Positions 1 to 64,000 of a stretch of DNA of 64,000 nucleotides are shown here, one piece after another; positions within the stretch are counted from its first letter, which is position 1; every line of letters starts with the position of its first letter. The position numbers and the translations under genes are program-made. This DNA is from an uncultured bacterium. GTDB lineage: Bacteria; Planctomycetota; UBA1135; GCA-002686595. The notes under the pieces were generated by a model. The model made no database searches, was not told the DNA's origin, and saw nothing but the letters and a program-made list of their open reading frames with translations. The stretch lies in NCBI GenBank assembly GCA_938075305.1, contig CALJGV010000010.1:248001-312000 (forward strand), in the 5' to 3' direction.

Positions 1-83
1 CGGTGGTGACCTACGAGGGCACCCACGACATCCACACCCTGGCCATCGGCGCCGAGGTCACGGGCATCCAGGCCTACCGTTGA
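1..83 (+). CDS. Acyl-CoA dehydrogenase C-terminus (glutaryl-CoA dehydrogenase-like), partial
   Basis: Only the last 26 codons are inside the window, in the frame beginning at base 3, ending in TGA at 81-83. The peptide contains YEGTHDIHTLAIG followed by VTGIQAY. This is the hallmark C-terminal signature of acyl-CoA dehydrogenases and most resembles glutaryl-CoA dehydrogenase, whose family ends in a similar THDIHTL...ITGIQAF block. Such enzymes are FAD-dependent and act in lysine/tryptophan or fatty-acid breakdown. The Glu/His-rich segment normally contacts the flavin and the substrate. The rest of the gene lies upstream, so the exact subfamily cannot be settled here. Confidence 0.8.
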   Translation, partial: VVTYEGTHDIHTLAIGAEVTGIQAYR

Positions 84-117
84 TCCAGGCGCGCCCTCAG
101 GGCGCCTCGGAAACGAA

Positions 118-154
118 GGGAGCCCCCCTCCGCGACGCGCGGTGGGGGGCTCTC
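118..154. terminator. Stem-loop between convergent genes
   Basis: GAGCCCCCC (120-128) pairs with GGGGGGCTC (144-152). After one T/T mismatch the stem continues as CCGCG/CGCGG with a 3-nt loop. It sits between the acyl-CoA dehydrogenase end and the DUF1844 gene end, so it could stop transcription from both sides. There is no clear U tract. Confidence 0.6.
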
Positions 155-213
155 CTCGTCTCGCGACCACGCTCGCTCCCGGAGCTGGTCCGGCAGCCGG
201 GTCGCGCCGGGCT

Positions 214-2752
<2,539 letters not shown>

Positions 2753-2931
2753 ATGGGGGGAGGAGTCGAGGGCCGGGACGAGGTTGGAACGCGTCCCCGG
2801 GGCGAGTGCGCGACGCCCCAGAAGCCTTGGCGGACCCCCTGAACATCCGCGCTGGGCAGGTCGGTCAACCGGATCGGTTCGAGCGGCCTGCTGGGTGGGG
2901 GGAGACCCCTCACTCCGTGGACCTCGCAACC

Positions 2932-5283
2932 CTACTCAGCGACGAGGCCGCTCTCAAGGCGAACGTCGATTGCCTTGCTCCCGGTCTCGAAGGAGCCGAT
3001 CAGAAGCTCGCCGTGAACAGGGGAGAATCGCCATCCGTCATCCGAGGCTTGACCCCCTGGAGGGACATCATCCCGCTCGGCGTGAACCCCGTCCGGGTCG
3101 ATCGGCTCCAGGCGGCCGGTGATGACGCGCCTGCCCTCCGGGTCGGCGTCGAGGGTGGCCATGTCGAACCAGAGGTGGGCCCTCTCGCCGGGCCGAACGG
3201 CCTCAAACGCGTCCTGGAGCGACAGGGGCCCCTGGTCAGGGGCCAGGAGGAACCCCTCCGTCCAGGTGGACCCCTGGGGCCAGCTGCGCACGTCGCCACG
3301 GCCCCAGTCGGGCCTGCGGTAGGAGGTGTAGCCCCGTTGCCCGGTGGCATCCGAGACCCGCAGGCCCAGGGCGTACCCACCCCGCACGACTTCTCCACGC
3401 TGGGCGATGTCGACCTCGACCCAGTAAAGGCCGTCACCGGCGAGCCGGGAGACCCGCAGGTCGTCCAGGCTCATCAGCTCACGCTCGGGCCCGAGGGGGC
3501 GTTCCAGGCGCACGCCCCTGACGGGCCGTGGCGGTGTGGGCGAGGCGCCCCGCACGATCCGGCGACGGGTGCCTTCGGGCACCTGTCGCGTGAAGACGAG
3601 GACCGCGCCGGTGCCCGTGTCCACGCCGCGATCCCAGAAGGCCGCGGCCACGTGGAAGTCGCGGGAGAGCCGCTCGACGATCCCCGCGGCCCAGGGCGCG
3701 GAGAGCAGGGAGGAGTGCATCAAGAAGGCATCCTGGGCCCCCATGCGTGCGAGGCTCTTCTCCATGAGCTCCGGGTTCTCTCGCGCCGCGGCGGCGTCGA
3801 GTTGGAAGGGGAGCTTCTCCAGCGCCCAGCCCGCTGGCGTCCGGAAGAGCACCGCCCAGTGGTAGCTCGAGGCGACCTTCTGGGCCGCCTCCCCGGAGGC
3901 GGTCGGACCCACCTCCAGCCACCTGGCGGCCCGCTCGAAGGCGCCGAACGGGGCGGTGGGGGTCAGCGAGGCCATGAGCGTCGCCTGCAGGATGCCACCG
4001 AGGATCATGGTGGCGACGGCGGCCCCACGGAGCCGCTGGGCGACCGCCGACGGGCCACCGGCGAAGACGAGGAGCCCCACCCCCAGGTAGGCCGCGTAGG
4101 CCGGCAGGACCGGCAGCCAGATCCGCATGTCCTTGCTGCCCTTGAAGCTGGTGAGCGCTCCATAGGCCAGGGCGACGCCCAGGGGCATCAGGGCACCCAG
4201 GGCGGCGCGGCTCCGGCGCTTGACCGCGCCAACCGCAGCGGCGAAGGCGCCCAGGGCCGCTGCCGGCACGAACCAGCGCGGGGAGAACCACTGGAAGTTG
4301 TCGAGGTACCAGGTGCGCCCCGCGAGGGCCCGGAAGTCGTCCGTTGAACGGGAAACGTCGTCGAGGGTGACGTCACCGATGGCATTGGCGCCCTGCTGGT
4401 AGAGCCACTGGCCCAGGTCCACGGCGCCGATCTCGTACAGGAGCTGACCGGACTGGGGCCCGAAGTTGATGAGCACGTACGTCCACAGGCCCACACCGAA
4501 CTGGCCGTAGGTCAGCCGGTCGAGCACGCACTGGATCAGCAGGAGGAGCGCCAGGGAGGTGAGCGTGCCGCCGAGGGCTCGCGCCGAGGCCTTGACCCCG
4601 TCGGAGAGAGTGCGCGCCGCTGCCATGGCGGCCAGGACCAGCAGGACGGGGGGGATCGCCTTGTAGGCGCACACCACCGCCAGCCCGAGCCAGGCCCCGG
4701 CGGCCCTCCCCCTCGCGGCGCAAGAGGGGCCAAACAGGGCCCGCTCCATGCCAAGGGCGAGGGCCACCCCCGCAGCCACGTCGGTCATGGGGATCGCCAT
4801 GAACTGGACGAGGGTCGGGGAGGCGAGGGCGCCCGCGGCGGCCAGGGTGCCCAGGAGGGGCAGGGAAGCCCCGCCGATCCCGGCCGCCGCGCCGATCGCG
4901 ATGGCCAGGCGGCGGGTGGCCACGAGGAGGGCGACGCTGATGGCAACGTGCACCACGGCCGCATAGGTGAGGATCCAGGGGCCTTCGGGGGCCCCCGTCA
5001 GCGCCGCGATCCAGAGCGCCGGGGCGTGGAGGGCCGTGACGCCTGCCGCCCGGACCTTCTGGGCGTCGATCAGCTCGTCGCCCGCCACCAGCGCGCGAGC
5101 GCGCTCGAGGTACTCCACCACATCGGCGAACAGCGCCCCCTCCACCCTGAGGGATGTCCAGGCTCCCAGTGCGATGGCGACGAGAGCGAGGACGACGAAC
5201 CCGGGGTCGGACCAGGCCCCCAGGGAGACTGGCGCCGTCCGCGGAGGCGCTGAGGTGGGGGACCCGTGGTGGGGGGCGCTCAT
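2932..5283 (-). CDS. GT-C-type polytopic membrane protein (putative glycosyltransferase)
   Basis: A 783-residue protein with about ten hydrophobic segments in the N-terminal 450 residues and a soluble C-terminal region of about 330 residues. The first extracytoplasmic loop carries acidic residues in LFADVVEYLERARAL. A later loop holds GSKDMRIWLPVLPAY, similar to the Arg...LP...PAY block of GT-C (Dol-P-Man/ArnT-like) glycosyltransferases. Such enzymes transfer sugars from polyprenyl-phosphate donors on the outer face of the inner membrane. The donor and acceptor cannot be told. The start at 5283 removes a polar Arg/Ser-rich extension and lies 8 nt after a TACCGT box. A 179-bp gap separates it from the lipoprotein gene downstream. 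Confidence 0.55.
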   Translation of the reverse strand: MSAPHHGSPTSAPPRTAPVSLGAWSDPGFVVLALVAIALGAWTSLRVEGALFADVVEYLERARALVAGDELIDAQKVRAAGVTALHAPALWIAALTGAPEGPWILTYAAVVHVAISVALLVATRRLAIAIGAAAGIGGASLPLLGTLAAAGALASPTLVQFMAIPMTDVAAGVALALGMERALFGPSCAARGRAAGAWLGLAVVCAYKAIPPVLLVLAAMAAARTLSDGVKASARALGGTLTSLALLLLIQCVLDRLTYGQFGVGLWTYVLINFGPQSGQLLYEIGAVDLGQWLYQQGANAIGDVTLDDVSRSTDDFRALAGRTWYLDNFQWFSPRWFVPAAALGAFAAAVGAVKRRSRAALGALMPLGVALAYGALTSFKGSKDMRIWLPVLPAYAAYLGVGLLVFAGGPSAVAQRLRGAAVATMILGGILQATLMASLTPTAPFGAFERAARWLEVGPTASGEAAQKVASSYHWAVLFRTPAGWALEKLPFQLDAAAARENPELMEKSLARMGAQDAFLMHSSLLSAPWAAGIVERLSRDFHVAAAFWDRGVDTGTGAVLVFTRQVPEGTRRRIVRGASPTPPRPVRGVRLERPLGPERELMSLDDLRVSRLAGDGLYWVEVDIAQRGEVVRGGYALGLRVSDATGQRGYTSYRRPDWGRGDVRSWPQGSTWTEGFLLAPDQGPLSLQDAFEAVRPGERAHLWFDMATLDADPEGRRVITGRLEPIDPDGVHAERDDVPPGGQASDDGWRFSPVHGELLIGSFETGSKAIDVRLESGLVAE

Positions 5284-5291
5284 GCGGTCCA

Positions 5292-5297
5292 ACGGTA
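5292..5297 (-). promoter_or_regulatory. -10-like box, leaderless type, for the GT-C gene
   Basis: Read on the minus strand the box is TACCGT, 8 nt before the ATG at 5283. No convincing -35 is seen. It belongs to the recurrent short-spacing pattern described in the findings. Confidence 0.35.
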
Positions 5298-5573
5298 GCG
5301 ATTGGGAGATCGATCTCTTCGCGGAAAGGATGGAGCCAGCCCTTGAATCAGGTCGCTCCGATCTCGATGGTGGGGGCGCTCCGGCGATCCGGCGCGTCGC
5401 CCGCACATCGACGCGTCAGATTCCCCGGCGGGACCTGCCCGCCGCGGCGGGGCAACTCGCACACACCATCGCACCATTCCGCCGGCCTATGAACGCCGAC
5501 GGGTAGGGCGGCTCTGGCGTCCCGGGCTCCTTGCTCCGGACGTGGAGGTCGCTCCACAGAGGGAAGTACATCC

Positions 5574-6302
5574 ATGGGAAAGACCGAGAAGATCGTGGTC
5601 CTCAGCGTCCTCTTCGCCGTCGTCGTCCTCTTTGTCTGGTCCCTCCAGGGTCCCGAGGCCCGGGCCGCGGTTGCCGGGGGGGACCCCACGGCGCCGACCA
5701 CCGATCAGCCGGTGGACTCGGCCAACGTCTTCCAGCGAGCCACCCCCAAGCCCCGTCCGGTCATCAAGCTCGAGGACCCCACCATCGGTGGACCCGGGAG
5801 CTTCGGGCAGACCGAGGAGGTCGCCGTTAAAGGGTCGATCAGCCCGAACGAGCAGGGCCTGCTCACCTCGAGGATCGTCGAGCCCGAGCGGCCCGAGGGG
5901 ATCCAGCTCAAGGCTGGCTGGGACCTGGTCTCGTCCGCCGGCCTCGAGCCCACCGTGGATCCCGAGATGATGATCCTGCGGCCCGCGGCGGGTTCCACGT
6001 GGGCCTCCCTCGCGGTCACGCTCTACGGGGACGAGGGGCGTGCTCGCCTGCTCCGCCACTACAACGAGGGGATGGTGGTCCCGGGTGAGCAGGTGCTCGT
6101 CCCGGCCATCGACGACCTCGATCCCGCCCCGGCCTACATCACGGTCGAGGTCCTAGAGGGCGAGAGCCTGTGGCTCGTCTCCGAGCGGACCCTCGGCTCC
6201 GGGGCCCGCTGGAAGGAGATCTTCGACCTCAACCGCGGGATCATCTCCGACGCCAGCAAGGTCCGCGCCGGCATGATGCTGCAGGTCCCGGCGGCCAACT
6301 GA
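5574..6302 (+). CDS. Membrane-anchored LysM-like protein
   Basis: A 242-residue protein with one N-terminal membrane segment (about residues 7-24, IVVLSVLFAVVVLFVW). It is followed by a Pro/Gly-rich linker and two LysM-like modules near residues 140-185 and 190-240. The first includes TWASLAVTLYGDEGRARLLRHYNEG and ends VLVPAID. The second includes ESLWLVSERTLG and ends MMLQVPAAN. LysM modules bind peptidoglycan, so this is probably a wall-associated or periplasmic protein tethered to the inner membrane. The ATG is preceded by a modest purine-rich stretch (AGAGGGAAG) at suitable distance. It is divergent from the GT-C gene across about 290 bp. Confidence 0.65.
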   Translation: MGKTEKIVVLSVLFAVVVLFVWSLQGPEARAAVAGGDPTAPTTDQPVDSANVFQRATPKPRPVIKLEDPTIGGPGSFGQTEEVAVKGSISPNEQGLLTSRIVEPERPEGIQLKAGWDLVSSAGLEPTVDPEMMILRPAAGSTWASLAVTLYGDEGRARLLRHYNEGMVVPGEQVLVPAIDDLDPAPAYITVEVLEGESLWLVSERTLGSGARWKEIFDLNRGIISDASKVRAGMMLQVPAAN

Positions 6303-6310
6303 GTCAGGTG

Positions 6311-6326
6311 CGGGCCCCAGGGCCCG
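6311..6326. terminator. Short GC hairpin between convergent genes
   Basis: CGGGCC (6311-6316) pairs with GGCCCG (6321-6326) around a 4-nt loop, just after the LysM gene stop and before the end of the regulator gene. There is no U tract, so the assignment is tentative. Confidence 0.35.
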
Positions 6327-6392
6327 CTCGATCCGGCCCCGTCCGCCCCGTCGGCGTCCGGAGGAACCTGGACCGCGACCGCCCGCGCAGCT

Positions 6393-7805
6393 TCAGCGCA
6401 GGCCGTAGCGGTCCAGCTTCTTGTAGAGGTGGCTGCGCTGCATGCCCAACTCCTCGGCCGTGCGCTTGACGTTGCCGCCGTTGCGCTCGAGCCGCCGCTC
6501 GAAGAACAGGGCCTCGGCCTCGTTCTTGAACTGTTCGAACGTCTCGGCCTCGAAGGGTCCTTCGACGGAGGCCTTGCCGGCGCCCGCCGGGGTCAGGGCC
6601 GGGCCGGTGGCCAGGACGCGGTCGATGTCCTCCCCGGCGATCCGCTGGTCGTCGCAGAAGATCGAGGCCGCCTCCAGGACGTTCCTGAGCTGCCTGACGT
6701 TGCCCGGCCAGGCATGGGATCGCAGGGCGTTCTCGGCGTCGGTGCCAAGGGCCACCGGGCTCCGGCCAAGGCGCTCGGCCTGTCGTTCGAGGAGGTGGCG
6801 AGCGATGAGGGGGACGTCCTCGGGGCGCGCCCGGAGGGGGGGGACCTCGATGGCGATCACGTTCAGCCGGTAGTAGAGGTCCATGCGGAAGGCGCGGTCC
6901 TCCACGGCCTGGGCCAGATCGGCGTTGGTGGCCGCGAGCACCCGGAGGTCGACGGGGCGGCTGGTGCTGTCTCCCACGCGCATGATCTCGTGGGACTCGA
7001 GGGCGCGCAGCACCTTCGCCTGTGCTGGCAGGGGCATGTCGCCCACCTCGTCCAGGAACAGGTCCCCGCCATGGGAGGCCTCGAAGTGCCCGATCCGATT
7101 CTCGTGGGCCCCGGTGAAGGAGCCCTTCACGTGGCCGAAGAGCTCGGACTCCACCAGGTCGGCCGGGATCGCAGCGCAGTTCACCGTGACGAAGGGGCCG
7201 GCGGCGCGGGGCCCGCTGAGGTGGATGTTGCGGGCGACGAGCTCCTTGCCCACCCCGTTCTCGCCCGTGATCAGCACTGACGCGTCGGTCTGAGCCACCC
7301 GCGCGATGGCCTCGCCGAGCTGCTTCATCACCTCGGACTCACCGATGAGCTCGTACCCGGATCGGAGCTGTCGCTTGAGCCCGAGGTTCTCGACCACGAG
7401 GTCTTGCTCCCGGATGGCCCGGTGGACCGTGACCAGGAGTCGGTGCTCGTCGAGGGGCTTCTCGAGGAAGTTGACGGCGCCGCGCTGCATGGCGTCCACT
7501 GCGACGGGCACGTCGCCGTGCCCGCTGATGAGCACCACCGGAGGGGCGGGGTCACTGGCGGCGATCCGGTCGAGCAGCTCCAGGCCATCGAGGCCGGGCA
7601 TCTTCACGTCCGTGAGCACGAGCGCCGGGGCGGCCGCCTCAGCCTCGAGCCGCGCGAGGGCCTCGGTCCCCGACTTCGCGGTCCAGACCTCGAACCCCTC
7701 GTATTGAAGGGTCATCTCGAGGGTCTGCCGGATATCCGCGTCGTCGTCGACCACGAGGATGGCCTTGCGGGTTCCTTTCCTGCCGTCGTCGGTGCGCTCT
7801 CCCAT
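6393..7805 (-). CDS. Sigma-54-dependent response regulator (NtrC family)
   Basis: A 470-residue two-component regulator that activates sigma-54 promoters. Residues 15-135 form a receiver domain, with the acidic pair in AILVVDDDAD, the phosphoacceptor Asp in VLTDVKMPGLDG and a conserved Lys in NFLEKPLD. The central AAA+ domain has Walker A GENGVGKE, Walker B GDLFLDEVGDMP and a sigma-54 contact loop reading GSFTGA instead of the usual GAFTGA. The C-terminus is a Fis-type helix-turn-helix (NVKRTAEELGMQRSHLYKKL). The start at 7805 puts the receiver at the N-terminus. The upstream in-frame extension is low complexity. No histidine kinase lies nearby, so its partner and targets are unknown. Confidence 0.92.
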   Translation of the reverse strand: MGERTDDGRKGTRKAILVVDDDADIRQTLEMTLQYEGFEVWTAKSGTEALARLEAEAAAPALVLTDVKMPGLDGLELLDRIAASDPAPPVVLISGHGDVPVAVDAMQRGAVNFLEKPLDEHRLLVTVHRAIREQDLVVENLGLKRQLRSGYELIGESEVMKQLGEAIARVAQTDASVLITGENGVGKELVARNIHLSGPRAAGPFVTVNCAAIPADLVESELFGHVKGSFTGAHENRIGHFEASHGGDLFLDEVGDMPLPAQAKVLRALESHEIMRVGDSTSRPVDLRVLAATNADLAQAVEDRAFRMDLYYRLNVIAIEVPPLRARPEDVPLIARHLLERQAERLGRSPVALGTDAENALRSHAWPGNVRQLRNVLEAASIFCDDQRIAGEDIDRVLATGPALTPAGAGKASVEGPFEAETFEQFKNEAEALFFERRLERNGGNVKRTAEELGMQRSHLYKKLDRYGLR

Positions 7806-7811
7806 GGGGGC

Positions 7812-7817
7812 ATTGTG
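7812..7817 (-). promoter_or_regulatory. -10-like box CACAAT for the NtrC-type gene
   Basis: On the minus strand CACAAT lies 6 nt before the ATG at 7805, close enough that transcription would begin at or next to the start codon. Confidence 0.4.
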
Positions 7818-7948
7818 CCCGATCGGCCCCGACGCCGACGAGCCCAGCAGGATCACCGGCAGGAGCCCGGCCGCGCCATGGGCCGCGCAGGGCCTCGTAC
7901 GGGCGGGATCCAGAGGCCGGGACATGGCCCGCGACCGGTGCCATGGGG

Positions 7949-7954
7949 TTCAAT
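7949..7954 (+). promoter_or_regulatory. -10-like box TTCAAT for anmK
   Basis: TTCAAT lies 6 nt before the ATG at 7961. This spacing favours 7961 over the in-frame ATG at 7943, which would lie upstream of the box. Confidence 0.35.
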
Positions 7955-7960
7955 GGGCCC

Positions 7961-9235
7961 ATGCCCACTCCCTCGCCCGCGGATTCGACGCTCCTCTCCG
8001 ACGGAGACCTGGTGGCGGGGGTCCTCTCGGGCACGTCGGCGGATGGGATCGACGTCGCCGTGTGCCGCGTCGGGCTTGAGCGGGGGGAGCGAGGTCAGCG
8101 CGTTCGCAGCGTGGAACCCACGCGGATGGCGACCGTGGCCATGGGGGGCGAGCTCGCAGAGAGGGTCCGGGCCATCCTCGACGGGGGCCCGATCCAACTC
8201 GCGGCGCTCGCGGCGCTGGACCGGGACCTCGGGCGCGCCTTCGGCGAAGCCGCGCGGGAGGTCGCCGGGCCTGACGCGCCCCTCGCCCTGGTGGCGAGCC
8301 ATGGCCAGACCGTCTTCCATCACGACGGCGAACCCGCCCACGGCAAGGTCACGATGCAGCTTGGGGACGGAGACTTCGTCGCGGAGGCCGCGGGGTGCTC
8401 GGTGGCCTCGGACTTCCGGACCCGCGACTGCGCGGCGGGCGGGGAGGGGGCGCCGCTCGTGGTCCTCGTGGACGACGTCCTCTTCGCCCGGGCGCCCCGC
8501 CCCCTGGCGATCCTCAACCTGGGTGGCATTGCCAACTGGACCCTCCTGCGCGCGGGGGGGCGGCCCACCGGGTCGGACGCGGGGCCGGCAGGCGCGCTCC
8601 TGGACGGCCTCGCTCGAGTGCTCCTGGACCGGCCCATGGACATGGACGGCGGCGCAGCGGCCCGGGGAGAGGTCCTGGAGGCGCCCCTCGCTTGGGCCAT
8701 GGAGCACCCCTTCCTCGGGCGGCCCTGGCCCAAGTCCACCGGGCTGGACACCTTCGGGCCGGCCTTCGTGGCCGGCTTCCTCGACGCGGCGCCCGGGGCG
8801 AAGACGGAGGACCTCCTGGCCACCGCGACCCGCTTCGTCGCCCGCTCGGCGGCCGCCGACCTCGTCCGGGGGGGCGGCAGCGACGCCTCCGGCGGCGTGC
8901 TCGAGGTCGCCGTCGCCGGGGGTGGCGCGCGGAATCCGGTCCTGATGGCGGCCCTCGAGCGGGAGCTCTCCGCCGGGCTCGCCGCCTGCGGCGCCGGCCT
9001 GAAGGGCTTCGGCCCCTCCGATCGGTACGGGGTCGCGCCGGATTTTCGGGAAGCCCTGGCCTTCGCGGTGCTCGGGGCCAGGCTCGCAGTGGGGGAGCCC
9101 TCCTCCAGGCCGGAGGTCACCGGGGCGTCAGGGGGCCGAGTGCTCGGGAAGTGGTCTCGTGGGGCCCGGGTGCGCCTGGATGGGCCTCGCAGGTCCTCGA
9201 ATTCGCCGGTAGCCAAGGGCTGCGTCGGGGAATAG
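7961..9235 (+). CDS. anmK: Anhydro-N-acetylmuramic acid kinase
   Basis: AnmK phosphorylates and opens 1,6-anhydro-MurNAc released from peptidoglycan, giving MurNAc-6-phosphate for wall recycling. The 424-residue protein has the family motifs in order: VLSGTSADGIDVAV, VASHGQTVFHHD, SDFRTRDCAAGGEGAPLV, LNLGGIANWTLL, SDAGPAGALLDGL, FGPAFVAGFL and VAVAGGGARNP. These cover the ASKHA-type phosphate and adenosine sites and the catalytic Asp. The length is slightly above the usual 370-390. An in-frame ATG at 7943 would add six residues. I prefer 7961 because of the -10-like box in between. It is divergent from the NtrC-type gene, and no murQ is seen nearby. Confidence 0.9.
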   Translation: MPTPSPADSTLLSDGDLVAGVLSGTSADGIDVAVCRVGLERGERGQRVRSVEPTRMATVAMGGELAERVRAILDGGPIQLAALAALDRDLGRAFGEAAREVAGPDAPLALVASHGQTVFHHDGEPAHGKVTMQLGDGDFVAEAAGCSVASDFRTRDCAAGGEGAPLVVLVDDVLFARAPRPLAILNLGGIANWTLLRAGGRPTGSDAGPAGALLDGLARVLLDRPMDMDGGAAARGEVLEAPLAWAMEHPFLGRPWPKSTGLDTFGPAFVAGFLDAAPGAKTEDLLATATRFVARSAAADLVRGGGSDASGGVLEVAVAGGGARNPVLMAALERELSAGLAACGAGLKGFGPSDRYGVAPDFREALAFAVLGARLAVGEPSSRPEVTGASGGRVLGKWSRGARVRLDGPRRSSNSPVAKGCVGE

Positions 9236-9674
9236 GGAGGGCGGAGCCCTTCCCATCGAGCTCGATCTCGCCCGATCCTCCGGTCAGATCCTCCCTCTGC
9301 GGGGGTGCCGGCGACCCGAGATCCTGCCCGCTGACGATTGCCGGGCGTTGCGTTCCTTGACCACCCCCCCCGCTCCGCTATCATCCTTGCACCCGCGACT
9401 GGTCCTCGGACTTTGCCGCGGGGCGCATCATCCCCCCAGTTCCTCTCAACGGTCCGCGTTGTGTGACCTGGTCCCGGGCCCGCCCGGATCGCCGGATCTC
9501 ACGGACCGTCTTCCGAATACGGACTCTAACTCCGACATTCTCCCCGACCGGATTCCCCGCTCCGAGCGCCCTCACCGAGGGCCGTCCGGGGTGAGTGATT
9601 CAGCTTCCTGCGGCCCTGTCCGCCTGGAGCCTTCGGTCCGACAGTCCGCCTCCACGGGTTCTTCCATTTCCGCC
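9236..9674 (+). promoter_or_regulatory. Promoter and long 5' leader of the HEAT-repeat gene
   Basis: This 439-bp gene-free stretch holds a good sigma-70-like promoter: TTGACC (9357-9362), 16-bp spacer, TATCAT (9379-9384). Transcription should begin near 9391, leaving an untranslated leader of about 280 nt before the ATG at 9675. An open frame runs through the leader from 9348, but it is Pro/Ser/Arg-rich and precedes a clear signal peptide, so I treat the leader as noncoding. I recognise no riboswitch class in it. Confidence 0.6.
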
Positions 9675-11765
9675 ATGAGCCGATCGCGCTTCCTGGGCCT
9701 CTTCGCCCTCCCCGTCCTCGTTGCGAGCGCCACCGCGTTCCCCCTGGACGTTTCCAGCGACTTCGACGCCGCCATCGACCTGTGGTCGCGCGGCCGCAAG
9801 CAGGAGGCGCTCGACGCGATGCGTCGCATGCTCGCTTCCGACCCGGAACCGGCCGAGGTCTTCCAGGTCTACCTCGCCGCGGACTCGGACACCCTCGCCG
9901 ACTTCATGGCAGAGGGCGACGAGTACACCCAGGTCGCCATGCGCTTCATCGAGCGCGCGAGCCTCGGTCGCGCCGAGCTGCGTGACGACGAGGGCTCGAT
10001 CCGGAGCCTCGTGCGCGAGTACATGGGCGCCACCACCACGGCCGATCGCCTCTCGGCGCTCTCGCGCATCAGCGCGCAGCACGGTGAGTACGCGGTGCCG
10101 ATGTTCGTGAACGTCCTCGGGGACGACAGCGATCCCGAGCGCGTCACCGACGCCATGCTCGCGGTGCAGACCATGGGCCCCGCCGCGGTTCAGCCCCTGC
10201 TGGCTGCCCTCGCGTCCGAGAACGACTTCCAGCGGCGCAACGTCGTCATGGCGCTCGGCAACATTGCCGACCCCCGCGCGGGCGCGGCGCTCCTGATGCA
10301 CGCCACCGCCGACGCCTCGGAGACGATTCGGGCGGCCGCGGCAGCCGGCGCCGAGCGCTGCGGCGCCGCCGGCGACCCCGCTGCTCTCTTCCTGCAGCTC
10401 GGCGATGACTACCACCACCGCCGGGCCTCGGTCCTCCGCGACCTGGACTACAGCGATGTGGTCTGGTCCTGGGGCGACGGCGTCCTCGTGGCGAACGAGA
10501 GCCCCCGCGCCATCTACAACAACGTGCTCGCCAAGGGCGCCTTCTACCACGCCCTTGGCCTCGCCCCTGACTCACAGGACGCCGTCGCTGGCATCGCCCG
10601 CGAGTCGGTGGACATTCAGTCCAAGCTGGCGGCCCTCGAGGGCGCCGGTGCGGACGTCGGTTCCCACCTCGAGGCCGCGAACGAGGGCATGCTGGCCGTG
10701 ATGAGTGCCGGCACCGCCGCCCTCGACCGTGCCCTGAACATGTCGGTGGCCTCGGGCGACTCCGCCACGGGCGGCCGCATCGCCGCGGTGCTCGGGGAGA
10801 TCGCCTCGGCCCCCACGGACGGCCTGAACGCCGCGCTGATCGGCGGCGGAGCCTCGATGGCCGGTGAGGCCGCCGTGGCCCTCGGCTTCATCGCCGCCCG
10901 CACCAACACCGCCGTGTCCGGCGACGTGGTCGCCGAGCTCGGCACCGCCGTGGGTCGCCGCGTGGTCAAGCTCGCGGTGATCATCGACGGGGACGCTCAG
11001 CGCGCCTCCGACCTGATCGCCGCGCTCGACGGCCAGGGCGTCCTTGCCCAGCACGCCGGCAGCGCCGCCCAGGGGCTCGTGATGCTCGGCCAGCTGGGCG
11101 GTATCGACACCATCCTGGTGGGCGATGACCTCCCGGACCTCACCACCGACGCCGTGATCTCCCGCGTGCGCCAGAACCCCGCCTTCGAGGGGACCCCGAC
11201 CTACCTGCTCACCGCGGACGAGGACCTGGCCGACGCCTACGGCGACCGGATCCAGGGCAGCTTCGCCGGGGCCGACGGGATCGACGCCCTCTCCGAGGTC
11301 TTCGAGGCCCGCCTTGACGAGAACCGCGCCCGCGCGGACGCCCTCGCTGAGAGCGCCGCGAAGGCCCTGCGCATGCTCGGCTGGCGCGGCAACTCGGACC
11401 TCTCCGGCGCCGTCGCTGGCCTCGCAGCGGCCACCGAGGGCCGCCGTGACGGCATCGCGGTCCCCGCGCTCCACACGATCGGCCTGATCGGCGACGCCTC
11501 CCATGTGGACGTCGCCCTGGCGGTCCTTTCCAACGGAGACGCCTCGGACGAGAGCCGCATCGCTGCGGCCGAGGCCGTGGGCATGATCGGCGGTCGCATC
11601 GACCTCGCCGCCACCGTCTCGAGTGCCATGCGCGAGGTGATGGACAGCGACGCCAGCCTCGAGCTTCGCACGGCCACCGCCAAGTCCCTGGGTCACATGA
11701 ACCTCGGGGCGGAATCCCGCGCCGGCGTCCTCGAGAGCGTCCGCTCGCGAGTCGGCGCCCAGTGA
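9675..11765 (+). CDS. Exported HEAT-repeat protein with embedded receiver-like domain
   Basis: A 696-residue protein. It begins with a signal peptide (about residues 1-20, FLGLFALPVLVASATAF), followed by a TPR-like helical pair and several HEAT-type repeats such as AVQPLLAALASENDFQRRNV and NIADPRAGAALLMHATAD. Around residues 435-540 the fold changes: KLAVIIDGDAQRASDLIAAL, TILVGDDLPDLTTDAVI and PTYLLTADEDL match the beta1, beta3 and beta4 blocks of a CheY-type receiver. The site of the phosphorylated Asp seems to be Gly, so it is probably a non-phosphorylated pseudo-receiver. HEAT repeats resume afterwards. The ATG at 9675 is chosen because it begins the signal peptide. A perfect hairpin follows the gene. 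The function is unknown; a scaffold role is likely. Confidence 0.7.
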   Translation: MSRSRFLGLFALPVLVASATAFPLDVSSDFDAAIDLWSRGRKQEALDAMRRMLASDPEPAEVFQVYLAADSDTLADFMAEGDEYTQVAMRFIERASLGRAELRDDEGSIRSLVREYMGATTTADRLSALSRISAQHGEYAVPMFVNVLGDDSDPERVTDAMLAVQTMGPAAVQPLLAALASENDFQRRNVVMALGNIADPRAGAALLMHATADASETIRAAAAAGAERCGAAGDPAALFLQLGDDYHHRRASVLRDLDYSDVVWSWGDGVLVANESPRAIYNNVLAKGAFYHALGLAPDSQDAVAGIARESVDIQSKLAALEGAGADVGSHLEAANEGMLAVMSAGTAALDRALNMSVASGDSATGGRIAAVLGEIASAPTDGLNAALIGGGASMAGEAAVALGFIAARTNTAVSGDVVAELGTAVGRRVVKLAVIIDGDAQRASDLIAALDGQGVLAQHAGSAAQGLVMLGQLGGIDTILVGDDLPDLTTDAVISRVRQNPAFEGTPTYLLTADEDLADAYGDRIQGSFAGADGIDALSEVFEARLDENRARADALAESAAKALRMLGWRGNSDLSGAVAGLAAATEGRRDGIAVPALHTIGLIGDASHVDVALAVLSNGDASDESRIAAAEAVGMIGGRIDLAATVSSAMREVMDSDASLELRTATAKSLGHMNLGAESRAGVLESVRSRVGAQ

Positions 11766-11844
11766 GACACGCCGCCGGGCGAAGTGTCCCAGGCGGCCCC
11801 GCCTGCGACGCATTCCCACGGCGTTCTTGCACGTGAAAAAAACT

Positions 11845-11880
11845 GCGAGGCCCGCTGCCGCTCACGGCAGCGGGCCTCGC
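11845..11880. terminator. Perfect 16-bp stem terminator-like hairpin
   Basis: GCGAGGCCCGCTGCCG (11845-11860) is fully complementary to 11865-11880 around the loop CTCA. A run of seven A lies on its left side (11836-11842) and would be the U tract for leftward transcription. On the plus strand it separates the HEAT gene from tRNA-Thr. Confidence 0.75.
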
Positions 11881-11954
11881 TATGATTTCCCGCCGCTCGG
11901 CAGACGGGCCGGTGCGCCGATCTCGGTCACCAGTTCAGCTCCCGGGCACTGAAG

Positions 11955-12029
11955 GCCAGAGTAGCTCAGTGGTAGAGCACTGCTTTCGTAAAGCAGCGGT
12001 CACGGGTTCAAATCCCGTCTCTGGCTCCA
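11955..12029 (+). tRNA. tRNA-Thr (anticodon CGT)
   Basis: Cloverleaf: acceptor GCCAGAG pairs with CTCTGGC, D-loop segment GCTCAGTGGTAGAGC, anticodon stem CTGCT/AGCAG with loop TTCGTAA (anticodon CGT), T-arm CGGGTTCAAATCCCG, discriminator T and encoded CCA. It reads ACG codons. It lies 30 bp before the BtpA-family gene and may share its transcript. Confidence 0.97.
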
Positions 12030-12058
12030 CTTCCCTTCGCGCTCCAGGAGGGGCCGAG

Positions 12059-12859
12059 ATGCCGAGTCCCCTCGACCCGAAGGAGCGCCTGATCGGCGTC
12101 CTGCACCTGCTGCCGACCCCGGGTGTGCTCGCGGGCGGCGGCGGGGCGATGGAGGCTCTCCTCGCCCACGCGATTCAGGACGCTGAGGCCTACGTGGCTG
12201 GTGGGATCTCGACCCTCGTGGTGGAGAACTACCACGACGCTCCGTTCTTCAAGGACGACGCCGGCCCGGCGACCCACGCCGCCATGACCGTGGCCGCGAG
12301 CCGAGTGCTCGCCGTCCCCGGCGTCCAGGGTCTTGGGATCAACGTCCTGCGGAACGACGCCGAGGGCGCCCTGGGGATCGCCGCAGCGGTGGGCGCGAGC
12401 TTCGTGCGGATCAACGTCCACACGGGCTCCATGTACACCGACCAGGGGCTGATCGAAGGTCAGGCAGCCAGGACCATACGGACGCGCGCCGGGCTCTGCC
12501 CCGCGGTCGAGATCTTCGCCGATGTGCACGTGAAGCACGCCACGCCCGTGGCGGGCGAGGTCCTCGAGGACGCTGCGCGAGACGCGGTCCATCGTGGGCG
12601 AGCGGATGGGCTCATCGTGTCCGGTGTGGCCACGGGGGCCGCGCCGGATCCTGAACGTGTGGAGCGGGTGCGGCGAGCGGTTGGGACCGATGTGCCGATC
12701 CTGATCGGTTCGGGGTTCAGCCTCGGGAACGCGGCTTCGCTCCTGGCGCACGCGGACCGCGCGATCGTCGGGACCGCGGCGAAGGAGGGCGGCGACGTCC
12801 TCGCCCCGGTCTGTGCCGAGCGCGTCCGGGAGCTCGTGGCGGCGGCCCAGCAGGTCTGA
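12059..12859 (+). CDS. BtpA/SgcQ family TIM-barrel protein
   Basis: A 266-residue protein of the BtpA family, named for a cyanobacterial protein needed for photosystem I accumulation but widespread in non-phototrophs, where its activity is not established. Family blocks visible are IGVLHLLPTPG, GGISTLVVENYHDAPFF, HAAMTVAAS, GINVLRNDAEGALGIAAAVGA, FVRINVHTG, TDQGLIEGQA, FADVHVKHA and ILIGSGFSLGNA, all consistent with a (beta/alpha)8 barrel. The start at 12059 has a strong Shine-Dalgarno (AGGAGG, 8 nt upstream). Upstream in-frame sequence runs through the tRNA and is not coding. It lies directly behind tRNA-Thr and is convergent with thrB. Confidence 0.85.
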   Translation: MPSPLDPKERLIGVLHLLPTPGVLAGGGGAMEALLAHAIQDAEAYVAGGISTLVVENYHDAPFFKDDAGPATHAAMTVAASRVLAVPGVQGLGINVLRNDAEGALGIAAAVGASFVRINVHTGSMYTDQGLIEGQAARTIRTRAGLCPAVEIFADVHVKHATPVAGEVLEDAARDAVHRGRADGLIVSGVATGAAPDPERVERVRRAVGTDVPILIGSGFSLGNAASLLAHADRAIVGTAAKEGGDVLAPVCAERVRELVAAAQQV

Positions 12860-12891
12860 CCCCGCGCGGCTCGCGAGAGCGCGGAAGGGGA

Positions 12892-12906
12892 GGCCGCCGA
12901 GCGGCC
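12892..12906. terminator. Small hairpin between btpA-like and thrB genes
   Basis: GGCCGC (12892-12897) and GCGGCC (12901-12906) form a short stem with loop CGA in the convergent gap. It is weak, with no U tract. Confidence 0.25.
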
Positions 12907-12956
12907 GGTCCATGGGCGCGCGAGGGCAGGTGGCGACGTGGCGGGCAGTGGGTCGC

Positions 12957-13856
12957 TCAGCCCCGGAATGGCTTGGGGGCGTGGGGCTCGAAGGGGACCA
13001 CCCGCGCGCCGCCGCCCTCCAGAGGGGCTGAGAGGGCGGCGCAGACCGCCTCCATCTGGCCCTGCGGTCCGATCGCCACGAGCCCGGACCCGGCCCCGCT
13101 GAGGCACGCGGCGTGGGCTCCAGCCTCGAGGGCAGCCTGAATCGCGGCGTCGGCCCCGGGGATCAAGACTCGCCGGAAGCGCTCATGGAGGCGGTCGTGG
13201 ACCCCGAGCCGGAGCCGCGTGGGGTCGCCCGTGCGGAGCCCGTCGAGGAGGAGCGCCAGGCGCCGCGGATTCTCCACGGCGTCCTGGAAGGGAATCGTCT
13301 CGGGGAGGACCGCGCGTGACTGCTCGGTAAAGAGCGGGGTGCTGGGCCAGGCCACGGCGAACCCCAGGGAGTCGTGAACAGGCTGCTGGAGGATCTCGAG
13401 GCCGGCGTCGTGGGGCACGGCGAGGGCGCAGCCGCCGAGCAGGGATGCCGCTGCGTTGTCGGGGTGCCCCTCGAGCTCGATGGCAAGCTCCACCAGGGGA
13501 GTGCGGTCCTCGTGTTGGATCGAAGAGGCCTCCGCGGCGATGAGCAGGCCCGCGGCGGTGGCGGCGCCGCTGCTGCCGAAGCCGCGGCCCACGGGGATCT
13601 CGGACGAGAGGCGAATCGTGAGCGCGGGCAGCCGGACGCCGAAGCGCGCGGCGTACAGGCTCAGGGCTCGGAGCACGAGGTCCTCCTCGGCGGGCCAGGT
13701 GGCGGCGGGGGTCCACTCGATCAACGGGGCGCGGTGACCGTCCGCGACCTCGACCTCGGCCTCGAGGAACAGACCGAGGCACAGCCCGAGGAAGTCGAAG
13801 CCTGGCCCGAGGTTGGAGGTGGAAGAGGGGACTCTCAGGGAGAAGCGCTCGCTCAT
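12957..13856 (-). CDS. thrB: Homoserine kinase
   Basis: ThrB phosphorylates homoserine to O-phosphohomoserine, the precursor of threonine. The 299-residue protein belongs to the GHMP kinase family. It has the N-terminal VPSSTSNLGPGFDFLGL motif, the ATP-binding motif PVGRGFGSSGAATAAGLL near residue 90, ELEGHPDNAAASLLGG for phosphate and substrate contacts, and the C-terminal CLSGAGSGLVAI motif. The length is typical. The ATG at 13856 starts the conserved N-terminus and is 7 nt after a TAGAAT box. An inverted repeat ATGTCG-N6-CGACAT lies next to that box and may be an operator. No other threonine biosynthesis gene is in the window. Confidence 0.93.
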   Translation of the reverse strand: MSERFSLRVPSSTSNLGPGFDFLGLCLGLFLEAEVEVADGHRAPLIEWTPAATWPAEEDLVLRALSLYAARFGVRLPALTIRLSSEIPVGRGFGSSGAATAAGLLIAAEASSIQHEDRTPLVELAIELEGHPDNAAASLLGGCALAVPHDAGLEILQQPVHDSLGFAVAWPSTPLFTEQSRAVLPETIPFQDAVENPRRLALLLDGLRTGDPTRLRLGVHDRLHERFRRVLIPGADAAIQAALEAGAHAACLSGAGSGLVAIGPQGQMEAVCAALSAPLEGGGARVVPFEPHAPKPFRG

Positions 13857-13863
13857 GACCACC

Positions 13864-13869
13864 ATTCTA
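13864..13869 (-). promoter_or_regulatory. -10 box TAGAAT for thrB
   Basis: On the minus strand TAGAAT lies 7 nt before the thrB ATG. It is one of the best matches to TATAAT in the short-spacing set. Confidence 0.5.
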
Positions 13870-13886
13870 TGTCGTCCATGCGACAT
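13869..13886. promoter_or_regulatory. Operator-like inverted repeat ATGTCG-N6-CGACAT
   Basis: Two perfect 6-bp arms (13869-13874 and 13881-13886) separated by 6 bp. It lies between the thrB -10 and the -35 of the divergent 88-residue gene, a placement suited to a repressor site. Confidence 0.4.
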
Positions 13887-13888
13887 TC

Positions 13889-13917
13889 TTGCTGTTGGCC
13901 TGGCGGATGGCTAACGT
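13889..13917 (+). promoter_or_regulatory. Promoter for the 88-residue gene
   Basis: TTGCTG (13889-13894), 17-bp spacer, TAACGT (13912-13917). It predicts a transcript start near 13925 and a leader of about 120 nt ending in a strong Shine-Dalgarno. Confidence 0.5.
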
Positions 13918-14043
13918 GTGGAAGTCGAAGCGCCGGCCGCACCTGGCGCGACGATTCCTTCCCGGGTCTGTACGGCTCACCTGCTCCGCCGCCCCGACTC
14001 TGGAATTCCACGCCCCGCACCGTAGGAACCAGGAGGTTGCTCC

Positions 14044-14310
14044 ATGTCCGTCGACTTCACCTGTGATGAGAAGGACCGTTTCTCTTCCCGTCTGTCCACG
14101 ATCCCTGGGATCCGACCGCTCCCCTCGGTCGGGGACTGGATCCTCCTGGAGGTGACCAAGCCCCAGGAGATCGCCCGCAAGGTGAACCGGCGGCTCGAGC
14201 CCGGGATCATGAGCGTCCCGCGCGGCATGGAGGGCGCCGTCCGCGTCCACGTCGGCGACCCCAAGATCAACGAACAGGTCCTGCGGACGCTCCGCGACCT
14301 CGTCGCCTGA
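14044..14310 (+). CDS. Hypothetical protein, 88 residues
   Basis: I do not recognise this small protein. It is charged and soluble, with no signal peptide, Cys residues beyond one, or membrane segment. Readable blocks are GDWILLEVTKPQEIARKVNR, then PGIMSVPRGMEGAVRVHVGD and a C-terminal helix NEQVLRTLRDLVA. The pattern suggests a compact alpha/beta domain. Expression evidence in the sequence is unusually good for such a small gene: a -35/-10 pair at 13889-13917, a Shine-Dalgarno AGGAGG 8 nt before the ATG, and an 8-bp hairpin 55 nt after the stop. It is therefore likely a real, separately transcribed gene. Confidence 0.65.
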   Translation: MSVDFTCDEKDRFSSRLSTIPGIRPLPSVGDWILLEVTKPQEIARKVNRRLEPGIMSVPRGMEGAVRVHVGDPKINEQVLRTLRDLVA

Positions 14311-14364
14311 TCGACGCGCTCCGCGGCCAGCGCGGGCCTCAGCCCGCCGTGACTCCCCGATGAT

Positions 14365-14384
14365 CCGCCGCGCCCGCGCGGCGG
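14365..14384 (+). terminator. Hairpin after the 88-residue gene
   Basis: CCGCCGCG (14365-14372) pairs with CGCGGCGG (14377-14384) around CCCG. It lies between the small gene and the -10-like box of the M28 peptidase gene. There is no strong U tract. Confidence 0.45.
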
Positions 14385-14401
14385 GTCGTCGCCCCCGAAG
14401 C

Positions 14402-14407
14402 TATCCT
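14402..14407 (+). promoter_or_regulatory. -10-like box TATCCT for the M28 peptidase
   Basis: TATCCT lies 6 nt before the ATG at 14414. No Shine-Dalgarno fits between them, consistent with leaderless start. Confidence 0.45.
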
Positions 14408-14413
14408 CGGGTC

Positions 14414-15856
14414 ATGCTCAGACTGCTCTGCCCGCTGCTCGTCCTCGCGCCCGGTGCGTTCGCCCTCCAGGACTCCGAGTCGTTCCCCGGCGACCTCACC
14501 GTCAGCGCGGAGGTCCGCGCGGACGAACTCCGAGGTCATGTCCAGGCTCTCGCGTCGGATGCCATGCAGGGGCGCGCCATGGGGAGCGAGGGGAGCCACG
14601 CCACCGCGCGCTACCTGGCCGCTCGGCTGGCGGCGGCTGGCTTCGAGCCCGGGGCGGGCGAAGGCTCCTACCTCCAGCGGATCCCGCTGGAACGGGTGAC
14701 CTACAGCGGCGTGCCTGAGCTGCGCGTCCGGGGCAAGGGGCTCGACGAGGTGCTCTACAACGGGGAGAGCTTCACGTTCTCGTCGAGGGGGAGCGTGCCC
14801 GGTGAGCCGAGGACCTTCCGGGTGCAGGTGGTCCGGGAGGAGTCCGACCTCCCGGCGGAGGCCAGCGGCGACCTGGCGCTGGTCATGACCACGTCGGCCA
14901 TGAAGTCACGGCGCTGGTTGAGCGAGGCCGGACACGGACGAGGCGAGGGCTTCGGGATGATCGTCCTCCCACGCAAGGCCAAGGCGCGCGAGCGTTCGAC
15001 GCCGCAGGGGAGCTCCCTCGGCCCCGCCAGCGGCGGCGGGGGATCGTCGATTCAGCTCTCCGTCCGAGGCGAGTGGAGCGAGCGCTTTTCGAACGGGGAC
15101 ATTGAGGAGGTCACGCTCGACGCGAAGGCCTCGGTGGAGGAGGGCGAGGACTTCAACGTCGTGGGCTTCCTCCCCGGCGCTGGCACGCCCGCGTCGCCGG
15201 AACTCGCGGATCAGATCGTCGTCCTCTCCGCGCACCGGGACCACATCGGCGTGAGCTCGCGGATCCAGCGCGGGGACCCGGAGGCCGACGCGATCATGAA
15301 CGGCGCGGACGACGACGCCTCGGGCTGCGCGGCGGTGATGGAGGTGGCCGAGGCGCTCGCCGCGGGGGACCGCCCCGTGCGCTCCGTGCTCGCGATCTTC
15401 GACACGGGCGAGGAGCGCGGCTTCGTGGGGTCGAGCTACTGGGTGGCTCACCCGACGCACCCGATCGATCGGGTCGTCTGCGCCCTCAACTTCGAGATGC
15501 TGGGCCGCCCGGACCCGTTGGTGGGTGGCGCGGGGAACGTGTGGCTCACCGGAGACGACCGCTCCAGCCTCGGCCCCGAGCTCCGCAAGCGGGGTATCGC
15601 CATCAAGTCGGACCTGCGTCCGGCCATGAGCTTCTTCACCCGCTCCGACAACGTCCCCTTCGCGAGGGCCGGAATCGTGGCCCAGACCCTCTCGACCTAC
15701 GGCGAGCACACGGACTACCACCAGCCCTCGGACGAGTGGGACACGCTCGACTACGAGCACATGGAGGCTGCCGTCAAGGTCTGCCTCGAGGCGGCAGAGG
15801 CGCTCGTCGCCGGGACCTGGCGTCCGGTCTGGAACGAGGGCGAACCGCGCCTCTGA
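14414..15856 (+). CDS. Exported M28-family metallopeptidase
   Basis: A 480-residue secreted zinc aminopeptidase-like protein. The signal peptide is MLRLLCPLLVLAPGAFALQ. The catalytic domain in the second half has the M28 ligands in order: the first His with Asp in LSAHRDHIGV, the bridging Asp in NGADDDASGCAAVMEVAEAL, the Glu pair in FDTGEERGFVGSSYW, an Asp/Glu ligand in NFEMLG and the last His in EHTDYHQPSDEWDT. Between the signal and the catalytic domain a protease-associated (PA-like) insertion is probable. The start at 14414 is set by the signal peptide and the -10-like box. It probably degrades peptides in the periplasm or outside. Confidence 0.88.
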   Translation: MLRLLCPLLVLAPGAFALQDSESFPGDLTVSAEVRADELRGHVQALASDAMQGRAMGSEGSHATARYLAARLAAAGFEPGAGEGSYLQRIPLERVTYSGVPELRVRGKGLDEVLYNGESFTFSSRGSVPGEPRTFRVQVVREESDLPAEASGDLALVMTTSAMKSRRWLSEAGHGRGEGFGMIVLPRKAKARERSTPQGSSLGPASGGGGSSIQLSVRGEWSERFSNGDIEEVTLDAKASVEEGEDFNVVGFLPGAGTPASPELADQIVVLSAHRDHIGVSSRIQRGDPEADAIMNGADDDASGCAAVMEVAEALAAGDRPVRSVLAIFDTGEERGFVGSSYWVAHPTHPIDRVVCALNFEMLGRPDPLVGGAGNVWLTGDDRSSLGPELRKRGIAIKSDLRPAMSFFTRSDNVPFARAGIVAQTLSTYGEHTDYHQPSDEWDTLDYEHMEAAVKVCLEAAEALVAGTWRPVWNEGEPRL

Positions 15857-15968
15857 TCGACCGCGGACCACCCGAAACCCGAGCGGGGGCGCGAAAGTCG
15901 CGGCCTCGCTCGCTAATCTCTTCGCTCGCAGCGCAGTGGCGCGAGCACCGAGACTCAGGGGGAATTTC

Positions 15969-16889
15969 ATGGCCTCAAGCACGAAGACCAAGAGCGACAA
16001 GCCGAAGAGCAAGGGCAAGGACGGCCAGGGGCGCGGGCGCGCATCGCGCGCCAAGGACAAGCCCGGCAAGGAGGGCAAGAAGCGGGACCGGCGGATGAAC
16101 GCCAAGAACGCGGATCGCTACGAGCTGTACCAGCGGGCGGTCAACTCCCCGGAGACGGACATCGACTTCCTGGAGAAGGCCTACGCTCACTACCGGGACA
16201 AGAGGCCCATGCGCTTCCGCGAGGACTTCTGCGGCACCGCCTCCATGTGCGGCGAGTGGCTGAGCCGGGACCCTGAGCGGAGCGCCGAAGGCGTCGACCT
16301 GGACCCCGAGCCGATCGAGTGGGGCAAGCGCCACAACTTCACCAAGGTGAAGGACGGGACCGAGCGCGTGGAGTTCCGCCTCGACGACGTGCGCTCGCCG
16401 TCGGCCCACAAGCCGGACATCACCGCGGCTCAGAACTTCAGCTACTGGTGCTTCAAGACGCGCAAGGAGCTGCTCGACTACTGCAAGTCGGTGCGTGAGA
16501 ACCTCGCCGACGACGGCATCTTCGTGATGGACCTCTATGGCGGCCCCGAGGCCACCGTGGAGCAGGAGGAGCTTCGCTCCCTGGGTGGCGGGATCGAGTA
16601 CGTCTGGGACCAGCGCGAGTACGTGCCTGGGACCGGCCAGTTCCTCACGGCCATCCACTTCCGTTTCCGCGACGGCTCGGAGCTGACCAACGCCTTCGAG
16701 TACGACTGGCGCTTCTGGCACCTCGGTGAGATCCGCGACGTGCTCTACGACGCAGGCTTCTCGGACGTGACGACCTGGTTCGAGGGCACGGATCCCGACG
16801 ACGAGGACGAGGGCGATGGGGTCTTCGAGATCGACGAGCGCGGGGAGAACTGCGAGGCCTGGCTGGGCTACCTCGTCTCGGCGAAGTGA
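15969..16889 (+). CDS. Class I SAM-dependent methyltransferase with basic N-terminal tail
   Basis: A 306-residue protein. The first 40 residues are almost only Lys, Arg, Ser, Gly and Asp, probably disordered and nucleic-acid binding. The remainder is a Rossmann methyltransferase. REDFCGTASMCGEWLSRDP replaces the classical motif I region, GVDLDPEPIEWGKRHN gives the acidic SAM ribose ligand, and FRLDDVRSP and ITAAQNFSYWCFKTRKELLDY follow. The closest architecture I know is the methyltransferase-25-like group found in planctomycetes. The substrate is unknown. The ATG at 15969 is preceded by a purine-rich CAGGGGGA. Translation from the Met at codon 43 would remove the tail. Confidence 0.7.
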   Translation: MASSTKTKSDKPKSKGKDGQGRGRASRAKDKPGKEGKKRDRRMNAKNADRYELYQRAVNSPETDIDFLEKAYAHYRDKRPMRFREDFCGTASMCGEWLSRDPERSAEGVDLDPEPIEWGKRHNFTKVKDGTERVEFRLDDVRSPSAHKPDITAAQNFSYWCFKTRKELLDYCKSVRENLADDGIFVMDLYGGPEATVEQEELRSLGGGIEYVWDQREYVPGTGQFLTAIHFRFRDGSELTNAFEYDWRFWHLGEIRDVLYDAGFSDVTTWFEGTDPDDEDEGDGVFEIDERGENCEAWLGYLVSAK

Positions 16890-16934
16890 GGCTCTGCCGC
16901 GACCGAGCTGCGAGCCCGACCGCTGATCCAAGCC

Positions 16935-16971
16935 AACGGCCCGGCGCCCCCTCAGGGAGCGCCGGGCCGTT
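16935..16971. terminator. Strong hairpin between convergent genes
   Basis: AACGGCCCGGCGC (16935-16947) is complementary to GCGCCGGGCCGTT (16959-16971) with an 11-nt loop. It lies between the methyltransferase and the MauE-like gene, able to act in both directions. Confidence 0.7.
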
Positions 16972-17040
16972 CAGTTAGCTCGGGGCTTCGGGTGTCAGGG
17001 ATTCGACGGGCATGCCGCAGGACGCCGCCCGCCGTGATGA

Positions 17041-18114
17041 TCAGTGCCGCAGGTCGGTCACGTTCTGCACCATGAAGCTCTCGTCCACGTCGAAGGCGAT
17101 GGGGGTCGTGATGCCGTAGCCGCGCTTGAGCGCCGGCAGCGTCACCTTCTGGGAGGGCTCGGGGAGCAGCTCGCAGAGGTTGTTCTCGGCCGTGTCCTTG
17201 TTCTCGATGATCCGCAGGAGCACGAGGCTCTGACCGCCCGCGGCGCCGCCGTCGCTGGCCCAGCGGTTCGGGTCGTTCTGGGCCTCCTCCCAGAGCTCCT
17301 CCAGGTGCGCCTTGCAGACCTCGCAGGTCTGGCGATAGACGACCACGTGGCTGTTGGGGAGCACCGCGCCCATGCTCTGGTCGGCGAAGGCGGCGATGTC
17401 GGTGGCGTAGAAGTCCTGGCCCGTCCACTCCGCCGAGCGGAGCTCGTAGAACTCGGGGAGCGTACCGCTCGGCTCCATGGCCTCCTCCTCATTCGGCGCG
17501 GGCCCGGGATCTTCGGTCCCGCCGGCGGACGAGTTCTGGTCGGGGCCTGTCGGTGCCGGATCGGTGCCCTGGCCGTGGCCGTCTCCCTGTGGGTCGACAG
17601 CGGTGATCCCGTCGGGGCGGATCAAAGTGGGGAGCGTCGGCGGGTCGAGCTTCATCAGTGGGGCGACGATCGCCACGATGAGGAAGGGGAGGAACGCGGG
17701 CGCGCCGAGCCCCGCCTCCTTCGGCAGCCGCCACGGGGCCGAGAAGAGCAGCAGCCCCAGGAGGCTGCCGTCGATGAGCATCATCTGCCACGGCGCGATG
17801 GTCACGTTGGAGCCGAAGCACCCGCAGGAGGACTCGCCCCAGAGGGCCAGGGGTACGAGCACGGCGAGGAACACCGAGAAGATCCCGCCCAGGGCAATCC
17901 AGCCGAGGCGAGGGACCGTGAGCACGAGGCCGACCACGGCAAACTCCGCCGCGATGGCGAGGCGGAAGGTGTCGAACTTGTCGAAGGGCGAGAGCTCGAC
18001 CACCGGCTGGGGGAGGTCGTTGGGCGACCCGTCGAAGAACTTGTAGAGCGCCCCGGCGAGGAGCCAGAGGAGGCCGCAGGCGAGGGCGAAGCCGGGGAGA
18101 CGGGGACGGTCCAT
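17041..18114 (-). CDS. MauE/DoxX-like membrane protein fused to a thioredoxin-like domain
   Basis: A 357-residue protein. The N-terminal 150 residues hold four membrane segments and the SCGCFG motif after the third, which is typical of MauE, a protein that supports disulfide formation during methylamine dehydrogenase assembly. A Gly/Pro/acidic linker (about 165-210) leads to an extracytoplasmic domain with VVVYRQTCEVCKAHLEEL, a CxxC motif resembling a thioredoxin active site. Such MauE-thioredoxin fusions resemble electron-carrying disulfide oxidoreductases such as VKOR fusions. It therefore probably transfers electrons or disulfides across the membrane. No mau genes are nearby. Confidence 0.65.
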   Translation of the reverse strand: MDRPRLPGFALACGLLWLLAGALYKFFDGSPNDLPQPVVELSPFDKFDTFRLAIAAEFAVVGLVLTVPRLGWIALGGIFSVFLAVLVPLALWGESSCGCFGSNVTIAPWQMMLIDGSLLGLLLFSAPWRLPKEAGLGAPAFLPFLIVAIVAPLMKLDPPTLPTLIRPDGITAVDPQGDGHGQGTDPAPTGPDQNSSAGGTEDPGPAPNEEEAMEPSGTLPEFYELRSAEWTGQDFYATDIAAFADQSMGAVLPNSHVVVYRQTCEVCKAHLEELWEEAQNDPNRWASDGGAAGGQSLVLLRIIENKDTAENNLCELLPEPSQKVTLPALKRGYGITTPIAFDVDESFMVQNVTDLRH

Positions 18115-18207
18115 GCTGAGTCTTGGGCGGGGTGAAGGGGACGTCGCGAGTACGGCGGGGCGGCGGGCCCGTTGGTAGCGCCAGGGAATCCTACCGGGGC
18201 GGGGGCC

Positions 18208-18792
18208 CTATTGTGGCAGGGACACAAGAGCCGCCGGGAGGGCCTCCCGGCGGCCCCAGACCGGGTCGAAGAGCCACACGAAGGCGCAGCGTGCGAGGGC
18301 GGCCTCGGCGCGGGGACCCGCGCCCTCGGCGAAGATCTCGAGCTCCTGCTCGCGGGCGTCGGGGCCGAGGACGAGGAACGGGAGCCCGTCCCGAAGGCCC
18401 ACGGGGACCGAGCGCGTGGAGGGAGGGTGTCCGGGGCCCTGAAGCAGGACCTCGAGGCCGAGGGGCGTCGCGGCCGCGGCGATGGCCGCCGCTCGCTCCT
18501 GCTCCACGAAGCCGCCCACGAAGGCGCGCCGGCCCCAGTCGAGGCCGTCGTGGCCCGGGGCGAAGGGCTCGCCGGGCTGGGAGGCCACCGGGAGCACCCC
18601 CGCGCCCACGGCGCGGAGCAGCCCCTCCCGCAGGTCGTCGGTCTCGTCGTCGAGGGCGCCGGCGCCCCAGCCGGGGAACCGATCGAGGGTTCCGGTCAGG
18701 AAGCGCTGTGTCAGGCCGAGGAGGTCCTCCAAGGTGCCCGCTGCCTTCCAGTCCGCGGGGGCGCCAGGGACGCCCTCCTCGGGGGTGCTCAA
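18208..18792 (-). CDS. Hypothetical protein, DUF6919-like
   Basis: A 194-residue soluble protein. WKAAGTLEDLLGLTQRFLTG, ETDDLREGLLRAVGAGVLPV, ASQPGEPF and RRAFVGGFVEQERAAAI follow the order seen in a little-studied family best known from actinobacteria (DUF6919), where no activity is established. The assignment is from memory of the pattern and is moderate. The start is a TTG at 18792 overlapping the M48 protease stop as TTGA. There is no alternative ATG nearby, so expression depends on translational coupling with the upstream gene. The C-terminus ends with WLFDPVWGRREALPAALVSL. Confidence 0.55.
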   Translation of the reverse strand: MSTPEEGVPGAPADWKAAGTLEDLLGLTQRFLTGTLDRFPGWGAGALDDETDDLREGLLRAVGAGVLPVASQPGEPFAPGHDGLDWGRRAFVGGFVEQERAAAIAAAATPLGLEVLLQGPGHPPSTRSVPVGLRDGLPFLVLGPDAREQELEIFAEGAGPRAEAALARCAFVWLFDPVWGRREALPAALVSLPQ

Positions 18793-19913
18793 TCGTCCTC
18801 CCCGCCGCCGACCCGCAGGAGGATGTCCTCCCAGTCCAGGTCGAGGGGGTCGGGCGTCACGCCCTCGGCCGCGTCGACCTGGGCCTCGATCTCTCGCACG
18901 CGGGCAGAGTGCATCGGGTGGGTGCTGAGCCAGCTCAGGGCGTCGGGCGTGTCGCCGTTCTTCTCCTTCAGGATCAGGAAGAACTCGCCGAGCTCACGGG
19001 CGTCGAGGCCGGCGCGGATCATGGCGGTGGTCCCGAGGACGTCCGCCTCGGTCTCCTGGGCGCGATCCCACTCGCGGCCCTTGGCGAGGGCGAGCACCTC
19101 CCCGGCCATCCCGACGAGCTCCCCCGTGCCTCCGAAGATGAGCTGGACCCCGGCGAAGAGCCCGAGCTGGTTCGCGACCCGGCGGACCCCGTGGCGCTGG
19201 AGCACGTGGGCCATCTCGTGACCGATCACCCCGGCGACCATGTCGGGGCTCGTTGCCTCCCGGATCAGGCCGGTGTACACGGTGATGAAGCCGCCGGGCA
19301 GGGCGAAGGCGTTGACCTCGTCGCTCTCCACGATCCGCACGTCCCAGGTGACGTCAGCGGGGTCCACGTCGGTGCCCTCGAACCGGTCGCTGAGGCGGTC
19401 CACCATCTGCTCGATGGCAGCCTGAACCTCCGGGTCGTCCAGAACGTCGCCCGCCTCCATGGACTCCACCGTGACCTCGCCGAGCTCCTCGTCCACCGAG
19501 TAGGGGAGATGGTCCACGGCGGCGTCCATGGTGGAGCGGAAGCACCCCGGGACCGCGGTCACCATCACCCACAGGAGGACGACGAAGCCGACGCAGCCGA
19601 GGACGTTCGATCCCCTGAGCCCCACGGTGCCGCCGACGAGCTTGGCCAGCTCGCGGTCGAGGGTGTTGCCCGCGGCGCCCTCCACGGAGCGCAGGAACGC
19701 GGGGTCGTCCGATCCCAGGACGCGGCTGCGGGTCACCACCAGCACGGCCCCGTCCGCCTCGTCCCGCCGGAGCTTCACGTGGCGCCAGGCCTCGCGCTCG
19801 CCTCCATCAGCCGAGATCCCCTCCTGGTCCAGCGTGAGCTTGGTGGGGCGTCGTTGACCCCCGGCGACGTGGAAGCCGTCGAGGACCATGTGGGTCTTGA
19901 ACTCGTCCTGCAT
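18789..19913 (-). CDS. M48 family zinc metalloprotease
   Basis: A 374-residue peptidase related to HtpX/BepA-type M48 enzymes. It has an N-terminal cytoplasmic domain of about 95 residues, one membrane segment (VLGCVGFVVLLWVMVTAV), then the M48 catalytic domain. The zinc motif is HEMAH in GVIGHEMAHVLQRHGV, and the third ligand Glu lies in ETEADVLGTTAMIRAG. NAFALPGGFITVYTGLI upstream is the usual M48 signature. It probably degrades misfolded envelope proteins. The ATG at 19913 is chosen over an ATG at 19952 because of the -10-like box between them. It overlaps the downstream DUF6919-like gene by four bases. Confidence 0.88.
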   Translation of the reverse strand: MQDEFKTHMVLDGFHVAGGQRRPTKLTLDQEGISADGGEREAWRHVKLRRDEADGAVLVVTRSRVLGSDDPAFLRSVEGAAGNTLDRELAKLVGGTVGLRGSNVLGCVGFVVLLWVMVTAVPGCFRSTMDAAVDHLPYSVDEELGEVTVESMEAGDVLDDPEVQAAIEQMVDRLSDRFEGTDVDPADVTWDVRIVESDEVNAFALPGGFITVYTGLIREATSPDMVAGVIGHEMAHVLQRHGVRRVANQLGLFAGVQLIFGGTGELVGMAGEVLALAKGREWDRAQETEADVLGTTAMIRAGLDARELGEFFLILKEKNGDTPDALSWLSTHPMHSARVREIEAQVDAAEGVTPDPLDLDWEDILLRVGGGEDD

Positions 19914-19919
19914 GGGGGA

Positions 19920-19925
19920 ATCGTG
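19920..19925 (-). promoter_or_regulatory. -10-like box CACGAT for the M48 protease
   Basis: On the minus strand CACGAT lies 6 nt before the ATG at 19913. It is divergent from the sulfatase box about 20 bp away. Confidence 0.35.
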
Positions 19926-19938
19926 GTCTCGCTGGAGG

Positions 19939-19944
19939 CACAAT
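19939..19944 (+). promoter_or_regulatory. -10-like box CACAAT for the sulfatase
   Basis: CACAAT lies 6 nt before the ATG at 19951, the same hexamer and spacing as at the NtrC-type gene. Confidence 0.4.
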
Positions 19945-19950
19945 ACCGCC

Positions 19951-21300
19951 ATGCGCCTCGGATTCGTCCTGCTTGCCGTGCTGAGTGTCAGCTGCGGTCC
20001 CCCGCCGCAGGATTCGGCGGCGGACCCGCGCCCCGATCTGCTCCTCCTGGTCTCGGACGACCAGGGGGTGGTGCTCGGGTGCTATGGCGCAGAGGGGGTC
20101 CAGACCCCCCGGCTCGACGCCGTCGCGGGGGGGGGCCGCCGCTTCACTCGCGCGTACGCGCCGAGCGCCGTCTGCACCCCCTCGCGCTCCTCCATCTATA
20201 CGGGGCTCATGCCCGCCCGGCACGGTGCCAACGGCTTCGGGCCCATCGCCGAGGGCATCCCGGTCTGGGGCGAGCTCCTGGGGGAGCTTGGCTACCGGAC
20301 GGGGCTCATCGGCAAGGTGGGCGCGAAGCCCCTGCGCCGCTTCCCCTTCGACTTCCTCTCGCGCTCCGGCCGCGAGGACGAGGGCGCGCGCAGCCTGCAG
20401 TGGCACGTGGATCAGCTCGACGCCTTCCTCGCCGAGGACGACGGCCGGCCGTGGGCCCTCGTGGTGAACTTCCGGGATAGCCACTGGCCCTTCCCCACGG
20501 ACGGAGCCCCCTTCGGCGAGGGCTCCCCGCCGCCCCATGACCCTGCCGCCGTGGCTGTCCCCGGCGCGCTCTTGGACACCCCGGCGGTCCGCGCCGAGCT
20601 GGCCCGCTTCCATGACGGCCTCCGGCGTATGGACGCCACGGTGGGGGCCATGCTCGACCGCCTCTCCGGCGAGGGGCGGAGCGACGGGATGGTGGGGTTC
20701 TTCACCAGCGACAACGGCCCGCCCTTCCCCTTCGCCAAGACGACGCTCTACGAGGCGGGGATCCGCATGCCGCTGCTGGCCTTCGGGGCCGGCGTGGAGC
20801 CCGGCGAGGACGACCACCTCGTGTCCCTGACCGACCTGCTCCCCACCTTCCTGGACCTCGCGGGGGCGGGGATCGTGCCCGGTGCGTTCGACGGTCGGTC
20901 CCTGGTTCCACTGCTGGAGGGCGGGGACCCCGAGGGCTGGCGCACGTGCATCTTCGGCACCCACGACGCCCACCGGGTCGAGCCCGCGGTCCCATCCCGC
21001 TCGGTCCGCTTCGGCGACTGGAAGTACATCCGCACCTGGGGCGAGGAGCTTCGCTTCGAGAACGCGGTGATGCTCACGTCCGACACCTGGCCCGAGATGG
21101 TGCGCGGGGCGGCGGACGACGCGGCCCTCGCCGGGCGAGTTCAGCGCCTGCAGTTCCGTCCGGCCGAGGAACTCTACGACCTGGGCCAGGACCCTGAGGA
21201 GCTGGTCAATCTCGCTGCGGCCCCGGCCGCCGCGGAGGCGCTCGCCGAGGGACGGCGTCTGGTGGCCGAGAGCGACCTGATCAGCGACCCGGGCCGCTGA
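19951..21300 (+). CDS. Lipoprotein sulfatase (type I, CxPxR)
   Basis: A 449-residue member of the alkaline-phosphatase superfamily that hydrolyses sulfate esters. Calcium-binding Asp residues are in LLLLVSDDQG. The active-site signature CTPSRSSIYTG has the Cys that is converted to formylglycine, so a formylglycine-generating enzyme must act on it. A second metal motif is FFTSDNGPPFPFAKTTLYEAG. The N-terminus is a signal peptide ending in a lipobox-like VSC, so the enzyme is probably membrane anchored. Such sulfatases are abundant in planctomycetes that degrade sulfated polysaccharides. The substrate cannot be read from sequence. The stop abuts the stop of the next gene on the other strand. 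Confidence 0.9.
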   Translation: MRLGFVLLAVLSVSCGPPPQDSAADPRPDLLLLVSDDQGVVLGCYGAEGVQTPRLDAVAGGGRRFTRAYAPSAVCTPSRSSIYTGLMPARHGANGFGPIAEGIPVWGELLGELGYRTGLIGKVGAKPLRRFPFDFLSRSGREDEGARSLQWHVDQLDAFLAEDDGRPWALVVNFRDSHWPFPTDGAPFGEGSPPPHDPAAVAVPGALLDTPAVRAELARFHDGLRRMDATVGAMLDRLSGEGRSDGMVGFFTSDNGPPFPFAKTTLYEAGIRMPLLAFGAGVEPGEDDHLVSLTDLLPTFLDLAGAGIVPGAFDGRSLVPLLEGGDPEGWRTCIFGTHDAHRVEPAVPSRSVRFGDWKYIRTWGEELRFENAVMLTSDTWPEMVRGAADDAALAGRVQRLQFRPAEELYDLGQDPEELVNLAAAPAAAEALAEGRRLVAESDLISDPGR

Positions 21301-23040
21301 TCACTTCCGGGCGGCGCCGAGGCTGAGCAGGGCGTAGCTGGTGGCGAGGACCGGGTTGCCCTCCCACCAGCGGGGCGCGTTCCGGTTGGCCCAGCTGCCG
21401 TTGCCGCGGTCCTGCAGGGAGAGGAGCCGGCCCGCGAGCTCGGCCCGCCAGTCGTGCTCCACACCCTTGGCATCGGTCACCGCGTCGACGCCGTAGACGT
21501 CAAGGGCCTTCGCCATGGTGTGGAAGTAGTAGTAGAGGCCCTGGTAGGGGGCGACCGGGTCTCCCCCGGGATCGAACCCCGGGTTGACGTCGAGGGTGTA
21601 GTTCTCGCAGAGCCACTTCCAGCAGGCCTCCACCCGGGGGTCGTCCTTGCTCAGGCCCGCAAAGACGAAGCTCTTGAGCAGAGCGTAGGTCATGGAGCCG
21701 TAGGAGCGGGGGACCTCGGTGCCGTCGGCCAGCTGGACGAAGCCGGCCTTGGAGTCGCCGGGGGCATAGCCCGCGCCGCCGTCGTTGCCGGACTTGATGA
21801 CGATGCCCTTGCGGGTCAGCTCCACGTCGTTCGACTCCGAGCGGTTCTGGCAGCGCTCGAGGAACTTGAGGGCGCGCTGGAACGCGGCGTCGTCCCGGGA
21901 GAGGCCGGAGGCCGCCAGGGCTTCCAGGGACATCTGGAGGTTCGAGAGGTCGGGGCGCTCGTCGCCCCCGTAGCCGATGCCGCCGTAGTACAGGTCTCCC
22001 TCCGAGTACCCCTCGCCCTCGTCGGCCTGCAGCCCGATGAGCCAGTTCCGCGCGCGCAGCACCTGGTCGGCGTACTTGGGCTCCGAGGCGAGGGCCATGA
22101 TCGCGGCCGAGGTGACGTAGTTCGCGAGGCGCCCCTGGTGGATGGAACCGTTGGGCTTCTGATGGGTCACCAGCCAGCCCAGGGCGTCGTCGATCACGGC
22201 CTGGATGTCTGCGGGACGCGGCTGGGGGACCTCGAGCAGCGCGCTGGTGACCATGGCGGTCAGGCCGGCGTCGGGTGCGCCAGGCGCACCCCAGCGGGCG
22301 CCCTCGCCGGCGGCGATGAGGAAGCGTGCGCCGCGCAGGACCGCCTCGTCGATGTCGACCCGGGTGGCGGGGGAGTAGCGCGGGAGCGGTGAGGGCTTGC
22401 CCGCAGGCTGGGCCGGCGGCGCGAGTTGGCTGCGGATCCGTGTCAGCGCCTCGATGGCGCGCGCGGTCTCGGTGACCTTGCCCCTCGCGCCGTCCCACGA
22501 TCCCTCGGGGGCGCGGTCATAGAGGAGCTGAATGGCGAGCCGGGTGGCCCCGGGGGCGTCACCGGGAACCTCGATCTGTTCGAGGGAGGGCGCGTCGATG
22601 CCCTTGCTTGCCAGCACCTTGAGGGCCTTGCCGAGGGGCGCCACGGTGCTGTCGCCGATGTGCACCGACAGCGCGGCGGCCGCAGCGCGGGTCGTGCCCA
22701 GGGAGGACCCCTCGGGCCGGTCCGCCTCCACGAAGGTCCCGTCCGATCGCTGGAGGGAGAGGAGATAGTCCAGGGCCTTCGACACGAAGGGGCCGTCCGG
22801 GCGCTCGTACTTCCTGGGGCTCCTGGCCAGGGCGAAGAGGACCCACGCGGTGCCCTCGATGTCGCCGCCGTAGGCGCCGGTCTCCGGGTTCTGGGTGCTC
22901 CTCAGCCACCGGATCGAGAGGTCGATCTCGCCCTTCAGATCGGGGAGGTCGTCGGCCTTGGGGGCCTGGGCGAACGAGAGTCCGGCGAGGGCCAATCCGG
23001 AGAGGGCGATAGCGAGGGGGAGGGTGAGCAGTCTCAGCAT
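21301..23040 (-). CDS. Exported prenyltransferase/squalene-cyclase-like toroid protein
   Basis: A 579-residue protein with a signal peptide (LALAGLSFAQA). It is built of repeated alpha-helical hairpins of the terpenoid cyclase/prenyltransferase type. QW-like repeats are visible: RWLRSTQNPETGAYGG, DYLLSLQRSDGTFVE, GWLVTHQKPNGSIHQG, NWLIGLQADEGEGY and LLSLQDRGNGSWANR. There is no DxDD catalytic motif of squalene-hopene cyclase, so it is more likely a binding or structural alpha/alpha toroid in the periplasm. Such proteins are frequent in planctomycetes with no assigned role. It is convergent with the sulfatase at zero distance, and a TACGTT box lies 9 nt before its ATG. Confidence 0.8.
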   Translation of the reverse strand: MLRLLTLPLAIALSGLALAGLSFAQAPKADDLPDLKGEIDLSIRWLRSTQNPETGAYGGDIEGTAWVLFALARSPRKYERPDGPFVSKALDYLLSLQRSDGTFVEADRPEGSSLGTTRAAAAALSVHIGDSTVAPLGKALKVLASKGIDAPSLEQIEVPGDAPGATRLAIQLLYDRAPEGSWDGARGKVTETARAIEALTRIRSQLAPPAQPAGKPSPLPRYSPATRVDIDEAVLRGARFLIAAGEGARWGAPGAPDAGLTAMVTSALLEVPQPRPADIQAVIDDALGWLVTHQKPNGSIHQGRLANYVTSAAIMALASEPKYADQVLRARNWLIGLQADEGEGYSEGDLYYGGIGYGGDERPDLSNLQMSLEALAASGLSRDDAAFQRALKFLERCQNRSESNDVELTRKGIVIKSGNDGGAGYAPGDSKAGFVQLADGTEVPRSYGSMTYALLKSFVFAGLSKDDPRVEACWKWLCENYTLDVNPGFDPGGDPVAPYQGLYYYFHTMAKALDVYGVDAVTDAKGVEHDWRAELAGRLLSLQDRGNGSWANRNAPRWWEGNPVLATSYALLSLGAARK

Positions 23041-23049
23041 GACGTCGGT

Positions 23050-23055
23050 AACGTA
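23050..23055 (-). promoter_or_regulatory. -10-like box TACGTT for the toroid protein
   Basis: On the minus strand TACGTT lies 9 nt before the ATG at 23040. Confidence 0.4.
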
Positions 23056-23174
23056 GTCGAGCCTCGCGCGCAGGTCACCCCTTCGGGGCGGGGCGGGCGC
23101 GCAGCCCTGGGCGCCCCCCGCAACGGCGCGCCGCCAGGGAGGTTCACCCCATTGTCCACATCCCTGGTGTCCCC

Positions 23175-23840
23175 ATGGCCGATGCCCCCTTCATTCCGCT
23201 CGAGTTCCGCCGCCTGGGCGAGGACGAGATGCGCGCGCGGGCTGCGGCCTTCGCGGCCGAGGCCGATCGGCGGCGCTCGGTGCGGTCCTTCTCACCGGAG
23301 CCGGTGCCAGTGGAGGTGCTCGAGGACTGCATCCGGGCGGCGGGGACCGCGCCGTCGGGCGCCCACAAGCAGCCGTGGACCTTCGCCCTCGTCACGGACC
23401 CCGAGCTCAAGTCGAGGATCCGAGCGGCGGCCGAGGAGGAGGAGCAGGCGAACTACAGCGGCCGCATGAACGACGAGTGGCTCGCGGACCTCCAGCCCTT
23501 CGGGACGGACGCGAGCAAGCCGTTCCTCGAGATCGCTCCGGCGCTGATCATCGTCTTTCGCCACGCCTGGGAGCTCCAGGAGGACGGGGAGCAGGGGCAG
23601 AATTACTACACCCAGGAGTCCGTGGGGATCGCGAGCGGGATGCTGCTCGCCGCGCTGAACGCCGCGGGCCTCGTGACGCTGACGCACACGCCTAGCCCCA
23701 TGGGTTTCCTCGCGAAGGTGCTCGACCGGCCCGCGAACGAGCGGGCGTTCCTGCTGATCCCGGTGGGCTATCCCGCGGACGGTTGCCAGGTCCCCGCGCT
23801 CGCCCGTAAGGGCCTCGACGAGATCCTCGCTCGATACTGA
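23175..23840 (+). CDS. Nitroreductase-fold flavoprotein, iodotyrosine deiodinase-like
   Basis: A 221-residue FMN protein of the nitroreductase superfamily. RRSVRSFSPEPV and TAPSGAHKQPWTFALV are the FMN-binding blocks. The active-site lid segment AEEEEQANYSGRMNDEWL followed by GTDASKPFLEIAP matches the iodotyrosine deiodinase (IYD) subgroup. In animals its Glu, Tyr and Lys grip the zwitterion of halotyrosine, and all three residues appear conserved here. Bacterial IYD homologs reductively dehalogenate iodo- and bromotyrosine. There is no membrane anchor, as expected for bacterial forms. It is divergent from the toroid protein. The family call is firm; the substrate is inferred from the lid residues. 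Confidence 0.82.
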   Translation: MADAPFIPLEFRRLGEDEMRARAAAFAAEADRRRSVRSFSPEPVPVEVLEDCIRAAGTAPSGAHKQPWTFALVTDPELKSRIRAAAEEEEQANYSGRMNDEWLADLQPFGTDASKPFLEIAPALIIVFRHAWELQEDGEQGQNYYTQESVGIASGMLLAALNAAGLVTLTHTPSPMGFLAKVLDRPANERAFLLIPVGYPADGCQVPALARKGLDEILARY

Positions 23841-23870
23841 GTGAAGGTCAGGGGCGAGCGGGGCCGGCGC

Positions 23871-24200
23871 TCAGCCCTGATCCGCGCGGACCAGCTTCAC
23901 CGCCGTGCCGTAGGCCACGACCTCGGCGCAGTTCTTCGCCACCTCGCTCGTCGCGAAGCGGAAGCCGACCACCGCGTCCGCGCCGAGCGCGAAGGCCTCG
24001 GCCTTCATGCGATCCAGCGCCTCCTCGCGCGCCTCCGCGATGACCTTGGTGTACTCGTGCACCTCGCCGCCCACGAGCCCCTTGAAGGAGGCGATCAGGT
24101 GGTGGCCCCAGTGGCGGGTTCGGACGGTCGTCCCGCGCACGAGCCCGAGGCTCTCGGTGATCTGCGCGGCGGCGACCTCGTCGGTGGTCAGGATCAACAT
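23871..24200 (-). CDS. YbjQ/UPF0145 family protein
   Basis: A 109-residue protein of the YbjQ (UPF0145) family, a beta-rich oligomer-forming fold of unknown function. Family blocks are TTDEVAAAQITESLGLVRGTTVR, GLVGGEVHEYTKVIAEAREEALDRM and ALGADAVVGFRFATSEV, with YGTAVKL at the end. It lies one base behind the anti-sigma-like gene and two genes behind the ECF sigma factor, so it is probably the third cistron of a sigma-controlled operon. No signal peptide or membrane segment is present. Confidence 0.85.
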   Translation of the reverse strand: MLILTTDEVAAAQITESLGLVRGTTVRTRHWGHHLIASFKGLVGGEVHEYTKVIAEAREEALDRMKAEAFALGADAVVGFRFATSEVAKNCAEVVAYGTAVKLVRADQG

Positions 24201-24201
24201 C

Positions 24202-24669
24202 TCAGCGCTGGAGGTGACGGTAGGGGTCGAGGGGAATGGCCCGCATGCGACGGCGCAAGACCGAGCTGAACAGCAGCGCGAGGCCGAGGACGACAGCCCC
24301 TGCGAGGATGCGAGCGGGGGCAGGGACGGTGGTGTCGAGCAGGAAGGTCCCGCTGGCCACCGCGGCGCCGATGGCCACGGAGGCGACGAGCAGGATCCAG
24401 CCGGCCAGGGTGGTCCCGCGGTAGGTGCGGTCCTCCCTCAGGTTGGACCAGTCGATCTCGGCGGGCTCGGGGAGGCCCACCTGGCGGGCGAGGACGTCCA
24501 GGGCCCTGTGCTCCGCCACGAGGCGCAGGAGCTCGGGCTCCGCCCGCAGGCGAGTCACGAAGGCGGAGGCCTCGTCGGGACTCAGCTCCCCGTCGGCGTA
24601 TGCCATGGCCAGGAGCTCGTCCTCGTCGGGCGGCGGCTCCTCCGGTTGGCGTTGGCTCTGGTCCAGCAT
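24202..24669 (-). CDS. Putative anti-sigma factor (membrane)
   Basis: A 155-residue protein downstream of an ECF sigma factor gene. Residues 15-60 form a short helical domain with LLAMAYADGELSPDEASAFV, typical of the N-terminal domain of anti-sigma factors, but it lacks the His-x3-Cys-x2-Cys zinc motif. Two membrane segments follow (about 88-110 and 117-137), with a short basic tail. It probably holds the sigma factor at the inner membrane until a signal arrives. The position, size and topology support the call. The sequence itself is not diagnostic. It starts 28 bp after the sigma stop. Confidence 0.65.
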   Translation of the reverse strand: MLDQSQRQPEEPPPDEDELLAMAYADGELSPDEASAFVTRLRAEPELLRLVAEHRALDVLARQVGLPEPAEIDWSNLREDRTYRGTTLAGWILLVASVAIGAAVASGTFLLDTTVPAPARILAGAVVLGLALLFSSVLRRRMRAIPLDPYRHLQR

Positions 24670-24697
24670 GATGGTCTGACTCCGCGCCGAGCTCGGC

Positions 24698-25312
24698 TCA
24701 GCGGGGCGAGCGCCCTCCGCCGCTCGGCTGACTGAGGAGATCTTCGATGCGGGGCGCGAGGTGCACGCGCAGTCGCTTTCGAGCGTGGAAGAGCCGGGAC
24801 ATCACCGTGCCCTCGGGGATCTCCAAGGCCTCGGAGATCTCCCGGTAGGAGAGCTCCTGGTAGTGCCGTAGTACGAGGATCTCCCGGTCCCTGGCCGAGA
24901 GCCGCTCGAGGGCGACCTCGAACTGCTCGCGGCGTTCCTCGGCGAGGACCCGGTCCGAGGGGCGAGGGGCGGAGGCGTCCTCGAGCTGCAGGGCGTGGCT
25001 CTCACCGTCGGAGTCGACGGCGTGCAGCGACGTGCTATGGCTGCGCCCCCGCTTGCGCAGGAAGCTGAAGCAGGTGTTCCTGAGGATGCGGTGGAACCAG
25101 GGCAGGAACGGCTGCTCCGGGTCGTACTTGTCCCGCGCCTTGTAGGCCTTGATGAAGGCCTCCTGGGTCATGTCGAGGGCGTCCGCGTGGGAGCCGACCA
25201 GGGAGCGGGCCGATTGAACGGCGACCCCTCGGACCTTCAGGAACAGGGCCTCGAACGCGTCCTCGTCGCCCGAGCGGGCGGCGGTCATGAGTTGTGTGGC
25301 CTCGCAGTGCAT
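24698..25312 (-). CDS. ECF-type RNA polymerase sigma factor
   Basis: A 204-residue sigma-70 family factor. Region 2 includes AFEALFLKVRGVAVQSARSL, ADALDMTQEAFIKAYK and FLPWFHRILRNTCFSFLR. Region 4 includes LSARDREILVLRHYQELSYREI and EIPEGTVMSRLFHARKRLRV, the DNA-binding helix-turn-helix. There is no sigma region 3, as expected for extracytoplasmic-function factors. The ATG at 25312 begins the conserved part; the longer frame reading back into lpxB is a shadow. Downstream lie a membrane anti-sigma-like gene and ybjQ. The stimulus is unknown. Confidence 0.9.
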   Translation of the reverse strand: MHCEATQLMTAARSGDEDAFEALFLKVRGVAVQSARSLVGSHADALDMTQEAFIKAYKARDKYDPEQPFLPWFHRILRNTCFSFLRKRGRSHSTSLHAVDSDGESHALQLEDASAPRPSDRVLAEERREQFEVALERLSARDREILVLRHYQELSYREISEALEIPEGTVMSRLFHARKRLRVHLAPRIEDLLSQPSGGGRSPR

Positions 25313-25448
25313 CGTCGAACGGCTGTACCCCGGGCCTTCGGGGTCATTCAACGGATTCGAAGAATCCGTACGGCCCTCCCCTGGGGCCCCCTCGGGGAGC
25401 GAGGAGGCGGGGCCCGGGGGAGGCTCAGCGCTCGAGGGGGGCTCGGAA

Positions 25449-26816
25449 TCAACCACGAGGTGTCGCTCCCGGGGAGGACGGCGCGGGGACGAGGGCGAGG
25501 GCGTGGGCGGCAGCCCGGTCGATGGCGCCGGGGGGGCCGAGCCGGCGGGCAGCCTCCTCCAGCTCCTCGGCGGCCCGTGCCCGGGTGGCCGGATCCAGGA
25601 AGGCATCGCGGACCTGGGCGCCCACCAGCTCGACCGGGCCTTGGCCCCGGAAGCCGTGCTCGGGGAGCACCTCCCGTCCAGCGAGCAGGTTGGTGGAGGC
25701 GAAGTAGGGGGTGGTGAGGACGTGGTCGTAGAGGAACGACTCGAGCTTCTTGGAGAACCGATACAGCACCACCGCTGGGAGCCGGTGGTGGAGGACGTCC
25801 GTGAGGATGGTCCCCGACACCGCGAAGGCGGCCCGGGCACGCGCGAGCTCGCCGTGCAGCTCCCCGCAGGTGAACGTCACTTCGTGGCCCCGCGTGAGCT
25901 CCTCGATCAGCCCCGCGTGCTCCTCGGTGGACTGGAGGATCCGCACCTCCGCGTCGGGCGCCGCCTGTCGGAGGGGCCGGAGCGCTTCCAGCATCCAGGG
26001 GAGGTTTCGCTGGATCACGCCCCGGCGGCTCCCGGGGAGCAAGGCGAGGATCCGCGACCCCTCGTTCGGTCGCGTCACGGGGACGCTCGCCAGGTCGTCG
26101 AGCAGCGGGTGCCCGATGTGTCGCGTCCGAACACCATGCCTGCCGAACCACGCCGGCTCATGGGGGAGGATCGTCAGGGAGAGATCCATCGCCTTGCGGT
26201 ACCCGCGCACCCGCCAAGGCGCCCAGCCCCAGTACTGCGGTGCCACCATGTGGCAGGTCTTGACGCCGTACCTGCGGACCGCGTGGGCAAGCGGCACGTT
26301 GAGCGCCGGCGAGTCCACGGGGATGAAGAGGTCGGGGCGCACGTTCCGCGCGTGGCGCGCCGTGTCCTCGATCACGCCGACGTAGTACGGCAGGGAACTG
26401 AGGACGCCGTCGAAGCCGGTGTGGGCTCTGGCGACGGGGTCCGCGATCGTCGGCACGCCCAGCTCGCGGATCCGCTCGCCCCCCAACGCCGCGAACTCCG
26501 GGGGGGGAGCGCCCGCGGCCTCGACCCTCGAGCGGATGGCGCGGATCAGGTTCGCACCGTGGATCTCCCCGGAGGCCTCGGCGGCCCCCACGAGGATCCG
26601 GAGGGGGCGGTCGGTGCGGATGGAGGTCTGAGGGAGCGGACTGATCTCGCCTGATCCCTCCTGTACGTCGTGGCGGATCTCGGAGAGGACGCGCCTGCGC
26701 ACCGGCACGTGGCCCAGGTATCGAAGCGGCGCGAGGAGCGCTCCGCCGACGGCGCGACCCAGCTCGAGCCGGGCTGCTGTTCGAGGTCGGGTGCCTTGGG
26801 GGGATCGGTCAGCCAC
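25449..26816 (-). CDS. lpxB: Lipid-A-disaccharide synthase
   Basis: LpxB condenses UDP-2,3-diacylglucosamine with lipid X to form the lipid A disaccharide, on the cytoplasmic face of the inner membrane. The catalytic part starts at RILVGAAEASGEIHGANLI (about residue 68) and contains PVDSPALNVPLAHAVR, the APQYWGWAPWR motif, LALLPGSRRGVI and ILTDVLHHRLPAVVLYRFS. The start is a GTG at 26816, seven nt after TATCCT, giving 455 residues, about 65 more than usual. The extension contains GRAVGGALLAPLRYLGHVP, possibly amphipathic and membrane-binding. Its presence implies an outer membrane with lipid A. No other lpx gene is in the window. Confidence 0.88.
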   Translation of the reverse strand: MADRSPQGTRPRTAARLELGRAVGGALLAPLRYLGHVPVRRRVLSEIRHDVQEGSGEISPLPQTSIRTDRPLRILVGAAEASGEIHGANLIRAIRSRVEAAGAPPPEFAALGGERIRELGVPTIADPVARAHTGFDGVLSSLPYYVGVIEDTARHARNVRPDLFIPVDSPALNVPLAHAVRRYGVKTCHMVAPQYWGWAPWRVRGYRKAMDLSLTILPHEPAWFGRHGVRTRHIGHPLLDDLASVPVTRPNEGSRILALLPGSRRGVIQRNLPWMLEALRPLRQAAPDAEVRILQSTEEHAGLIEELTRGHEVTFTCGELHGELARARAAFAVSGTILTDVLHHRLPAVVLYRFSKKLESFLYDHVLTTPYFASTNLLAGREVLPEHGFRGQGPVELVGAQVRDAFLDPATRARAAEELEEAARRLGPPGAIDRAAAHALALVPAPSSPGATPRG

Positions 26817-26823
26817 GGGGGGG

Positions 26824-26829
26824 AGGATA
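26824..26829 (-). promoter_or_regulatory. -10-like box TATCCT for lpxB
   Basis: On the minus strand TATCCT lies 7 nt before the GTG at 26816, supporting this non-ATG start. It is 14 bp from an identical box on the plus strand. Confidence 0.45.
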
Positions 26830-26843
26830 CGTTCGGTGCGCGT

Positions 26844-26849
26844 TATCCT
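26844..26849 (+). promoter_or_regulatory. -10-like box TATCCT for the TPR protein
   Basis: TATCCT lies 9 nt before the ATG at 26859, back-to-back with the lpxB box. Confidence 0.45.
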
Positions 26850-26858
26850 CCTCCCTGG

Positions 26859-27557
26859 ATGGCTCGACTCCTCATCTTCTTCGTCTGCGTCTTCATACTG
26901 ACCGGCTTCCTGGCCCAGCTGCCGGTCGTCGGGGCGCTGTTCAGGATCCCCTTCCTGGGCTTCTGGTTCACAGCACTGCTGGTCTCGGCGGTGGCGGCCA
27001 AGCTCGGAGCGGAGGCCGTCGACGCGGGTGCCCGGCGTCGGCTGGAGCGTTCGCTCGGGGCGGTGGACACGCCCCACCACAAGGGCAAGCTCGGGGTCCT
27101 GCTCCTGGCCCAGGGGAAGGCGCGCCGGGCGATCCCGCTGCTGGAGGCCGCCTCGGAGGGAGACCCGGGCTCCCTGGAGCTGCGCTACCGGCTCGGCGAG
27201 GCGCGCTTGCGCGCGGGGGGCGACGCAGCGGCGGCCCAGCGCGCCCTCGACTCCGTCCTGCGCGAGGACGAGGAGTATGCCTACGGTGGCGCGATGCTCC
27301 GGTCGGCCGAGGCGAGCCGCGACTCTGGCGACGTGCCCGGTGCCCTCGAGCGCGTCACGAGGTTCGAGCGAAATCACGGGGCGACTCCCGAGAGCGCCCT
27401 CCTGCGGGCGAGACTCCTGCGGGCGGCGGGCGACGCCGGCGGGGCGAAGCAGGCCCTGGGGGAGGTGGTGCCGCTCGCGGCCGCCAGCGGGCGCGGCGCA
27501 GCGTCCCGAACCTGGACTTGGCGGCTCAGGACGATGCTCGCCCGCTGCTTCGGTTGA
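26859..27557 (+). CDS. TPR-repeat protein with N-terminal membrane segments
   Basis: A 232-residue protein. Two hydrophobic segments (about 3-20 and 30-50) anchor it in the membrane with a short turn between them. The rest is helical with tetratricopeptide-type repeats: HKGKLGVLLLAQGKARRAIPL, LRYRLGEARLRAGGDAAAAQ, GGAMLRSAEASRDSGDVPGALERV and ALLRARLLRAAGDAGGAKQAL. These usually mediate protein interactions. It is divergent from lpxB and 42 bp upstream of the DUF1570 peptidase gene on the same strand, so the two may be co-transcribed. The partner proteins are unknown. Confidence 0.7.
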   Translation: MARLLIFFVCVFILTGFLAQLPVVGALFRIPFLGFWFTALLVSAVAAKLGAEAVDAGARRRLERSLGAVDTPHHKGKLGVLLLAQGKARRAIPLLEAASEGDPGSLELRYRLGEARLRAGGDAAAAQRALDSVLREDEEYAYGGAMLRSAEASRDSGDVPGALERVTRFERNHGATPESALLRARLLRAAGDAGGAKQALGEVVPLAAASGRGAASRTWTWRLRTMLARCFG

Positions 27558-27599
27558 CGGGTCTGGAGCCCGGTCAGGCGGTCGGTCGATGACTGCCTC

Positions 27600-29075
27600 A
27601 TGCGAGCGCTCCCTCTGATCACCCTCGGTGCCCTGATCGTCGGCGGCGCGGCCAGCGCTCCGGGGCGGGGCCCTGTTCCTGATCGCCTCGAGAAGTTCCC
27701 CGCCCTCGGGTTCGGCTTCGAGCGATCCGCACGGCTCGAGGCGCGCCAGGTGCCGCCGGAGAGCGAGGGACTCCTGCTGCTCTTCGCCACGAAGAACGCC
27801 CCCAATGATCGCGCGGCCCCATCTACCCACCGCGTCTACCGCATCGAGGGGCCCGGCGTCGACGTGACGGCGGTGCGGGCGTGGATCCAGGGGATCTTCC
27901 CGACGGCAGACGTGGCCGAGGAGCGTTCCGTGCGAGAGCGATACGGCCGGAGCCCGGTCCGGCTCACCGGGCGGTTCGTCGCGGAGGACCTGGAGCGCGG
28001 GCTGTTCGTCCACGCCTGGACCGGACCGGAGGACGCGATCGTCTTCGTGGGTGAGTGCGAGGAGGACCTCTATCGGCGTGAGCGACGCGCCTTCGACCGG
28101 GCGGCCTCGAGCTTCCGGTTCTTCGATCAGGCCGAGGTCGACCTCGGTCGTAAGCAGTGGGAGGCGCGCTACCGCCGGATCGTCCTGCCATTCGAGGCCG
28201 AGCGGATCGAGGTGGGCGTCAAGCTGGCCACGGGGTGGACGGTGACGGACACGGAGAGCGCCATGGTGCTGTTCCATGGGCCCGAACACTCCGCCGTGCC
28301 CCGACAGCTCGCCGACGCCATGATGGCCGTCCGCAGCCGGCTCAAGGCCGACCTGCCACCGGACCAGGAGGTCTCCTCGCTGGCCGTGGTCCGCATCTGC
28401 CGGGACCGGGGCGAGTACCTGACGTATGGCGGGAGCCCGGGGACCGTCGGATACTTCAACCCGAGTGTCGGCGAGCTCGTGCTCTACGACGCCCGCACGA
28501 ACCCGGAGGGGCCCATCCCCCTGGACCACCCGACGGCCCGGACGCTCTACCACGAGGTCTGTCACCAGTACCTGCACCAGACGATGAGCGCGGCGACCCC
28601 GCACACCTGGTTCGGGGAGGGGCTCGCGGAGTACTACGCGGGGGCCACCCTCCGGTCCGGCCGGGTCGTGGGCGTGGATCCGTTGGAGGGGAAGCGCGAG
28701 TACCTCCTGCGGCCTGACGTTCGCGCCCAGGTGCCGCCGCTCGGAGACCTCCTCACGATGTCTCAGTCCGCCTTCTACTCCCGCTCCGCCGTCTGTTACC
28801 CCTACAGCTACGCGCTCGTCCGGTTCCTCGAGACGAGTGACGTGGCCCGTGGCCGGCGGCTGTGGCGGGATCTGGTCGAGCGGTACCACGAGGGCCTCAG
28901 GGGCGCGTGGCGCGCCGAGGTCGAGGAGCTTGCCCTGCGTGGGATCTCGCGGCGGTCCTACGACGTGGCGGTGCGCCGGAGCCAGGAGCGCGCCCTCGAT
29001 ACCGCCTTGGAGGAGGTGGACGTGCCCGAGCTGGAGCGCGCGCTTTGGAGCTGGATCGCCCGGGGCGAGGGCTGA
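27600..29075 (+). CDS. Exported DUF1570/peptidase MA-like gluzincin
   Basis: A 491-residue protein with a signal peptide (LITLGALIVGGAASA). The C-terminal half has a zinc peptidase core: HEVCHQ within RTLYHEVCHQYLHQTM gives HExxH, and WFGEGLAEYYAGA supplies the third ligand Glu, the arrangement of the DUF1570/peptidase MA family. Upstream a degenerate domain (about 40-220) repeats similar beta-rich blocks and may bind substrate. SQSAFYSRSAVCYPYSYALVRF follows the zinc site, as in other members. The substrate is unknown; activity in the periplasm or outer membrane is likely. It is preceded by the TPR protein and convergent with the ABC exporter genes. Confidence 0.78.
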   Translation: MRALPLITLGALIVGGAASAPGRGPVPDRLEKFPALGFGFERSARLEARQVPPESEGLLLLFATKNAPNDRAAPSTHRVYRIEGPGVDVTAVRAWIQGIFPTADVAEERSVRERYGRSPVRLTGRFVAEDLERGLFVHAWTGPEDAIVFVGECEEDLYRRERRAFDRAASSFRFFDQAEVDLGRKQWEARYRRIVLPFEAERIEVGVKLATGWTVTDTESAMVLFHGPEHSAVPRQLADAMMAVRSRLKADLPPDQEVSSLAVVRICRDRGEYLTYGGSPGTVGYFNPSVGELVLYDARTNPEGPIPLDHPTARTLYHEVCHQYLHQTMSAATPHTWFGEGLAEYYAGATLRSGRVVGVDPLEGKREYLLRPDVRAQVPPLGDLLTMSQSAFYSRSAVCYPYSYALVRFLETSDVARGRRLWRDLVERYHEGLRGAWRAEVEELALRGISRRSYDVAVRRSQERALDTALEEVDVPELERALWSWIARGEG

Positions 29076-29100
29076 CCGTCCCGGTGGGGGCCTCCTTGCC

Positions 29101-29865
29101 TCAGGGGACGCGGCGTTGGAACGCCCGCAGAGAGAGACCGTAGGCGAAGGCGGTGCAGGCCAGCATGGGCGCGAGCAGCCGCCAGTCCATGGCGTCCTTG
29201 GTGATGATGCGCATGAACACCTTGATCTCCACGAGGCGGTAGAGGGAGTAGTGGGTGACCCCCTCCACGAGGTAGAGCGCGAAGACCATGACCGAGAGGA
29301 ACAGCATCACGAAGCTGATGCGCATGGGCTCCGAGCTCAGGCAGGACCACAGGAAGCTGACCGAGTAGATCGCCGCCAGGAACGCGCCCATGTGCAGCGA
29401 GCAGCGCATCAGGTCGGACATGTCCATGGTCTTGTCGAACATGCCCAGGAGCGCGGGGACCGTCGCGCTCGTGAGGAACACCGGCCCAATCACCACGAAG
29501 AGCCCGCCGAGCCAGCGCTCGGTCATGAGGCGCGTTCGGGAGACGGGTCGGGCCAGCCAGATCTCCATCGTGCCCCGGTGGGCCTCCCCCGCCACGCTGT
29601 TCGCCGCGAAGAGGACGGCGGCGGCGGTGCCCAGGGCGCTGCAGCCCTTGAAGAAGTGCTGGCCCACGATGTAACCCGACACGCCGAACTGGTCGACCTG
29701 GTCCACGAGGTCGCTCAGCATCTGGATCGGCGCGGCGATGGCCTTGATGGAGGGGAGGTTCTCCTCGAACGTCGGCCACCAGTAGACGGCGGCCACGAGC
29801 ATGATCTCCAGCACGACGAAGAAGCCGAGCCCGTAGGTGATGTAGCCCCGCGTGCCCTTGAACAT
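29101..29865 (-). CDS. ABC-2 type transporter permease
   Basis: A 254-residue integral membrane protein with six hydrophobic segments. The segment SVAGEAHRGTMEIWLARPVSRTRL is characteristic of ABC-2 permeases, where it follows the second membrane helix and contacts the ATPase. The ATG overlaps the ATPase stop codon by one base (TGATG), so both subunits are made from one transcript. The pair probably forms an exporter for a lipid, polysaccharide or drug. The substrate cannot be predicted. No separate periplasmic component is nearby. Confidence 0.85.
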   Translation of the reverse strand: MFKGTRGYITYGLGFFVVLEIMLVAAVYWWPTFEENLPSIKAIAAPIQMLSDLVDQVDQFGVSGYIVGQHFFKGCSALGTAAAVLFAANSVAGEAHRGTMEIWLARPVSRTRLMTERWLGGLFVVIGPVFLTSATVPALLGMFDKTMDMSDLMRCSLHMGAFLAAIYSVSFLWSCLSSEPMRISFVMLFLSVMVFALYLVEGVTHYSLYRLVEIKVFMRIITKDAMDWRLLAPMLACTAFAYGLSLRAFQRRVP

Positions 29866-30827
29866 CAGGTGCCCTCCACGCCGTACAGGGCCCGGTAGAG
29901 CTCACCCAGGGAGATCCGGCCGTGCTCGACGCTGGTGGGCGCCGGCAGGTCGGTGGCGGAGGCGAGGCGGCCGAGGAAGGTCCTCGGGTCGTCGCCTGAG
30001 AGCATGACGTTGACCCGGTCCTCGACCTCCTCGACGGACTCGACCCCCGGTCCCTGGAGGACCCCCGTGCTCCCTGGCGTCAGGGCGCCCGGAGCGAAGC
30101 GCAGGCGGACGAGCCGGCCGGCGCGCTGGCGGACCTCCTCGGAGCTCTCGTCCGCGACGACGCGGCCGGCGTTGAGGAAGACGAGCCGCTGGCACGACCT
30201 GTCCACCTCCCCGAGGTGGTGGGAGGAGAGCAGGATCGTCGTGCCGCGGGCGGCGTCGGCGTCGATGAGGTCGAGGACCTGGCTCCGCTTGGCCGGGTCG
30301 AGGCCCTCGCTGATCTCGTCGAGGATCCTCACCCGGACGTCGGGGGCGATGGCGGCGGCGAAGAGCAGCTGGCGCTTCATGCCGTGGCTGTACTCGCGGA
30401 CCCGGCGGTCCAGGGGCAGGCCGAGCTCCCCGGCGATGGAGCGCGCCCGATCCAGGCTCCCGTCGCTTCGGCCGCGCAGGAGGAAGCGAAGGTGCTCCCC
30501 GCCCTTCAACTCGCTGTAGAGGTGGAGCTCCCCGGGGGCATACGTGGTGCGCCGGCGGATCTCGAGGCCGTCTCCCGCCATCGGGACCCCGTCCACGGTG
30601 ACCTGGCCCTGCTGGAGGGGGACGAGACCGGTGAGCAATCGCATCAGGGTGCTCTTGCCGCTCCCATTGGGACCGAGGAGCCCGACCACGCCACCCGCCG
30701 GGATCTCAACGTCGATCCGGTGGAGCGCCTGGGTGGCCCCGAAGCGATGTTCGAGTCCGTGGACGGACACGCCTCCAGCACCTGCGCGGGACGGTGACGC
30801 GGCCTGTGTGGGAGCGAGCGCGGACAT
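29865..30827 (-). CDS. ABC-2 type transporter ATP-binding protein
   Basis: A 320-residue ATPase. Walker A is GLLGPNGSGKSTLM near residue 50, the signature motif is the YSHGMKRQ variant common in ABC-2 exporters, and Walker B with the catalytic Glu is VRILDEISEGLDP. The switch His is in LLSSHHLGEVD. The last 90 residues form a mixed C-terminal domain typical of this class. It is the first cistron, followed by its permease. The -10-like box TAACCT is 9 nt before the ATG and overlaps the -10 box of the divergent kinase gene. Confidence 0.92.
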   Translation of the reverse strand: MSALAPTQAASPSRAGAGGVSVHGLEHRFGATQALHRIDVEIPAGGVVGLLGPNGSGKSTLMRLLTGLVPLQQGQVTVDGVPMAGDGLEIRRRTTYAPGELHLYSELKGGEHLRFLLRGRSDGSLDRARSIAGELGLPLDRRVREYSHGMKRQLLFAAAIAPDVRVRILDEISEGLDPAKRSQVLDLIDADAARGTTILLSSHHLGEVDRSCQRLVFLNAGRVVADESSEEVRQRAGRLVRLRFAPGALTPGSTGVLQGPGVESVEEVEDRVNVMLSGDDPRTFLGRLASATDLPAPTSVEHGRISLGELYRALYGVEGT

Positions 30828-30835
30828 GGGCGTGG

Positions 30836-30842
30836 TAGGTTA
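30836..30842. promoter_or_regulatory. Overlapping divergent -10-like boxes (TAGGTT / TAACCT)
   Basis: The 7-bp run TAGGTTA gives TAGGTT on the plus strand (7 nt before the GTG at 30849) and TAACCT on the minus strand (9 nt before the ATG at 30827). The two promoters would use the same bases. Confidence 0.45.
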
Positions 30843-30848
30843 CTCAGC

Positions 30849-31673
30849 GTGACACCCGTTCGCATCCTGGAGGAGATGAAACGTGACGCCCTCGGCGCCG
30901 TTCATCGGGTCGCGCTCGAGCGCGCGGGTGAACCACGCGAGGAGTTCGTGCTTCGCTCCCTCGACGGCTGGTGGATCCTGCGCCCCTTGGCCGGTTTCCT
31001 CGCGAGGCGGGAGCAGCGCGCGATGGCGGCGTGTCGGGAGGGAAGCGTCCCGCGCTTCGAGCGGGCCCCCCGACTGAGCGACGAGGAGCGGGCCACCCTC
31101 GGCCGGTTGCCAGGTGTCCGCGCACGGGAGCTGTTCACCCGCCCCTTCGTCGCGGGCGCTCCGTTGCACCGGGCGGAGCGCCTGCCCCTGGACTTCTTCG
31201 ACCTCCTCGAGTCGGCGGTGCGGGACCTGCATGCGGTGGGGGTCTGTCACAACGACCTGCACAAGGAGCAGAACGTGGTCGTCGAGGTCTCCGGCCGGCC
31301 GAGGCTCATCGACTTCCAGCTGGCGAGCGTGCACCCGAGGCGCTCGGGGAGGCGCTTCGACGCGCGCTGCGGGGATGACCTGCGGCACGTCCAGAAGCTC
31401 CGTCGCCGCTACACCATGAACGGTCGCGGGCCCGCGGAGATCGGGGTCCCGGAGTCCTCGAGGATCCGCAGGCGGGGCCTGGCTCTCCTCTGGCGGCGGA
31501 CCGGGAAGCCGGCCTACCTCTTCATCACCCGCGGCCTACTCGGGACCAAGGACGGGGAGGACCGGCGCCCCTTCGAGGGGCCCTGGCCGCGCTGGGACGG
31601 ACCGCTCGAGGCCGCGAAGGAGGTCCCCTCGGCCCATCGGGTCACGGGCGGCACCGAGCCAGGAAGTTCCTGA
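30849..31673 (+). CDS. Small kinase, LPS-kinase (Kdo/WaaP)/RIO-like
   Basis: A 274-residue protein with a protein-kinase-like fold. The catalytic loop GVCHNDLHKEQNVVV has the HxDxxxxN pattern, and the metal-binding motif is LIDFQLASV, DFQ in place of DFG. The pattern fits small lipopolysaccharide or RIO-type kinases better than Ser/Thr kinases, since no glycine-rich loop or APE motif is evident. A basic C-terminal region (RIRRRGLALLWRRTGKP) may bind the membrane. It starts at GTG 30849. Its 3' end overlaps the convergent pabA-like gene by 32 bp. The substrate is inferred only from family resemblance. Confidence 0.6.
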   Translation: MTPVRILEEMKRDALGAVHRVALERAGEPREEFVLRSLDGWWILRPLAGFLARREQRAMAACREGSVPRFERAPRLSDEERATLGRLPGVRARELFTRPFVAGAPLHRAERLPLDFFDLLESAVRDLHAVGVCHNDLHKEQNVVVEVSGRPRLIDFQLASVHPRRSGRRFDARCGDDLRHVQKLRRRYTMNGRGPAEIGVPESSRIRRRGLALLWRRTGKPAYLFITRGLLGTKDGEDRRPFEGPWPRWDGPLEAAKEVPSAHRVTGGTEPGSS

Positions 31674-32220
31674 ACACCGTCTCGCCGCCTTCGGCGCAGA
31701 GGATGGACTCGGGGTGGCCCTGCAAGCCGAAGAGCGGGCGGGAGGTATGGCGCAGGCCCGCCACGTCACCGTCGTCGGTGCGCGCGGTCACGATGAGCTC
31801 CTCGGGGAGGTCCACCTCGTCCACCACGAGCGAGTTGTAGCGCGCCATCGGAAAGGGCGAGGGCAGGCCTGACAGCAGGCCGTCTCCTTCGTGATGGATG
31901 GGGCGCAAGGCCCCGTGGACGAGCTCGGTGGCTCCGCGGATGCGGGCGCCGAAGGAGCTCGCCAGGGCCTGATGCCCCAGACACACCCCAAGGACGGGGG
32001 GGGCGTCGGGGCAGGCCGCCGCCTGGCGGAAGATCTCCTCGCTGCAACCCGCTGCGTGGGGTTCGCCCGGACCGGGCCCCACCAGGACCCCTGCCGCGCC
32101 CATGACGTCCTCCGCGCGGGCGCTGCGGCCGTCGAAGACCCTGACCTCCGCGCCCAGCCTCTGGAGGGCCTGGACGAGGTTGTAGGTGAACGAATCGCGA
32201 TTGTCGACGAGGGCGATCAC
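31642..32220 (-). CDS. pabA: Glutamine amidotransferase, PabA/TrpG type
   Basis: A 192-residue class-I glutamine amidotransferase that supplies ammonia to anthranilate or aminodeoxychorismate synthase. It has NRDSFTYNLVQAL at the N-terminus, the oxyanion block VGPGPGEP, the nucleophile Cys in LGVCLGHQALA and the His/Glu of GLQGHPESI. PabA and TrpG cannot be separated by sequence alone and often one protein serves both pathways. The window ends inside a pabB/trpE-like gene 31 kb away. The start is GTG at 32220, six nt after TACAAC. The 3' end overlaps the kinase gene on the other strand. Confidence 0.88.
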   Translation of the reverse strand: MIALVDNRDSFTYNLVQALQRLGAEVRVFDGRSARAEDVMGAAGVLVGPGPGEPHAAGCSEEIFRQAAACPDAPPVLGVCLGHQALASSFGARIRGATELVHGALRPIHHEGDGLLSGLPSPFPMARYNSLVVDEVDLPEELIVTARTDDGDVAGLRHTSRPLFGLQGHPESILCAEGGETVFRNFLARCRP

Positions 32221-32226
32221 CGGCCT

Positions 32227-32232
32227 GTTGTA
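32227..32232 (-). promoter_or_regulatory. -10-like box TACAAC for pabA
   Basis: On the minus strand TACAAC lies 6 nt before the GTG at 32220, a near match to TATAAT lacking the final T. Confidence 0.3.
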
Positions 32233-32251
32233 CCCCGCGGCGGCGAGGGTC

Positions 32252-32257
32252 TATCGT
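32252..32257 (+). promoter_or_regulatory. -10-like box TATCGT for trkA
   Basis: TATCGT lies 8 nt before the trkA ATG at 32266, divergent from the pabA box. Confidence 0.45.
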
Positions 32258-32265
32258 TCCGGTCG

Positions 32266-33606
32266 ATGAACATCGTCATCATTGGCGCAGGAGAGGTCGG
32301 CCAGCACCTCGCCGGGGTCCTCAGCCGCGAGGAGCACTCGGTGACCGTGGTCGACCCGGACCCCTCAAAGTCGCGCAAGCTCACCGAGTCCCTCGACGTG
32401 CAGTCGCTCGTCGGGGACGGGACCCGTGCCGACACGCTCACGGACGCGGGCGCGTCCGCGGCGGACCTCGTCATCGCGGTGTCCGACGACGACCGGGTCA
32501 ACATGCTCACGAGCGTGATCGCCAAGAAGCTGGGCGCGAGCCGGGTCATCATCCGGCTGAAGGACACCCGGGTGCTGGCGGACTACCGCTACTTCTACAA
32601 GGACGCCCTTGGCTTTGACGTGGTCCTCTCCACCGAGGAGCTGGTCGCTGAGGAGCTCCTCGGCCTCGTCCGCGAGCGCCACGCGCTGGAGGTCCAGAGC
32701 TTCGCCAACGGTCAGGTCCAGCTCCGACGCCTTCGGCTCAAGGAGGACTCGGAGCTCACGCGCAAGCCGCTCGGGGAGCTCAAGCTTCCCTCGGGAGTGC
32801 TCGTCACCGCCGTCTCCCGTGGCGGCCAGCTGACGGTCCCCTCGGGCGGCGACGAGCTCCTGGGCAAGGACCAGATCTACGTGCTGGGGTCCTCCAAGGA
32901 CCTGGACCAGTTCGAGCGGCTCGCCGGGGAGAAGGTGGAGTGGAAGCGCTCGGTGGTGATCATGGGGGCCGGCGGCATCGGGCGTGAGATCGCCCTGCGG
33001 CTCTCGGGTGAGCCGGGGATCAGCGTCCTCGTGCTCGAGCAGGACCCCGCGCGTGCGCGGGCTCTGGACCTCGAGTGCTCGGGGGACCTGACGGTGATGG
33101 TGGGGGACGCGACGGACATGATGCTCTTCCGCGAGGAGCGCCTCGCCGACGCGAGCGTGTTCGTCGCGACGACCCACGACGACGAGGACAACATCGTGGC
33201 GTGCCAGCTGGCCAAGTCCTTCGGCGTCCAGCGCACCGTGGCGCTGGTGGAGAAGTCCTCCTACGCGGAGATCTTCGACCTGCTCGAGGGCGTGGACCAG
33301 GCCATCAGCCCGCGCATGATGTGCGCCAAGGCCATCACCCGCCTCGCGCGGGCGGGCTCACCCCGCGCCATCGCTGCCATCGGTAACGGGCAGGCGGAGG
33401 TCATCGAGCTCGAGGTGGGCCTGAAGGAGCCGGTGAAGCTCCGCAAGCTCGGGCTCCCGAGCGGCGTCGTCCTCGGCGCTCTCGTCCGGGACAACGCGGT
33501 GACGATCCCCGGGGGCGAGACCCTTGTTCGCCCGGGTGACACCGCGGTCGTATTCGCCATGAGGGAGTCTCTCGAGGAGGCCGAGCGCGCGCTCGGGGCC
33601 CTCTGA
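32266..33606 (+). CDS. trkA: Trk potassium uptake regulator TrkA
   Basis: A 446-residue cytoplasmic protein that gates the TrkH potassium channel according to nucleotide binding. It contains two tandem RCK_N/TrkA_C units. The first Rossmann motif is VIIGAGEVGQHLA at residue 3, with VVDPDPSK ending the second strand. The second is VVIMGAGGIGREIA near residue 228, with LVLEQDPARA. TrkA_C modules follow each (ELTRKPLGELKLPSGV and EPVKLRKLGLPSGV). The length is typical of bacterial TrkA. trkH follows 37 bp downstream, so the two form an operon. Confidence 0.95.
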   Translation: MNIVIIGAGEVGQHLAGVLSREEHSVTVVDPDPSKSRKLTESLDVQSLVGDGTRADTLTDAGASAADLVIAVSDDDRVNMLTSVIAKKLGASRVIIRLKDTRVLADYRYFYKDALGFDVVLSTEELVAEELLGLVRERHALEVQSFANGQVQLRRLRLKEDSELTRKPLGELKLPSGVLVTAVSRGGQLTVPSGGDELLGKDQIYVLGSSKDLDQFERLAGEKVEWKRSVVIMGAGGIGREIALRLSGEPGISVLVLEQDPARARALDLECSGDLTVMVGDATDMMLFREERLADASVFVATTHDDEDNIVACQLAKSFGVQRTVALVEKSSYAEIFDLLEGVDQAISPRMMCAKAITRLARAGSPRAIAAIGNGQAEVIELEVGLKEPVKLRKLGLPSGVVLGALVRDNAVTIPGGETLVRPGDTAVVFAMRESLEEAERALGAL

Positions 33607-33643
33607 CCGTGGAGCGCGTGCGATCCGGGGCGGAGGGCCGCCG

Positions 33644-35140
33644 ATGAACTTCCGCGCGGTGGCTCAGATGCTGGGCGTGGTCCTGCTCCTGATGGCCGGC
33701 TTCCTCGCGATCCCCGCCGCGGTCGGCCTCGGGATGGGGGAGCGCGGCCCGGCGGCGAGCTGCGGGCTCGCGGCCTTCGTGACGGCGCTCGTGGGTGGGC
33801 TGGTGACCTTCGTCTTCCGCGGGGCCACCCGCGACTCCAGGAAGCGCCCCGATTACTTCCGGCGCGAGGGGCTCGCCACCGTGGGCCTGGCCTGGCTGGT
33901 CGGCGGCGTGGCCGGCGCCCTCCCCTTCCTCTTCGAGGGGACCATCACGTCCCCGGTCGATGCCTTCTTCGAGTCGGTCTCTGGGCTCACCACCACGGGG
34001 TCGACCGTGATGACGGCGGAGCAGATCGACACCATGCCGGCGGCCATCGCGTTCTGGCGGAGCTTTAGCCAGTGGCTGGGCGGCTTCGGGATCGTGATGG
34101 TCTTCGTGGTGATCTTCCCGACCGGTGGCCGCAGCCTCTTCCGCTCCGAGGTCCCTGGCATCTCCCGTGAGGCCGGGCACCAGCGCGTGCGCGACGCGGC
34201 GCTGATGCTCATGAAGATCTACCTCGTCCTCAGCGTGGCGCTGCTGGCGACGCTGATGGTCATCGGGCTCCCGGTCTTCGACGCGGTCATCCACACCTTC
34301 ACGACGGTGGCGAACGGTGGCTTCTCGAACCACTCCGAGAGCATCGCCTTCTTCGACTCGGCTCTGGTGGAGGCGGTGCTGGTCGTGTTCATGCTTCTCT
34401 CCGCGCTGAACTTCGCGATCTACGACACGCTGATCCGCGTGGGGCCGCGCCCGGCGTGGCGCAAGCTGGTGGGCAGCCTCGAGGTGCGCCTGTTCCTCGG
34501 TCTGGTCGTGGGGGCCTCGCTGCTCATTGGCGCGGTCCTCTGGTCCTCGGGCAGCGGCGGCGACGCGGGGGATGCGACCGGTCCCCTGGGGGCCCTTCGC
34601 CTGAGCGTCTTCCACGTGGTGTGCCAGATCACCACGGCGGGCTACGCGACGGCTGACTTCGACGCCTGGCCGCAGTTCTGTCGCATCGCCCTGATGCTGC
34701 TCGCCTTCTGCGGGGCCTGCGCCGGTTCCACCAGCGGGGGCCTGAAGCTGGTGCGGCTGGCGATCGTGTTCAAGGCGGCGCTCGTTGCCGTGCGCCGCTT
34801 CGCGCGGCCCCGGGTGATCCACCGCATCCGGATCGACGGGCAGGCCCTCGACGAGTCCGTGGTCGCGTCCGTCACGGGTTACCTCGTGCTTTGGCTCATG
34901 GTCTTCGTGGCCGCGACGACGCTACTCGGCGCCTACGGCATCGACCTCGAGACGAGCTCCACCGCGGTCCTGGTGACCCTCAACAACGTGGGGCCGGGGC
35001 TCGGCGGGGTCGGCCCGACCATGAACTTCGGGGACCTCCCCGGGGCGGCCAAGTTCGCCCTCTCCATCTGCATGGTGCTCGGCCGGCTCGAGTTCTACGC
35101 CCTCGTCGCGCTCCTCATGCCGACCTTCTGGCACCGCTGA
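33644..35140 (+). CDS. trkH: Trk potassium uptake channel TrkH
   Basis: A 498-residue inner-membrane potassium channel subunit with about ten transmembrane helices and four selectivity-filter loops: LTTTGSTVM, TVANGGFSN, ITTAGYATADF and NNVGPGLGG, each holding the conserved Gly. DAFFESVSGL and FWRSFSQWLGGFGIVM are further TrkH signatures, and the latter forms the region near the cytoplasmic gate. A conserved Arg in LGRLEFY near the end is also present. A GGAGG Shine-Dalgarno lies upstream of the ATG. It forms a complete Trk uptake system with trkA. A 9-bp hairpin follows the stop. Confidence 0.95.
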   Translation: MNFRAVAQMLGVVLLLMAGFLAIPAAVGLGMGERGPAASCGLAAFVTALVGGLVTFVFRGATRDSRKRPDYFRREGLATVGLAWLVGGVAGALPFLFEGTITSPVDAFFESVSGLTTTGSTVMTAEQIDTMPAAIAFWRSFSQWLGGFGIVMVFVVIFPTGGRSLFRSEVPGISREAGHQRVRDAALMLMKIYLVLSVALLATLMVIGLPVFDAVIHTFTTVANGGFSNHSESIAFFDSALVEAVLVVFMLLSALNFAIYDTLIRVGPRPAWRKLVGSLEVRLFLGLVVGASLLIGAVLWSSGSGGDAGDATGPLGALRLSVFHVVCQITTAGYATADFDAWPQFCRIALMLLAFCGACAGSTSGGLKLVRLAIVFKAALVAVRRFARPRVIHRIRIDGQALDESVVASVTGYLVLWLMVFVAATTLLGAYGIDLETSSTAVLVTLNNVGPGLGGVGPTMNFGDLPGAAKFALSICMVLGRLEFYALVALLMPTFWHR

Positions 35141-35156
35141 TCGCTTGCCACGAGAA

Positions 35157-35178
35157 GAGCCGGCCTCGCGGCCGGCTC
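35157..35178. terminator. Hairpin after trkH
   Basis: GAGCCGGCC (35157-35165) pairs perfectly with GGCCGGCTC (35170-35178) around TCGC, 16 bp after the trkH stop and before the convergent lipoprotein gene. There is no U tract. Confidence 0.6.
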
Positions 35179-35232
35179 GTCGGTGCCTCTGGGGGGGCTC
35201 GGTCTCCTGGTGGCTCGCGGCGCGAGCCGCGC

Positions 35233-35913
35233 TCAGAGGATGTCCTCGCGGTACACGAAGGGACGACGCCTCAGCTTGTCCTTGCGGTGGGCAGCCAGGC
35301 GCCAGAGCGTGTCTGCGCCGACGACCGCCAGGTACTGCCGGTTCTCGCCGTCCCGTTGGATCGAGACCTTGCCGGAGACCAGGCCGACGAGATCCTTGGT
35401 GAACTCTCCGGTCTGGCGATAGACGCCCGCGCCGGTCTGGTCGACGCTGTCGAGGAAGCCCTCGGGGACCTCGAGCAGCACGCCCTCCACGCCCTCCACG
35501 GTCCGACAGGTCGTGATCGCGGCCCAGCGATCCCAGCCCCGGCGGCCCATCACCTCGAGCACCTCGCCGTCGGTTGGGACGTCGAAGGAGATGGGGACGT
35601 GGGGGAGCCGGATCTCCATGTCCGCCGTGTAGAGGCCACCGCCGACGGGCTCGATGACGGACTGCTCCATGGACGGACCGTCTCCGAAGTAAGCCTCGAC
35701 GATGACCGGTCCCCGGTCGGTGGTCTTGCCGAGGAAGACCACGCCGAACTCGGTGGAGACGCCGAGCTCCATCCCCTCGTCGGTGACGATCCCAATGACG
35801 GGGTCGATCAGCTTGCGGGTTCCGGTGCAGGCCGTGAGGGAGAGCGCCAGGGCGACGGCGACCACGCGGCGCAGGGGGCGCGAGGGGGACGGTTGGGAGT
35901 GGGATTTACGCAT
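35233..35913 (-). CDS. Putative lipoprotein, 226 residues
   Basis: I do not recognise a family. The N-terminus is basic (residues 1-16), then a hydrophobic segment VVAVALALSLTAC ends in a good lipobox LTAC, so the protein should be lipid anchored. The mature part is beta-rich, with VSTEFGVVFLGKTTDRGPVIVEAYFGDG, IRLPHVPISFDVP and a C-terminal strand-rich region ending WRLAAHRKDKLRRRPFVYRE. There is no catalytic motif. The gene is divergent from the large repeat protein, with a compact regulatory region that includes two inverted repeats. Confidence 0.65.
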   Translation of the reverse strand: MRKSHSQPSPSRPLRRVVAVALALSLTACTGTRKLIDPVIGIVTDEGMELGVSTEFGVVFLGKTTDRGPVIVEAYFGDGPSMEQSVIEPVGGGLYTADMEIRLPHVPISFDVPTDGEVLEVMGRRGWDRWAAITTCRTVEGVEGVLLEVPEGFLDSVDQTGAGVYRQTGEFTKDLVGLVSGKVSIQRDGENRQYLAVVGADTLWRLAAHRKDKLRRRPFVYREDIL

Positions 35914-35937
35914 GGCTTGTCAACCCGAGCAGGATGA

Positions 35938-35969
35938 GGGACGAATGGACGTCCCGCTACGATTATCGT
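35938..35969. promoter_or_regulatory. Divergent control region: GGGACG-N6-CGTCCC and ACGATTATCGT
   Basis: An 18-bp inverted repeat (35938-35955) is followed by the 11-bp palindrome ACGATTATCGT (35959-35969). The palindrome offers a -10-like TACGAT or TATCGT to the right and GATAAT to the left, so both divergent genes could be controlled here. Confidence 0.4.
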
Positions 35970-36061
35970 CGAGACGAGGCGGCGACTCGACCGGTCCTCG
36001 GATTTGATCCGAATCGGGGCGTTCTCGGCGCTCCAGGGACCCGTTCCGACGTCCACGAACC

Positions 36062-39055
36062 ATGCCTCAGGCCAGAAACACCGGAACCAAGCTCCTCCTG
36101 GGGGCAGCGGCTGGGCTCCTCGTCGGGGCGGCCGTCCTGTGGATCGGGCCATGGTCGGGGGGCGAGCCCGTGGGCAGCGGCGAGATCGTCACGCGGACGT
36201 CCGGTTCGGCGGAGGGGCCCACGGGGCCAGTGGGCGACCTCACCGGAGTCGCGGGGGAGCAGGTCCGGATCGCCGAGGCGCTCTCGCCCCGCGCCCTGGC
36301 GGAACAGGCCGCTGCTCGAGCCCGGGCGCGCGCCGAGCGGGAAGCGCCAAGGTTCCAGCTGACCGGCTCGGTGGTGGGGCCGGGCGGTGAGCCGATACCC
36401 GGCGCGCAGGTGCTCGTGACCACCAGGCGCTCGGAGACGGCCCTGGGCATGGAGCTGACCGAGCGGGACCTCGCGGGGGTCTGCTTCGTCGAGACGGACG
36501 CGGGCGGGCGCTTCGGCGTCGGCGCGGACGACAGCACCCCGGAGCTCCAGAAGGGGCGGACCGTCAGCGCCCTGGTCCGCGCGCCAGGCTGGGCCGTGCA
36601 GCCGGTTCGCCTCGGGCGCTTCCCGAGCCTACTCCCGATGGTGGTGGAGCCGATCTCGTTGACGCCCGGGATCTCTGTGGCCGGGCGTGTCCTCGGTCCC
36701 GATGGCCTCCCCGTCCACGGGGCCACCGTCTACTTCGGACAGGCGAGCCCGCTCGGGGGCTTCCGCGTATCGACGCCGAGCCGCGGGTACACGTTGGGCG
36801 TGACCCCGGAAGACGGGGCCTTCCGGTGCGATGAGCTCGCACCCGGGCCGTTCCACCTTGTCGTCGAGAAGCCAGGACACCCCATGGCGCGGTACGAGGG
36901 TGAGGTCTCGGTCGGCCGGGGCCTCGAGGGCGTGGTCGTCCGGCTCGACCGCGGGGGCTCGATCGGGGGGGTCGTCGAGGCGAAGGGCACCTCACCTGAT
37001 GAACTGTGGGTCTCGATCTGGCCGGCGGACCGGGACGCTCCCGACGTGGACCGAAGACCCCGGGCGGTTCGGCCCCGGGCGGACGGCCGCTTCGAAGTGC
37101 TCGGGCTGCGCCCGGCGGCTCGCTACAGGCTCACCGTGGGCCCGAACGAGACGCCGCGCTCCTCCATGGACGCCGAGTCCGTCGTCGCCCGCTGCGGCGA
37201 CACCGGCGTGGAGCTGACCTATCGACCGAGGGCCTCGGTCCGCGGGCGCGTGGTGCACCGGCCCCAGGCCGGCGGCCCGGCGGTCCCGGTGGAGAGCTTC
37301 GTGATCTGGACCCGGTCCGGTCCACCCCCCGCGGACGACGACTTCCGCGGCAAGGCGCTGGAGGGAGAGGAGGGTGAGGTCGTGACCTCGCACCCCGGGG
37401 GACGCTTCGCCATCGATGGGCTCGGGGTCGCTCCCGGGAAGCGAGAGTCCTACACCCTGAGGGTGCGAGCCCCGGGCTATGCACAGCTCGTGCGGCGCGG
37501 TGTCCTCGTGAGCCATGGGGAGGACGTGGACCTCGGCGACCTCGAGCTGGCCGCCTCGGCCGGGCTCCGGGTCAGCGTCGTCGAGGGCCGCTCGACGCTT
37601 CCCGTGGAGGGTGCCCGCGTCTTCCTGGCGCCCAGCTCGTCCCGCTCTGCCCTGGCCTGGTGGCGCGCGCGGGGTGGACGGCCCGCGGACTCCAGCAGCG
37701 TCGTCCGGTACGGGGAGACCGACGGGGACGGGGCGGTGGTGCTGCAGGCTCCCAGCGAACGGCCCTGGGCCCTCTTCGTTGAGGCCGACGGCTTCGCTTC
37801 CGGAGAGCTGGTGAATCTCACCGGCACGGAGGGCGAGATCACGGTCGAGATCACCCGCGGTGCCACGGTCACCGCGGAGGTGGTGGACGGGGCCGGGGAG
37901 CCGCTCGCTGGAGTCGAGGTGGACCTGAGGCTCGAGCGCAGGGGAGGGCCCCAGGGCGAGATCCCCCCCAGGGTGGGTCGGTCCAACGAGAGCGGAGTCG
38001 CGCTCTTCCAAAACGTCGGAGCGGGGCGGGCAACCGTCCGCGTGGCGCAGCCCAGGATGCGACCGCGGCAGCCGAGGGAATGGCGCGAGGTCGTCGAGAT
38101 CGTCGACGTTCCGAAGGACGGCGCCGTCACCGTTCGGCTCGAGACCCAGAGGTCCGAGGTGCTGCGGGGGCGCGTTCGCGCGGGCGGCGTGGCGCTCCCA
38201 GACGCGCGCATTCGGCTCGCGGTCCGGGAGGGGAAGGACCTGATACGCCCCGAGACCACGTCCACCACGCTCCGGGCGATCGCGGACTCCAACGGAGAGT
38301 TCGCCCTGCGTGGGATCCCGACCGGCACCTACGAGGTGACGGTGAACCACCGGTCCCGGGCCATGGCCACGGTCTTCACGCACCGGGTCGGGCCCGAGCC
38401 GGCGGAGCTCCTGATCGATCTCGCCGAGGCGGAGGTCTCGGGGCGGCTCGTGTACCGGGGCTCCGGGGAGCCGGTGGCTGGCGTCCGGATCAGGGTCCTC
38501 GGCCCGTCCGAGCTCCACCGGGCCTGGGTGGGGCAGCGCACCCTCCGGGCGGAGCGTGACGGCTCCATGGATGCGAGGGACGACTGGCTCGAGCCGGGGA
38601 GCCTCCGGTCGGGAGCGGACGGCACCTTCGCGTTCGGCGGGCTCACCGTAGGGGTCCCGGTTCGGCTCGAGATCTCTGGTTCCCTCATTCTCTTCAAGCG
38701 CGTCAACCTCCAGCCCTTCGAAGCCGGGGACGTCCGTGAGCAGGTGGTCATCGAGGTGGACGCGGCAGCGAGCCTCACGGTCGTCGCCGGCTCCTCGTCC
38801 GGCAGCGGGCGTCGGGGACGGCGTGGGGGGCAGTACGGCATCCGCCTCCGTGGCCTCGACGAGGGCGGCGGCGTTCGATCCAGCAAGGTGGTATCGCGGC
38901 TCCGCGGGCCGAGTCACCGCTTCTCCTCCCTCGCGCCGGGTCGCTACCGGGTCGAGACCGTCGACCTGAGGGCCGATGGGGCCCCCGCCGTGGAGAGCCG
39001 GGAGCTCAGCCTGAAGGCCGGCGAGCGCGCGTCGATCACGATGCCTACTCTGTGA
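36062..39055 (+). CDS. Large carboxypeptidase-regulatory-like repeat protein
   Basis: A 997-residue protein with one N-terminal membrane segment (LLLGAAAGLLVGAAVLWIG) and a large extracytoplasmic part. It is made of eight or nine Ig-like beta-sandwich modules of the CarboxypepD_reg type. Module starts are readable as FQLTGSVVGPGGEPIPGAQV, ISVAGRVLGPDGLPVHGATV, ATVTAEVVDGAGEPLAGVEV, EVLRGRVRAGGVALPDARI and AEVSGRLVYRGSGEPVAGV. Most are followed by a GxFxxxGLxPGxY-type strand such as EFALRGIPTGTYEVTV. No peptidase domain is present, so it is probably a structural or adhesive envelope protein. It stands alone with its own divergent promoter region. Confidence 0.78.
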   Translation: MPQARNTGTKLLLGAAAGLLVGAAVLWIGPWSGGEPVGSGEIVTRTSGSAEGPTGPVGDLTGVAGEQVRIAEALSPRALAEQAAARARARAEREAPRFQLTGSVVGPGGEPIPGAQVLVTTRRSETALGMELTERDLAGVCFVETDAGGRFGVGADDSTPELQKGRTVSALVRAPGWAVQPVRLGRFPSLLPMVVEPISLTPGISVAGRVLGPDGLPVHGATVYFGQASPLGGFRVSTPSRGYTLGVTPEDGAFRCDELAPGPFHLVVEKPGHPMARYEGEVSVGRGLEGVVVRLDRGGSIGGVVEAKGTSPDELWVSIWPADRDAPDVDRRPRAVRPRADGRFEVLGLRPAARYRLTVGPNETPRSSMDAESVVARCGDTGVELTYRPRASVRGRVVHRPQAGGPAVPVESFVIWTRSGPPPADDDFRGKALEGEEGEVVTSHPGGRFAIDGLGVAPGKRESYTLRVRAPGYAQLVRRGVLVSHGEDVDLGDLELAASAGLRVSVVEGRSTLPVEGARVFLAPSSSRSALAWWRARGGRPADSSSVVRYGETDGDGAVVLQAPSERPWALFVEADGFASGELVNLTGTEGEITVEITRGATVTAEVVDGAGEPLAGVEVDLRLERRGGPQGEIPPRVGRSNESGVALFQNVGAGRATVRVAQPRMRPRQPREWREVVEIVDVPKDGAVTVRLETQRSEVLRGRVRAGGVALPDARIRLAVREGKDLIRPETTSTTLRAIADSNGEFALRGIPTGTYEVTVNHRSRAMATVFTHRVGPEPAELLIDLAEAEVSGRLVYRGSGEPVAGVRIRVLGPSELHRAWVGQRTLRAERDGSMDARDDWLEPGSLRSGADGTFAFGGLTVGVPVRLEISGSLILFKRVNLQPFEAGDVREQVVIEVDAAASLTVVAGSSSGSGRRGRRGGQYGIRLRGLDEGGGVRSSKVVSRLRGPSHRFSSLAPGRYRVETVDLRADGAPAVESRELSLKAGERASITMPTL

Positions 39056-39078
39056 TCGAGATCGGAGTGAAGAGGAGC

Positions 39079-39084
39079 TAGGAT
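39079..39084 (+). promoter_or_regulatory. -10-like box TAGGAT for the HAD phosphatase
   Basis: TAGGAT lies 7 nt before the ATG at 39092. A purine run AGAGGAG lies further upstream, too far for an efficient Shine-Dalgarno. Confidence 0.4.
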
Positions 39085-39091
39085 CCCCGGC

Positions 39092-39931
39092 ATGTCGCGC
39101 GAGTACGACGCCCTCCTGCTTGACCTCGACGGCACCCTGCTGACGCCGGACGAGTCGATCCACCCTCGGACCCGGGAGGCCATTCTCGAGGCCGAGCGCC
39201 AGGGGGTCGAGGTCATGGTGGTGACCGGGCGGAGCAAGATCTCCGCCATGCCCATCGTGACAGAGCTTGGGCTTGACGCGCCGACGGTGCTCTTCAACGG
39301 CTGCGCGGTGTGGTGCCACAAGGACGAGCGGATGCTCGAGGAGCGCACCATCGCGACGCGAACGCTGGAGCGCCTCCACGGGTGGGCCGCCGACCGCGGG
39401 GCGCAGGTCCTGGTCATGACCGCCGACGAGAAGCTCGCGCTGGAGCCCAGGAACGAGGAGGAGGCCAGGAACTTCGAGGGTTTCATCGGGGTGCAGTTCG
39501 TGGACCGCCCGGCCCTGCTCCGTGATTACACGATCCGGCTGAGCTTCCTCATGAAGTGTGGCGAGATCGGCTCCGCGACCGTCGCCGCCGAGCTGGAGGA
39601 GGCGGCGGGGGCGCCGATCTACATCTCCCACTTCCCGCTCTCGATCCTGCCGCGCCACCACACCAACCCGTACAGCGCCATCGACGTCCATGCCCCGTGT
39701 CAGGGCAAGGCCGAGGCGATCCGGCTGCTCCAGGAGACGAAGGGGATCCCGGCCTCGCGGGTCATCGCGATCGGGGACGCCGACAACGACATCCCCATGC
39801 TCCGGCGAGCTGGCCTCGGGGTCGCCATGGGGAACGCCTTCCCCGAGGTGCAGGCCGAGGCGGACCTGGTCCTCGACCACCACCGCACCGACGCCATCGG
39901 CGCGCTCGTGGAAGAGCGGCTCCTGCGCTGA
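39092..39931 (+). CDS. Cof-type HAD-superfamily phosphatase
   Basis: A 279-residue haloacid-dehalogenase-fold hydrolase of the Cof/YidA type (C2B cap). Motif I is LLLDLDGTLLTPD with the nucleophile Asp, motif II is VMVVTGRS, the Lys of motif III is in APCQGKAEAIRLL, and motif IV is IAIGDADNDIPMLRRAG, followed by GVAMGNAF. These enzymes dephosphorylate small sugar or nucleotide phosphates, and specificity is not readable from sequence. The length is typical. It is convergent with fmdB across only 17 bp. Confidence 0.92.
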   Translation: MSREYDALLLDLDGTLLTPDESIHPRTREAILEAERQGVEVMVVTGRSKISAMPIVTELGLDAPTVLFNGCAVWCHKDERMLEERTIATRTLERLHGWAADRGAQVLVMTADEKLALEPRNEEEARNFEGFIGVQFVDRPALLRDYTIRLSFLMKCGEIGSATVAAELEEAAGAPIYISHFPLSILPRHHTNPYSAIDVHAPCQGKAEAIRLLQETKGIPASRVIAIGDADNDIPMLRRAGLGVAMGNAFPEVQAEADLVLDHHRTDAIGALVEERLLR

Positions 39932-39948
39932 GGCAGGGGTCCGCTGGG

Positions 39949-40218
39949 TCAGTCGCTCTTCTTCTTCTTGGAGCCGCCGGAGTCGGAGCTCTTCTTCTCC
40001 GCCGTGTCGGCCTTCTTGGCGTCGTCGTAGCTCTTGGAGCGGTAGTCGGTGACGTAGTAGCCAGAGCCCTTGAAGACGAATCCGGCGCCCGAGCCGATGA
40101 GCCGCTCGAGCTTGAGCTTCCCGCACTCGGGGCACTTGCGCAGGACCCCGTCACTCATCATCTGGAACTCCTCGAACTCGTGTCCGCAGGCGTTGCAGCG
40201 ATAGTCGTAGGTGGGCAT
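39949..40218 (-). CDS. FmdB-type zinc ribbon protein
   Basis: An 89-residue protein with the FmdB/putative regulatory domain. It begins MPTYDYRCNACGHEFE and continues with KCPECGKLKLERLIG, two CxxC pairs forming a zinc ribbon. The C-terminal third is Lys/Ser/Asp-rich and probably disordered. The family name comes from a gene linked to formamidase regulation in Methylophilus, and the molecular role is not established. The ATG overlaps the grpE stop by one base (TGATG), so it is the last gene of the chaperone cluster, suggesting a link to heat-shock or protein quality control. Confidence 0.87.
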   Translation of the reverse strand: MPTYDYRCNACGHEFEEFQMMSDGVLRKCPECGKLKLERLIGSGAGFVFKGSGYYVTDYRSKSYDDAKKADTAEKKSSDSGGSKKKKSD

Positions 40219-40898
40219 CAGGTCGTCTCCTCGTCGGCGCTCTTGGACGCCCCTTCGTCTTGGGAGGCATCCGCATCGGCGGCCGGGGCGGCGTCTCCGT
40301 CCACGGACGCCGGCGCCTCGGGGGCGTCCTCTTCAACGTCCTTCGTGTCCGGAGCCGCGGCCACGCGGACCTGGGCGAACCGCAGGACGGTCTCGCCCAT
40401 GGTCCAGCCACCGCGCACGACCTCCATGATCGTACCGGGCTCATGCTCGTCGGTCTCGACCGTCGAGACCGCCTGGTGCCGCGATGGATCGAAGGCGCCC
40501 TCCGCGGAGATCGCCTTGACGTTCATGCGGTCGAGGAGGCCCTGGAGTTGCTGCCGGGTCATCTCGACGCCCACCTTGAGGTTCTTCGCCTCCTCGCTCG
40601 AGACCTCGAAGGCGAGGGCCATGTCGAGATAGTCGAGGATCGTCACGGCCTCGCCGAGGACCTCGGAGCGAGCGCTGGCCACCGCCGCCTCGATGTTGGC
40701 CTGGGCGTGGCGCCTGTGGTTCTGGAAGTCCGCCTGGAGCCGCATCCAGCGGTCCACGGCCTCGTCCCTCTCCCGGGTCAGGGTGAGGAGCGGGTCTTCC
40801 TCCTCGACGACCTCCGCCTCGGGCACCTCCTGTGCCTCCACCTCGGGGTCTTCGGGCTCCGTCGTCGTCTCCGTCTGCTTGTTCTTTCCGAACGCCAT
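40218..40898 (-). CDS. grpE: Nucleotide exchange factor GrpE
   Basis: A 226-residue cochaperone that releases ADP from DnaK. It has an acidic N-terminal region (about 1-45), a long coiled-coil (RDEAVDRWMRLQADFQNHRRHAQ) and the C-terminal beta domain with VKAISAEGAFDPSRHQAVS and GTIMEVVRGGWTMGETVLRFAQV, the family signature. An additional acidic/Ala-rich tail of about 45 residues follows. The start is five bases after the dnaJ stop. No dnaK is in the window, so its partner is encoded elsewhere. Confidence 0.93.
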   Translation of the reverse strand: MAFGKNKQTETTTEPEDPEVEAQEVPEAEVVEEEDPLLTLTRERDEAVDRWMRLQADFQNHRRHAQANIEAAVASARSEVLGEAVTILDYLDMALAFEVSSEEAKNLKVGVEMTRQQLQGLLDRMNVKAISAEGAFDPSRHQAVSTVETDEHEPGTIMEVVRGGWTMGETVLRFAQVRVAAAPDTKDVEEDAPEAPASVDGDAAPAADADASQDEGASKSADEETT

Positions 40899-40903
40899 GG
40901 GGG

Positions 40904-42028
<1,125 letters not shown>

Positions 42029-42085
42029 CGTGGGGGCAGGGGGCGATCCGTCGGGAGTCGTGGGGCGGCGGGCGGTGCAAATGGG

Positions 42086-42123
42086 GCCGGGCGGCGGGAA
42101 GGGAGTCCGTCCCGCCGCCCGGC
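42086..42123 (-). terminator. Strong hairpin between groEL and dnaJ
   Basis: GCCGGGCGGCGGGA (42086-42099) is complementary to TCCCGCCGCCCGGC (42110-42123). On the minus strand it lies after the groEL stop and is followed by CCATTTGC. It could end or attenuate groEL transcripts before dnaJ. A smaller GCGGCC/GGCCGC stem lies at 42134-42149. Confidence 0.6.
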
Positions 42124-42153
42124 GCTGGGTGTCGCGGCCTTGCGGCCGCGCGA

Positions 42154-43755
42154 TCAGGCTATGGAGCCCTCGATGGAGTGGTCGTCCTTGATATCCGTGA
42201 TCATCGAGTCGGTCGTCAGGAGGAGCCCGGAGATCGACGCCGCGTTCTGGAGCGCGCTCCGCACCACCTTGGACGGGTCGATGACGCCAGCCTTGAACAT
42301 GTCCTCGTACTCGCCCGTGAGTGCGTTGTAGCCGGTGGACTTGCCCTTCTCTCGGACCATCTCTGCGACGACCGGGCCGTCGACGCCCGCGTTCTCGGCG
42401 ATCTGACGGATCGGGGCCTCGAGGGCGCGCTCGATGATGAGGGCGCCGAACTTCTCGTCGCCCTTGTAGCGACCCTCGGCCACGGCGGACGAGGCGCGGA
42501 GCAGGGCGACGCCGCCGCCCGGCACGATGCCCTCTTCGATGGCTGCGCGGGTGGCGTTGAGCGCGTCCTCGACGCGGTCCTTGCGCTCCTTCATCTCGGC
42601 CTCGGTCTTACCGCCGACCTTGATGACCGCGACGCCGCCGGTGAGCTTGGCGAGCCGCTCTTCGAGCTTCTCCTTGTCGTAGTCCGAGGTCGACTTCTCG
42701 ATCTGGACGCGAATCTGGGCGGCGCGCTCGGTGACGGCCTTCTTCTTGCCGGAGCCCTGGATGATGGTGGTGGAATCCTTGGACACCACCACGCGGCTCG
42801 CGTGGCCGAAGTGCTCGGCGGTGACGCTCTCGAGCGGCATGCCCAGCTCGTCCGTGATCGCCGTGCCGCCGGTGAGGGCCGCGATGTCCTCGAGGTACGA
42901 CTTGCGCCGCTCCCCGAAGCCGGGCGCCTTGACCGCAACGACGTTGAGGACGTTCTTCAGGCGGTTGATGACGAGGGCGGTGAGGGCCTCGCCCTCGATG
43001 TCCTCGGCGATGATCAGCAGCGGCTTACCGGTGCGCATGGCCGCCTCGAGGGCGGGGACCAGCTCCCGGACCGTAGAGATCTTCTTGTTGCAGATGAAGA
43101 TGTGGGCGTCCTCGTACTCCGTGACGAGCTTGGAGAGGTCCGTCGCGAAGTAGGGGGAGAGGTAACCCTTGTCGAACTCCATGCCCTCGACGTGGTCGAG
43201 GATGGTGTCGATGCCCTTGTTCTCCTCGACGGTGATCACGCCCTCATTGCCGACCTTCTCGAAGGCCTCGGCGAGCAGCTCGCCGGTCTCCGGGTCGTTG
43301 TTGGCGGAGATCGTCGCGACCGCGGCCTTGTCCGCCTTGGACTTGATCTTGCGGGACTGGGACTCGATCGAACTCACGGCGGCCTGGACGGCCTTGTCGA
43401 TGCCGGAGCGCAGGTCGATGGTGGAGACGCCGGTCGCGGCGTACTTCAGGCCTTCGTTGAAGATGGCCGAGGCGAGGACCGTGGCGGTCGTCGTGCCGTC
43501 ACCTGCGATGTCATTGGTCTTGTTCGCGACCTCGAGCACGAGCTTGGCGCCCATGTTCTCGAACGGGTCAGCGTGCTCGATCTCCTTGGCGACGGAGACG
43601 CCGTCCTTGGTCACGTGCGGGGAGCCGAAGCTCTTCTGCAGGATGACGTTTCGACCGGCAGGGCCGAGGGTGACGCGCACCGTCTTGGCGAGCTTCTCGA
43701 TGCCCGCCTTCATCTTCTGACGAGCGGCGTCGTCGAACATGATTTGCTTGGCCAT
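42154..43755 (-). CDS. groEL: Chaperonin GroEL (paralog without GGM tail)
   Basis: A 533-residue 60-kDa chaperonin. The nucleotide-binding blocks [12 protein letters not shown] and [12 protein letters not shown] are intact, as are [12 protein letters not shown] near residue 410 and the apical-domain segments. The C-terminus ends [10 protein letters not shown] and lacks the repetitive Gly-Gly-Met tail usual in GroEL, which lines the folding chamber. A Shine-Dalgarno-like AAGGA lies 8 nt before the ATG. It follows another groEL by 66 bp. No groES is present in the window. The missing tail suggests a specialised client range or a role in mixed rings. Confidence 0.96.
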
Positions 43756-43821
43756 TTGGTGTTCCTTCTTTGGTGGGGGTGTTCGGTGTGTTCGGGGGAG
43801 GTGGTGGGGAGGGGCTCGGGA

Positions 43822-45498
43822 TCAGAATCCCATGTCGCCCATGCCTCCCATGCCGCCCATGCCGCCCATGCCAGCCATGTCATCCATGCCGTCCATTTCG
43901 GGCGGCGCGGACTTGGCCTCGGGCTTGTTGGCAATGAGAGCGTCCGTCGTCAGCAGCAGCGTTGCGACGCTGACCGCGTTGAGGAGCGCGGACTTGGTGA
44001 CCTTGGCCGGGTCGATGATGCCCATCTTGAGCATGTCGTCGTACTGCCCGGAGTACGCGTTGAAGCCATAGGTGGCCTTGCGCTCGCGGGTGACGCGGTG
44101 CGCCACGACGGCGCCGTCGTGCCCGGCGTTCTCAGCAATCTGGCAGAGCGGCCGCGAGAGGGCCTCGTAGAGGGTGTCGATGCCGAGGTTGTAGTCGACG
44201 TCGTCCCGGAGCTTGAGGTCGAGGACGACCTCGCGGGCGCGCAGGAGCGCGACTCCGCCGCCGGGCAGGACGCCCTCTTCGACCGCGGCGCGGGTGGCGT
44301 GCAGGGCGTCCTCGATGAGGGCTTTGCGCTCCTTCACCTCGGTGTCCGTGGCGCCGCCGACGTTGATCTGGGCGATCCCGCCGGTGAGCTTCGCGAGGCG
44401 CTCCTGGAGCTTCTCGCGGTCGTAGTCGGAGGTGGTGTTCGCGATCTCGCTGCGGATCTGGGTCACGCGGCCCTCGACGTCCTCGCGGCGACCCTTGCCG
44501 CCGACGATGGTGGTCGCCTCGCTGGAGACCGTCATCTTCTTGGCGGAGCCGAGGTGCTGGGCGGTGACCTGCTCCAGCTCCATGCCCGTGTCCTTCATGA
44601 TGGCCGTGGCGCCGGTGAGGGCCGCCAGGTCCAGCAGCATCTGCTTGCGGCGGTCGCCGTAGCCGGGGGCCTTGACGGCGCAGACCTGGAGGATGCCGCG
44701 CATCTTGTTCACGACCAGGGTCGCCAGCGCCTCGTTCTCAACGTCCTCGGCGATGATCATCAGCGCCTTGCCGCTCTGCTTCGAGGCCTCGAGGACGGGG
44801 AGCAGCGACTGGACGCTGCTGATCTTGCCCTCGTGGATCAGGATCTGGGCGCCCTCGAACTGGGCCTCCATCTCCTCGGGCGAGGTGACGAAGTGGGGGG
44901 ACAGGAAGCCCCGGTCGAACTGCATGCCCTCGACCACATCCACGGTGGTCTCCATGCTCTTGCCGTCCTCGACGGTGATCACGCCGTCACGGCCGACCTT
45001 CTTCATGGCGTCGGCGATGAGCTTGCCAACCACCGGATCGTTGTTGGCGGAGACCGTGGCGATCTGCTTGATCTCGTCGTTGCCGCCGACCTGCTTGGCC
45101 ATCTGCTCGAGCTTGGCGATCACCTTGGCGGAGCCGTCGTGCATCGCGGCGTTCATCCGCGCGGGGGCGGCGCCGGCCGTGATCGCCTTCAGGCCCCCGG
45201 CGAAGAGGGTGCGGGTGAGCAGGGTCGCCGTGGTGGTTCCGTCACCGGCCACGTCGCTGGTCTTGCTCGCGACCTCCTTCACCAGCTGAGCGCCCATTTG
45301 CTCGTAGGGGTTCTGGAGCTGGATCTCCTCCGCGACGGTGACCCCGTCCTTGGTGACGGTGGGAGCGCCCCAGCCCTTGTCGATGACCGCGTTCCGGCCG
45401 CGGGGCCCGAGGGTGGTGGTGACCGCCTTGGCGAGCTTGTCGACGCCGCGGAGGATCGCCTCACGCGCGTCGGACTCGAAAACCATCTGCTTGGCCAT
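43822..45498 (-). CDS. groEL: Chaperonin GroEL (paralog with GGM tail)
   Basis: A 558-residue chaperonin with [32 protein letters not shown] and [12 protein letters not shown]. The C-terminal tail is Met/Gly rich ([18 protein letters not shown]), the standard flexible tail. Sequence differences from the downstream paralog are spread over its whole length, so the pair is an old duplication. The ATG at 45498 is set by the conserved start MAKQMVF. The upstream in-frame extension is shadow sequence. It is the first gene of the cluster. No complete CIRCE repeat is seen in its upstream region. Confidence 0.96.
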
Positions 45499-46009
45499 GG
45501 GTGTCTGAGCTTGTTGTCTACGGGGAGTCGGGGAGCGGCGCCGCGGTGCGCGGCGCGCGCGTGGTTGGGAGCCGGGGTGGGTGTGCCCGGCGATGAACGG
45601 GGCCGAGTGCAAAGGCCGTGCCGAGCGTCCAAGGGGGCGCTCCGGGCCCCCCAGCGCTGCCGAAGTGGCAGGGAGCGCCCCTGACCCCGAGGTCCGCTGC
45701 CGATTTGACCGCTCGGGTCCGGTGCGGGGGGGCCCGAGCACGCCTGGGGCGGGCGAGGGGGGGCAGCCTGGACCCGGCGGGGCCCGACTGGTGCGACCGT
45801 GCGCCGCCTGGCGTGCCGGGGCGAAGGCCTGGCCGGACCCGGTGTAGACCCTTGGCGTCGGCTCACCCCGAGCGGGTAGGTTTGGTCGCGGCCCCTCGCC
45901 GGCCCCCCCCGACCATGGCTGTCCCCGCCCCCCTTCGTCCCCAGCAGGCCGCTCCCCGCCCACACCGGGTGGCCTCGATGACCCCGTGCCCTCGCGGGGG
46001 GAGGTGGTC
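45499..46009. promoter_or_regulatory. Noncoding divergent region between groEL and a methyltransferase gene
   Basis: This stretch of about 500 bp has no supported gene. On the minus strand there is a single GCACTC at 45615-45620, resembling half of a CIRCE element, but the matching GAGTGC arm is missing. A TAGACA lies 17 nt before the groEL ATG. On the plus strand TTGGCG and TAGGTT are spaced 19 bp apart near 45853-45883, a possible promoter for the methyltransferase gene. None is convincing. Confidence 0.3.
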
Positions 46010-46822
46010 TTGAGCTCGGCCAGCGAACCGACCGGCCCCGACGGTCTCGACCAGGTCGCCGCCCGCAAGCTCCCCCACGAGGAGGAGCACCTGGCGGCGC
46101 TGGAGCGCATGGCGGGCCTGGAGCCCTACTACCGCTGGGTCGCCGAGCTCGCCGAGGCCCTCAACGGCGGCCCGCTTGGGTCGCGCATCCTCGACGCGGG
46201 CTGCGGGATCGGGAACTTCGTGGAGATCATGCGGCACCGCGCCGACGAGGTGCTGGCCGTGGACCTCTCGCCCAGGAACGTCGCGGTCCTCCAGCGCCGC
46301 TTTCAGGGCGTGGACGGGGTCGAGGTGCTCCAGACGGACCTCGACGCGCAGCGGGAGGAGCTGCGCGCGCGGTGTGTCGACGCCGTGGTCTGCCTCGACG
46401 TCCTCGAGCACATCCAGGATGACCTCTCCCTCCTGAGGAGCTTCGCGGGGATCCTGCCCACCGGAGGCACGCTCTTCATCAAGGTCCCTGCCCACCAGTG
46501 GCTGTTCGGATCCGTGGACGTCGCCTCGGATCACCTCCGGCGCTACAGCCGCGCAGACCTCGTCGCCAGGGTCGAGGAGGCGGGCTTCCACGTTCGGGCG
46601 GCGCGCTACATGAACCTCGCCGGGGTCGGCCCCTACCTCCTCAAGAGCCGCATCCTTCGACGGGGCTCCACCTTCTCCAGCTCCTTCAACGAGGGTCAGC
46701 TGCGCTGGATCAAGCGCTCCATCGGGGCCTTCCGGTTCGTCGACCGAGCCACCGGCTGGGCCGGGCCGGGCGGCGGCCCGCCCGTGGGGCAGTCGGTGGT
46801 CCTGCTGGCGACCCGTCCCTGA
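46010..46822 (+). CDS. Class I SAM-dependent methyltransferase
   Basis: A 270-residue methyltransferase. Motif I is RILDAGCGIGNFVEIM, the acidic ribose ligand is in VLAVDLSPRNVAVL, motif II is DAVVCLDVLEHIQDD, and TLFIKVPAHQWLFGSVD follows. The pattern RRYSRADLVARVEEAGF is shared with methyltransferases linked to polyprenol-phosphate or cell-surface sugars, but the substrate cannot be named. A TTG at 46010 is preferred because GGAGG lies five nt upstream. An in-frame GTG at 45986 would add eight residues. It is divergent from groEL. Confidence 0.8.
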   Translation: MSSASEPTGPDGLDQVAARKLPHEEEHLAALERMAGLEPYYRWVAELAEALNGGPLGSRILDAGCGIGNFVEIMRHRADEVLAVDLSPRNVAVLQRRFQGVDGVEVLQTDLDAQREELRARCVDAVVCLDVLEHIQDDLSLLRSFAGILPTGGTLFIKVPAHQWLFGSVDVASDHLRRYSRADLVARVEEAGFHVRAARYMNLAGVGPYLLKSRILRRGSTFSSSFNEGQLRWIKRSIGAFRFVDRATGWAGPGGGPPVGQSVVLLATRP

Positions 46823-46873
46823 TCCCCCGATCGCGGTCCCGGCTCCGCGGGTGCCATCACGGCCGTGGCAGCC

Positions 46874-46879
46874 TACGAT
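46874..46879 (+). promoter_or_regulatory. -10-like box TACGAT for the NPCBM protein
   Basis: TACGAT lies 6 nt before the ATG at 46886, with no Shine-Dalgarno. Confidence 0.45.
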
Positions 46880-46885
46880 GGGACC

Positions 46886-48157
46886 ATGAATGCGACCCTG
46901 GCCTCCCCGCTCCCCGTGCTGCTCGCGCCCCTAGTGGCGGGATTCATGCTCTCCGTGGCCGTGGGGCAGGACGACGACGAGGGCGGCTCGACCGCCCAGG
47001 CGGAACCCCGCATCGTCCTCGAGGACCTCGCTGGGGAGCGCACCTACCGTGGGGCCGACGCCGGCCCCCTGGGGAGCCTCACAGCCGCCGGCGCCGCCTT
47101 CGCCCGCTTCGAGGGCCTCACAACCATGGAGACCGGCGGTCGCGCCGCGGGGGCCCGCCTCGCTTCGCTGGGGTTGGCGGGGGGCGACCGGCTGAAGGCC
47201 GTGGTCCGCGGTGGTGACGGCGACGTGCTCGACGTCGAGGTCCAACCCGGGGTCGAGCTGTCCCTCTCCATCGATGGGATCCGCTCGATCGTGCACCCCT
47301 CGCGGATCCCGGACTCGGTGACCGAGAGCCCGGTGGCCGGGCCTCCGGCGGACGGTGACCGCCTCTACCTGGTGGCCGCCGACGGCCTCGACCGGGCACA
47401 GGGATTCGTGGAGTCGTTCTCGGCCGACGGGGTGGCGTTCTTCGACGAGCGCCTCGGGCAGCGGACTTACCCCTGGGACCGGGTCGCGGCGCTGTTCATT
47501 GCACCGCTCGACGAGGCCGAGGGCGAGCAGGAGGCCGAGGACGGCGGGGAACGCGTGGCGGTCACCCTGGCTGGTGGCGGCCGGATCAGCGGCACCCTGG
47601 TCCAGCTCGGCCCCCCGGAGGAGGGGGTCCAGATCCGGATCGGGGGCGGTGCGGCGGTGCAGCTACCGGGCGCCATTGTCACCGAGGTTTCCCTCGACGA
47701 CGGTTCCTTCCGGTTCCTGGGCGACGTGGCCCCCGCGGAAGCGGGCAATTCCTCGCCCTTCGGGGACGAGCTGGGCTTCGTTTGGCCCATGCGCGTGGAT
47801 CGCAACTGCCGCGGCGGGCTGCTGTCGGTGGGAGGGTTTGTCTTCGATCGAGGCCTGGGGGTGCACGCCCCGAGCCGGCTCACCTGGGACGTGGGGGGAG
47901 AGTGGGGCTCCCTGCGCCTGATGTGCGGCGTGGATGACTCCGGGCGGAGCGGTTCCCGGGCCGGAGCCGTGCGCTTCCGGGTCCTGGGAGACGGCAAGAC
48001 GCTCTGGGAGAGCGACGTCATGCGGGGAGGTCTCCTGGCCAGCAGGTCCCCGGCGATCCCCCTCGCGGGGGTCGAGGAGTTGGTGCTCGAGGTCGACCCG
48101 GCGGGCGACTTCGTGCTCGACAGGGCCAACTGGATCCGGCCCATGCTGCTCCGCTAG
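46886..48157 (+). CDS. Exported NPCBM-domain protein
   Basis: A 423-residue protein with a signal peptide (LPVLLAPLVAGFMLSVAVG). The C-terminal 125 residues match the NPCBM domain (novel putative carbohydrate-binding module): GGLLSVGGFVFDRGLGVHAP, LRLMCGVDDSGRSGS, VRFRVLGDGKTLWES and ELVLEVDPAGDFVLDRANW. The middle region has beta-rich blocks such as DGVAFFDERLGQRTYPWDRV and RISGTLVQLG. It probably binds glycans outside the cytoplasm. No glycosidase domain is attached. This is typical of planctomycete proteins where NPCBM is fused to uncharacterised N-terminal parts. Confidence 0.8.
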   Translation: MNATLASPLPVLLAPLVAGFMLSVAVGQDDDEGGSTAQAEPRIVLEDLAGERTYRGADAGPLGSLTAAGAAFARFEGLTTMETGGRAAGARLASLGLAGGDRLKAVVRGGDGDVLDVEVQPGVELSLSIDGIRSIVHPSRIPDSVTESPVAGPPADGDRLYLVAADGLDRAQGFVESFSADGVAFFDERLGQRTYPWDRVAALFIAPLDEAEGEQEAEDGGERVAVTLAGGGRISGTLVQLGPPEEGVQIRIGGGAAVQLPGAIVTEVSLDDGSFRFLGDVAPAEAGNSSPFGDELGFVWPMRVDRNCRGGLLSVGGFVFDRGLGVHAPSRLTWDVGGEWGSLRLMCGVDDSGRSGSRAGAVRFRVLGDGKTLWESDVMRGGLLASRSPAIPLAGVEELVLEVDPAGDFVLDRANWIRPMLLR

Positions 48158-48190
48158 GGGCAGACCTGAGGGCCCTGGGCGCCCGGCCGA

Positions 48191-49177
48191 TCAGGAGCCG
48201 ACCACAGCGCGGTCCCCGCCAGCGGGCAGGCTGCGGAAGTAGACGCCCTGGTTCCCCCCGCGCCCCTTGGCGGCGTGGAGAGCCTGCTCCGAGTGGAGCC
48301 GAAGCTCCTCCAGCGTCCCCAGGTCTCGGCCATCGTAGGTCTCGAAGCCGAGGCTCCCCGAGACTCGAATCGAACGCCGCGGGTCCCCGCGTCGCTGGTC
48401 CACGAAGGGCCGCAGGCCGGTGGGGGGGCCGCTCAGCCCGCGGATCCGCGTGGCGAGTCGCGCCACCACCCGGGCGGCGTCCACCCGGGAGGTGAAGGGC
48501 AGGATGAGGGCGAACTCGTCGCCCCCGAGCCGGCCGCCGATGTCCTCCTCGCGGAGGCTCGTCCGAATGGTCTCACCGACACGGGCGATCACCTCGTCGC
48601 CCACGGTGTGGTCGAACTCCTTGTTGACGCGCCCGAAGTCATCGAGGTCGATCAGGATGAGCGCCAGCTCGAGCCGGTGACGTTGGGTGGCCGAGAAGTG
48701 TTCGCGGAGCCGCTCGCCGAAGGGGCGCGGACGCAGGAGCCCGGTCAGGTCATCGTGGGAGGCCTGATAGCGGGCCTTCGCCAGCTGGCTGAGCACGTCG
48801 GCCCGCTCCAGCAGCTGCTCGGCCCGCAGCAGAAACTCCTCCACGGGCGCGTCGGTTCGCACCATGTCCCAGGGCGTCCCGCGGATGGTTCGCCCCGCGA
48901 TGATCGTCGACATGGCCTCGGCGTCGTCGGTCACCAGGAGCACAGGGATCGGCCTCGGGCGGTCGGCGATGCGCGGCACCATGTCGCGGTCGAGGAGTTC
49001 GAACTGGTCCCTCTCGAGGACCAGCAGCTCCACCTCACCCCGCCTCATGAGGCTCCGGGTGGTCTCCGGGGTCGAGCTCGGCACCAGCTCCAGCCCCAGC
49101 GCCTCCAGCGGGCGCAACGCCTCGCGGAGTCCAGAGTTGCCGTGGTCGGCGATGAGCAGGCGGGTGGGAAGGGTCAC
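48191..49177 (-). CDS. Diguanylate cyclase with receiver-like N-terminus
   Basis: A 328-residue protein that should make cyclic di-GMP. The C-terminal GGDEF domain begins with ASHDDLTGLLRPRPF. The active site is GGRLGGDEFALILP, and the inhibitory RxxD site lies five residues before it (REED), so product feedback is likely. The N-terminal 125 residues look like a receiver (TRLLIADHGNSGLREAL, ELLVLERDQFE, PVLLVTDDAEAM). Glu appears at the phosphoacceptor position, so the domain may not be phosphorylated. A coiled linker AEQLLERADVLSQLAK joins the two. It starts at GTG 49177. Confidence 0.88.
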   Translation of the reverse strand: MTLPTRLLIADHGNSGLREALRPLEALGLELVPSSTPETTRSLMRRGEVELLVLERDQFELLDRDMVPRIADRPRPIPVLLVTDDAEAMSTIIAGRTIRGTPWDMVRTDAPVEEFLLRAEQLLERADVLSQLAKARYQASHDDLTGLLRPRPFGERLREHFSATQRHRLELALILIDLDDFGRVNKEFDHTVGDEVIARVGETIRTSLREEDIGGRLGGDEFALILPFTSRVDAARVVARLATRIRGLSGPPTGLRPFVDQRRGDPRRSIRVSGSLGFETYDGRDLGTLEELRLHSEQALHAAKGRGGNQGVYFRSLPAGGDRAVVGS

Positions 49178-49296
49178 GGGGGAGTCAGGTCTCGGCGCGG
49201 CGCCGCGGCCTTATGACGTCGCATTGTAGCCCGGAAGTCCAGGCTTGATGGATCCCTTGGGGGGACACCTTGAATGGGGCCGCAGACCGGGAAAGC

Positions 49297-49324
49297 TGGA
49301 CTTTCGAAGGCCCCCCCGTACACT
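49297..49324 (+). promoter_or_regulatory. Promoter for rpsB
   Basis: TGGACT (49297-49302), 16-bp spacer, TACACT (49319-49324). The predicted start near 49331 leaves a leader of about 55 nt before the rpsB ATG. Confidence 0.45.
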
Positions 49325-49385
49325 CTTCCGCTCGTTTCCGGCCGTCTCGTTCGGCGACCGGACTTACCCCTGTTTCGAGGACCCC

Positions 49386-50363
49386 ATGAGTAATATCAAC
49401 GCACAGAAGCTGATCGAAGCTGGCGTGCACTTCGGATGCCGCGTGTCGCGGTGGAATCCGAAGATGGCCCCCTACATCCACGGCCGGCGCGGAATGATCC
49501 ACGTGATCGACCTCCGTGAGACCGTCAAGGGCCTTCTCCGAGCCCAGAACCTGCTGTTCCAGATCGCTTCGGAGGGCCAGACGGTCCTCTGGGTCGGGAC
49601 CAAGCGCCAGGTCAAAGGCGTGATCGAGGACGCCGGTCAGCGCACCGGCATGCCGATCGTCACCGAGCGTTGGATCGGCGGCACGCTGACCAACTTCAGC
49701 GTCATCCGCAGCCGACTGAAGCGCCTCGCGCAGCTTGAGGCCATCGACGAGAAGGCGATCGAGCAGCAGAAGCTCACCAAGAAGGAGGTCGCGCAGATCA
49801 ACCGCGAGCTCCGCAAGATCACCCGCAACCTGGGCGGCATCCGCGAGATGGACCGCATGCCCGGCGCCATGGTGGTGGTCGACCCGTCCCGTGAAGGCAA
49901 CGCGATCCGCGAGGCCCGCAAGATGGGCATCGTGGTCATCGGCCTCCTGGACACCGACTGCGACCCGAACGACGTGGACATCGTCATCCCGGGAAACGAC
50001 GACGCGCTCAAGTCTGTGCGTCTGCTCATCGAGGAGCTCGTGGACTCGGTCGAGGCCGGCGCCCACCAGCACACCGACAACATGCAGGCCGTCGGCTCTG
50101 CCGAGCGGAGCTCCGATGAGGAGGTGATCCCCGGTGACGAGGTCCGTCCGACCACCGGCAACAAGCTCCCCGAGCCCATCGCGAAGGCCGCTGAGCCCGC
50201 CGCTGAGCCCGCCGCTGAGCCCGCCGCTGAGCCCGCCGCTGAGCCCGCCGCTGAGCCCGCCGTTGGGGCAGCTGCTGCGCCCGAGCCCGCCGCCGCACCC
50301 GTCGCCGAGGCCCCGGCCGCTCCCGCGGAGGAGCCCAAGCCCGAGGCGCCCGCCGCCGAGTGA
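49386..50363 (+). CDS. rpsB: 30S ribosomal protein S2
   Basis: A 325-residue S2 protein of the small ribosomal subunit. The conserved body covers about residues 1-225: EAGVHFGCRVSRWNPKMAPY, IHVIDLRETVKGL, VLWVGTKRQ, TERWIGGTLTNF, PGAMVVVDPSREGNAIREAR, GLLDTDCDPNDVD and IPGNDDALKSVRL. A C-terminal extension of about 90 residues follows, rich in Ala, Pro and Glu, with six perfect AEPA units. It is probably disordered and surface exposed. tsf, pyrH and frr follow, but terminator-like hairpins lie between rpsB and tsf. Confidence 0.97.
   Translation: MSNINAQKLIEAGVHFGCRVSRWNPKMAPYIHGRRGMIHVIDLRETVKGLLRAQNLLFQIASEGQTVLWVGTKRQVKGVIEDAGQRTGMPIVTERWIGGTLTNFSVIRSRLKRLAQLEAIDEKAIEQQKLTKKEVAQINRELRKITRNLGGIREMDRMPGAMVVVDPSREGNAIREARKMGIVVIGLLDTDCDPNDVDIVIPGNDDALKSVRLLIEELVDSVEAGAHQHTDNMQAVGSAERSSDEEVIPGDEVRPTTGNKLPEPIAKAAEPAAEPAAEPAAEPAAEPAAEPAVGAAAAPEPAAAPVAEAPAAPAEEPKPEAPAAE
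50190..50261 (+). repeat. Six perfect 12-bp tandem repeats in rpsB
   Basis: Unit GCTGAGCCCGCC, six identical copies in frame, encoding Ala-Glu-Pro-Ala each time. Perfect identity at the DNA level suggests recent slippage expansion; the flanking Ala/Pro-rich sequence is a diverged version. Confidence 0.9.
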
Positions 50364-50369
50364 CGCTTC

Positions 50370-50396
50370 GGCGCGGGGGACTCTCTCCCCCGCGCC
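50370..50396 (+). terminator. Hairpin 1 after rpsB
   Basis: GGCGCGGGGGA (50370-50380) pairs with TCCCCCGCGCC (50386-50396) around CTCTC, 7 nt after the rpsB stop. Confidence 0.6.
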
Positions 50397-50406
50397 GTCC
50401 ATCCAT

Positions 50407-50439
50407 CACCCGCCGCGCTTCCGCGCGACGGGTGCTTTT
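50407..50439 (+). terminator. Intrinsic terminator 2 after rpsB
   Basis: A stem of 11 bp with one mismatch (CACCCG...CGGGTG, inner CGCGC/GCGCG, loop TTCC) is followed by CTTTTC. This is the best rho-independent terminator in the window and separates rpsB from tsf. Confidence 0.75.
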
Positions 50440-50446
50440 CCAAATC

Positions 50447-50463
50447 CCTCGTGATTCACGAGG
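50447..50463. promoter_or_regulatory. Palindrome CCTCGTGA-T-TCACGAGG upstream of tsf
   Basis: Two perfect 8-bp arms with a single central base, just after the rpsB terminator and 67 bp before the tsf ATG. It has the shape of a protein-binding operator. Confidence 0.4.
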
Positions 50464-50530
50464 ACCCGCGGGCTGGTCCCGCAACTCCAACCACCATGCG
50501 GCGCCCGTGGCGCCCAACCTCACCCCACCG

Positions 50531-51376
50531 ATGGCTGAGATCACCGCCCAACTGGTCCGGCAGCTCCGCGAGATGAGCGGCGCCGGGATGATGGAGTGCA
50601 AGAAGGCACTCACGGCAACCGACGGCGACCCCGAGGCTGCCCTCGACGAACTCCGCAAGGCGGGGCTCAAGTCGGCTGCCAAGAAGGTCGGTCGCGAGAC
50701 CGCCGAAGGCCGCGTGGCCTTCAAGGTCAGCGACGACGGGAGCAAGGGCGCCATCGTCGCGCTCGCCTCCGAGACGGACTTCCTCGCGTCCACGCCGAAC
50801 TTCGGCGAGTTCCTCGACGCGCTCGTCCAGCACACCTTCGACCACGAGCCCAAGTCCGTGGACGAGATGCTCGGTCAGGCCTGGCACGCCGGGGGCACCG
50901 TTCAGGACGCGCTCACGGCCACCATCGGTGACCTGAAGGAGAACCTCCAGATCGTCGAGGCCTGCGCCTACTCCACCGACAGCGGTCAGGTGGTCGCCTA
51001 CGTGCACCACGACAACAAGAAGGGAGCCCTCGTCAACGTCACCACCGGTGGGGACGCTGCGAAGGCCGCCGAGGTGCTCAAGCAGCTCTGCATGCACATC
51101 GTCGTCTTCAGCCCCTCCGCCCTCGATGAGGGCAGCGTGCCGGCCGAGGACGTGGAGCGCGAGAAGGCGATCATCAAGGACGGTCTCCAGGGCAAGCCCG
51201 AGGAGATCCAGGAGAAGATCATGGTCGGCCGCCTCCAGAAGTTCTTCGGCGAGCGGACCCTGGTCGGCCAGCCCTGGATCATGGACGACAAGACCTCCGT
51301 CGCGAAGGCGCTCGTCCAGGAGCTCGGTGACGGGACCAAGATCGAGGGCTTCACGCGCTGCCAGCTGGGCGGCTGA
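50531..51376 (+). CDS. tsf: Translation elongation factor Ts
   Basis: A 281-residue EF-Ts that recharges EF-Tu with GTP. The N-terminal UBA-like domain begins AEITAQLVRQLREMSGAGMM, with CKKALTATDGDPEAALDELR and the core motif SETDFLAST for contact with EF-Tu. The C-terminal core includes CMHIVVFSPSAL and KFFGERTLVGQPWI. The length is standard. It is preceded by two hairpins and a palindrome and followed by a strong hairpin, so it may be its own transcription unit. Confidence 0.96.
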   Translation: MAEITAQLVRQLREMSGAGMMECKKALTATDGDPEAALDELRKAGLKSAAKKVGRETAEGRVAFKVSDDGSKGAIVALASETDFLASTPNFGEFLDALVQHTFDHEPKSVDEMLGQAWHAGGTVQDALTATIGDLKENLQIVEACAYSTDSGQVVAYVHHDNKKGALVNVTTGGDAAKAAEVLKQLCMHIVVFSPSALDEGSVPAEDVEREKAIIKDGLQGKPEEIQEKIMVGRLQKFFGERTLVGQPWIMDDKTSVAKALVQELGDGTKIEGFTRCQLGG

Positions 51377-51395
51377 TCGAGCCCCGGTCTCCGTG

Positions 51396-51432
51396 GGAGG
51401 GGGCGCTCGCCGGTCTGGCGGGCGCCCCCTCC
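51396..51432 (+). terminator. Hairpin after tsf
   Basis: GGAGGGGGCGC (51396-51406) is complementary to GCGCCCCCTCC (51422-51432). The loop contains a further CGCC/GGCG pairing, and TCGCATTT follows. A strong terminator candidate between tsf and pyrH. Confidence 0.7.
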
Positions 51433-51501
51433 TCGCATTTCCGGCGGCGCCGCGCGGTGGTCTTTTCTGACGGGGGAGGGGTCGGCTGGGAGGCGTGGGG
51501 C

Positions 51502-51507
51502 TAGACT
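51502..51507 (+). promoter_or_regulatory. -10-like box TAGACT upstream of pyrH
   Basis: TAGACT lies 45 nt before the pyrH ATG and after the tsf terminator, consistent with separate transcription. No good -35 is found at the right distance. Confidence 0.35.
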
Positions 51508-51552
51508 GCTCGCGACCCCCCCTGAGCGGCGCTCCCGCGCCCTCCGTTGCCC

Positions 51553-52269
51553 ATGACCTATCGACGCGTTCTATTGAAGATGTCCGGAGAGGCGCTCGGC
51601 GCCGCGGATACCGGCCACGGGATCTCTGCTCCCGACGTGCAGAAGATCGCCCGCCAGGTGGCGCGGGTCTGCGAGCTGGGGGTCGAGGTGGCCATGGTGG
51701 TGGGGGGTGGCAACATCCTCCGTGGCGCGGAGTTCTCCGAGCTCGGGGGGCACCGGGCGAACGCGGACTACATGGGGATGCTCGGCACGGTCATCAACGC
51801 CCTCGCGATGTCCGACGCCCTGGAGAGCCAGGGGCTCGAGACCCGGGTCATGACCGCCCTTGAGATCCGCCAGGTCGCAGAGCCCTTCGTGCGCCGACGC
51901 GCCGAGCGGCACCTTCGCCGCGGCAAGGTCGTGATCCTGGGTGCGGGCACCGGCAACCCGTTCTTCACCACCGACAGCGCGGCGGCCCTGCGCGCCAACG
52001 AGCTCGGCTGCGACGTGTTGCTGAAGGCCACCAAGGTCGATGGCGTTTACTCCGCGGACCCCAAGCTCGACCCGAGCGCCACCCGCTACGAGGACCTCAC
52101 GTACGACGAGGTCCTCCTGAAGAACCTCAAGGTCATGGACAGCACGGCCATCTCCATGTGCCGGGATCACGGGCTCCCCGTGATCGTCTTCGATATGTTC
52201 AAGGAAGGGAACCTCGAGCGCGTCATCGCCGGCGAACGCGTGGGGACCCTCGTGCACACCGCATCCTGA
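51553..52269 (+). CDS. pyrH: UMP kinase
   Basis: A 238-residue hexameric UMP kinase of the amino-acid-kinase family that makes UDP from UMP. RRVLLKMSGEAL, VAMVVGGGNILRG, ANADYMGMLGTVINALAMSD, GAGTGNPFFTTDSAAALRA, LLKATKVDGVYSADP and the C-terminal DMFKEGNLERVIAGERVGT match the family. The ATG at 51553 is preferred to the TTG two codons earlier. frr follows 82 bp downstream. Confidence 0.96.
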   Translation: MTYRRVLLKMSGEALGAADTGHGISAPDVQKIARQVARVCELGVEVAMVVGGGNILRGAEFSELGGHRANADYMGMLGTVINALAMSDALESQGLETRVMTALEIRQVAEPFVRRRAERHLRRGKVVILGAGTGNPFFTTDSAAALRANELGCDVLLKATKVDGVYSADPKLDPSATRYEDLTYDEVLLKNLKVMDSTAISMCRDHGLPVIVFDMFKEGNLERVIAGERVGTLVHTAS

Positions 52270-52351
52270 AGCCACCCTACCGGCGGTGCTCGGCCCCTGG
52301 CCCACCGCGACGACCTCCCAACGAGGGCCCACAGACGGGCCGCGAAGAGAT

Positions 52352-52912
52352 ATGAGCTACGAGAGCGTTCTGAAAGATGCCGAGGCCCGCATGGAAAAGG
52401 CGGTGTCGCACACGCGTGACATGCTCAAGAACATCCGCACCTCGCGGGCGTCCTCGGCGCTCGTCGAGCACGTCCGGGTGGACTACTACGGCACGCCGAC
52501 GCCCCTGAGCCAGCTGGCCCAGATCAGCGTCCCGGAGGCTCGCACCCTCGTCATCAAGCCCTTCGACGCCAGCGTCATCAAGGAGGTCGAAAAGGCCCTC
52601 ATGAAGTCGGACCTGGGGATCTCCCCTGAGTCCGACGGCAAGGTCATCCGCCTGACCATGCCCCCGCTCTCGGGGGAGCAGCGCAAGAAGTACGCCGCCA
52701 AGGCCAAGGACCTGGGCGAGGAGGGGCGCGTGTCCCTCCGGAACGTCCGCCGGGACGCCAACAAGGAGGCCGACGCCCACAAGAAGAGCGGTGAGGTCAC
52801 CGAGGACGGCCACAAGGACCTCCAGGACGAGATCCAGAAGATGCTCAAGAGCTTCGAGGCCAAGGTGGGCGAGGCCCAGGACAAGAAGACCAAGGAGATC
52901 CTCGAGGACTGA
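52352..52912 (+). CDS. frr: Ribosome recycling factor
   Basis: A 186-residue RRF that, with EF-G, splits the post-termination ribosome. The long-helix domain and the beta domain are both present: NIRTSRASSALVEHVRVDYYG, PLSQLAQISVPEARTL, KPFDASVIKEVEKAL, SPESDGKVIRLTMPPLS and RVSLRNVRRDANKEAD. The length is standard. It completes the conserved rpsB-tsf-pyrH-frr order. The downstream tRNA-Lys has its own promoter. Confidence 0.96.
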   Translation: MSYESVLKDAEARMEKAVSHTRDMLKNIRTSRASSALVEHVRVDYYGTPTPLSQLAQISVPEARTLVIKPFDASVIKEVEKALMKSDLGISPESDGKVIRLTMPPLSGEQRKKYAAKAKDLGEEGRVSLRNVRRDANKEADAHKKSGEVTEDGHKDLQDEIQKMLKSFEAKVGEAQDKKTKEILED

Positions 52913-52950
52913 CGGGGGGGGCGGCTCACGGATCTCCCGGAGCGGAATAC

Positions 52951-52978
52951 TTGCACCCCGTCTCAAAAGCCGTATCTT
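52951..52978 (+). promoter_or_regulatory. Promoter for tRNA-Lys
   Basis: TTGCAC (52951-52956), 16-bp spacer, TATCTT (52973-52978), about 50 bp before the tRNA. The -10 is the same hexamer as at tRNA-Glu. Confidence 0.65.
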
Positions 52979-53030
52979 CTCGGCCTCGAACGCGCGGTCC
53001 CAGACCGCGCGCCGAATCGACACAACGGGT

Positions 53031-53106
53031 GGGCGCGTAGCTCAGTTGGTAGAGCAACTGGCTTTTAACCAGTAGGTCCCAGGTTCGATCCCTGGCGCGC
53101 TCACCA
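53031..53106 (+). tRNA. tRNA-Lys (anticodon TTT)
   Basis: Acceptor GGGCGCG pairs with CGCGCTC (one G-T), D-arm GCTCAGTTGGTAGAGC, anticodon stem ACTGG/CCAGT with loop CTTTTAA (anticodon TTT), T-arm CAGGTTCGATCCCTG, discriminator A and encoded CCA. Confidence 0.98.
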
Positions 53107-53141
53107 CCCTCTCGATTCGATGGCCCCTTCTGGTTGGGGGC

Positions 53142-53160
53142 GGCCCCCCTTCAGGGGGCC
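53142..53160. terminator. Hairpin after tRNA-Lys
   Basis: GGCCCCC (53142-53148) pairs with GGGGGCC (53154-53160) with a 5-nt loop, between tRNA-Lys and the convergent membrane protein gene. Confidence 0.45.
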
Positions 53161-53168
53161 CGGGCCCC

Positions 53169-54014
53169 TCAGCCCTGGCGCGGCCCGGCCGCCACCGTCA
53201 GGCCGCCCAACCGGGGGTAGATGAGCGACCACGCCCTGCAGCGCACCGAGCCCACCAGGCTCGCGAGGAGCGCCAGTTGGGCGAGTCCCCACGGGCCGCC
53301 CGCGAGGTAGCCGGCGAAGCTGGCGGCGAACAAGATCAGGGCTCGGAGGGCGAACTCCGCGGCGGCGAGGCGGCGCATGTGCTCCGGGCGCGCTCGCATC
53401 AGGCGCCAGCCGTGGAGGACGGCGGAGCCCACGCCGCGGTCGTGGCGGACGAGGCTCGCCAACGCGAGCTGGTGGAGCGCTCCAAGCTCCGCGGCATAGG
53501 CCAGCGTCAGCACCAGGGCCAGGCCCGAGAGGACAACGCCGAACGGGCCCAGGGTCTCGGGGCCGACGATGACGGTCAGCGCGACGATGGGGCCGAGGAG
53601 GACGAAGGTACCGCAGGCCATCATCCCGAAGATCTGAATCCAGATCGCGGCCGCCGAGGTCTGGACGCTCTTGCCCTCCGCCCAGGACCTGAGCAGGGTC
53701 GTGGGCCGCTCGGGGTCAGGGTCGATCGAGAGGCGCGCGGCGCCGCCGCCAACCCTGGAGCAGACGAGCAGGAGGGGGAGGGCGGCGAGGAACAGGCCCG
53801 TCGCGACCAGGGGGCCGGGGATCGGGAGCCCGGAGCCCACCGCTTCCGAGACCAGCTCGGGGTCTCCGGCGAGCGCGGCAAGGGAGGTCAGCGCCGCCGC
53901 TCCCCCGAGGGCCCAGGCCAGCCCGCTCAGCTCGTAGGCCATGCCGGCGAGGCTGGGGATCGCGGCACCGCGGATCACATCCGCGAGCCCGAGTGGCTCC
54001 CTGGGTTCCGGCAT
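53169..54014 (-). CDS. Polytopic membrane protein, unknown
   Basis: A 281-residue protein with about five or six membrane segments, including LSGLAWALGGAAALTSLAAL, LVATGLFLAALPLLLVC, WIQIFGMMACGTFVLLGPIV and LVLTLAYAAELGAL. I do not recognise a family. Conserved-looking polar stretches are RPTTLLRSWAEGKS and HGWRLMRARPEHMRRLAAAE between helices. The ATG at 54014 is preferred because GAGGTG, overlapping the pepP stop region, lies 6 nt upstream. A GTG at 54023 would add three residues. It is the last gene of a three-gene run with pepP and an exported protein. Confidence 0.6.
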   Translation of the reverse strand: MPEPREPLGLADVIRGAAIPSLAGMAYELSGLAWALGGAAALTSLAALAGDPELVSEAVGSGLPIPGPLVATGLFLAALPLLLVCSRVGGGAARLSIDPDPERPTTLLRSWAEGKSVQTSAAAIWIQIFGMMACGTFVLLGPIVALTVIVGPETLGPFGVVLSGLALVLTLAYAAELGALHQLALASLVRHDRGVGSAVLHGWRLMRARPEHMRRLAAAEFALRALILFAASFAGYLAGGPWGLAQLALLASLVGSVRCRAWSLIYPRLGGLTVAAGPRQG

Positions 54015-54024
54015 CTCGCTCACC

Positions 54025-55362
54025 TCACCCCTGCGCTCCGCTGGACACAGAACACATGGCCTCGACCTCCTCGACGGCCTTGGGTACGGCGGCCGTGAGG
54101 ATCTCGTGGCCCTCGTCCGTGATCAGCACGTCGTCCTCGATGCGGATCCCGATCCCGCGCCAGCGGGCCTCGACGTCGGTGTTCTCCGGGTCGACGTAGA
54201 TGCCCGGCTCGACGGTGAAGACCATGCCCGGCTCCAGCGGCCGGGACGCGCCCTCGGACGTGGTGTAGCGCCCGCAGTCGTGCACGTCGAGCCCGAGGAA
54301 GTGCCCTGTCTTGTGCATGAAGAAGGCGCGGTAGGAGCCCGACTCCAGCGCCTCCTCCGCGGTGCCCTTCAGCAGGCCATGCTCCAGCAGGCCATTCACG
54401 ATGACCCCGAGGGCCACCTCGTGGATCCGGTCGAACTCCACGCCGGGCGCGGCCACCGCGATGGCGGCCTCCTCTGCATCCAGGACCACTTGGTAGAGCG
54501 CCCGCTGCTCGGGGCTGAACTTGCCGCCGACGGGGAACGTGCGGGTGATGTCCGCCGCGTAGTAGTGCCACTCGGCCCCCGAATCCACCAGCAGCAGGTC
54601 CCCGTCCTTCAGGGGCTGGTCGTTCTCGATGTAGTGGAGGATGCAGGCGTTGGCGCCGCCGGCGCAGATGTGGTTGTACGCCGCGCCGGTCGATCCCGCG
54701 CTGCGGTAGCGGTAGTCGAGGAAGGCCTCGGCTTCGCACTCGTTCATGCCGGGCTGAATGTGCCGCATGAGGGCTGCGTGGGTCTCTGCGGTGAGCGTGG
54801 CCGCCCGGCGCATGTGCTCGAGCTCGGCTTCGCCCTTGATCACCCGGAGCTCGTGCAGGAACGGCCCTGGGTCCAGCAGCTCCTTGGCCGGCTCCACCGG
54901 GCCGCGGGCACGGTCACGCAGTGACGTGAACGTCTCGATCATCCGCCGGTCGGCGACGTCGTCGTCGCCGAAGCGCCACATGATCCGCTCTCGCCCCTCG
55001 AGGAGCCCCGGGAGCTCGGTCCAGAGCTCCTCGATGTCCATGGCCGCGTCCACCCCGAGGGCCTCGGGGGCGCGCTCGAGCCCGAGGCGGCGCCCGTCCC
55101 AGATCTCTCGGAGCTTGTCGCGTTCGCGGAGGAACAGGACCGAGCGCGCCTCCTCGCCGTCCTTGCCCGGCAGCAGCACGAGGCAGGCCCCGGGCTCGTT
55201 CAGGCCCGTGAGGTACCAGAAGTCGCTCGTCGGGCGGAACTTGTAGTCCGCGTCGTCGTTCCGCGTCTTGGTCGTCGCGGTGGGAATGACCGCGACCGCG
55301 TCGCGGGCGGCGAGCAGGTCGAGGAAGCGGGCGCGGTGCTCGGCGTGGAGGGAGTCACTCAT
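54025..55362 (-). CDS. pepP: Xaa-Pro aminopeptidase (M24B)
   Basis: A 445-residue metalloaminopeptidase that removes N-terminal residues before proline. The N-terminal AMP_N domain begins RARFLDLLAARDAVAVIPTA. The catalytic pita-bread domain has all five metal ligands: Asp in LLLVDSGAEWHYY, Asp in ADITRTFPVGG, His in HKTGHFLGLDVHD, Glu in VFTVEPGIYVD and Glu in GIRIEDDVLIT. The length fits E. coli PepP. There is no signal peptide, so it is cytoplasmic. The membrane protein gene follows immediately. Confidence 0.94.
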   Translation of the reverse strand: MSDSLHAEHRARFLDLLAARDAVAVIPTATTKTRNDDADYKFRPTSDFWYLTGLNEPGACLVLLPGKDGEEARSVLFLRERDKLREIWDGRRLGLERAPEALGVDAAMDIEELWTELPGLLEGRERIMWRFGDDDVADRRMIETFTSLRDRARGPVEPAKELLDPGPFLHELRVIKGEAELEHMRRAATLTAETHAALMRHIQPGMNECEAEAFLDYRYRSAGSTGAAYNHICAGGANACILHYIENDQPLKDGDLLLVDSGAEWHYYAADITRTFPVGGKFSPEQRALYQVVLDAEEAAIAVAAPGVEFDRIHEVALGVIVNGLLEHGLLKGTAEEALESGSYRAFFMHKTGHFLGLDVHDCGRYTTSEGASRPLEPGMVFTVEPGIYVDPENTDVEARWRGIGIRIEDDVLITDEGHEILTAAVPKAVEEVEAMCSVSSGAQG

Positions 55363-55414
55363 GGTAGGAGCGCCACCATAACGACCCCGGGGCTGGCGGG
55401 GCGCCCGCTGGCCC

Positions 55415-56539
55415 TCAGCGTTCCCGGAAGCGGACCTCGATCGCGTGGGTCACCTGCCGCCTGAGGGCCTCGGGGTCCCCGACGAGGTCGAAGCGCACTG
55501 CGGTGGGGAGAGGGCCGCCCGCCGCGCTGAGGACCTCCTCGGGCGAGCCCACCCTCACGGGGACCGCAAGGACGTCGGCGAACGCACGGGCCATGGCCTC
55601 CCAGCGGGGACCCTGCTCCTCCGCGGGGACCACGAGCAGCAGGCCTCGGCCGGCGATCGGTCCAGGCAGCGGCGCCGCGCCGGGTGGCGGCGTGGGCGTG
55701 GGCAGGTCCCGTCGGTCGAGGCGCGCGAAGAGGGATATCGGGTCCTCGGAGGGGGCGATCCGCACGTTCAGCGGCGTCCCCGCCCAGTCGACCTCGTCCG
55801 GATCGACGCCACCCTCGGGCTCCTGTAGCTCCCAGTCCACGTAGACGCTCTTCAGTCGATAGCCGGCGGGGGCGGGGAGCGCCACCCGGAGCTCCGCGGG
55901 TTCGCCCGCGACGTGGGTCAGCTCGGCGATCACCCCGGAGCCGTCCACCTTCAGCATCAGGTCGAAGGTGGTCCCGCCGACCTTCAGCCCCCGGGCCGTG
56001 ACCCGTCGGTTTTCGATGCTGCCAGGCACGGCCGCGCGGCTCCGTGGCGGGAGCTGGGGGCGCAAGAGGGCTCCCTCCTTCAGGGCCATCGGGCGGCCAC
56101 CGCCCCCGAGCTCCGTCGTCGGATCCAGGCCTGGGAAGAGGTAAGGGATGGAGCCCGCCAGGGCCGGCGCGTCCCCCGCGCCGAAGGCGCCGATCCAGCC
56201 GTAGGCGTCGTCCATCCTTCCGTCACGGGCGGCCAGCCCGAGGAGCGTCGAGAGGGCCTCGCGGCGCCGCTCGGGGGTCCTGGCCGTGGCCATGGCGCCG
56301 CGCCACTCCTCCCAGGCGTCCTCGGAGACGGAGAGGTCCCCGTGGACCCCGTTGGCCCTCCACGGGGTCGTCTCGGCGCCGACGGAGGCCCACAGGCGCC
56401 CGAGGGGATCCTCCGGCAGGTCGAGCCAGCCCCTCGCCGTGTCCTGGGCGGGGGCTGCTGGGCCGGCCGCGGAGAACAGGAGGGCGAGGGAGAGGCCGGC
56501 GAGGAGGTGCCGCGGGGCGCTGCGCAGGGCGGGGAGCAT
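55415..56539 (-). CDS. Hypothetical exported protein
   Basis: A 374-residue protein I cannot assign to a family. The ATG at 56539 begins a signal peptide (HLLAGLSLALLFSAAGPAAPAQ), with GGAGG 8 nt upstream. The mature part starts with a helical region containing ERRREALSTLLGLAARDGRMD, followed by a beta-rich domain with VTARGLKVGGTTFDLMLKVDG and AELRVALPAPAGYRLKSVYVDW. The C-terminal part RGLLLVVPAEEQGPRWEAMAR looks like an alpha/beta unit. No catalytic motif is seen. It is probably periplasmic and heads a short run with pepP and a membrane protein. Confidence 0.6.
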   Translation of the reverse strand: MLPALRSAPRHLLAGLSLALLFSAAGPAAPAQDTARGWLDLPEDPLGRLWASVGAETTPWRANGVHGDLSVSEDAWEEWRGAMATARTPERRREALSTLLGLAARDGRMDDAYGWIGAFGAGDAPALAGSIPYLFPGLDPTTELGGGGRPMALKEGALLRPQLPPRSRAAVPGSIENRRVTARGLKVGGTTFDLMLKVDGSGVIAELTHVAGEPAELRVALPAPAGYRLKSVYVDWELQEPEGGVDPDEVDWAGTPLNVRIAPSEDPISLFARLDRRDLPTPTPPPGAAPLPGPIAGRGLLLVVPAEEQGPRWEAMARAFADVLAVPVRVGSPEEVLSAAGGPLPTAVRFDLVGDPEALRRQVTHAIEVRFRER

Positions 56540-56699
56540 GGCCCCAACCTCCGGCACGGGCCACCCCGGGTCAAGGCCGGAGCATCTCCAGGGAAGCTCC
56601 GGCCCGTTCGGGTTGCGTTGTTCGTGCCCATGCACGATTCTCCACGGCGGCGCCCGTGCCCCCTCTGTTCCACCCGGTCCCCGCCACCCCTCCTGCGCA

Positions 56700-56957
56700 G
56701 TGATCCACCCCGACCTCCTCGCCATTCTCGCCTGCCCGGACTCCCGTCAGCCCCTCGCCCTCGCGGACGAGGCGACGCTGCAGGCGCTCAACGATCGCAT
56801 CGCGGGCGGCGGGGTCCAGAACGTGGGCGGCGCCGAGGTCGCCACCGCGCTGGAGGCCGGCCTCATCCGAGAGGATGGCCAGGTGATCTACCCCGTCCGG
56901 GATGACATCCCGGTCCTCCTCCGAGAGGAGGGGATCGCCGTGCACTCCGCCGGCTGA
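56700..56957 (+). CDS. Trm112 family protein
   Basis: An 85-residue protein of the Trm112/UPF0434 family. HPDLLAILACPDSRQPLALAD is the N-terminal block, and GLIREDGQVIYPVRDDIPVLL is the C-terminal signature. Trm112 proteins act as small partners for methyltransferases in eukaryotes, and their bacterial role is unclear. The usual CPxC zinc knuckle is reduced to one Cys (CPDS), so zinc is probably not bound. The start is a GTG at 56700. eboE follows 4 bp downstream, so the two are co-translated or at least co-transcribed. Confidence 0.82.
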   Translation: MIHPDLLAILACPDSRQPLALADEATLQALNDRIAGGGVQNVGGAEVATALEAGLIREDGQVIYPVRDDIPVLLREEGIAVHSAG

Positions 56958-56961
56958 GCCC

Positions 56962-58221
56962 ATGCAGTTCCATCACCCCAGCTCGGACCGCGTCGTCCGG
57001 GTCGGGTACTGCCTCAACCTGCACGCGGCCGAGACCCTGGCGGACGTCCGGCGGGCCATCGAGACGTTCTCCGTCCCGCTGCGCGAGCGGCTCGCCCCGG
57101 GCGGTTCGAGCTTCGGCGTGGGGATGTACCTCGCCGCTGGAGCGGCTCGGGAGTTGCGTACAGACCCCGAAGCGGGCAGGGCCCTCAGGGACTTTCTGCG
57201 GGCCCACCGCATGGACCCCTTCACCTTCAACGCCTTCCCCTACGGCGACTTCCAGGAAGACGGTCTGAAGGCCCGCGTCTACCAGCCGAACTGGATGGAG
57301 CAGGAGCGGGTCGACTACACCCTGGACGTGGCCTGGGCCGCGGCTGCCCTGGTCGAGGCGTCGCGGGATCAACCGCGCATGGTCTCGATCAGCACTCACC
57401 CGGGAGCCTATGGAGCAGACATCAAGGACCGCTCGGGCCTGCGCCGCTGTGCGGAGGGCATGGGGCGTGCCCTCGGAGAGCTCGCGCGGATCGAGGAGGA
57501 GACCGGCGTTCGCGTCATCCTCTCCCTGGAGTCCGAGCCGGACGCCAGCGCAAGGAACGGTCGGGCGCTCGCCGAGTACCTCGTCTTCGCGCGCTTGATC
57601 GCGACCCGCGTCCTGCAGGAGGAGTTCGGGGCCGACGTGGAGGGGTCAGCGCTTCTCGCTGCGCGCCACCTCGGGACCTGCCTGGATTGCTGTCACTCTG
57701 CGGTGGAGTTCGAGGATCCTGCGGACTCGCTGGCCCTGGCCACCCACGGGGGGCCCCTGGGCAAGGTGCAGGTGAGCAGCGCGCTCCGGCTCCCTGATCC
57801 CGCCCTGCGCCCCGAGGCGCGGGCCGAGCTCCTGGCGATGGATGAGCCGCGCTTCCTGCACCAGGTCACCGGCCGCGCGGACGGCGCGTTCATCCACCTG
57901 CCCGACCTCCCGGCGCTGGTCGAGGCGCTCGCGGTCGAGGGGAGTCCCTGGGCGAGCGCAGAGGAGTGGCGCTGTCACTTCCACGTGCCCCTGGATCAGG
58001 CCGCGTTCGGGGCCCTGGAGACGACCCGAGGCCACGCGGACCGGATCGTCGACGGCCTGCTCGCCGATCCGGAGGGGTGGACCACCCCCGAGCTCCACCT
58101 GGAGATCGAGACCTACACCTGGTCGATCCTTGGCGATCCTGGCCAGGTGGTGGAGGGGCTGGAGCGCGAGTACGGTCACCTGACGGAGCGGCTCGCCGCT
58201 GCCGGATGGGTCGCGCGCTGA
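56962..58221 (+). CDS. eboE: EboE-like metabolite traffic protein (TIM barrel)
   Basis: A 419-residue protein resembling EboE of the ebo cluster, a gene set found in diverse bacteria and a few algal plastids and required in cyanobacteria for export of the scytonemin precursor. Family blocks include VRVGYCLNLHAAETLADV, FGVGMYLAAGAARELR, FTFNAFPYGDFQEDGLKARV, YQPNWMEQERVDYTLDVA, VSISTHPGAYG and VILSLESEPDA. The fold should be a xylose-isomerase-type TIM barrel, and CLDCCHSAVEFEDP may supply metal ligands. The other ebo genes are not in this window. The predicted role is inferred from family membership only. Confidence 0.78.
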   Translation: MQFHHPSSDRVVRVGYCLNLHAAETLADVRRAIETFSVPLRERLAPGGSSFGVGMYLAAGAARELRTDPEAGRALRDFLRAHRMDPFTFNAFPYGDFQEDGLKARVYQPNWMEQERVDYTLDVAWAAAALVEASRDQPRMVSISTHPGAYGADIKDRSGLRRCAEGMGRALGELARIEEETGVRVILSLESEPDASARNGRALAEYLVFARLIATRVLQEEFGADVEGSALLAARHLGTCLDCCHSAVEFEDPADSLALATHGGPLGKVQVSSALRLPDPALRPEARAELLAMDEPRFLHQVTGRADGAFIHLPDLPALVEALAVEGSPWASAEEWRCHFHVPLDQAAFGALETTRGHADRIVDGLLADPEGWTTPELHLEIETYTWSILGDPGQVVEGLEREYGHLTERLAAAGWVAR

Positions 58222-58249
58222 GCGGGCGAAAATCCGCACGGGCGAGGGT

Positions 58250-58278
58250 TTGACAGGACCTGGACCAGGCCCTATCTT
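58250..58278 (+). promoter_or_regulatory. Promoter for tRNA-Glu
   Basis: TTGACA (58250-58255), 17-bp spacer, TATCTT (58273-58278), 40 bp before the tRNA. It is the closest match to the sigma-70 consensus in the window. Confidence 0.75.
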
Positions 58279-58317
58279 CCCGGCCGTCGAACGTCCTTCG
58301 GGGCGTCCGACACCCGT

Positions 58318-58395
58318 GGCCCTATCGTCTAGTCAGGCCTAGGACACCAGGTTTTCATCCTGGCGACGGGGGTTCGAATCCCCCTAGGGTCACCA
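58318..58395 (+). tRNA. tRNA-Glu (anticodon TTC)
   Basis: Acceptor GGCCCTA pairs with TAGGGTC (one G-T), anticodon stem CCAGG/CCTGG with loop TTTTCAT (anticodon TTC), T-arm GGGGGTTCGAATCCCCC, discriminator A and encoded CCA. It is followed by a gene for a tRNA U34-modifying methyltransferase. Confidence 0.98.
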
Positions 58396-58486
58396 CCACT
58401 CTCTCCCCGGCGTTGAGAGGCCTCCCTCGAGCGAGGCCACCTCCCCGGAGCGCGAGGGAGCGCCCATCTCCGCGGGGCCTGCGCCG

Positions 58487-58492
58487 TAAGCT
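58487..58492 (+). promoter_or_regulatory. -10-like box TAAGCT for mnmD
   Basis: TAAGCT lies 8 nt before the mnmD ATG at 58501, so this gene may have its own leaderless promoter besides read-through from tRNA-Glu. Confidence 0.35.
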
Positions 58493-58500
58493 GTCGCTCC

Positions 58501-59211
58501 ATGGCGAGAGAGGAACCAGCGCGGGAGGCGAACGTGGCCTGGTCCGAGGAGGGAGTGCCCTTCGCCCCGGACTACGACGACGTCTACTACTCGCGCAGCG
58601 GGCTGGAGCAGGGTGACCTTGTGTTCGTCCAGGGCAGTGACCTGCCGGCGCGCCTGGGTCGCGGCGAGTCGGTCACCATCCTGGAGACCGGGCTCGGCCT
58701 GGGCGTCAACCTGCTGGCAGCCGTACGCGCCCTGGCGGATGTGGGGAGCGGGACCTTGAGCCACGCGTCCATCGAGCTTCATCCGCTACCACCGGCGACC
58801 ATGCGCGAAGTGCACCGGCGGCTCGGTCGGGGGGACGAGGCCACCGAGGCTTTCCTGCTCGCCTATCCAGAACTGCTGGAAGAGGGACGGGCGGCCCTCC
58901 GGCTGGGGGGCCATGTGGTCCCGATGCGGCTCGTCATCGGCGACGGCGCGGCGGCTCTCCGGCAACTCGATCTGCGGGCCGACGCCGTCTTCCTCGACGG
59001 CTTCGCCCCCGCACGGAATCCCGGTCTTTGGTCTCGCGAGGTCTACGCGGAGCTCGCGCGCCTCGCCCGACCGGGGGCGACCCTCGCGACCTACACGGCC
59101 GCCGGAGCCGTGCGCGCCGGGTTGGACCAGGCGGGCTTCGAGGTGGAGCGGCGCGAGGGCTTCGGGCTGAAGCGGCACCGCCTCGTGGGCTGGCGCCGCG
59201 CGGGCGGCTGA
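58501..59211 (+). CDS. mnmD: tRNA 5-methylaminomethyluridine methyltransferase domain (MnmD)
   Basis: A 236-residue stand-alone homolog of the N-terminal half of MnmC, which methylates nm5U34 to mnm5U34 in tRNAs that read split boxes ending in A/G, such as Glu, Lys and Gln. The opening AWSEEGVPFAPDYDDVYYS, GLEQGDLVFVQGSDLPAR, the SAM motif TILETGLGLGVNLLA and the active-site block DAVFLDGFAPARNPGLWS all match MnmC. The FAD-dependent MnmC C-terminal half is absent, as in Bacillus and other MnmD-only bacteria. The gene lies 105 bp after tRNA-Glu(TTC), an expected substrate. Confidence 0.88.
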   Translation: MAREEPAREANVAWSEEGVPFAPDYDDVYYSRSGLEQGDLVFVQGSDLPARLGRGESVTILETGLGLGVNLLAAVRALADVGSGTLSHASIELHPLPPATMREVHRRLGRGDEATEAFLLAYPELLEEGRAALRLGGHVVPMRLVIGDGAAALRQLDLRADAVFLDGFAPARNPGLWSREVYAELARLARPGATLATYTAAGAVRAGLDQAGFEVERREGFGLKRHRLVGWRRAGG

Positions 59212-59284
59212 TTCGAAGTGGCGGCCTCGCGCCGTGGGAGCCTCCCTGGCGGGAGAAGGCAGAGCAGCTTTCGGTTCGCTGCCA

Positions 59285-59290
59285 TAGCAT
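59285..59290 (+). promoter_or_regulatory. -10-like box TAGCAT for the Gfo/Idh/MocA gene
   Basis: TAGCAT lies 7 nt before the ATG at 59298. Confidence 0.4.
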
Positions 59291-59297
59291 CTGACCC

Positions 59298-60575
59298 ATG
59301 CCCATCCCCCCGATCTCTCGCCGCCGTGTCCTCCGCGGCGCCGCTGCGCTCGCGACCTCCTCGGTCGCGGCTCCCTTCATCCGGACGCGACCCATCCGGG
59401 ACCGCCTGAAGCTCGCGGCCATCGGCGTCGCCAACCGGGGGGCAGCCAACGTGGACGGCGTGCTCTCCCAGGACGTGGCGGTGATGTGTGACGTGGACTC
59501 CAGGATGCTGGAGCGCGGGCTGGCGCAGGTGGAGGCCGCCGGGCAGAAGCGCCCGAAGACCTACGTGGACTGGCGTGAGCTCCTCGACCAGGAGAAGGAC
59601 CTCGCCGGCGTCGTCATCTCGACCCCCGACCACCTCCACGCCCCGATCGCCCGGGCCGCGCTGCGCCGCAAGATCGCCGTGTATTGCGAGAAGCCCCTGT
59701 CGCGGACCGTGGAGGAGGCGCAGCAGCTCCAGGACCTCGCGAAGAGCTCCGGCGTGGCCACTCAGATGGGCACGCAGATCCACGCCACCAACAACTACCG
59801 CAGGGTGGTGGAGGCCATTCGGGCCGGCGCGATCGGCGACGTGCACACGGTCCACGTGGTATGCCGGAAGTCCTGGTCCAACGGCAAGTTCTCCGAGCCC
59901 AAGCCCGCGCCCGCGTACCTGGACTGGGACCTCTGGCTCGGACCGACCCCGGAGCGGCCGTACTGTGACGGCGTCCACCCGGCCAACTGGCGCCGGTTCT
60001 GGGCCTTCGGTACCGGCACGGTGGGGGACATGGCCTGCCACTGGGTCGACCTGGTGCACTGGGCCCTCGACCTGAAGACCCCCGTGGCCATCGAGGTGGA
60101 GGGGCCTGCGGTGGACCCGGTGGGTACGCCGGAGTGGATGCACGTGAAGTGGTCGCACGCTGCGGAGGGGGCTCGCAAGGCCGTGGACGTCCACTGGTGG
60201 GACGGGGGCTCGGCTCCTGAGCTCGCTCCTCCGGGAGACAGCCACGTGTTCCTGGGGACGAGGGGCCGGATCGTCTCGAACTACTCTTCCATGAAGGTGG
60301 AGTTGGAAGGGGCAGACGCCACATGGGAGGCGCCAGCTCCCTCCATCGCCAGTTCCCCCGGCCACTACGTCGAGTGGCTCGATGCCATCGAGAAGGGGAC
60401 GCCGTCCAGCCCGCTCTGCAGCTTCGATTACTCGGGGCCCCTCACCCAGACGGTCCTCCTGGCGACCGCGGCTTACCGCTCGGGCGGGCAGGCTCGCTGG
60501 GACGCCGGGGCGGGATCCTTCGATGTGGACCCGAAGCTCCTCGGGAGCGAAGACCGGCCGGGCTGGGACGTTTGA
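59298..60575 (+). CDS. Tat-exported Gfo/Idh/MocA oxidoreductase
   Basis: A 425-residue NAD(P)-dependent oxidoreductase acting on sugars or cyclitols. The first 25 residues are a twin-arginine signal (SRRRVLRGAAALATSS), so the enzyme is exported folded with its cofactor. The Rossmann domain starts LKLAAIGVANRGAANVDG, and the active-site EKP motif is in VYCEKPLSR. MGTQIHATNNYRRVVEAIRAG, HWVDLVHWALDL and HYVEWLDAIEKG are typical of the planctomycete subgroup with a Tat signal. The substrate is unknown, probably an oxidised or modified glycan unit. Confidence 0.9.
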   Translation: MPIPPISRRRVLRGAAALATSSVAAPFIRTRPIRDRLKLAAIGVANRGAANVDGVLSQDVAVMCDVDSRMLERGLAQVEAAGQKRPKTYVDWRELLDQEKDLAGVVISTPDHLHAPIARAALRRKIAVYCEKPLSRTVEEAQQLQDLAKSSGVATQMGTQIHATNNYRRVVEAIRAGAIGDVHTVHVVCRKSWSNGKFSEPKPAPAYLDWDLWLGPTPERPYCDGVHPANWRRFWAFGTGTVGDMACHWVDLVHWALDLKTPVAIEVEGPAVDPVGTPEWMHVKWSHAAEGARKAVDVHWWDGGSAPELAPPGDSHVFLGTRGRIVSNYSSMKVELEGADATWEAPAPSIASSPGHYVEWLDAIEKGTPSSPLCSFDYSGPLTQTVLLATAAYRSGGQARWDAGAGSFDVDPKLLGSEDRPGWDV

Positions 60576-60600
60576 TCTCGCCGCCGGGCGCTCCTCCGGT

Positions 60601-61524
60601 TCACGCCCGGGGGTGGGCCTTCTCGTAGATCTCCTGGAGGCGCGCCACGGAGACGTGGGTGTAGATCTGCGTCGTCGCCAGGTGCTCGTGGCCGAGGAGC
60701 TCCTGGACGGACCGTAGGTCCGCGCCGCGGTCGAGCAGGTGGGTGGCGAAGCTGTGGCGGAGGGTGTGGGGCGTCGCGCGCCGCGTGATCCCGGCCCGCA
60801 GAGCGTGCTTGCCGACGATGGTCTCCAGGCTCCGAGTGCTGAGCCGGCCGCCGGAGCGATTCAGGAAGAGCGCGTCGCCTGCTGCCGTGGTGGGGGCGGG
60901 GCGGTCCGGGTCCGAGAGGTGGTCCGAGATCGCCTCCACGGCGAAGCGTCCGAGGGCAACGAGGCGCTCCTTGCGGCCCTTGCCGAGGACGCGCCCGACG
61001 CCGCGGCCGAGGTCGAGGTGGGCGCGGTCCAGGCCGACGGTCTCCGCCGCCCGGGTGCCGGCGCTGTACATGAGCTCCAGGATCGCCCGGTCCCGGCGGC
61101 CGCCGACGGTGGTGGCGTCCGGGGCGGCGAGCAGTGCCTCGACCTCTGCCTCGGAGAGCACGCCCGGGAGGTGGCGGGAGCTCCGGCGCTGGCGGAGCCC
61201 GGTGGCCGGGTTGACCTCGAGGAGGCCCTCGTGCACCAGGCTCTTGAGGAACGACCTGGCGGCCGACAGCCGGCGCTGGATGGTGGAGCGGGCGAGCCCG
61301 CGCTCGTCGAGGTCACCGAGCCAGCCGCGCAGGGCCCGGGGCGTGATGGAGGCATGCCCGGTGACGCCGCGGCTGGCGAGGAAGCCCACCAGGTCGGCCA
61401 GGTCGAGGCCATAGGCACGGAGCGTGTGCTCGGACGCGCCGCGCGTGACGCGCATGCGCTCGATGAAGGCGTCCACCCGGGGCCAGAGGTCGGACTCCAG
61501 CTGGCGCGGCTCGGCGGCGTTCAC
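60601..61524 (-). CDS. xerC: Tyrosine recombinase XerC/XerD
   Basis: A 307-residue site-specific recombinase that probably resolves chromosome dimers at dif. The N-terminal SAM-like core-binding domain covers about residues 12-100. The catalytic domain has Arg in YSAGTRAAETVGL, Lys in GKGRKERLVALG, HxxR in HTLRHSFATHLL, His in LGHEHLATTQIYTHV, and the nucleophile Tyr in the same segment. XerC and XerD cannot be separated with certainty. The start is a GTG at 61524 that overlaps the upstream gene stop as GTGA. There is no sign of an integrated element around it. Confidence 0.9.
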   Translation of the reverse strand: MNAAEPRQLESDLWPRVDAFIERMRVTRGASEHTLRAYGLDLADLVGFLASRGVTGHASITPRALRGWLGDLDERGLARSTIQRRLSAARSFLKSLVHEGLLEVNPATGLRQRRSSRHLPGVLSEAEVEALLAAPDATTVGGRRDRAILELMYSAGTRAAETVGLDRAHLDLGRGVGRVLGKGRKERLVALGRFAVEAISDHLSDPDRPAPTTAAGDALFLNRSGGRLSTRSLETIVGKHALRAGITRRATPHTLRHSFATHLLDRGADLRSVQELLGHEHLATTQIYTHVSVARLQEIYEKAHPRA

Positions 61525-61895
61525 CGGTCGCGGCGACGGCCCTGACGGCGGCTCGTGTCCTTGGACGGCTCCTTGGCGTCCACGGACTGCATGGCCTTCG
61601 CCTGGGTCCGGAGGCCCTCCAGGAGGACCTCACGGGAGCGGGGGTTGATCCCGGCGGTGAAGCCCTCTGCCTCGGACCGCGCGAGGGCCTCGGTGAGCTC
61701 CTTGCCTGCCGCGGCTTGCTGCTGCATGAACTCCTGGCAGCTCCCGACCTTGGCTTCGAGCTCGGTGATCTGGGCCTGGAGGGCCGCGAGTGCCTTGTTG
61801 GGATCCTGCTGCGGGGCAGGCGCAGGGCCGAAGGAGAGCAGCGAGGCGATGAGCGCGCCGCCGGCGCACAGGACGGGTGTTTGAAAGCGTTGCAT
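61521..61895 (-). CDS. Small exported coiled-coil protein
   Basis: A 124-residue protein with a signal-like N-terminus (VLCAGGALIASLLSFGPAPA). A heptad-rich helix follows (KALAALQAQITELEAKVGSC, EFMQQQAAAGKELTEALARSE), then a basic tail ending RRQGRRRDR. I do not recognise the family. The coiled coil resembles small periplasmic or envelope scaffolds. A strong Shine-Dalgarno GAGGAGGTG lies right before the ATG. Its stop overlaps the xerC GTG, so the two are translationally coupled. That linkage to a cytoplasmic recombinase is puzzling. Confidence 0.65.
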   Translation of the reverse strand: MQRFQTPVLCAGGALIASLLSFGPAPAPQQDPNKALAALQAQITELEAKVGSCQEFMQQQAAAGKELTEALARSEAEGFTAGINPRSREVLLEGLRTQAKAMQSVDAKEPSKDTSRRQGRRRDR

Positions 61896-61992
61896 GACAC
61901 CTCCTCTATCGGCTGTGGGGGCCGGCGGGTGAAGCGCCGAATGCTCCTGGCGTGGGGAGCGGCGCGCAGGGCGCGCTGGGGGGCCCCAGGGC

Positions 61993-63327
61993 CTACTCCG
62001 GGGCCTGTGAGGGCGGTGCGGGCAGGCGCCTGGAGAGCCCGAGGGGCATGAGAAGCAGGGCCGCGCCGATCGCGTAGGGCGCGAGGGCGCCGAGGCCGTA
62101 ATAGAGCAGGCCCCCGGCGATCGGGCCCACGACCCGGGCGAGGCTGCCGAAGCTGCGGAAGACCCCGAGGGCGAACCCCTGGCGATCGTCAGGGACGTAG
62201 CGGCTCGCGAGGGAGCTGAAGCTGGGCATCACCAGCGAGCTGCCCACCGCCACCAGGGCGAGCCCCGCGTAGAGGACGGCCGCGGACTCCGTCCGGGCCA
62301 CCGCCGCGATCAGGAGGAAGCCAGGGAGGGTCAGGGCCATGCCCATGGTGGCGACCTTCAGCTCGCCCACGCGGGGCACCAGCCGGCGGACGATGCCCCC
62401 TTGCACGAAGGCGATGGTGAGCCCGATGAAGACGAACATCCACGCGTTCTCGCGCGGCCCGTAGTCGAGGTGCTCCGCGGCGAGGAAGACCAGGGTGAAC
62501 TCCATGGCGCCGAAGGCGGCGAAGTAGATGAAGTAGGCGAGGTTCAGGGTGTGCACGCCGGGAAACGCCAGCCGCCCCTGGGCGGCGAAGGGGTTGAGGC
62601 TGCGCTTCTCGGGCGCGCCCTCTGCGGCGGTAGCTTCGCGGGTCTCCGGGAAGCGCAGCGCAGCCCAGACGAGGTTGACCAGGGCCAGCCCGAAGGCGAT
62701 CAGGGCGGCGCCGCTGAAGGGGTTCACCCCAGCGAGGTCCGGGAGGGAGGTGGTCAGGTCCCACCCGGAGGCGAGCCCGCCGAGCGCGGGGCCCACTACG
62801 AACCCGAGTCCGATGCCGGCGCCGAGGATGCCCATCCCCTTGGCGCGGTCCGCCTTCTTGTGGGTGTCGGCAACGGCCGCCGACGCGATCGAGATGTTCC
62901 CCGCCATGATGCCGCCCGTCAGGCGCGCGATGATGAGGAGGGCGAAGCTCCCCGCGAAGAACCACACCACGTAGGAGAGCGCGGTTCCCGTGAGGGTGAT
63001 GAGCAGGATGGAGCGCCGACCGCGCCGGTCCGAGAGGCCACCCCAGAGGGGAGCGAAGATGAACTGCAACCCGGAGTAGAGGGAGCCCAGGAGGCCGCCG
63101 AAAAGCACGATGACCGCGAAGCGGTCTTCGACGAGCGTCTCGAGCCAGCTGGCGAGCCGCCCCACGAGGCTGCCGGCGCCCTCCTCGGCCACGTACCAGT
63201 CGAGCATCTTCGGGAAGAGCGGGAAGATGACGGAGAAGCCGACCATGTCGAGGAACACGGTCAGGAACACGAGGCCCAGCACGCCCTTGCGGGGACCGGG
63301 CGTGGGCTTCGGGGCGGTGGTACTCAT
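61993..63327 (-). CDS. MFS transporter
   Basis: A 444-residue major facilitator transporter with about 12 membrane segments. The motif-A loop GGLSDRRGRRSILL after the second helix and the motif-C-like LGAGIGLGFVVGPALGGL in helix 5 point to a drug:proton antiporter of the TetA/TCR type. A long periplasmic loop after helix 1 (about residues 38-70) is unusual. The ATG at 63327 has GGAGG nine nt upstream; the longer upstream frame is a shadow of the divergent pabB gene. The substrate is unknown. Confidence 0.88.
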   Translation of the reverse strand: MSTTAPKPTPGPRKGVLGLVFLTVFLDMVGFSVIFPLFPKMLDWYVAEEGAGSLVGRLASWLETLVEDRFAVIVLFGGLLGSLYSGLQFIFAPLWGGLSDRRGRRSILLITLTGTALSYVVWFFAGSFALLIIARLTGGIMAGNISIASAAVADTHKKADRAKGMGILGAGIGLGFVVGPALGGLASGWDLTTSLPDLAGVNPFSGAALIAFGLALVNLVWAALRFPETREATAAEGAPEKRSLNPFAAQGRLAFPGVHTLNLAYFIYFAAFGAMEFTLVFLAAEHLDYGPRENAWMFVFIGLTIAFVQGGIVRRLVPRVGELKVATMGMALTLPGFLLIAAVARTESAAVLYAGLALVAVGSSLVMPSFSSLASRYVPDDRQGFALGVFRSFGSLARVVGPIAGGLLYYGLGALAPYAIGAALLLMPLGLSRRLPAPPSQAPE

Positions 63328-63361
63328 GGTGGATGTTCCTCCGGGAACGCTCGGGGCGGTA

Positions 63362-63367
63362 TAGAGT
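63362..63367 (+). promoter_or_regulatory. -10-like box TAGAGT for the pabB/trpE-like gene
   Basis: TAGAGT lies 9 nt before the ATG at 63377. On the opposite strand TATACC overlaps this region and could serve the MFS gene. Confidence 0.35.
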
Positions 63368-63376
63368 GCGGCTCCG

Positions 63377-64000
63377 ATGGCAGAGGTCCAGACCGAACCC
63401 GCGCGCGTTCGCCTGAGCGGACAGTCCTTCGACCTCACGGAGCACGTGGGGCGAGGGTTGGACGTGCCCCGCGCGCTGCTCCGTCTCCGCCGGCGGCCCG
63501 GACTCGTGGCCCTCGACAGCGCGAGCGGGGCGCCGGGGCGCTGGTCGATCGTGGCCTTCGACCCCATCGAGACCCTCCCTGGGGCGAGCGGCACGGGGCC
63601 CGGCGGCGCGGCGCTGTCCGCCCTCGATGGGCTGCGCCACGTTCTCGCGAGCTTGGCCTGGGAGGGAGAACTTCCTCCCGGCCCCTTCAGCGGCGGCTTC
63701 ATCGGGGCGCTCGCCTATGACCTGGGGGTCGAGGGAGAGCCGTTGGACCTCCCCGATGCGGCGTGGCCCCAGCCGCCGATCGCGGGCGGGATCTACCGCG
63801 ATTGGGTGGTGTTCGAGCTCGATGACGCGGCGAAGGTGCGCGGCGCCCACCTCGTGGTGGCCGACCGGGCCGACTCCGACGACGACGGTGCGCGCAGGGC
63901 GGCGGGCGTCCTCGAGGACCTGAGAGCCGACGCCCCCGGGCCGGTTCCCCAGTCCCGGACCACGTGCCGCCGGCATGTCCCGCCAGCCGAGCACAAGGAG
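63377..64000 (+). CDS. Chorismate-utilising synthase component I (PabB/TrpE-like), partial
   Basis: The first 208 codons are inside the window and the frame runs off its right edge. The N-terminal anthranilate synthase component I domain is recognisable by PGLVALDSASGAPGRWSIVA followed by FDPIET and, later, GPFSGGFIGALAYDLG. These enzymes aminate chorismate, giving aminodeoxychorismate (folate) or anthranilate (tryptophan), using ammonia from a PabA/TrpG subunit. The catalytic chorismate-binding half lies outside, so PabB and TrpE cannot be distinguished. PabB is favoured by the short N-terminal domain. The pabA-like gene in this window is 31 kb away. Confidence 0.78.
   Translation, partial: MAEVQTEPARVRLSGQSFDLTEHVGRGLDVPRALLRLRRRPGLVALDSASGAPGRWSIVAFDPIETLPGASGTGPGGAALSALDGLRHVLASLAWEGELPPGPFSGGFIGALAYDLGVEGEPLDLPDAAWPQPPIAGGIYRDWVVFELDDAAKVRGAHLVVADRADSDDDGARRAAGVLEDLRADAPGPVPQSRTTCRRHVPPAEHKE

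Follow-up and report, generated by a model that had tools for sequence, protein, structure and literature searches.

A putatively exported HEAT-repeat protein retained across Planctomycetota carries an inserted pseudo-receiver domain

To our knowledge, receiver domains are cytoplasmic in all well-studied cases, as are the known pseudo-receivers (e.g., FrzS, PleD, and NblR), unlike the predicted exported protein described here. The FrzS receiver, the second receiver of PleD, and NblR share with that protein a receiver fold in which active-site residues have been lost. The pseudo-receivers with a known function (FrzS and PleD) work via protein contact, and the activation of bacterial pseudo-receivers has been called a mystery (PMC12632262). 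The words "periplasm," "secreted," and "signal peptide" are absent from the text of that review, and a literature search returned no published account of an exported pseudo-receiver. The literature on planctomycete proteomes likewise yielded nothing specific to the present family. The second point of comparison is the HEAT_2 proteins, including the phycobilisome lyase CpcE/CpcF and NblB, with which the protein has HEAT repeats in common.

We analyzed a 64,000-nucleotide stretch of planctomycete DNA (the window), in which a forward-strand open reading frame (ATG 9675 to TGA 11765) encodes a product of 696 aa. In order, the protein comprises a signal peptide, a TPR hairpin, HEAT repeats, a CheY-like domain (residues 432 to 545), and further HEAT repeats (Table 1). 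Its nearest relatives in public genomes were from MAGs (87 to 98% identity). Genus-level relatives (59 to 98% identity) have the MSRSRFLG start in common, and the upstream in-frame extension is variable in close relatives in both length (19 to 105 aa) and sequence, which together support the start at ATG 9675.

Table 1. Coordinates of the features discussed (window positions; residues are those of the 696-aa protein)
Feature	Position	Strand	Evidence
Gene, 696-aa exported (predicted) HEAT/pseudo-receiver protein	9675..11765	+	Open frame, conserved start, phylum-wide relatives
Signal peptide (residues 1-21; cleavage predicted to follow ASATA, A21)	9675..9737	+	Sequence; family-wide n/h/c pattern; residues 1-23 low-confidence in model
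TPR-like helices, N-terminal, residues 26-102	9750..9980	+	TPR_2 in 38/56 family members; model helices
N-terminal HEAT array, residues 106-247	9990..10415	+	Pfam HEAT_2 E=5.3e-12; alphaRep (HEAT-type) structures matched by family profile
Beta hairpin (residues 255-277) containing near-invariant W264	10437..10505	+	Model strands 262-267, 270-275; Trp present in 98% of the 96 members aligned
Second helical region, residues 278-427, first TPR-like and then HEAT-like	10506..10955	+	Model helices; HEAT matches in L086, L092
Pseudo-receiver (predicted fold), residues 432-545: D438, G439, G483, T513, G532	10968..11309	+	AlphaFold, Foldseek, profile search, site table
C-terminal HEAT array, residues 548-689	11316..11741	+	Pfam HEAT_2 27.8 bits, cut-off 27.7; alphaRep matches
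anmK, anhydro-N-acetylmuramic acid kinase, conserved upstream neighbor	7943..9235	+	Pfam AnmK E=1.2e-73; synteny
tRNA-Thr (CGT), conserved downstream neighbor	11955..12029	+	ARAGORN, window and several related loci
16-bp G+C-rich hairpin 3' of gene, terminator-like on both strands	11845..11880	.	Consensus scan, in itself no sign of function

On the single 696-aa sequence, Pfam detected HEAT repeats only (HEAT_2, PF13646; residues 144 to 224; E=5.3e-12; 46.3 bits versus a cut-off of 27.7) and no receiver; the C-terminal HEAT_2 match was obtained on the isolated C-terminal piece. In two relatives (L086 and L092), HEAT matches reach the receiver region, and in L092 they restart beyond it. The CpcF model also matched (residues 112 to 225; E=2.6e-10), but its 40.2 bits fell far under the NCBIfam equivalog cut-off of 220, and the likeness was confined to the generic HEAT part; we therefore rejected a phycobilin lyase identity. 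The top Foldseek matches of the whole model were SPINDLY, karyopherins, and alphaRep. Kinship with these was set aside because the TM scores were low and the matches reflect generic helical repeats. Trp264, in the beta hairpin, is near-invariant phylum-wide.

Single-sequence matches to receivers were weak (NCBIfam CtrA, E=0.009; PDB phmmer, E=0.011), Response_reg was found at E<=0.01 in 42/95 family members, and one relative (L102) scored above Pfam's own cut-off. A profile of residues 426 to 562 from 95 family members matched solved receivers, namely PleD (3e-18), RpaA (3e-16), CheY (about 1e-14), and FrzS (3e-12). In the full-length AlphaFold model (56 sequences; mean pLDDT, 86), the region is predicted to form five strands (432-437, 456-461, 479-483, 509-512, and 528-530) alternating with five helices (441-453, 464-473, 491-500, 516-525, and 533-545), flanked by further helices; a domain-only model (95 sequences; pLDDT, 85.7) had the identical beta-alpha order. 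Foldseek matched the full model to CheY-type receivers in the PDB (TM [target], 0.72 to 0.83), the best 50 PDB matches of the domain model were receiver/response-regulator structures only (best, CheY4 4hnr, E=1e-6), and FrzS and PleD appeared among the sequence or fold matches. Residues 432 to 545 are thus predicted to adopt the (beta-alpha)5 receiver fold. The first-pass annotation had proposed a CheY-like segment interrupting the HEAT repeats, for which structure prediction and a fold search of residues 430 to 545 should give a flavodoxin-like (beta-alpha)5 domain near CheY. The models bear this out, with HEAT_2 on both sides and no sign of continuous HEAT helices in place of an alpha/beta domain.

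The domain resembles a CheY-type receiver (PF00072) in fold, profile match, Thr, and first Asp, and differs from it in lacking the phosphoacceptor Asp, DD2, and the Lys and in having a signal peptide and being embedded in a HEAT solenoid. In the site alignment, D438 occupies DD1, G439 DD2, and G483 the phosphoacceptor position, with T513 at the Thr site and G532 in place of the Lys. Hence, among the residues of a functional CheY-type receiver, the phosphoacceptor Asp at the beta3 end, the second acidic residue following beta1, and the Lys at the beta5 end are missing, and the first acidic residue (Asp438) and the Thr/Ser at the beta4 end are kept; the Gly at the phosphoacceptor position and the partial loss of the acidic pocket had both been read correctly from the sequence. 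The lack of these phosphotransfer residues fits a pseudo-receiver. Among the 56 class members, DD1 was acidic in 48, DD2 was acidic in 4, and Thr/Ser was present in 35, and none had the phosphoacceptor Asp or the Lys. The corresponding counts for 40 other Planctomycetota (including one without a receiver domain) were 26 (DD1), 11 (DD2), 12 (Thr/Ser), 9 (Asp), and 7 (Lys). None of these members had all five residues (L102 has four), and the state of the phosphoacceptor Asp changed at least eight times on a tree made without the receiver; the domain is therefore a pseudo-receiver throughout, with patchy decay. The Asp-bearing members (9/40) might keep some chemistry, which tells against the adaptor reading given below. 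The phosphoacceptor Asp, in some cases with the Lys, is retained in L075, L087, L088, L089, L092, L100, L102, L103, and L105, all with signal peptides.

We consider it probable (roughly 0.6) that the protein is a soluble exported (periplasmic) adaptor in which the dead receiver provides a fixed protein interaction or dimerization surface with no phosphorylation switch. The TPR and HEAT solenoids would hold partner proteins, and the degenerate receiver inserted among them may offer a constitutive surface for interaction or dimerization. As far as we know, neither a histidine kinase domain nor ATP is available to a protein outside the cytoplasm. The most economical interpretation is thus an exported scaffold that carries a fixed module for interaction. 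The first-pass annotation had likewise suggested reuse of the fold for binding, which fits the computed loss of phosphotransfer residues and the excision described below; binding itself we infer, as we do export in living cells and a role in the cell envelope.

The family was found in 61/61 close relatives and in 120/121 genomes of the class, usually as a single copy. Matches at E<=1e-10 were present in 223/246 sampled Planctomycetota genomes, an upper estimate because some matches are partial or perhaps HEAT-only. A plasmid search found no relatives. The family tree mostly tracks taxonomic families, as expected under vertical descent; L078 and L082, from other families, were placed inside the class with weak support. 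The receiver was present in 56/56 class members and 39/40 members of other families. Its conservation in the phylum set (1.72 bits per column) was about equal to that of the helical regions (1.65 to 1.90), and it thus appears to be under selection.

The exception is one family (f79) in which the receiver alone is gone (model positions about 430 to 548), with HEAT repeats retained on either side. At four f79 loci read directly, the profile match stops at 427-429 and resumes at 548-554, with 5 to 12 residues between; the match ends at 426-430 in 25/25 sampled f79 genomes. Since the f79 representative is nested in a clade that otherwise bears the receiver, its state is a loss, and since both HEAT arms were retained, the receiver is a removable insert. 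Clean excision was seen in L111, L114, L115, and L116. That one whole family manages without the receiver counts against the adaptor reading, and the clean loss would suit a passive structural insert, i.e., a cap or spacer halving the solenoid with little binding of its own. A mere spacer, however, would be expected to drift or vanish more often than a domain that is retained in nearly all members and conserved about as well as the helical parts, and we regard the passive role as unlikely.

Alternatively, the fold may have been kept for binding a metal or small ligand, with Asp438, Asp440, and Thr513 forming a Ca2+/Mg2+ or ligand site in a phosphate-free periplasmic sensor. The class counts for DD1 and Thr/Ser, together with D or N at position 440 in 45/56 members, are consistent with such a site, whereas DD2, so seldom acidic here, directly binds metal in true receivers (PMC12632262), and retention of an acidic DD1 is nothing special, being found as well in about 80% of ordinary pseudo-receivers (PMC12632262). 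A ligand-binding role of this kind seems rather improbable to us.

At the N terminus, a signal peptide (MSRSRFLGLFALPVLVASATA, cleavage before F) was predicted by a crude n/h/c rule plus conservation. Within the class, 53/56 members passed the rule, as did 38/40 from other Planctomycetota; these counts are no proof by themselves because the rule gave a false positive on an over-long NtrC ORF in the window. In the five failures, a signal peptide was visible by eye, and the start was too far upstream or the score was borderline. The n/h/c pattern with A-x-A-like ends persists family-wide, even where identity has fallen to about 25%, and a scan for a further strongly hydrophobic stretch beyond residue 40 was negative. 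A signal-peptide-like N terminus is therefore recognizable in practically all aligned family members, in line with the original proposal of a signal peptide, and the protein appears to be exported from the cell in nearly all Planctomycetota. A cytoplasmic protein, with an uncleaved anchor or unrecognized N terminus and an ordinary cytoplasmic pseudo-receiver, would match the location of well-studied receivers, and the rule's false positive speaks in its favor, but the family-wide pattern and the lack of a second hydrophobic segment make it very improbable.

The usual gene order in the class is an NtrC-type regulator (divergent), anmK, the pseudo-receiver gene, tRNA-Thr(CGT), and often btpA. 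A same-strand anmK and/or nagZ-like GH3 gene lay within about 5 kb at 32/43 class loci, some of which are near-duplicates or have little flanking sequence, and also at nine loci from nine other families; L054, L077, L080, and L090 are among the loci with these recurrent neighbors. From this company, the protein may have a role in the cell envelope, perhaps in peptidoglycan turnover. The adjacency is suggestive only of a link to peptidoglycan recycling and could be a slowly decaying gene order. Eight loci of other (deeper) families have larC nearby in place of anmK/nagZ, so the cell wall link is not universal. The NtrC-type regulator (6393-7925, minus strand) was rejected as a partner because it is a cytoplasmic-type protein and is divergently read. 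Elsewhere in the window, an 824-aa ORF (2932-5406, minus strand) had no Pfam match at E<=1e-5, with similar ORFs near the gene at 10 other loci, and a 579-aa protein (21301-23040, minus strand) contains a squalene-hopene cyclase C-terminal/TED-like domain (E=1.9e-10). The hairpin at 11845-11880, between the pseudo-receiver gene and tRNA-Thr, is a perfect 16 bp.

Pseudo-receivers are common. We give about even odds to the broader proposal that a core gene of the phylum takes a receiver across the inner membrane, where, without phosphate, it would act as a constitutively binding part of an envelope scaffold, possibly in peptidoglycan turnover. If true, the receiver fold has shifted from two-component signaling to extracytoplasmic architecture. 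A near-universal, apparently exported pseudo-receiver, out of reach of cytoplasmic kinases, would isolate the non-phosphorylation function of the fold, for which the Asp-keeping lineages and the receiver-excised f79 are natural experiments. Planctomycetota have an unusual cell biology, and this conserved, unnamed, predicted exported scaffold, often encoded beside cell wall recycling genes, is a target for studies of their envelope.

Follow-up and report, generated by a model that had tools for sequence, protein, structure and literature searches.

The original study of bidirectional promoters reportedly dates from 2021. Promoters of this kind are known from E. coli and Salmonella through the work of Warman, Grainger and colleagues (PMC12825309, PMC10268837), and the latter paper defines them by divergent transcription starts 7–25 bp apart with overlapping −10 elements. 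The former gives 18 bp as the commonest start spacing and reports that, in E. coli, substantial activation of one direction could repress the partner. Leaderless genes are a second point of reference. In high-GC bacteria they carry TANNNT about 12 bp before the start codon, as described in the main text of PMC3160421, and in Deinococcus-Thermus the −10 region lies adjacent to open reading frames and the mRNA is leaderless (PMC12340547).

The main text of PMC3160421 mentions neither Planctomycetes nor Pirellula nor a divergent arrangement, and that of PMC12340547 makes no mention of bidirectional, divergent or symmetric promoters. A literature search on leaderless and bidirectional divergent promoters returned nothing on topic by title, within a coverage that lies mostly outside subscription journals. 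Further, a search for leaderless promoters or starts in Planctomycetes yielded work on Sinorhizobium only, and none of the papers found on start-site mapping named Planctomycetes. The locus described here, in a genome of the Planctomycetota with 70% GC, is probably a real, conserved and functional two-way promoter, judging from its sequence and that of its relatives.

A divergent gene pair and its intergenic box

The window, a stretch of 64,000 nucleotides of this genome, contains two genes arranged head to head. On the reverse strand, an ABC transporter ATPase gene of 320 aa (29865–30827) begins with ATG (CAT at 30825–30827) and is abutted by a codirectional ABC-2 type membrane subunit gene of 254 aa (29101–29865; Pfam ABC2_membrane_2, E 5.7e-11), with which it forms a putative operon. 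On the forward strand, a kinase-like gene of 274 aa (30849–31673) begins with GTG at 30849–30851. The ATPase frame matches Pfam ABC_tran with an E value of 4.7e-22, and its top NCBIfam models are DrrA and GldA, both under the cut-off. For the kinase-like protein, the match to Pfam Pkinase (E 3.4e-4) is under the Pfam cut-off, a match to APH is also weak, and the best NCBIfam model, the PRK09188 Ser/Thr protein kinase (E 1.1e-31), is likewise under its cut-off. Both frames are kept in relatives and are real genes. The closest named record is the Planctomycetota MAG contig JADHOC010000018, whose kinase shares 95% identity; the next-best named matches include Planctomycetes bacterium Poly30 (locus L055). 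At its 3' end, the kinase-like gene overlaps a convergent glutamine amidotransferase gene (31642–32220, reverse strand) by 32 bp, 31642–31673.

The start codons were examined by comparison with relatives. The ATPase ATG (30827) is preserved in all five genomes compared, namely the window genome and loci L051–L054; a GTG at 30770, which ranks top by codon score, is an alternative later start. Over codons 2–19 of the ATPase gene, changes favour third positions in L052 and L053. No such lean is seen in L051, where changes are few, nor in L054, where the N-terminus differs in length and an ungapped count means little. For the kinase-like gene, an alignment of six rows from the genus shows the residues RI..E.K.D close to the N-terminus. 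A downstream in-frame ATG at 30876 was considered as the kinase start and judged unlikely because the RI..E residues ahead of it are conserved in the genus and because GGAGG lies only 2 nt ahead. The sequence in question, GGAGGAG at 30869–30878, stands just 5' of this ATG within the kinase gene, and its spacing is too short for a normal ribosome-binding site.

The two start codons are separated by 21 bp (30828–30848), within which lies TAGGTTA (30836–30842). This heptamer reads TANNNT on either strand and thus holds two hexamers that overlap by five bases: TAGGTT on the forward strand (30836–30841), 7 nt ahead of the kinase GTG, and TAACCT on the reverse strand (30842–30837), 9 nt ahead of the ATPase ATG. 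The original prediction had given exactly these coordinates and spacings. The putative −10 positions on opposite strands thus overlap as in the described bidirectional promoters, and the gap holds no other TANNNT. If the box drives both genes, a gap of 21 bp permits only leaderless or near-leaderless 5' ends.

Measured against the E. coli consensus, neither hexamer is stronger than the other, and both are weak, each agreeing with TATAAT at just three of six positions. A generic sigma-70 consensus scan of 28000–34000 returned no promoter-like site, and no TTGACA-like −35 at 16–18 nt accompanies the box. With A at 0.157 and T at 0.146 of the local bases, TANNNTA is expected by chance at about 5e-4 per placement, or about 0.2% across the three placements that would fit; a chance match is ruled out by conservation and by the control motifs described below. 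Support for the box is comparative, residing in its position, symmetry and conservation and in the genome-wide enrichment of TANNNT at such a distance, rather than in consensus strength.

This enrichment was measured in 452 kb of the same contig, with 304 genes from our own codon-score caller. TANNNT ends at a distance of 6, 7 or 9 nt from the predicted start in 6, 6 and 5 cases, respectively, while each of the other distances between 0 and 44 nt has 0–3 cases; the window's kinase is one of these 17. Counted from its first T, the motif thus stands about 12 bp before the start and above background, as in the described leaderless genes, and the peak is best regarded, by analogy with other high-GC bacteria, as the mark of leaderless promoters. 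Both hexamers in the window therefore occupy usual −10 positions of the leaderless type. With other candidate starts included, the same sample holds 31 further sites of this type, in which neither a −35 signal nor a TTG peak is seen, and only one of the 31 has an A directly after TANNNT.

Conservation in the genus and the wider family

Within the genus, TANNNTA stands ahead of the kinase gene in all nine genomes, as TAGGTTA in four, TAACGTA in two, and TACGTTA, TACGGTA and TACCGTA in one each, so that the four outer bases are constant and the middle bases vary. The base after TANNNT, which creates the reverse hexamer, is A in every one of the nine orthologues. The outer GTA...TAC is symmetric in seven (L001–L005, L008 and L009). 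Conservation of the box among relatives, on which the original prediction depended, is thus borne out, and conservation of the gap only in part: it is exactly 21 bp in five of the nine genomes (L001–L005). Three further genus genomes (L055–L057) have shared boxes in gaps of 22, 22 and 25 bp, and in L058 no divergent start was found at leaderless distance.

The wider comparison covered 81 kinase loci of the family (80 named loci and that of the window), of which 73 have an identifiable kinase N-terminus. The other eight were left out before counting since the N-terminal anchor was not found; one of them, L063, bears TACGGTA by eye. The 73 include one unsound row, L091, which has a probably wrong anchor, a very long branch in the kinase tree and a GDSL-type gene, yet is labelled ABC in the counts. 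TANNNT occurs 5–10 nt ahead of the kinase start in 35 of the 73 loci (2–12 for eight control motifs). Of the 60 loci where a divergent ABC or GDSL-type gene was found, 34 have it 5–11 nt ahead of that gene's start (controls 0–10). A single TANNNT box is common to both starts in 10 of the 73 loci, and in none for each of the eight control motifs. The proposal that both genes use the same −10 bases is well supported by these counts, as well as by the enrichment of TANNNT placement in the genome and the persistence of box and geometry. The counts overstate independence because the loci are related, and entire clades of the kinase tree show one box state.

A close divergent neighbour, defined by a start no more than 150 nt away from the conserved kinase motif, is present at 52 of the 73 kinase loci (ABC in 43, GDSL-type in 9). 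The A after TANNNT follows this arrangement: among kinase boxes whose close divergent neighbour lacks a separate box, 20 of 21 carry it, compared with two of six whose close neighbour owns one and one of eight without a close divergent neighbour. At wider gaps separate boxes can occur, for example TACGAT for the ABC gene and TAGAGT for the kinase gene in L089, or TAGCAT and TATCGT in L094 and L113. The A is not in itself proof of leaderless sharing because genomes with more distant ABC starts retain it. In L058, L061, L062, L066, L068–L070, L078, L079 and L092, TANNNTA is present and no divergent TANNNT-boxed start was found at leaderless distance; there, the box would give a leader or serve the kinase only.

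In nine other genomes the two starts flank GAGAATA (TATTCTC on the opposite strand), so that GAGAAT on the forward strand coincides with TATTCT on the reverse. In every one of them, 8 nt separate TATTCT from the divergent ATG; GAGAAT is a weak forward-strand −10. As GAGAATA was added after inspection, it is counted apart from the 10 shared TANNNT boxes. The gene adjoining the box is ABC in two of the nine and GDSL-type in seven (L064, L090, L097, L099, L101, L103 and L128), where it lies upstream of the kinase gene; in six of these seven, an ABC gene follows behind the GDSL-type gene on the same strand, about 1.3–1.6 kb away. The GDSL-type call rests on Pfam PF13472 for L128 and on similarity for the remaining proteins. 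In a related locus, L115, TATTCT precedes a GDSL-type ATG by 8 nt and there is no GAGAAT within the distance allowed on the kinase side; this locus is left out of the shared count.

A genome-wide class of shared-box pairs is not claimed. In the window's own genome (G000), a raw search for start codons on both sides of TANNNTA gave three matches at two places against two for a reversed-pattern control, which is no enrichment, and in 81 family genomes it gave 452 matches against 1008, with the control count at least equal to the pattern count in 65 of the 81; this control is unmatched for composition or codon effects. Among the part of the matches examined in nine genus genomes, open reading frames of at least 150 aa lie on both sides of 8 of 22 TANNNTA loci, compared with none of 25 for TTNNNAA and one of 23 for ATNNNAT control cores. 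No class follows from this since the eight loci represent no more than two orthologous gene pairs and the matches examined were a subset.

A second pair of this design joins a sulfatase (PF00884, E 2.9e-36) to a divergent gene of 442–448 aa with unknown function. The two are 18 bp apart around TAGGCTA in G002, G005 and G008 (L143, L148 and L137), with the G002 copy at L143:1501–1524. In G003 (L147) the match lies close to the contig end, and in G000 (L207) the contig stops before the start of the sulfatase gene.

Probable two-way transcription and its alternatives

On these data, we put at roughly 0.8 the probability that TAGGTTA acts as the −10 of a bidirectional housekeeping-type promoter that lacks a −35 and yields two mRNAs, both leaderless or nearly so. 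RNA polymerase would melt the same bases in either orientation, and two polymerases would presumably not occupy the box simultaneously. Toward the kinase gene, transcription would start at or within about one base of the GTG, and toward the ABC operon at or within about four bases of the ATG, which would leave both transcripts leaderless or nearly so. The divergent transcription starts are thus predicted to lie 18–22 bp apart.

The box could instead be the −10 for the kinase only, with an unseen promoter driving the ABC operon and near-symmetry producing the reverse hexamer as a by-product. Such an arrangement would account for a kinase-side distance of 6–10 nt that is maintained family-wide while the ABC start lies farther from the box in several TANNNTA genomes, and the ABC promoter could conceivably lie farther back, within the kinase gene. 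However, the A after TANNNT that creates the reverse hexamer is rare among the other leaderless-type boxes sampled from this genome (1/31) but fixed in the genus at this site, TANNNT stands at leaderless distance before ABC or GDSL-type starts in 34 of 60 loci, and in the wider gaps of L089, L094 and L113 a separate TANNNT box precedes the ABC gene, whereas the 21-bp gap offers no other. That the box serves the kinase gene alone is unlikely. Less probable by far is an operator role, in which the near-palindrome GTAGGTTAC would be bound by a DNA-binding regulator instead of forming a promoter element. Seven of the nine genus genomes do have a symmetric outer GTA...TAC, but the box stands as far from both start codons as a leaderless −10 does, a non-palindromic GAGAATA takes the place at similar spacing in other genera, and Pfam finds no DNA-binding regulator in either paired gene.

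A different matter is what a two-way promoter would do. The original prediction had added that sharing could make the genes mutually exclusive or balance them by orientation, and the box could have been conserved as a regulatory switch that imposes exclusion or fixes the ratio of kinase to exporter. Steric exclusion at any one moment is expected at a shared −10, a close divergent ABC or GDSL-type gene at 52 of 73 kinase loci suggests linkage, and in E. coli a strongly activated direction can repress its partner (PMC12825309). In the same source, however, none of the five bidirectional promoters tested had enough basal activity for polymerases to compete, and for mutual exclusion to be strong one direction would have to be highly active, which is not assumed here. 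Tight coupling is not required because in some relatives the boxes are separate or the partner is not close, and compactness alone could maintain a shared box. We regard a switch as rather improbable. Of similarly low probability is a family-wide coupling device, in which a 7-bp box framed by two starts would set the product ratio and, for that reason, two-way leaderless transcription at this kinase gene would have been kept despite a changing neighbour (ABC, or GDSL-type and then ABC) and a changing box (TANNNTA or GAGAATA).

Comparison with known promoters

Read as a two-way promoter, the locus is probably an additional example of a known promoter kind, found in Planctomycetota and in a compact leaderless form. 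It would be a minimal case, consisting of two start codons, 21 bp, one 7-bp box and barely any leaders, with no visible −35. Owing to this minimal layout, the question of whether −10 sharing couples two genes is testable by single-base changes. The locus and its relatives also provide comparative evidence for leaderless, TANNNT-driven genes in Planctomycetota.

The leaderless genes of PMC3160421, as its main text presents them, share with this locus a TANNNT at similar distance in a high-GC genome; unlike those genes, here one box would serve two leaderless genes. Similarly, the −10 beside the start codon and the leaderless mRNA, the latter predicted here, recall Deinococcus-Thermus (PMC12340547). 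With the bidirectional promoters of E. coli and Salmonella, the locus has in common a single −10 read on both strands and a predicted start spacing of 18–22 bp, within the 7–25 bp of the definition; TANNNTA with 7 bp on each side would itself give, by arithmetic, a spacing of 18 bp. It differs from them in its predicted leaderless or near-leaderless transcripts, in having no visible −35 and in start codons that frame the promoter. Finally, the definition in E. coli and Salmonella is founded on mapped starts, whereas the likeness of the planctomycete locus is one of sequence layout.
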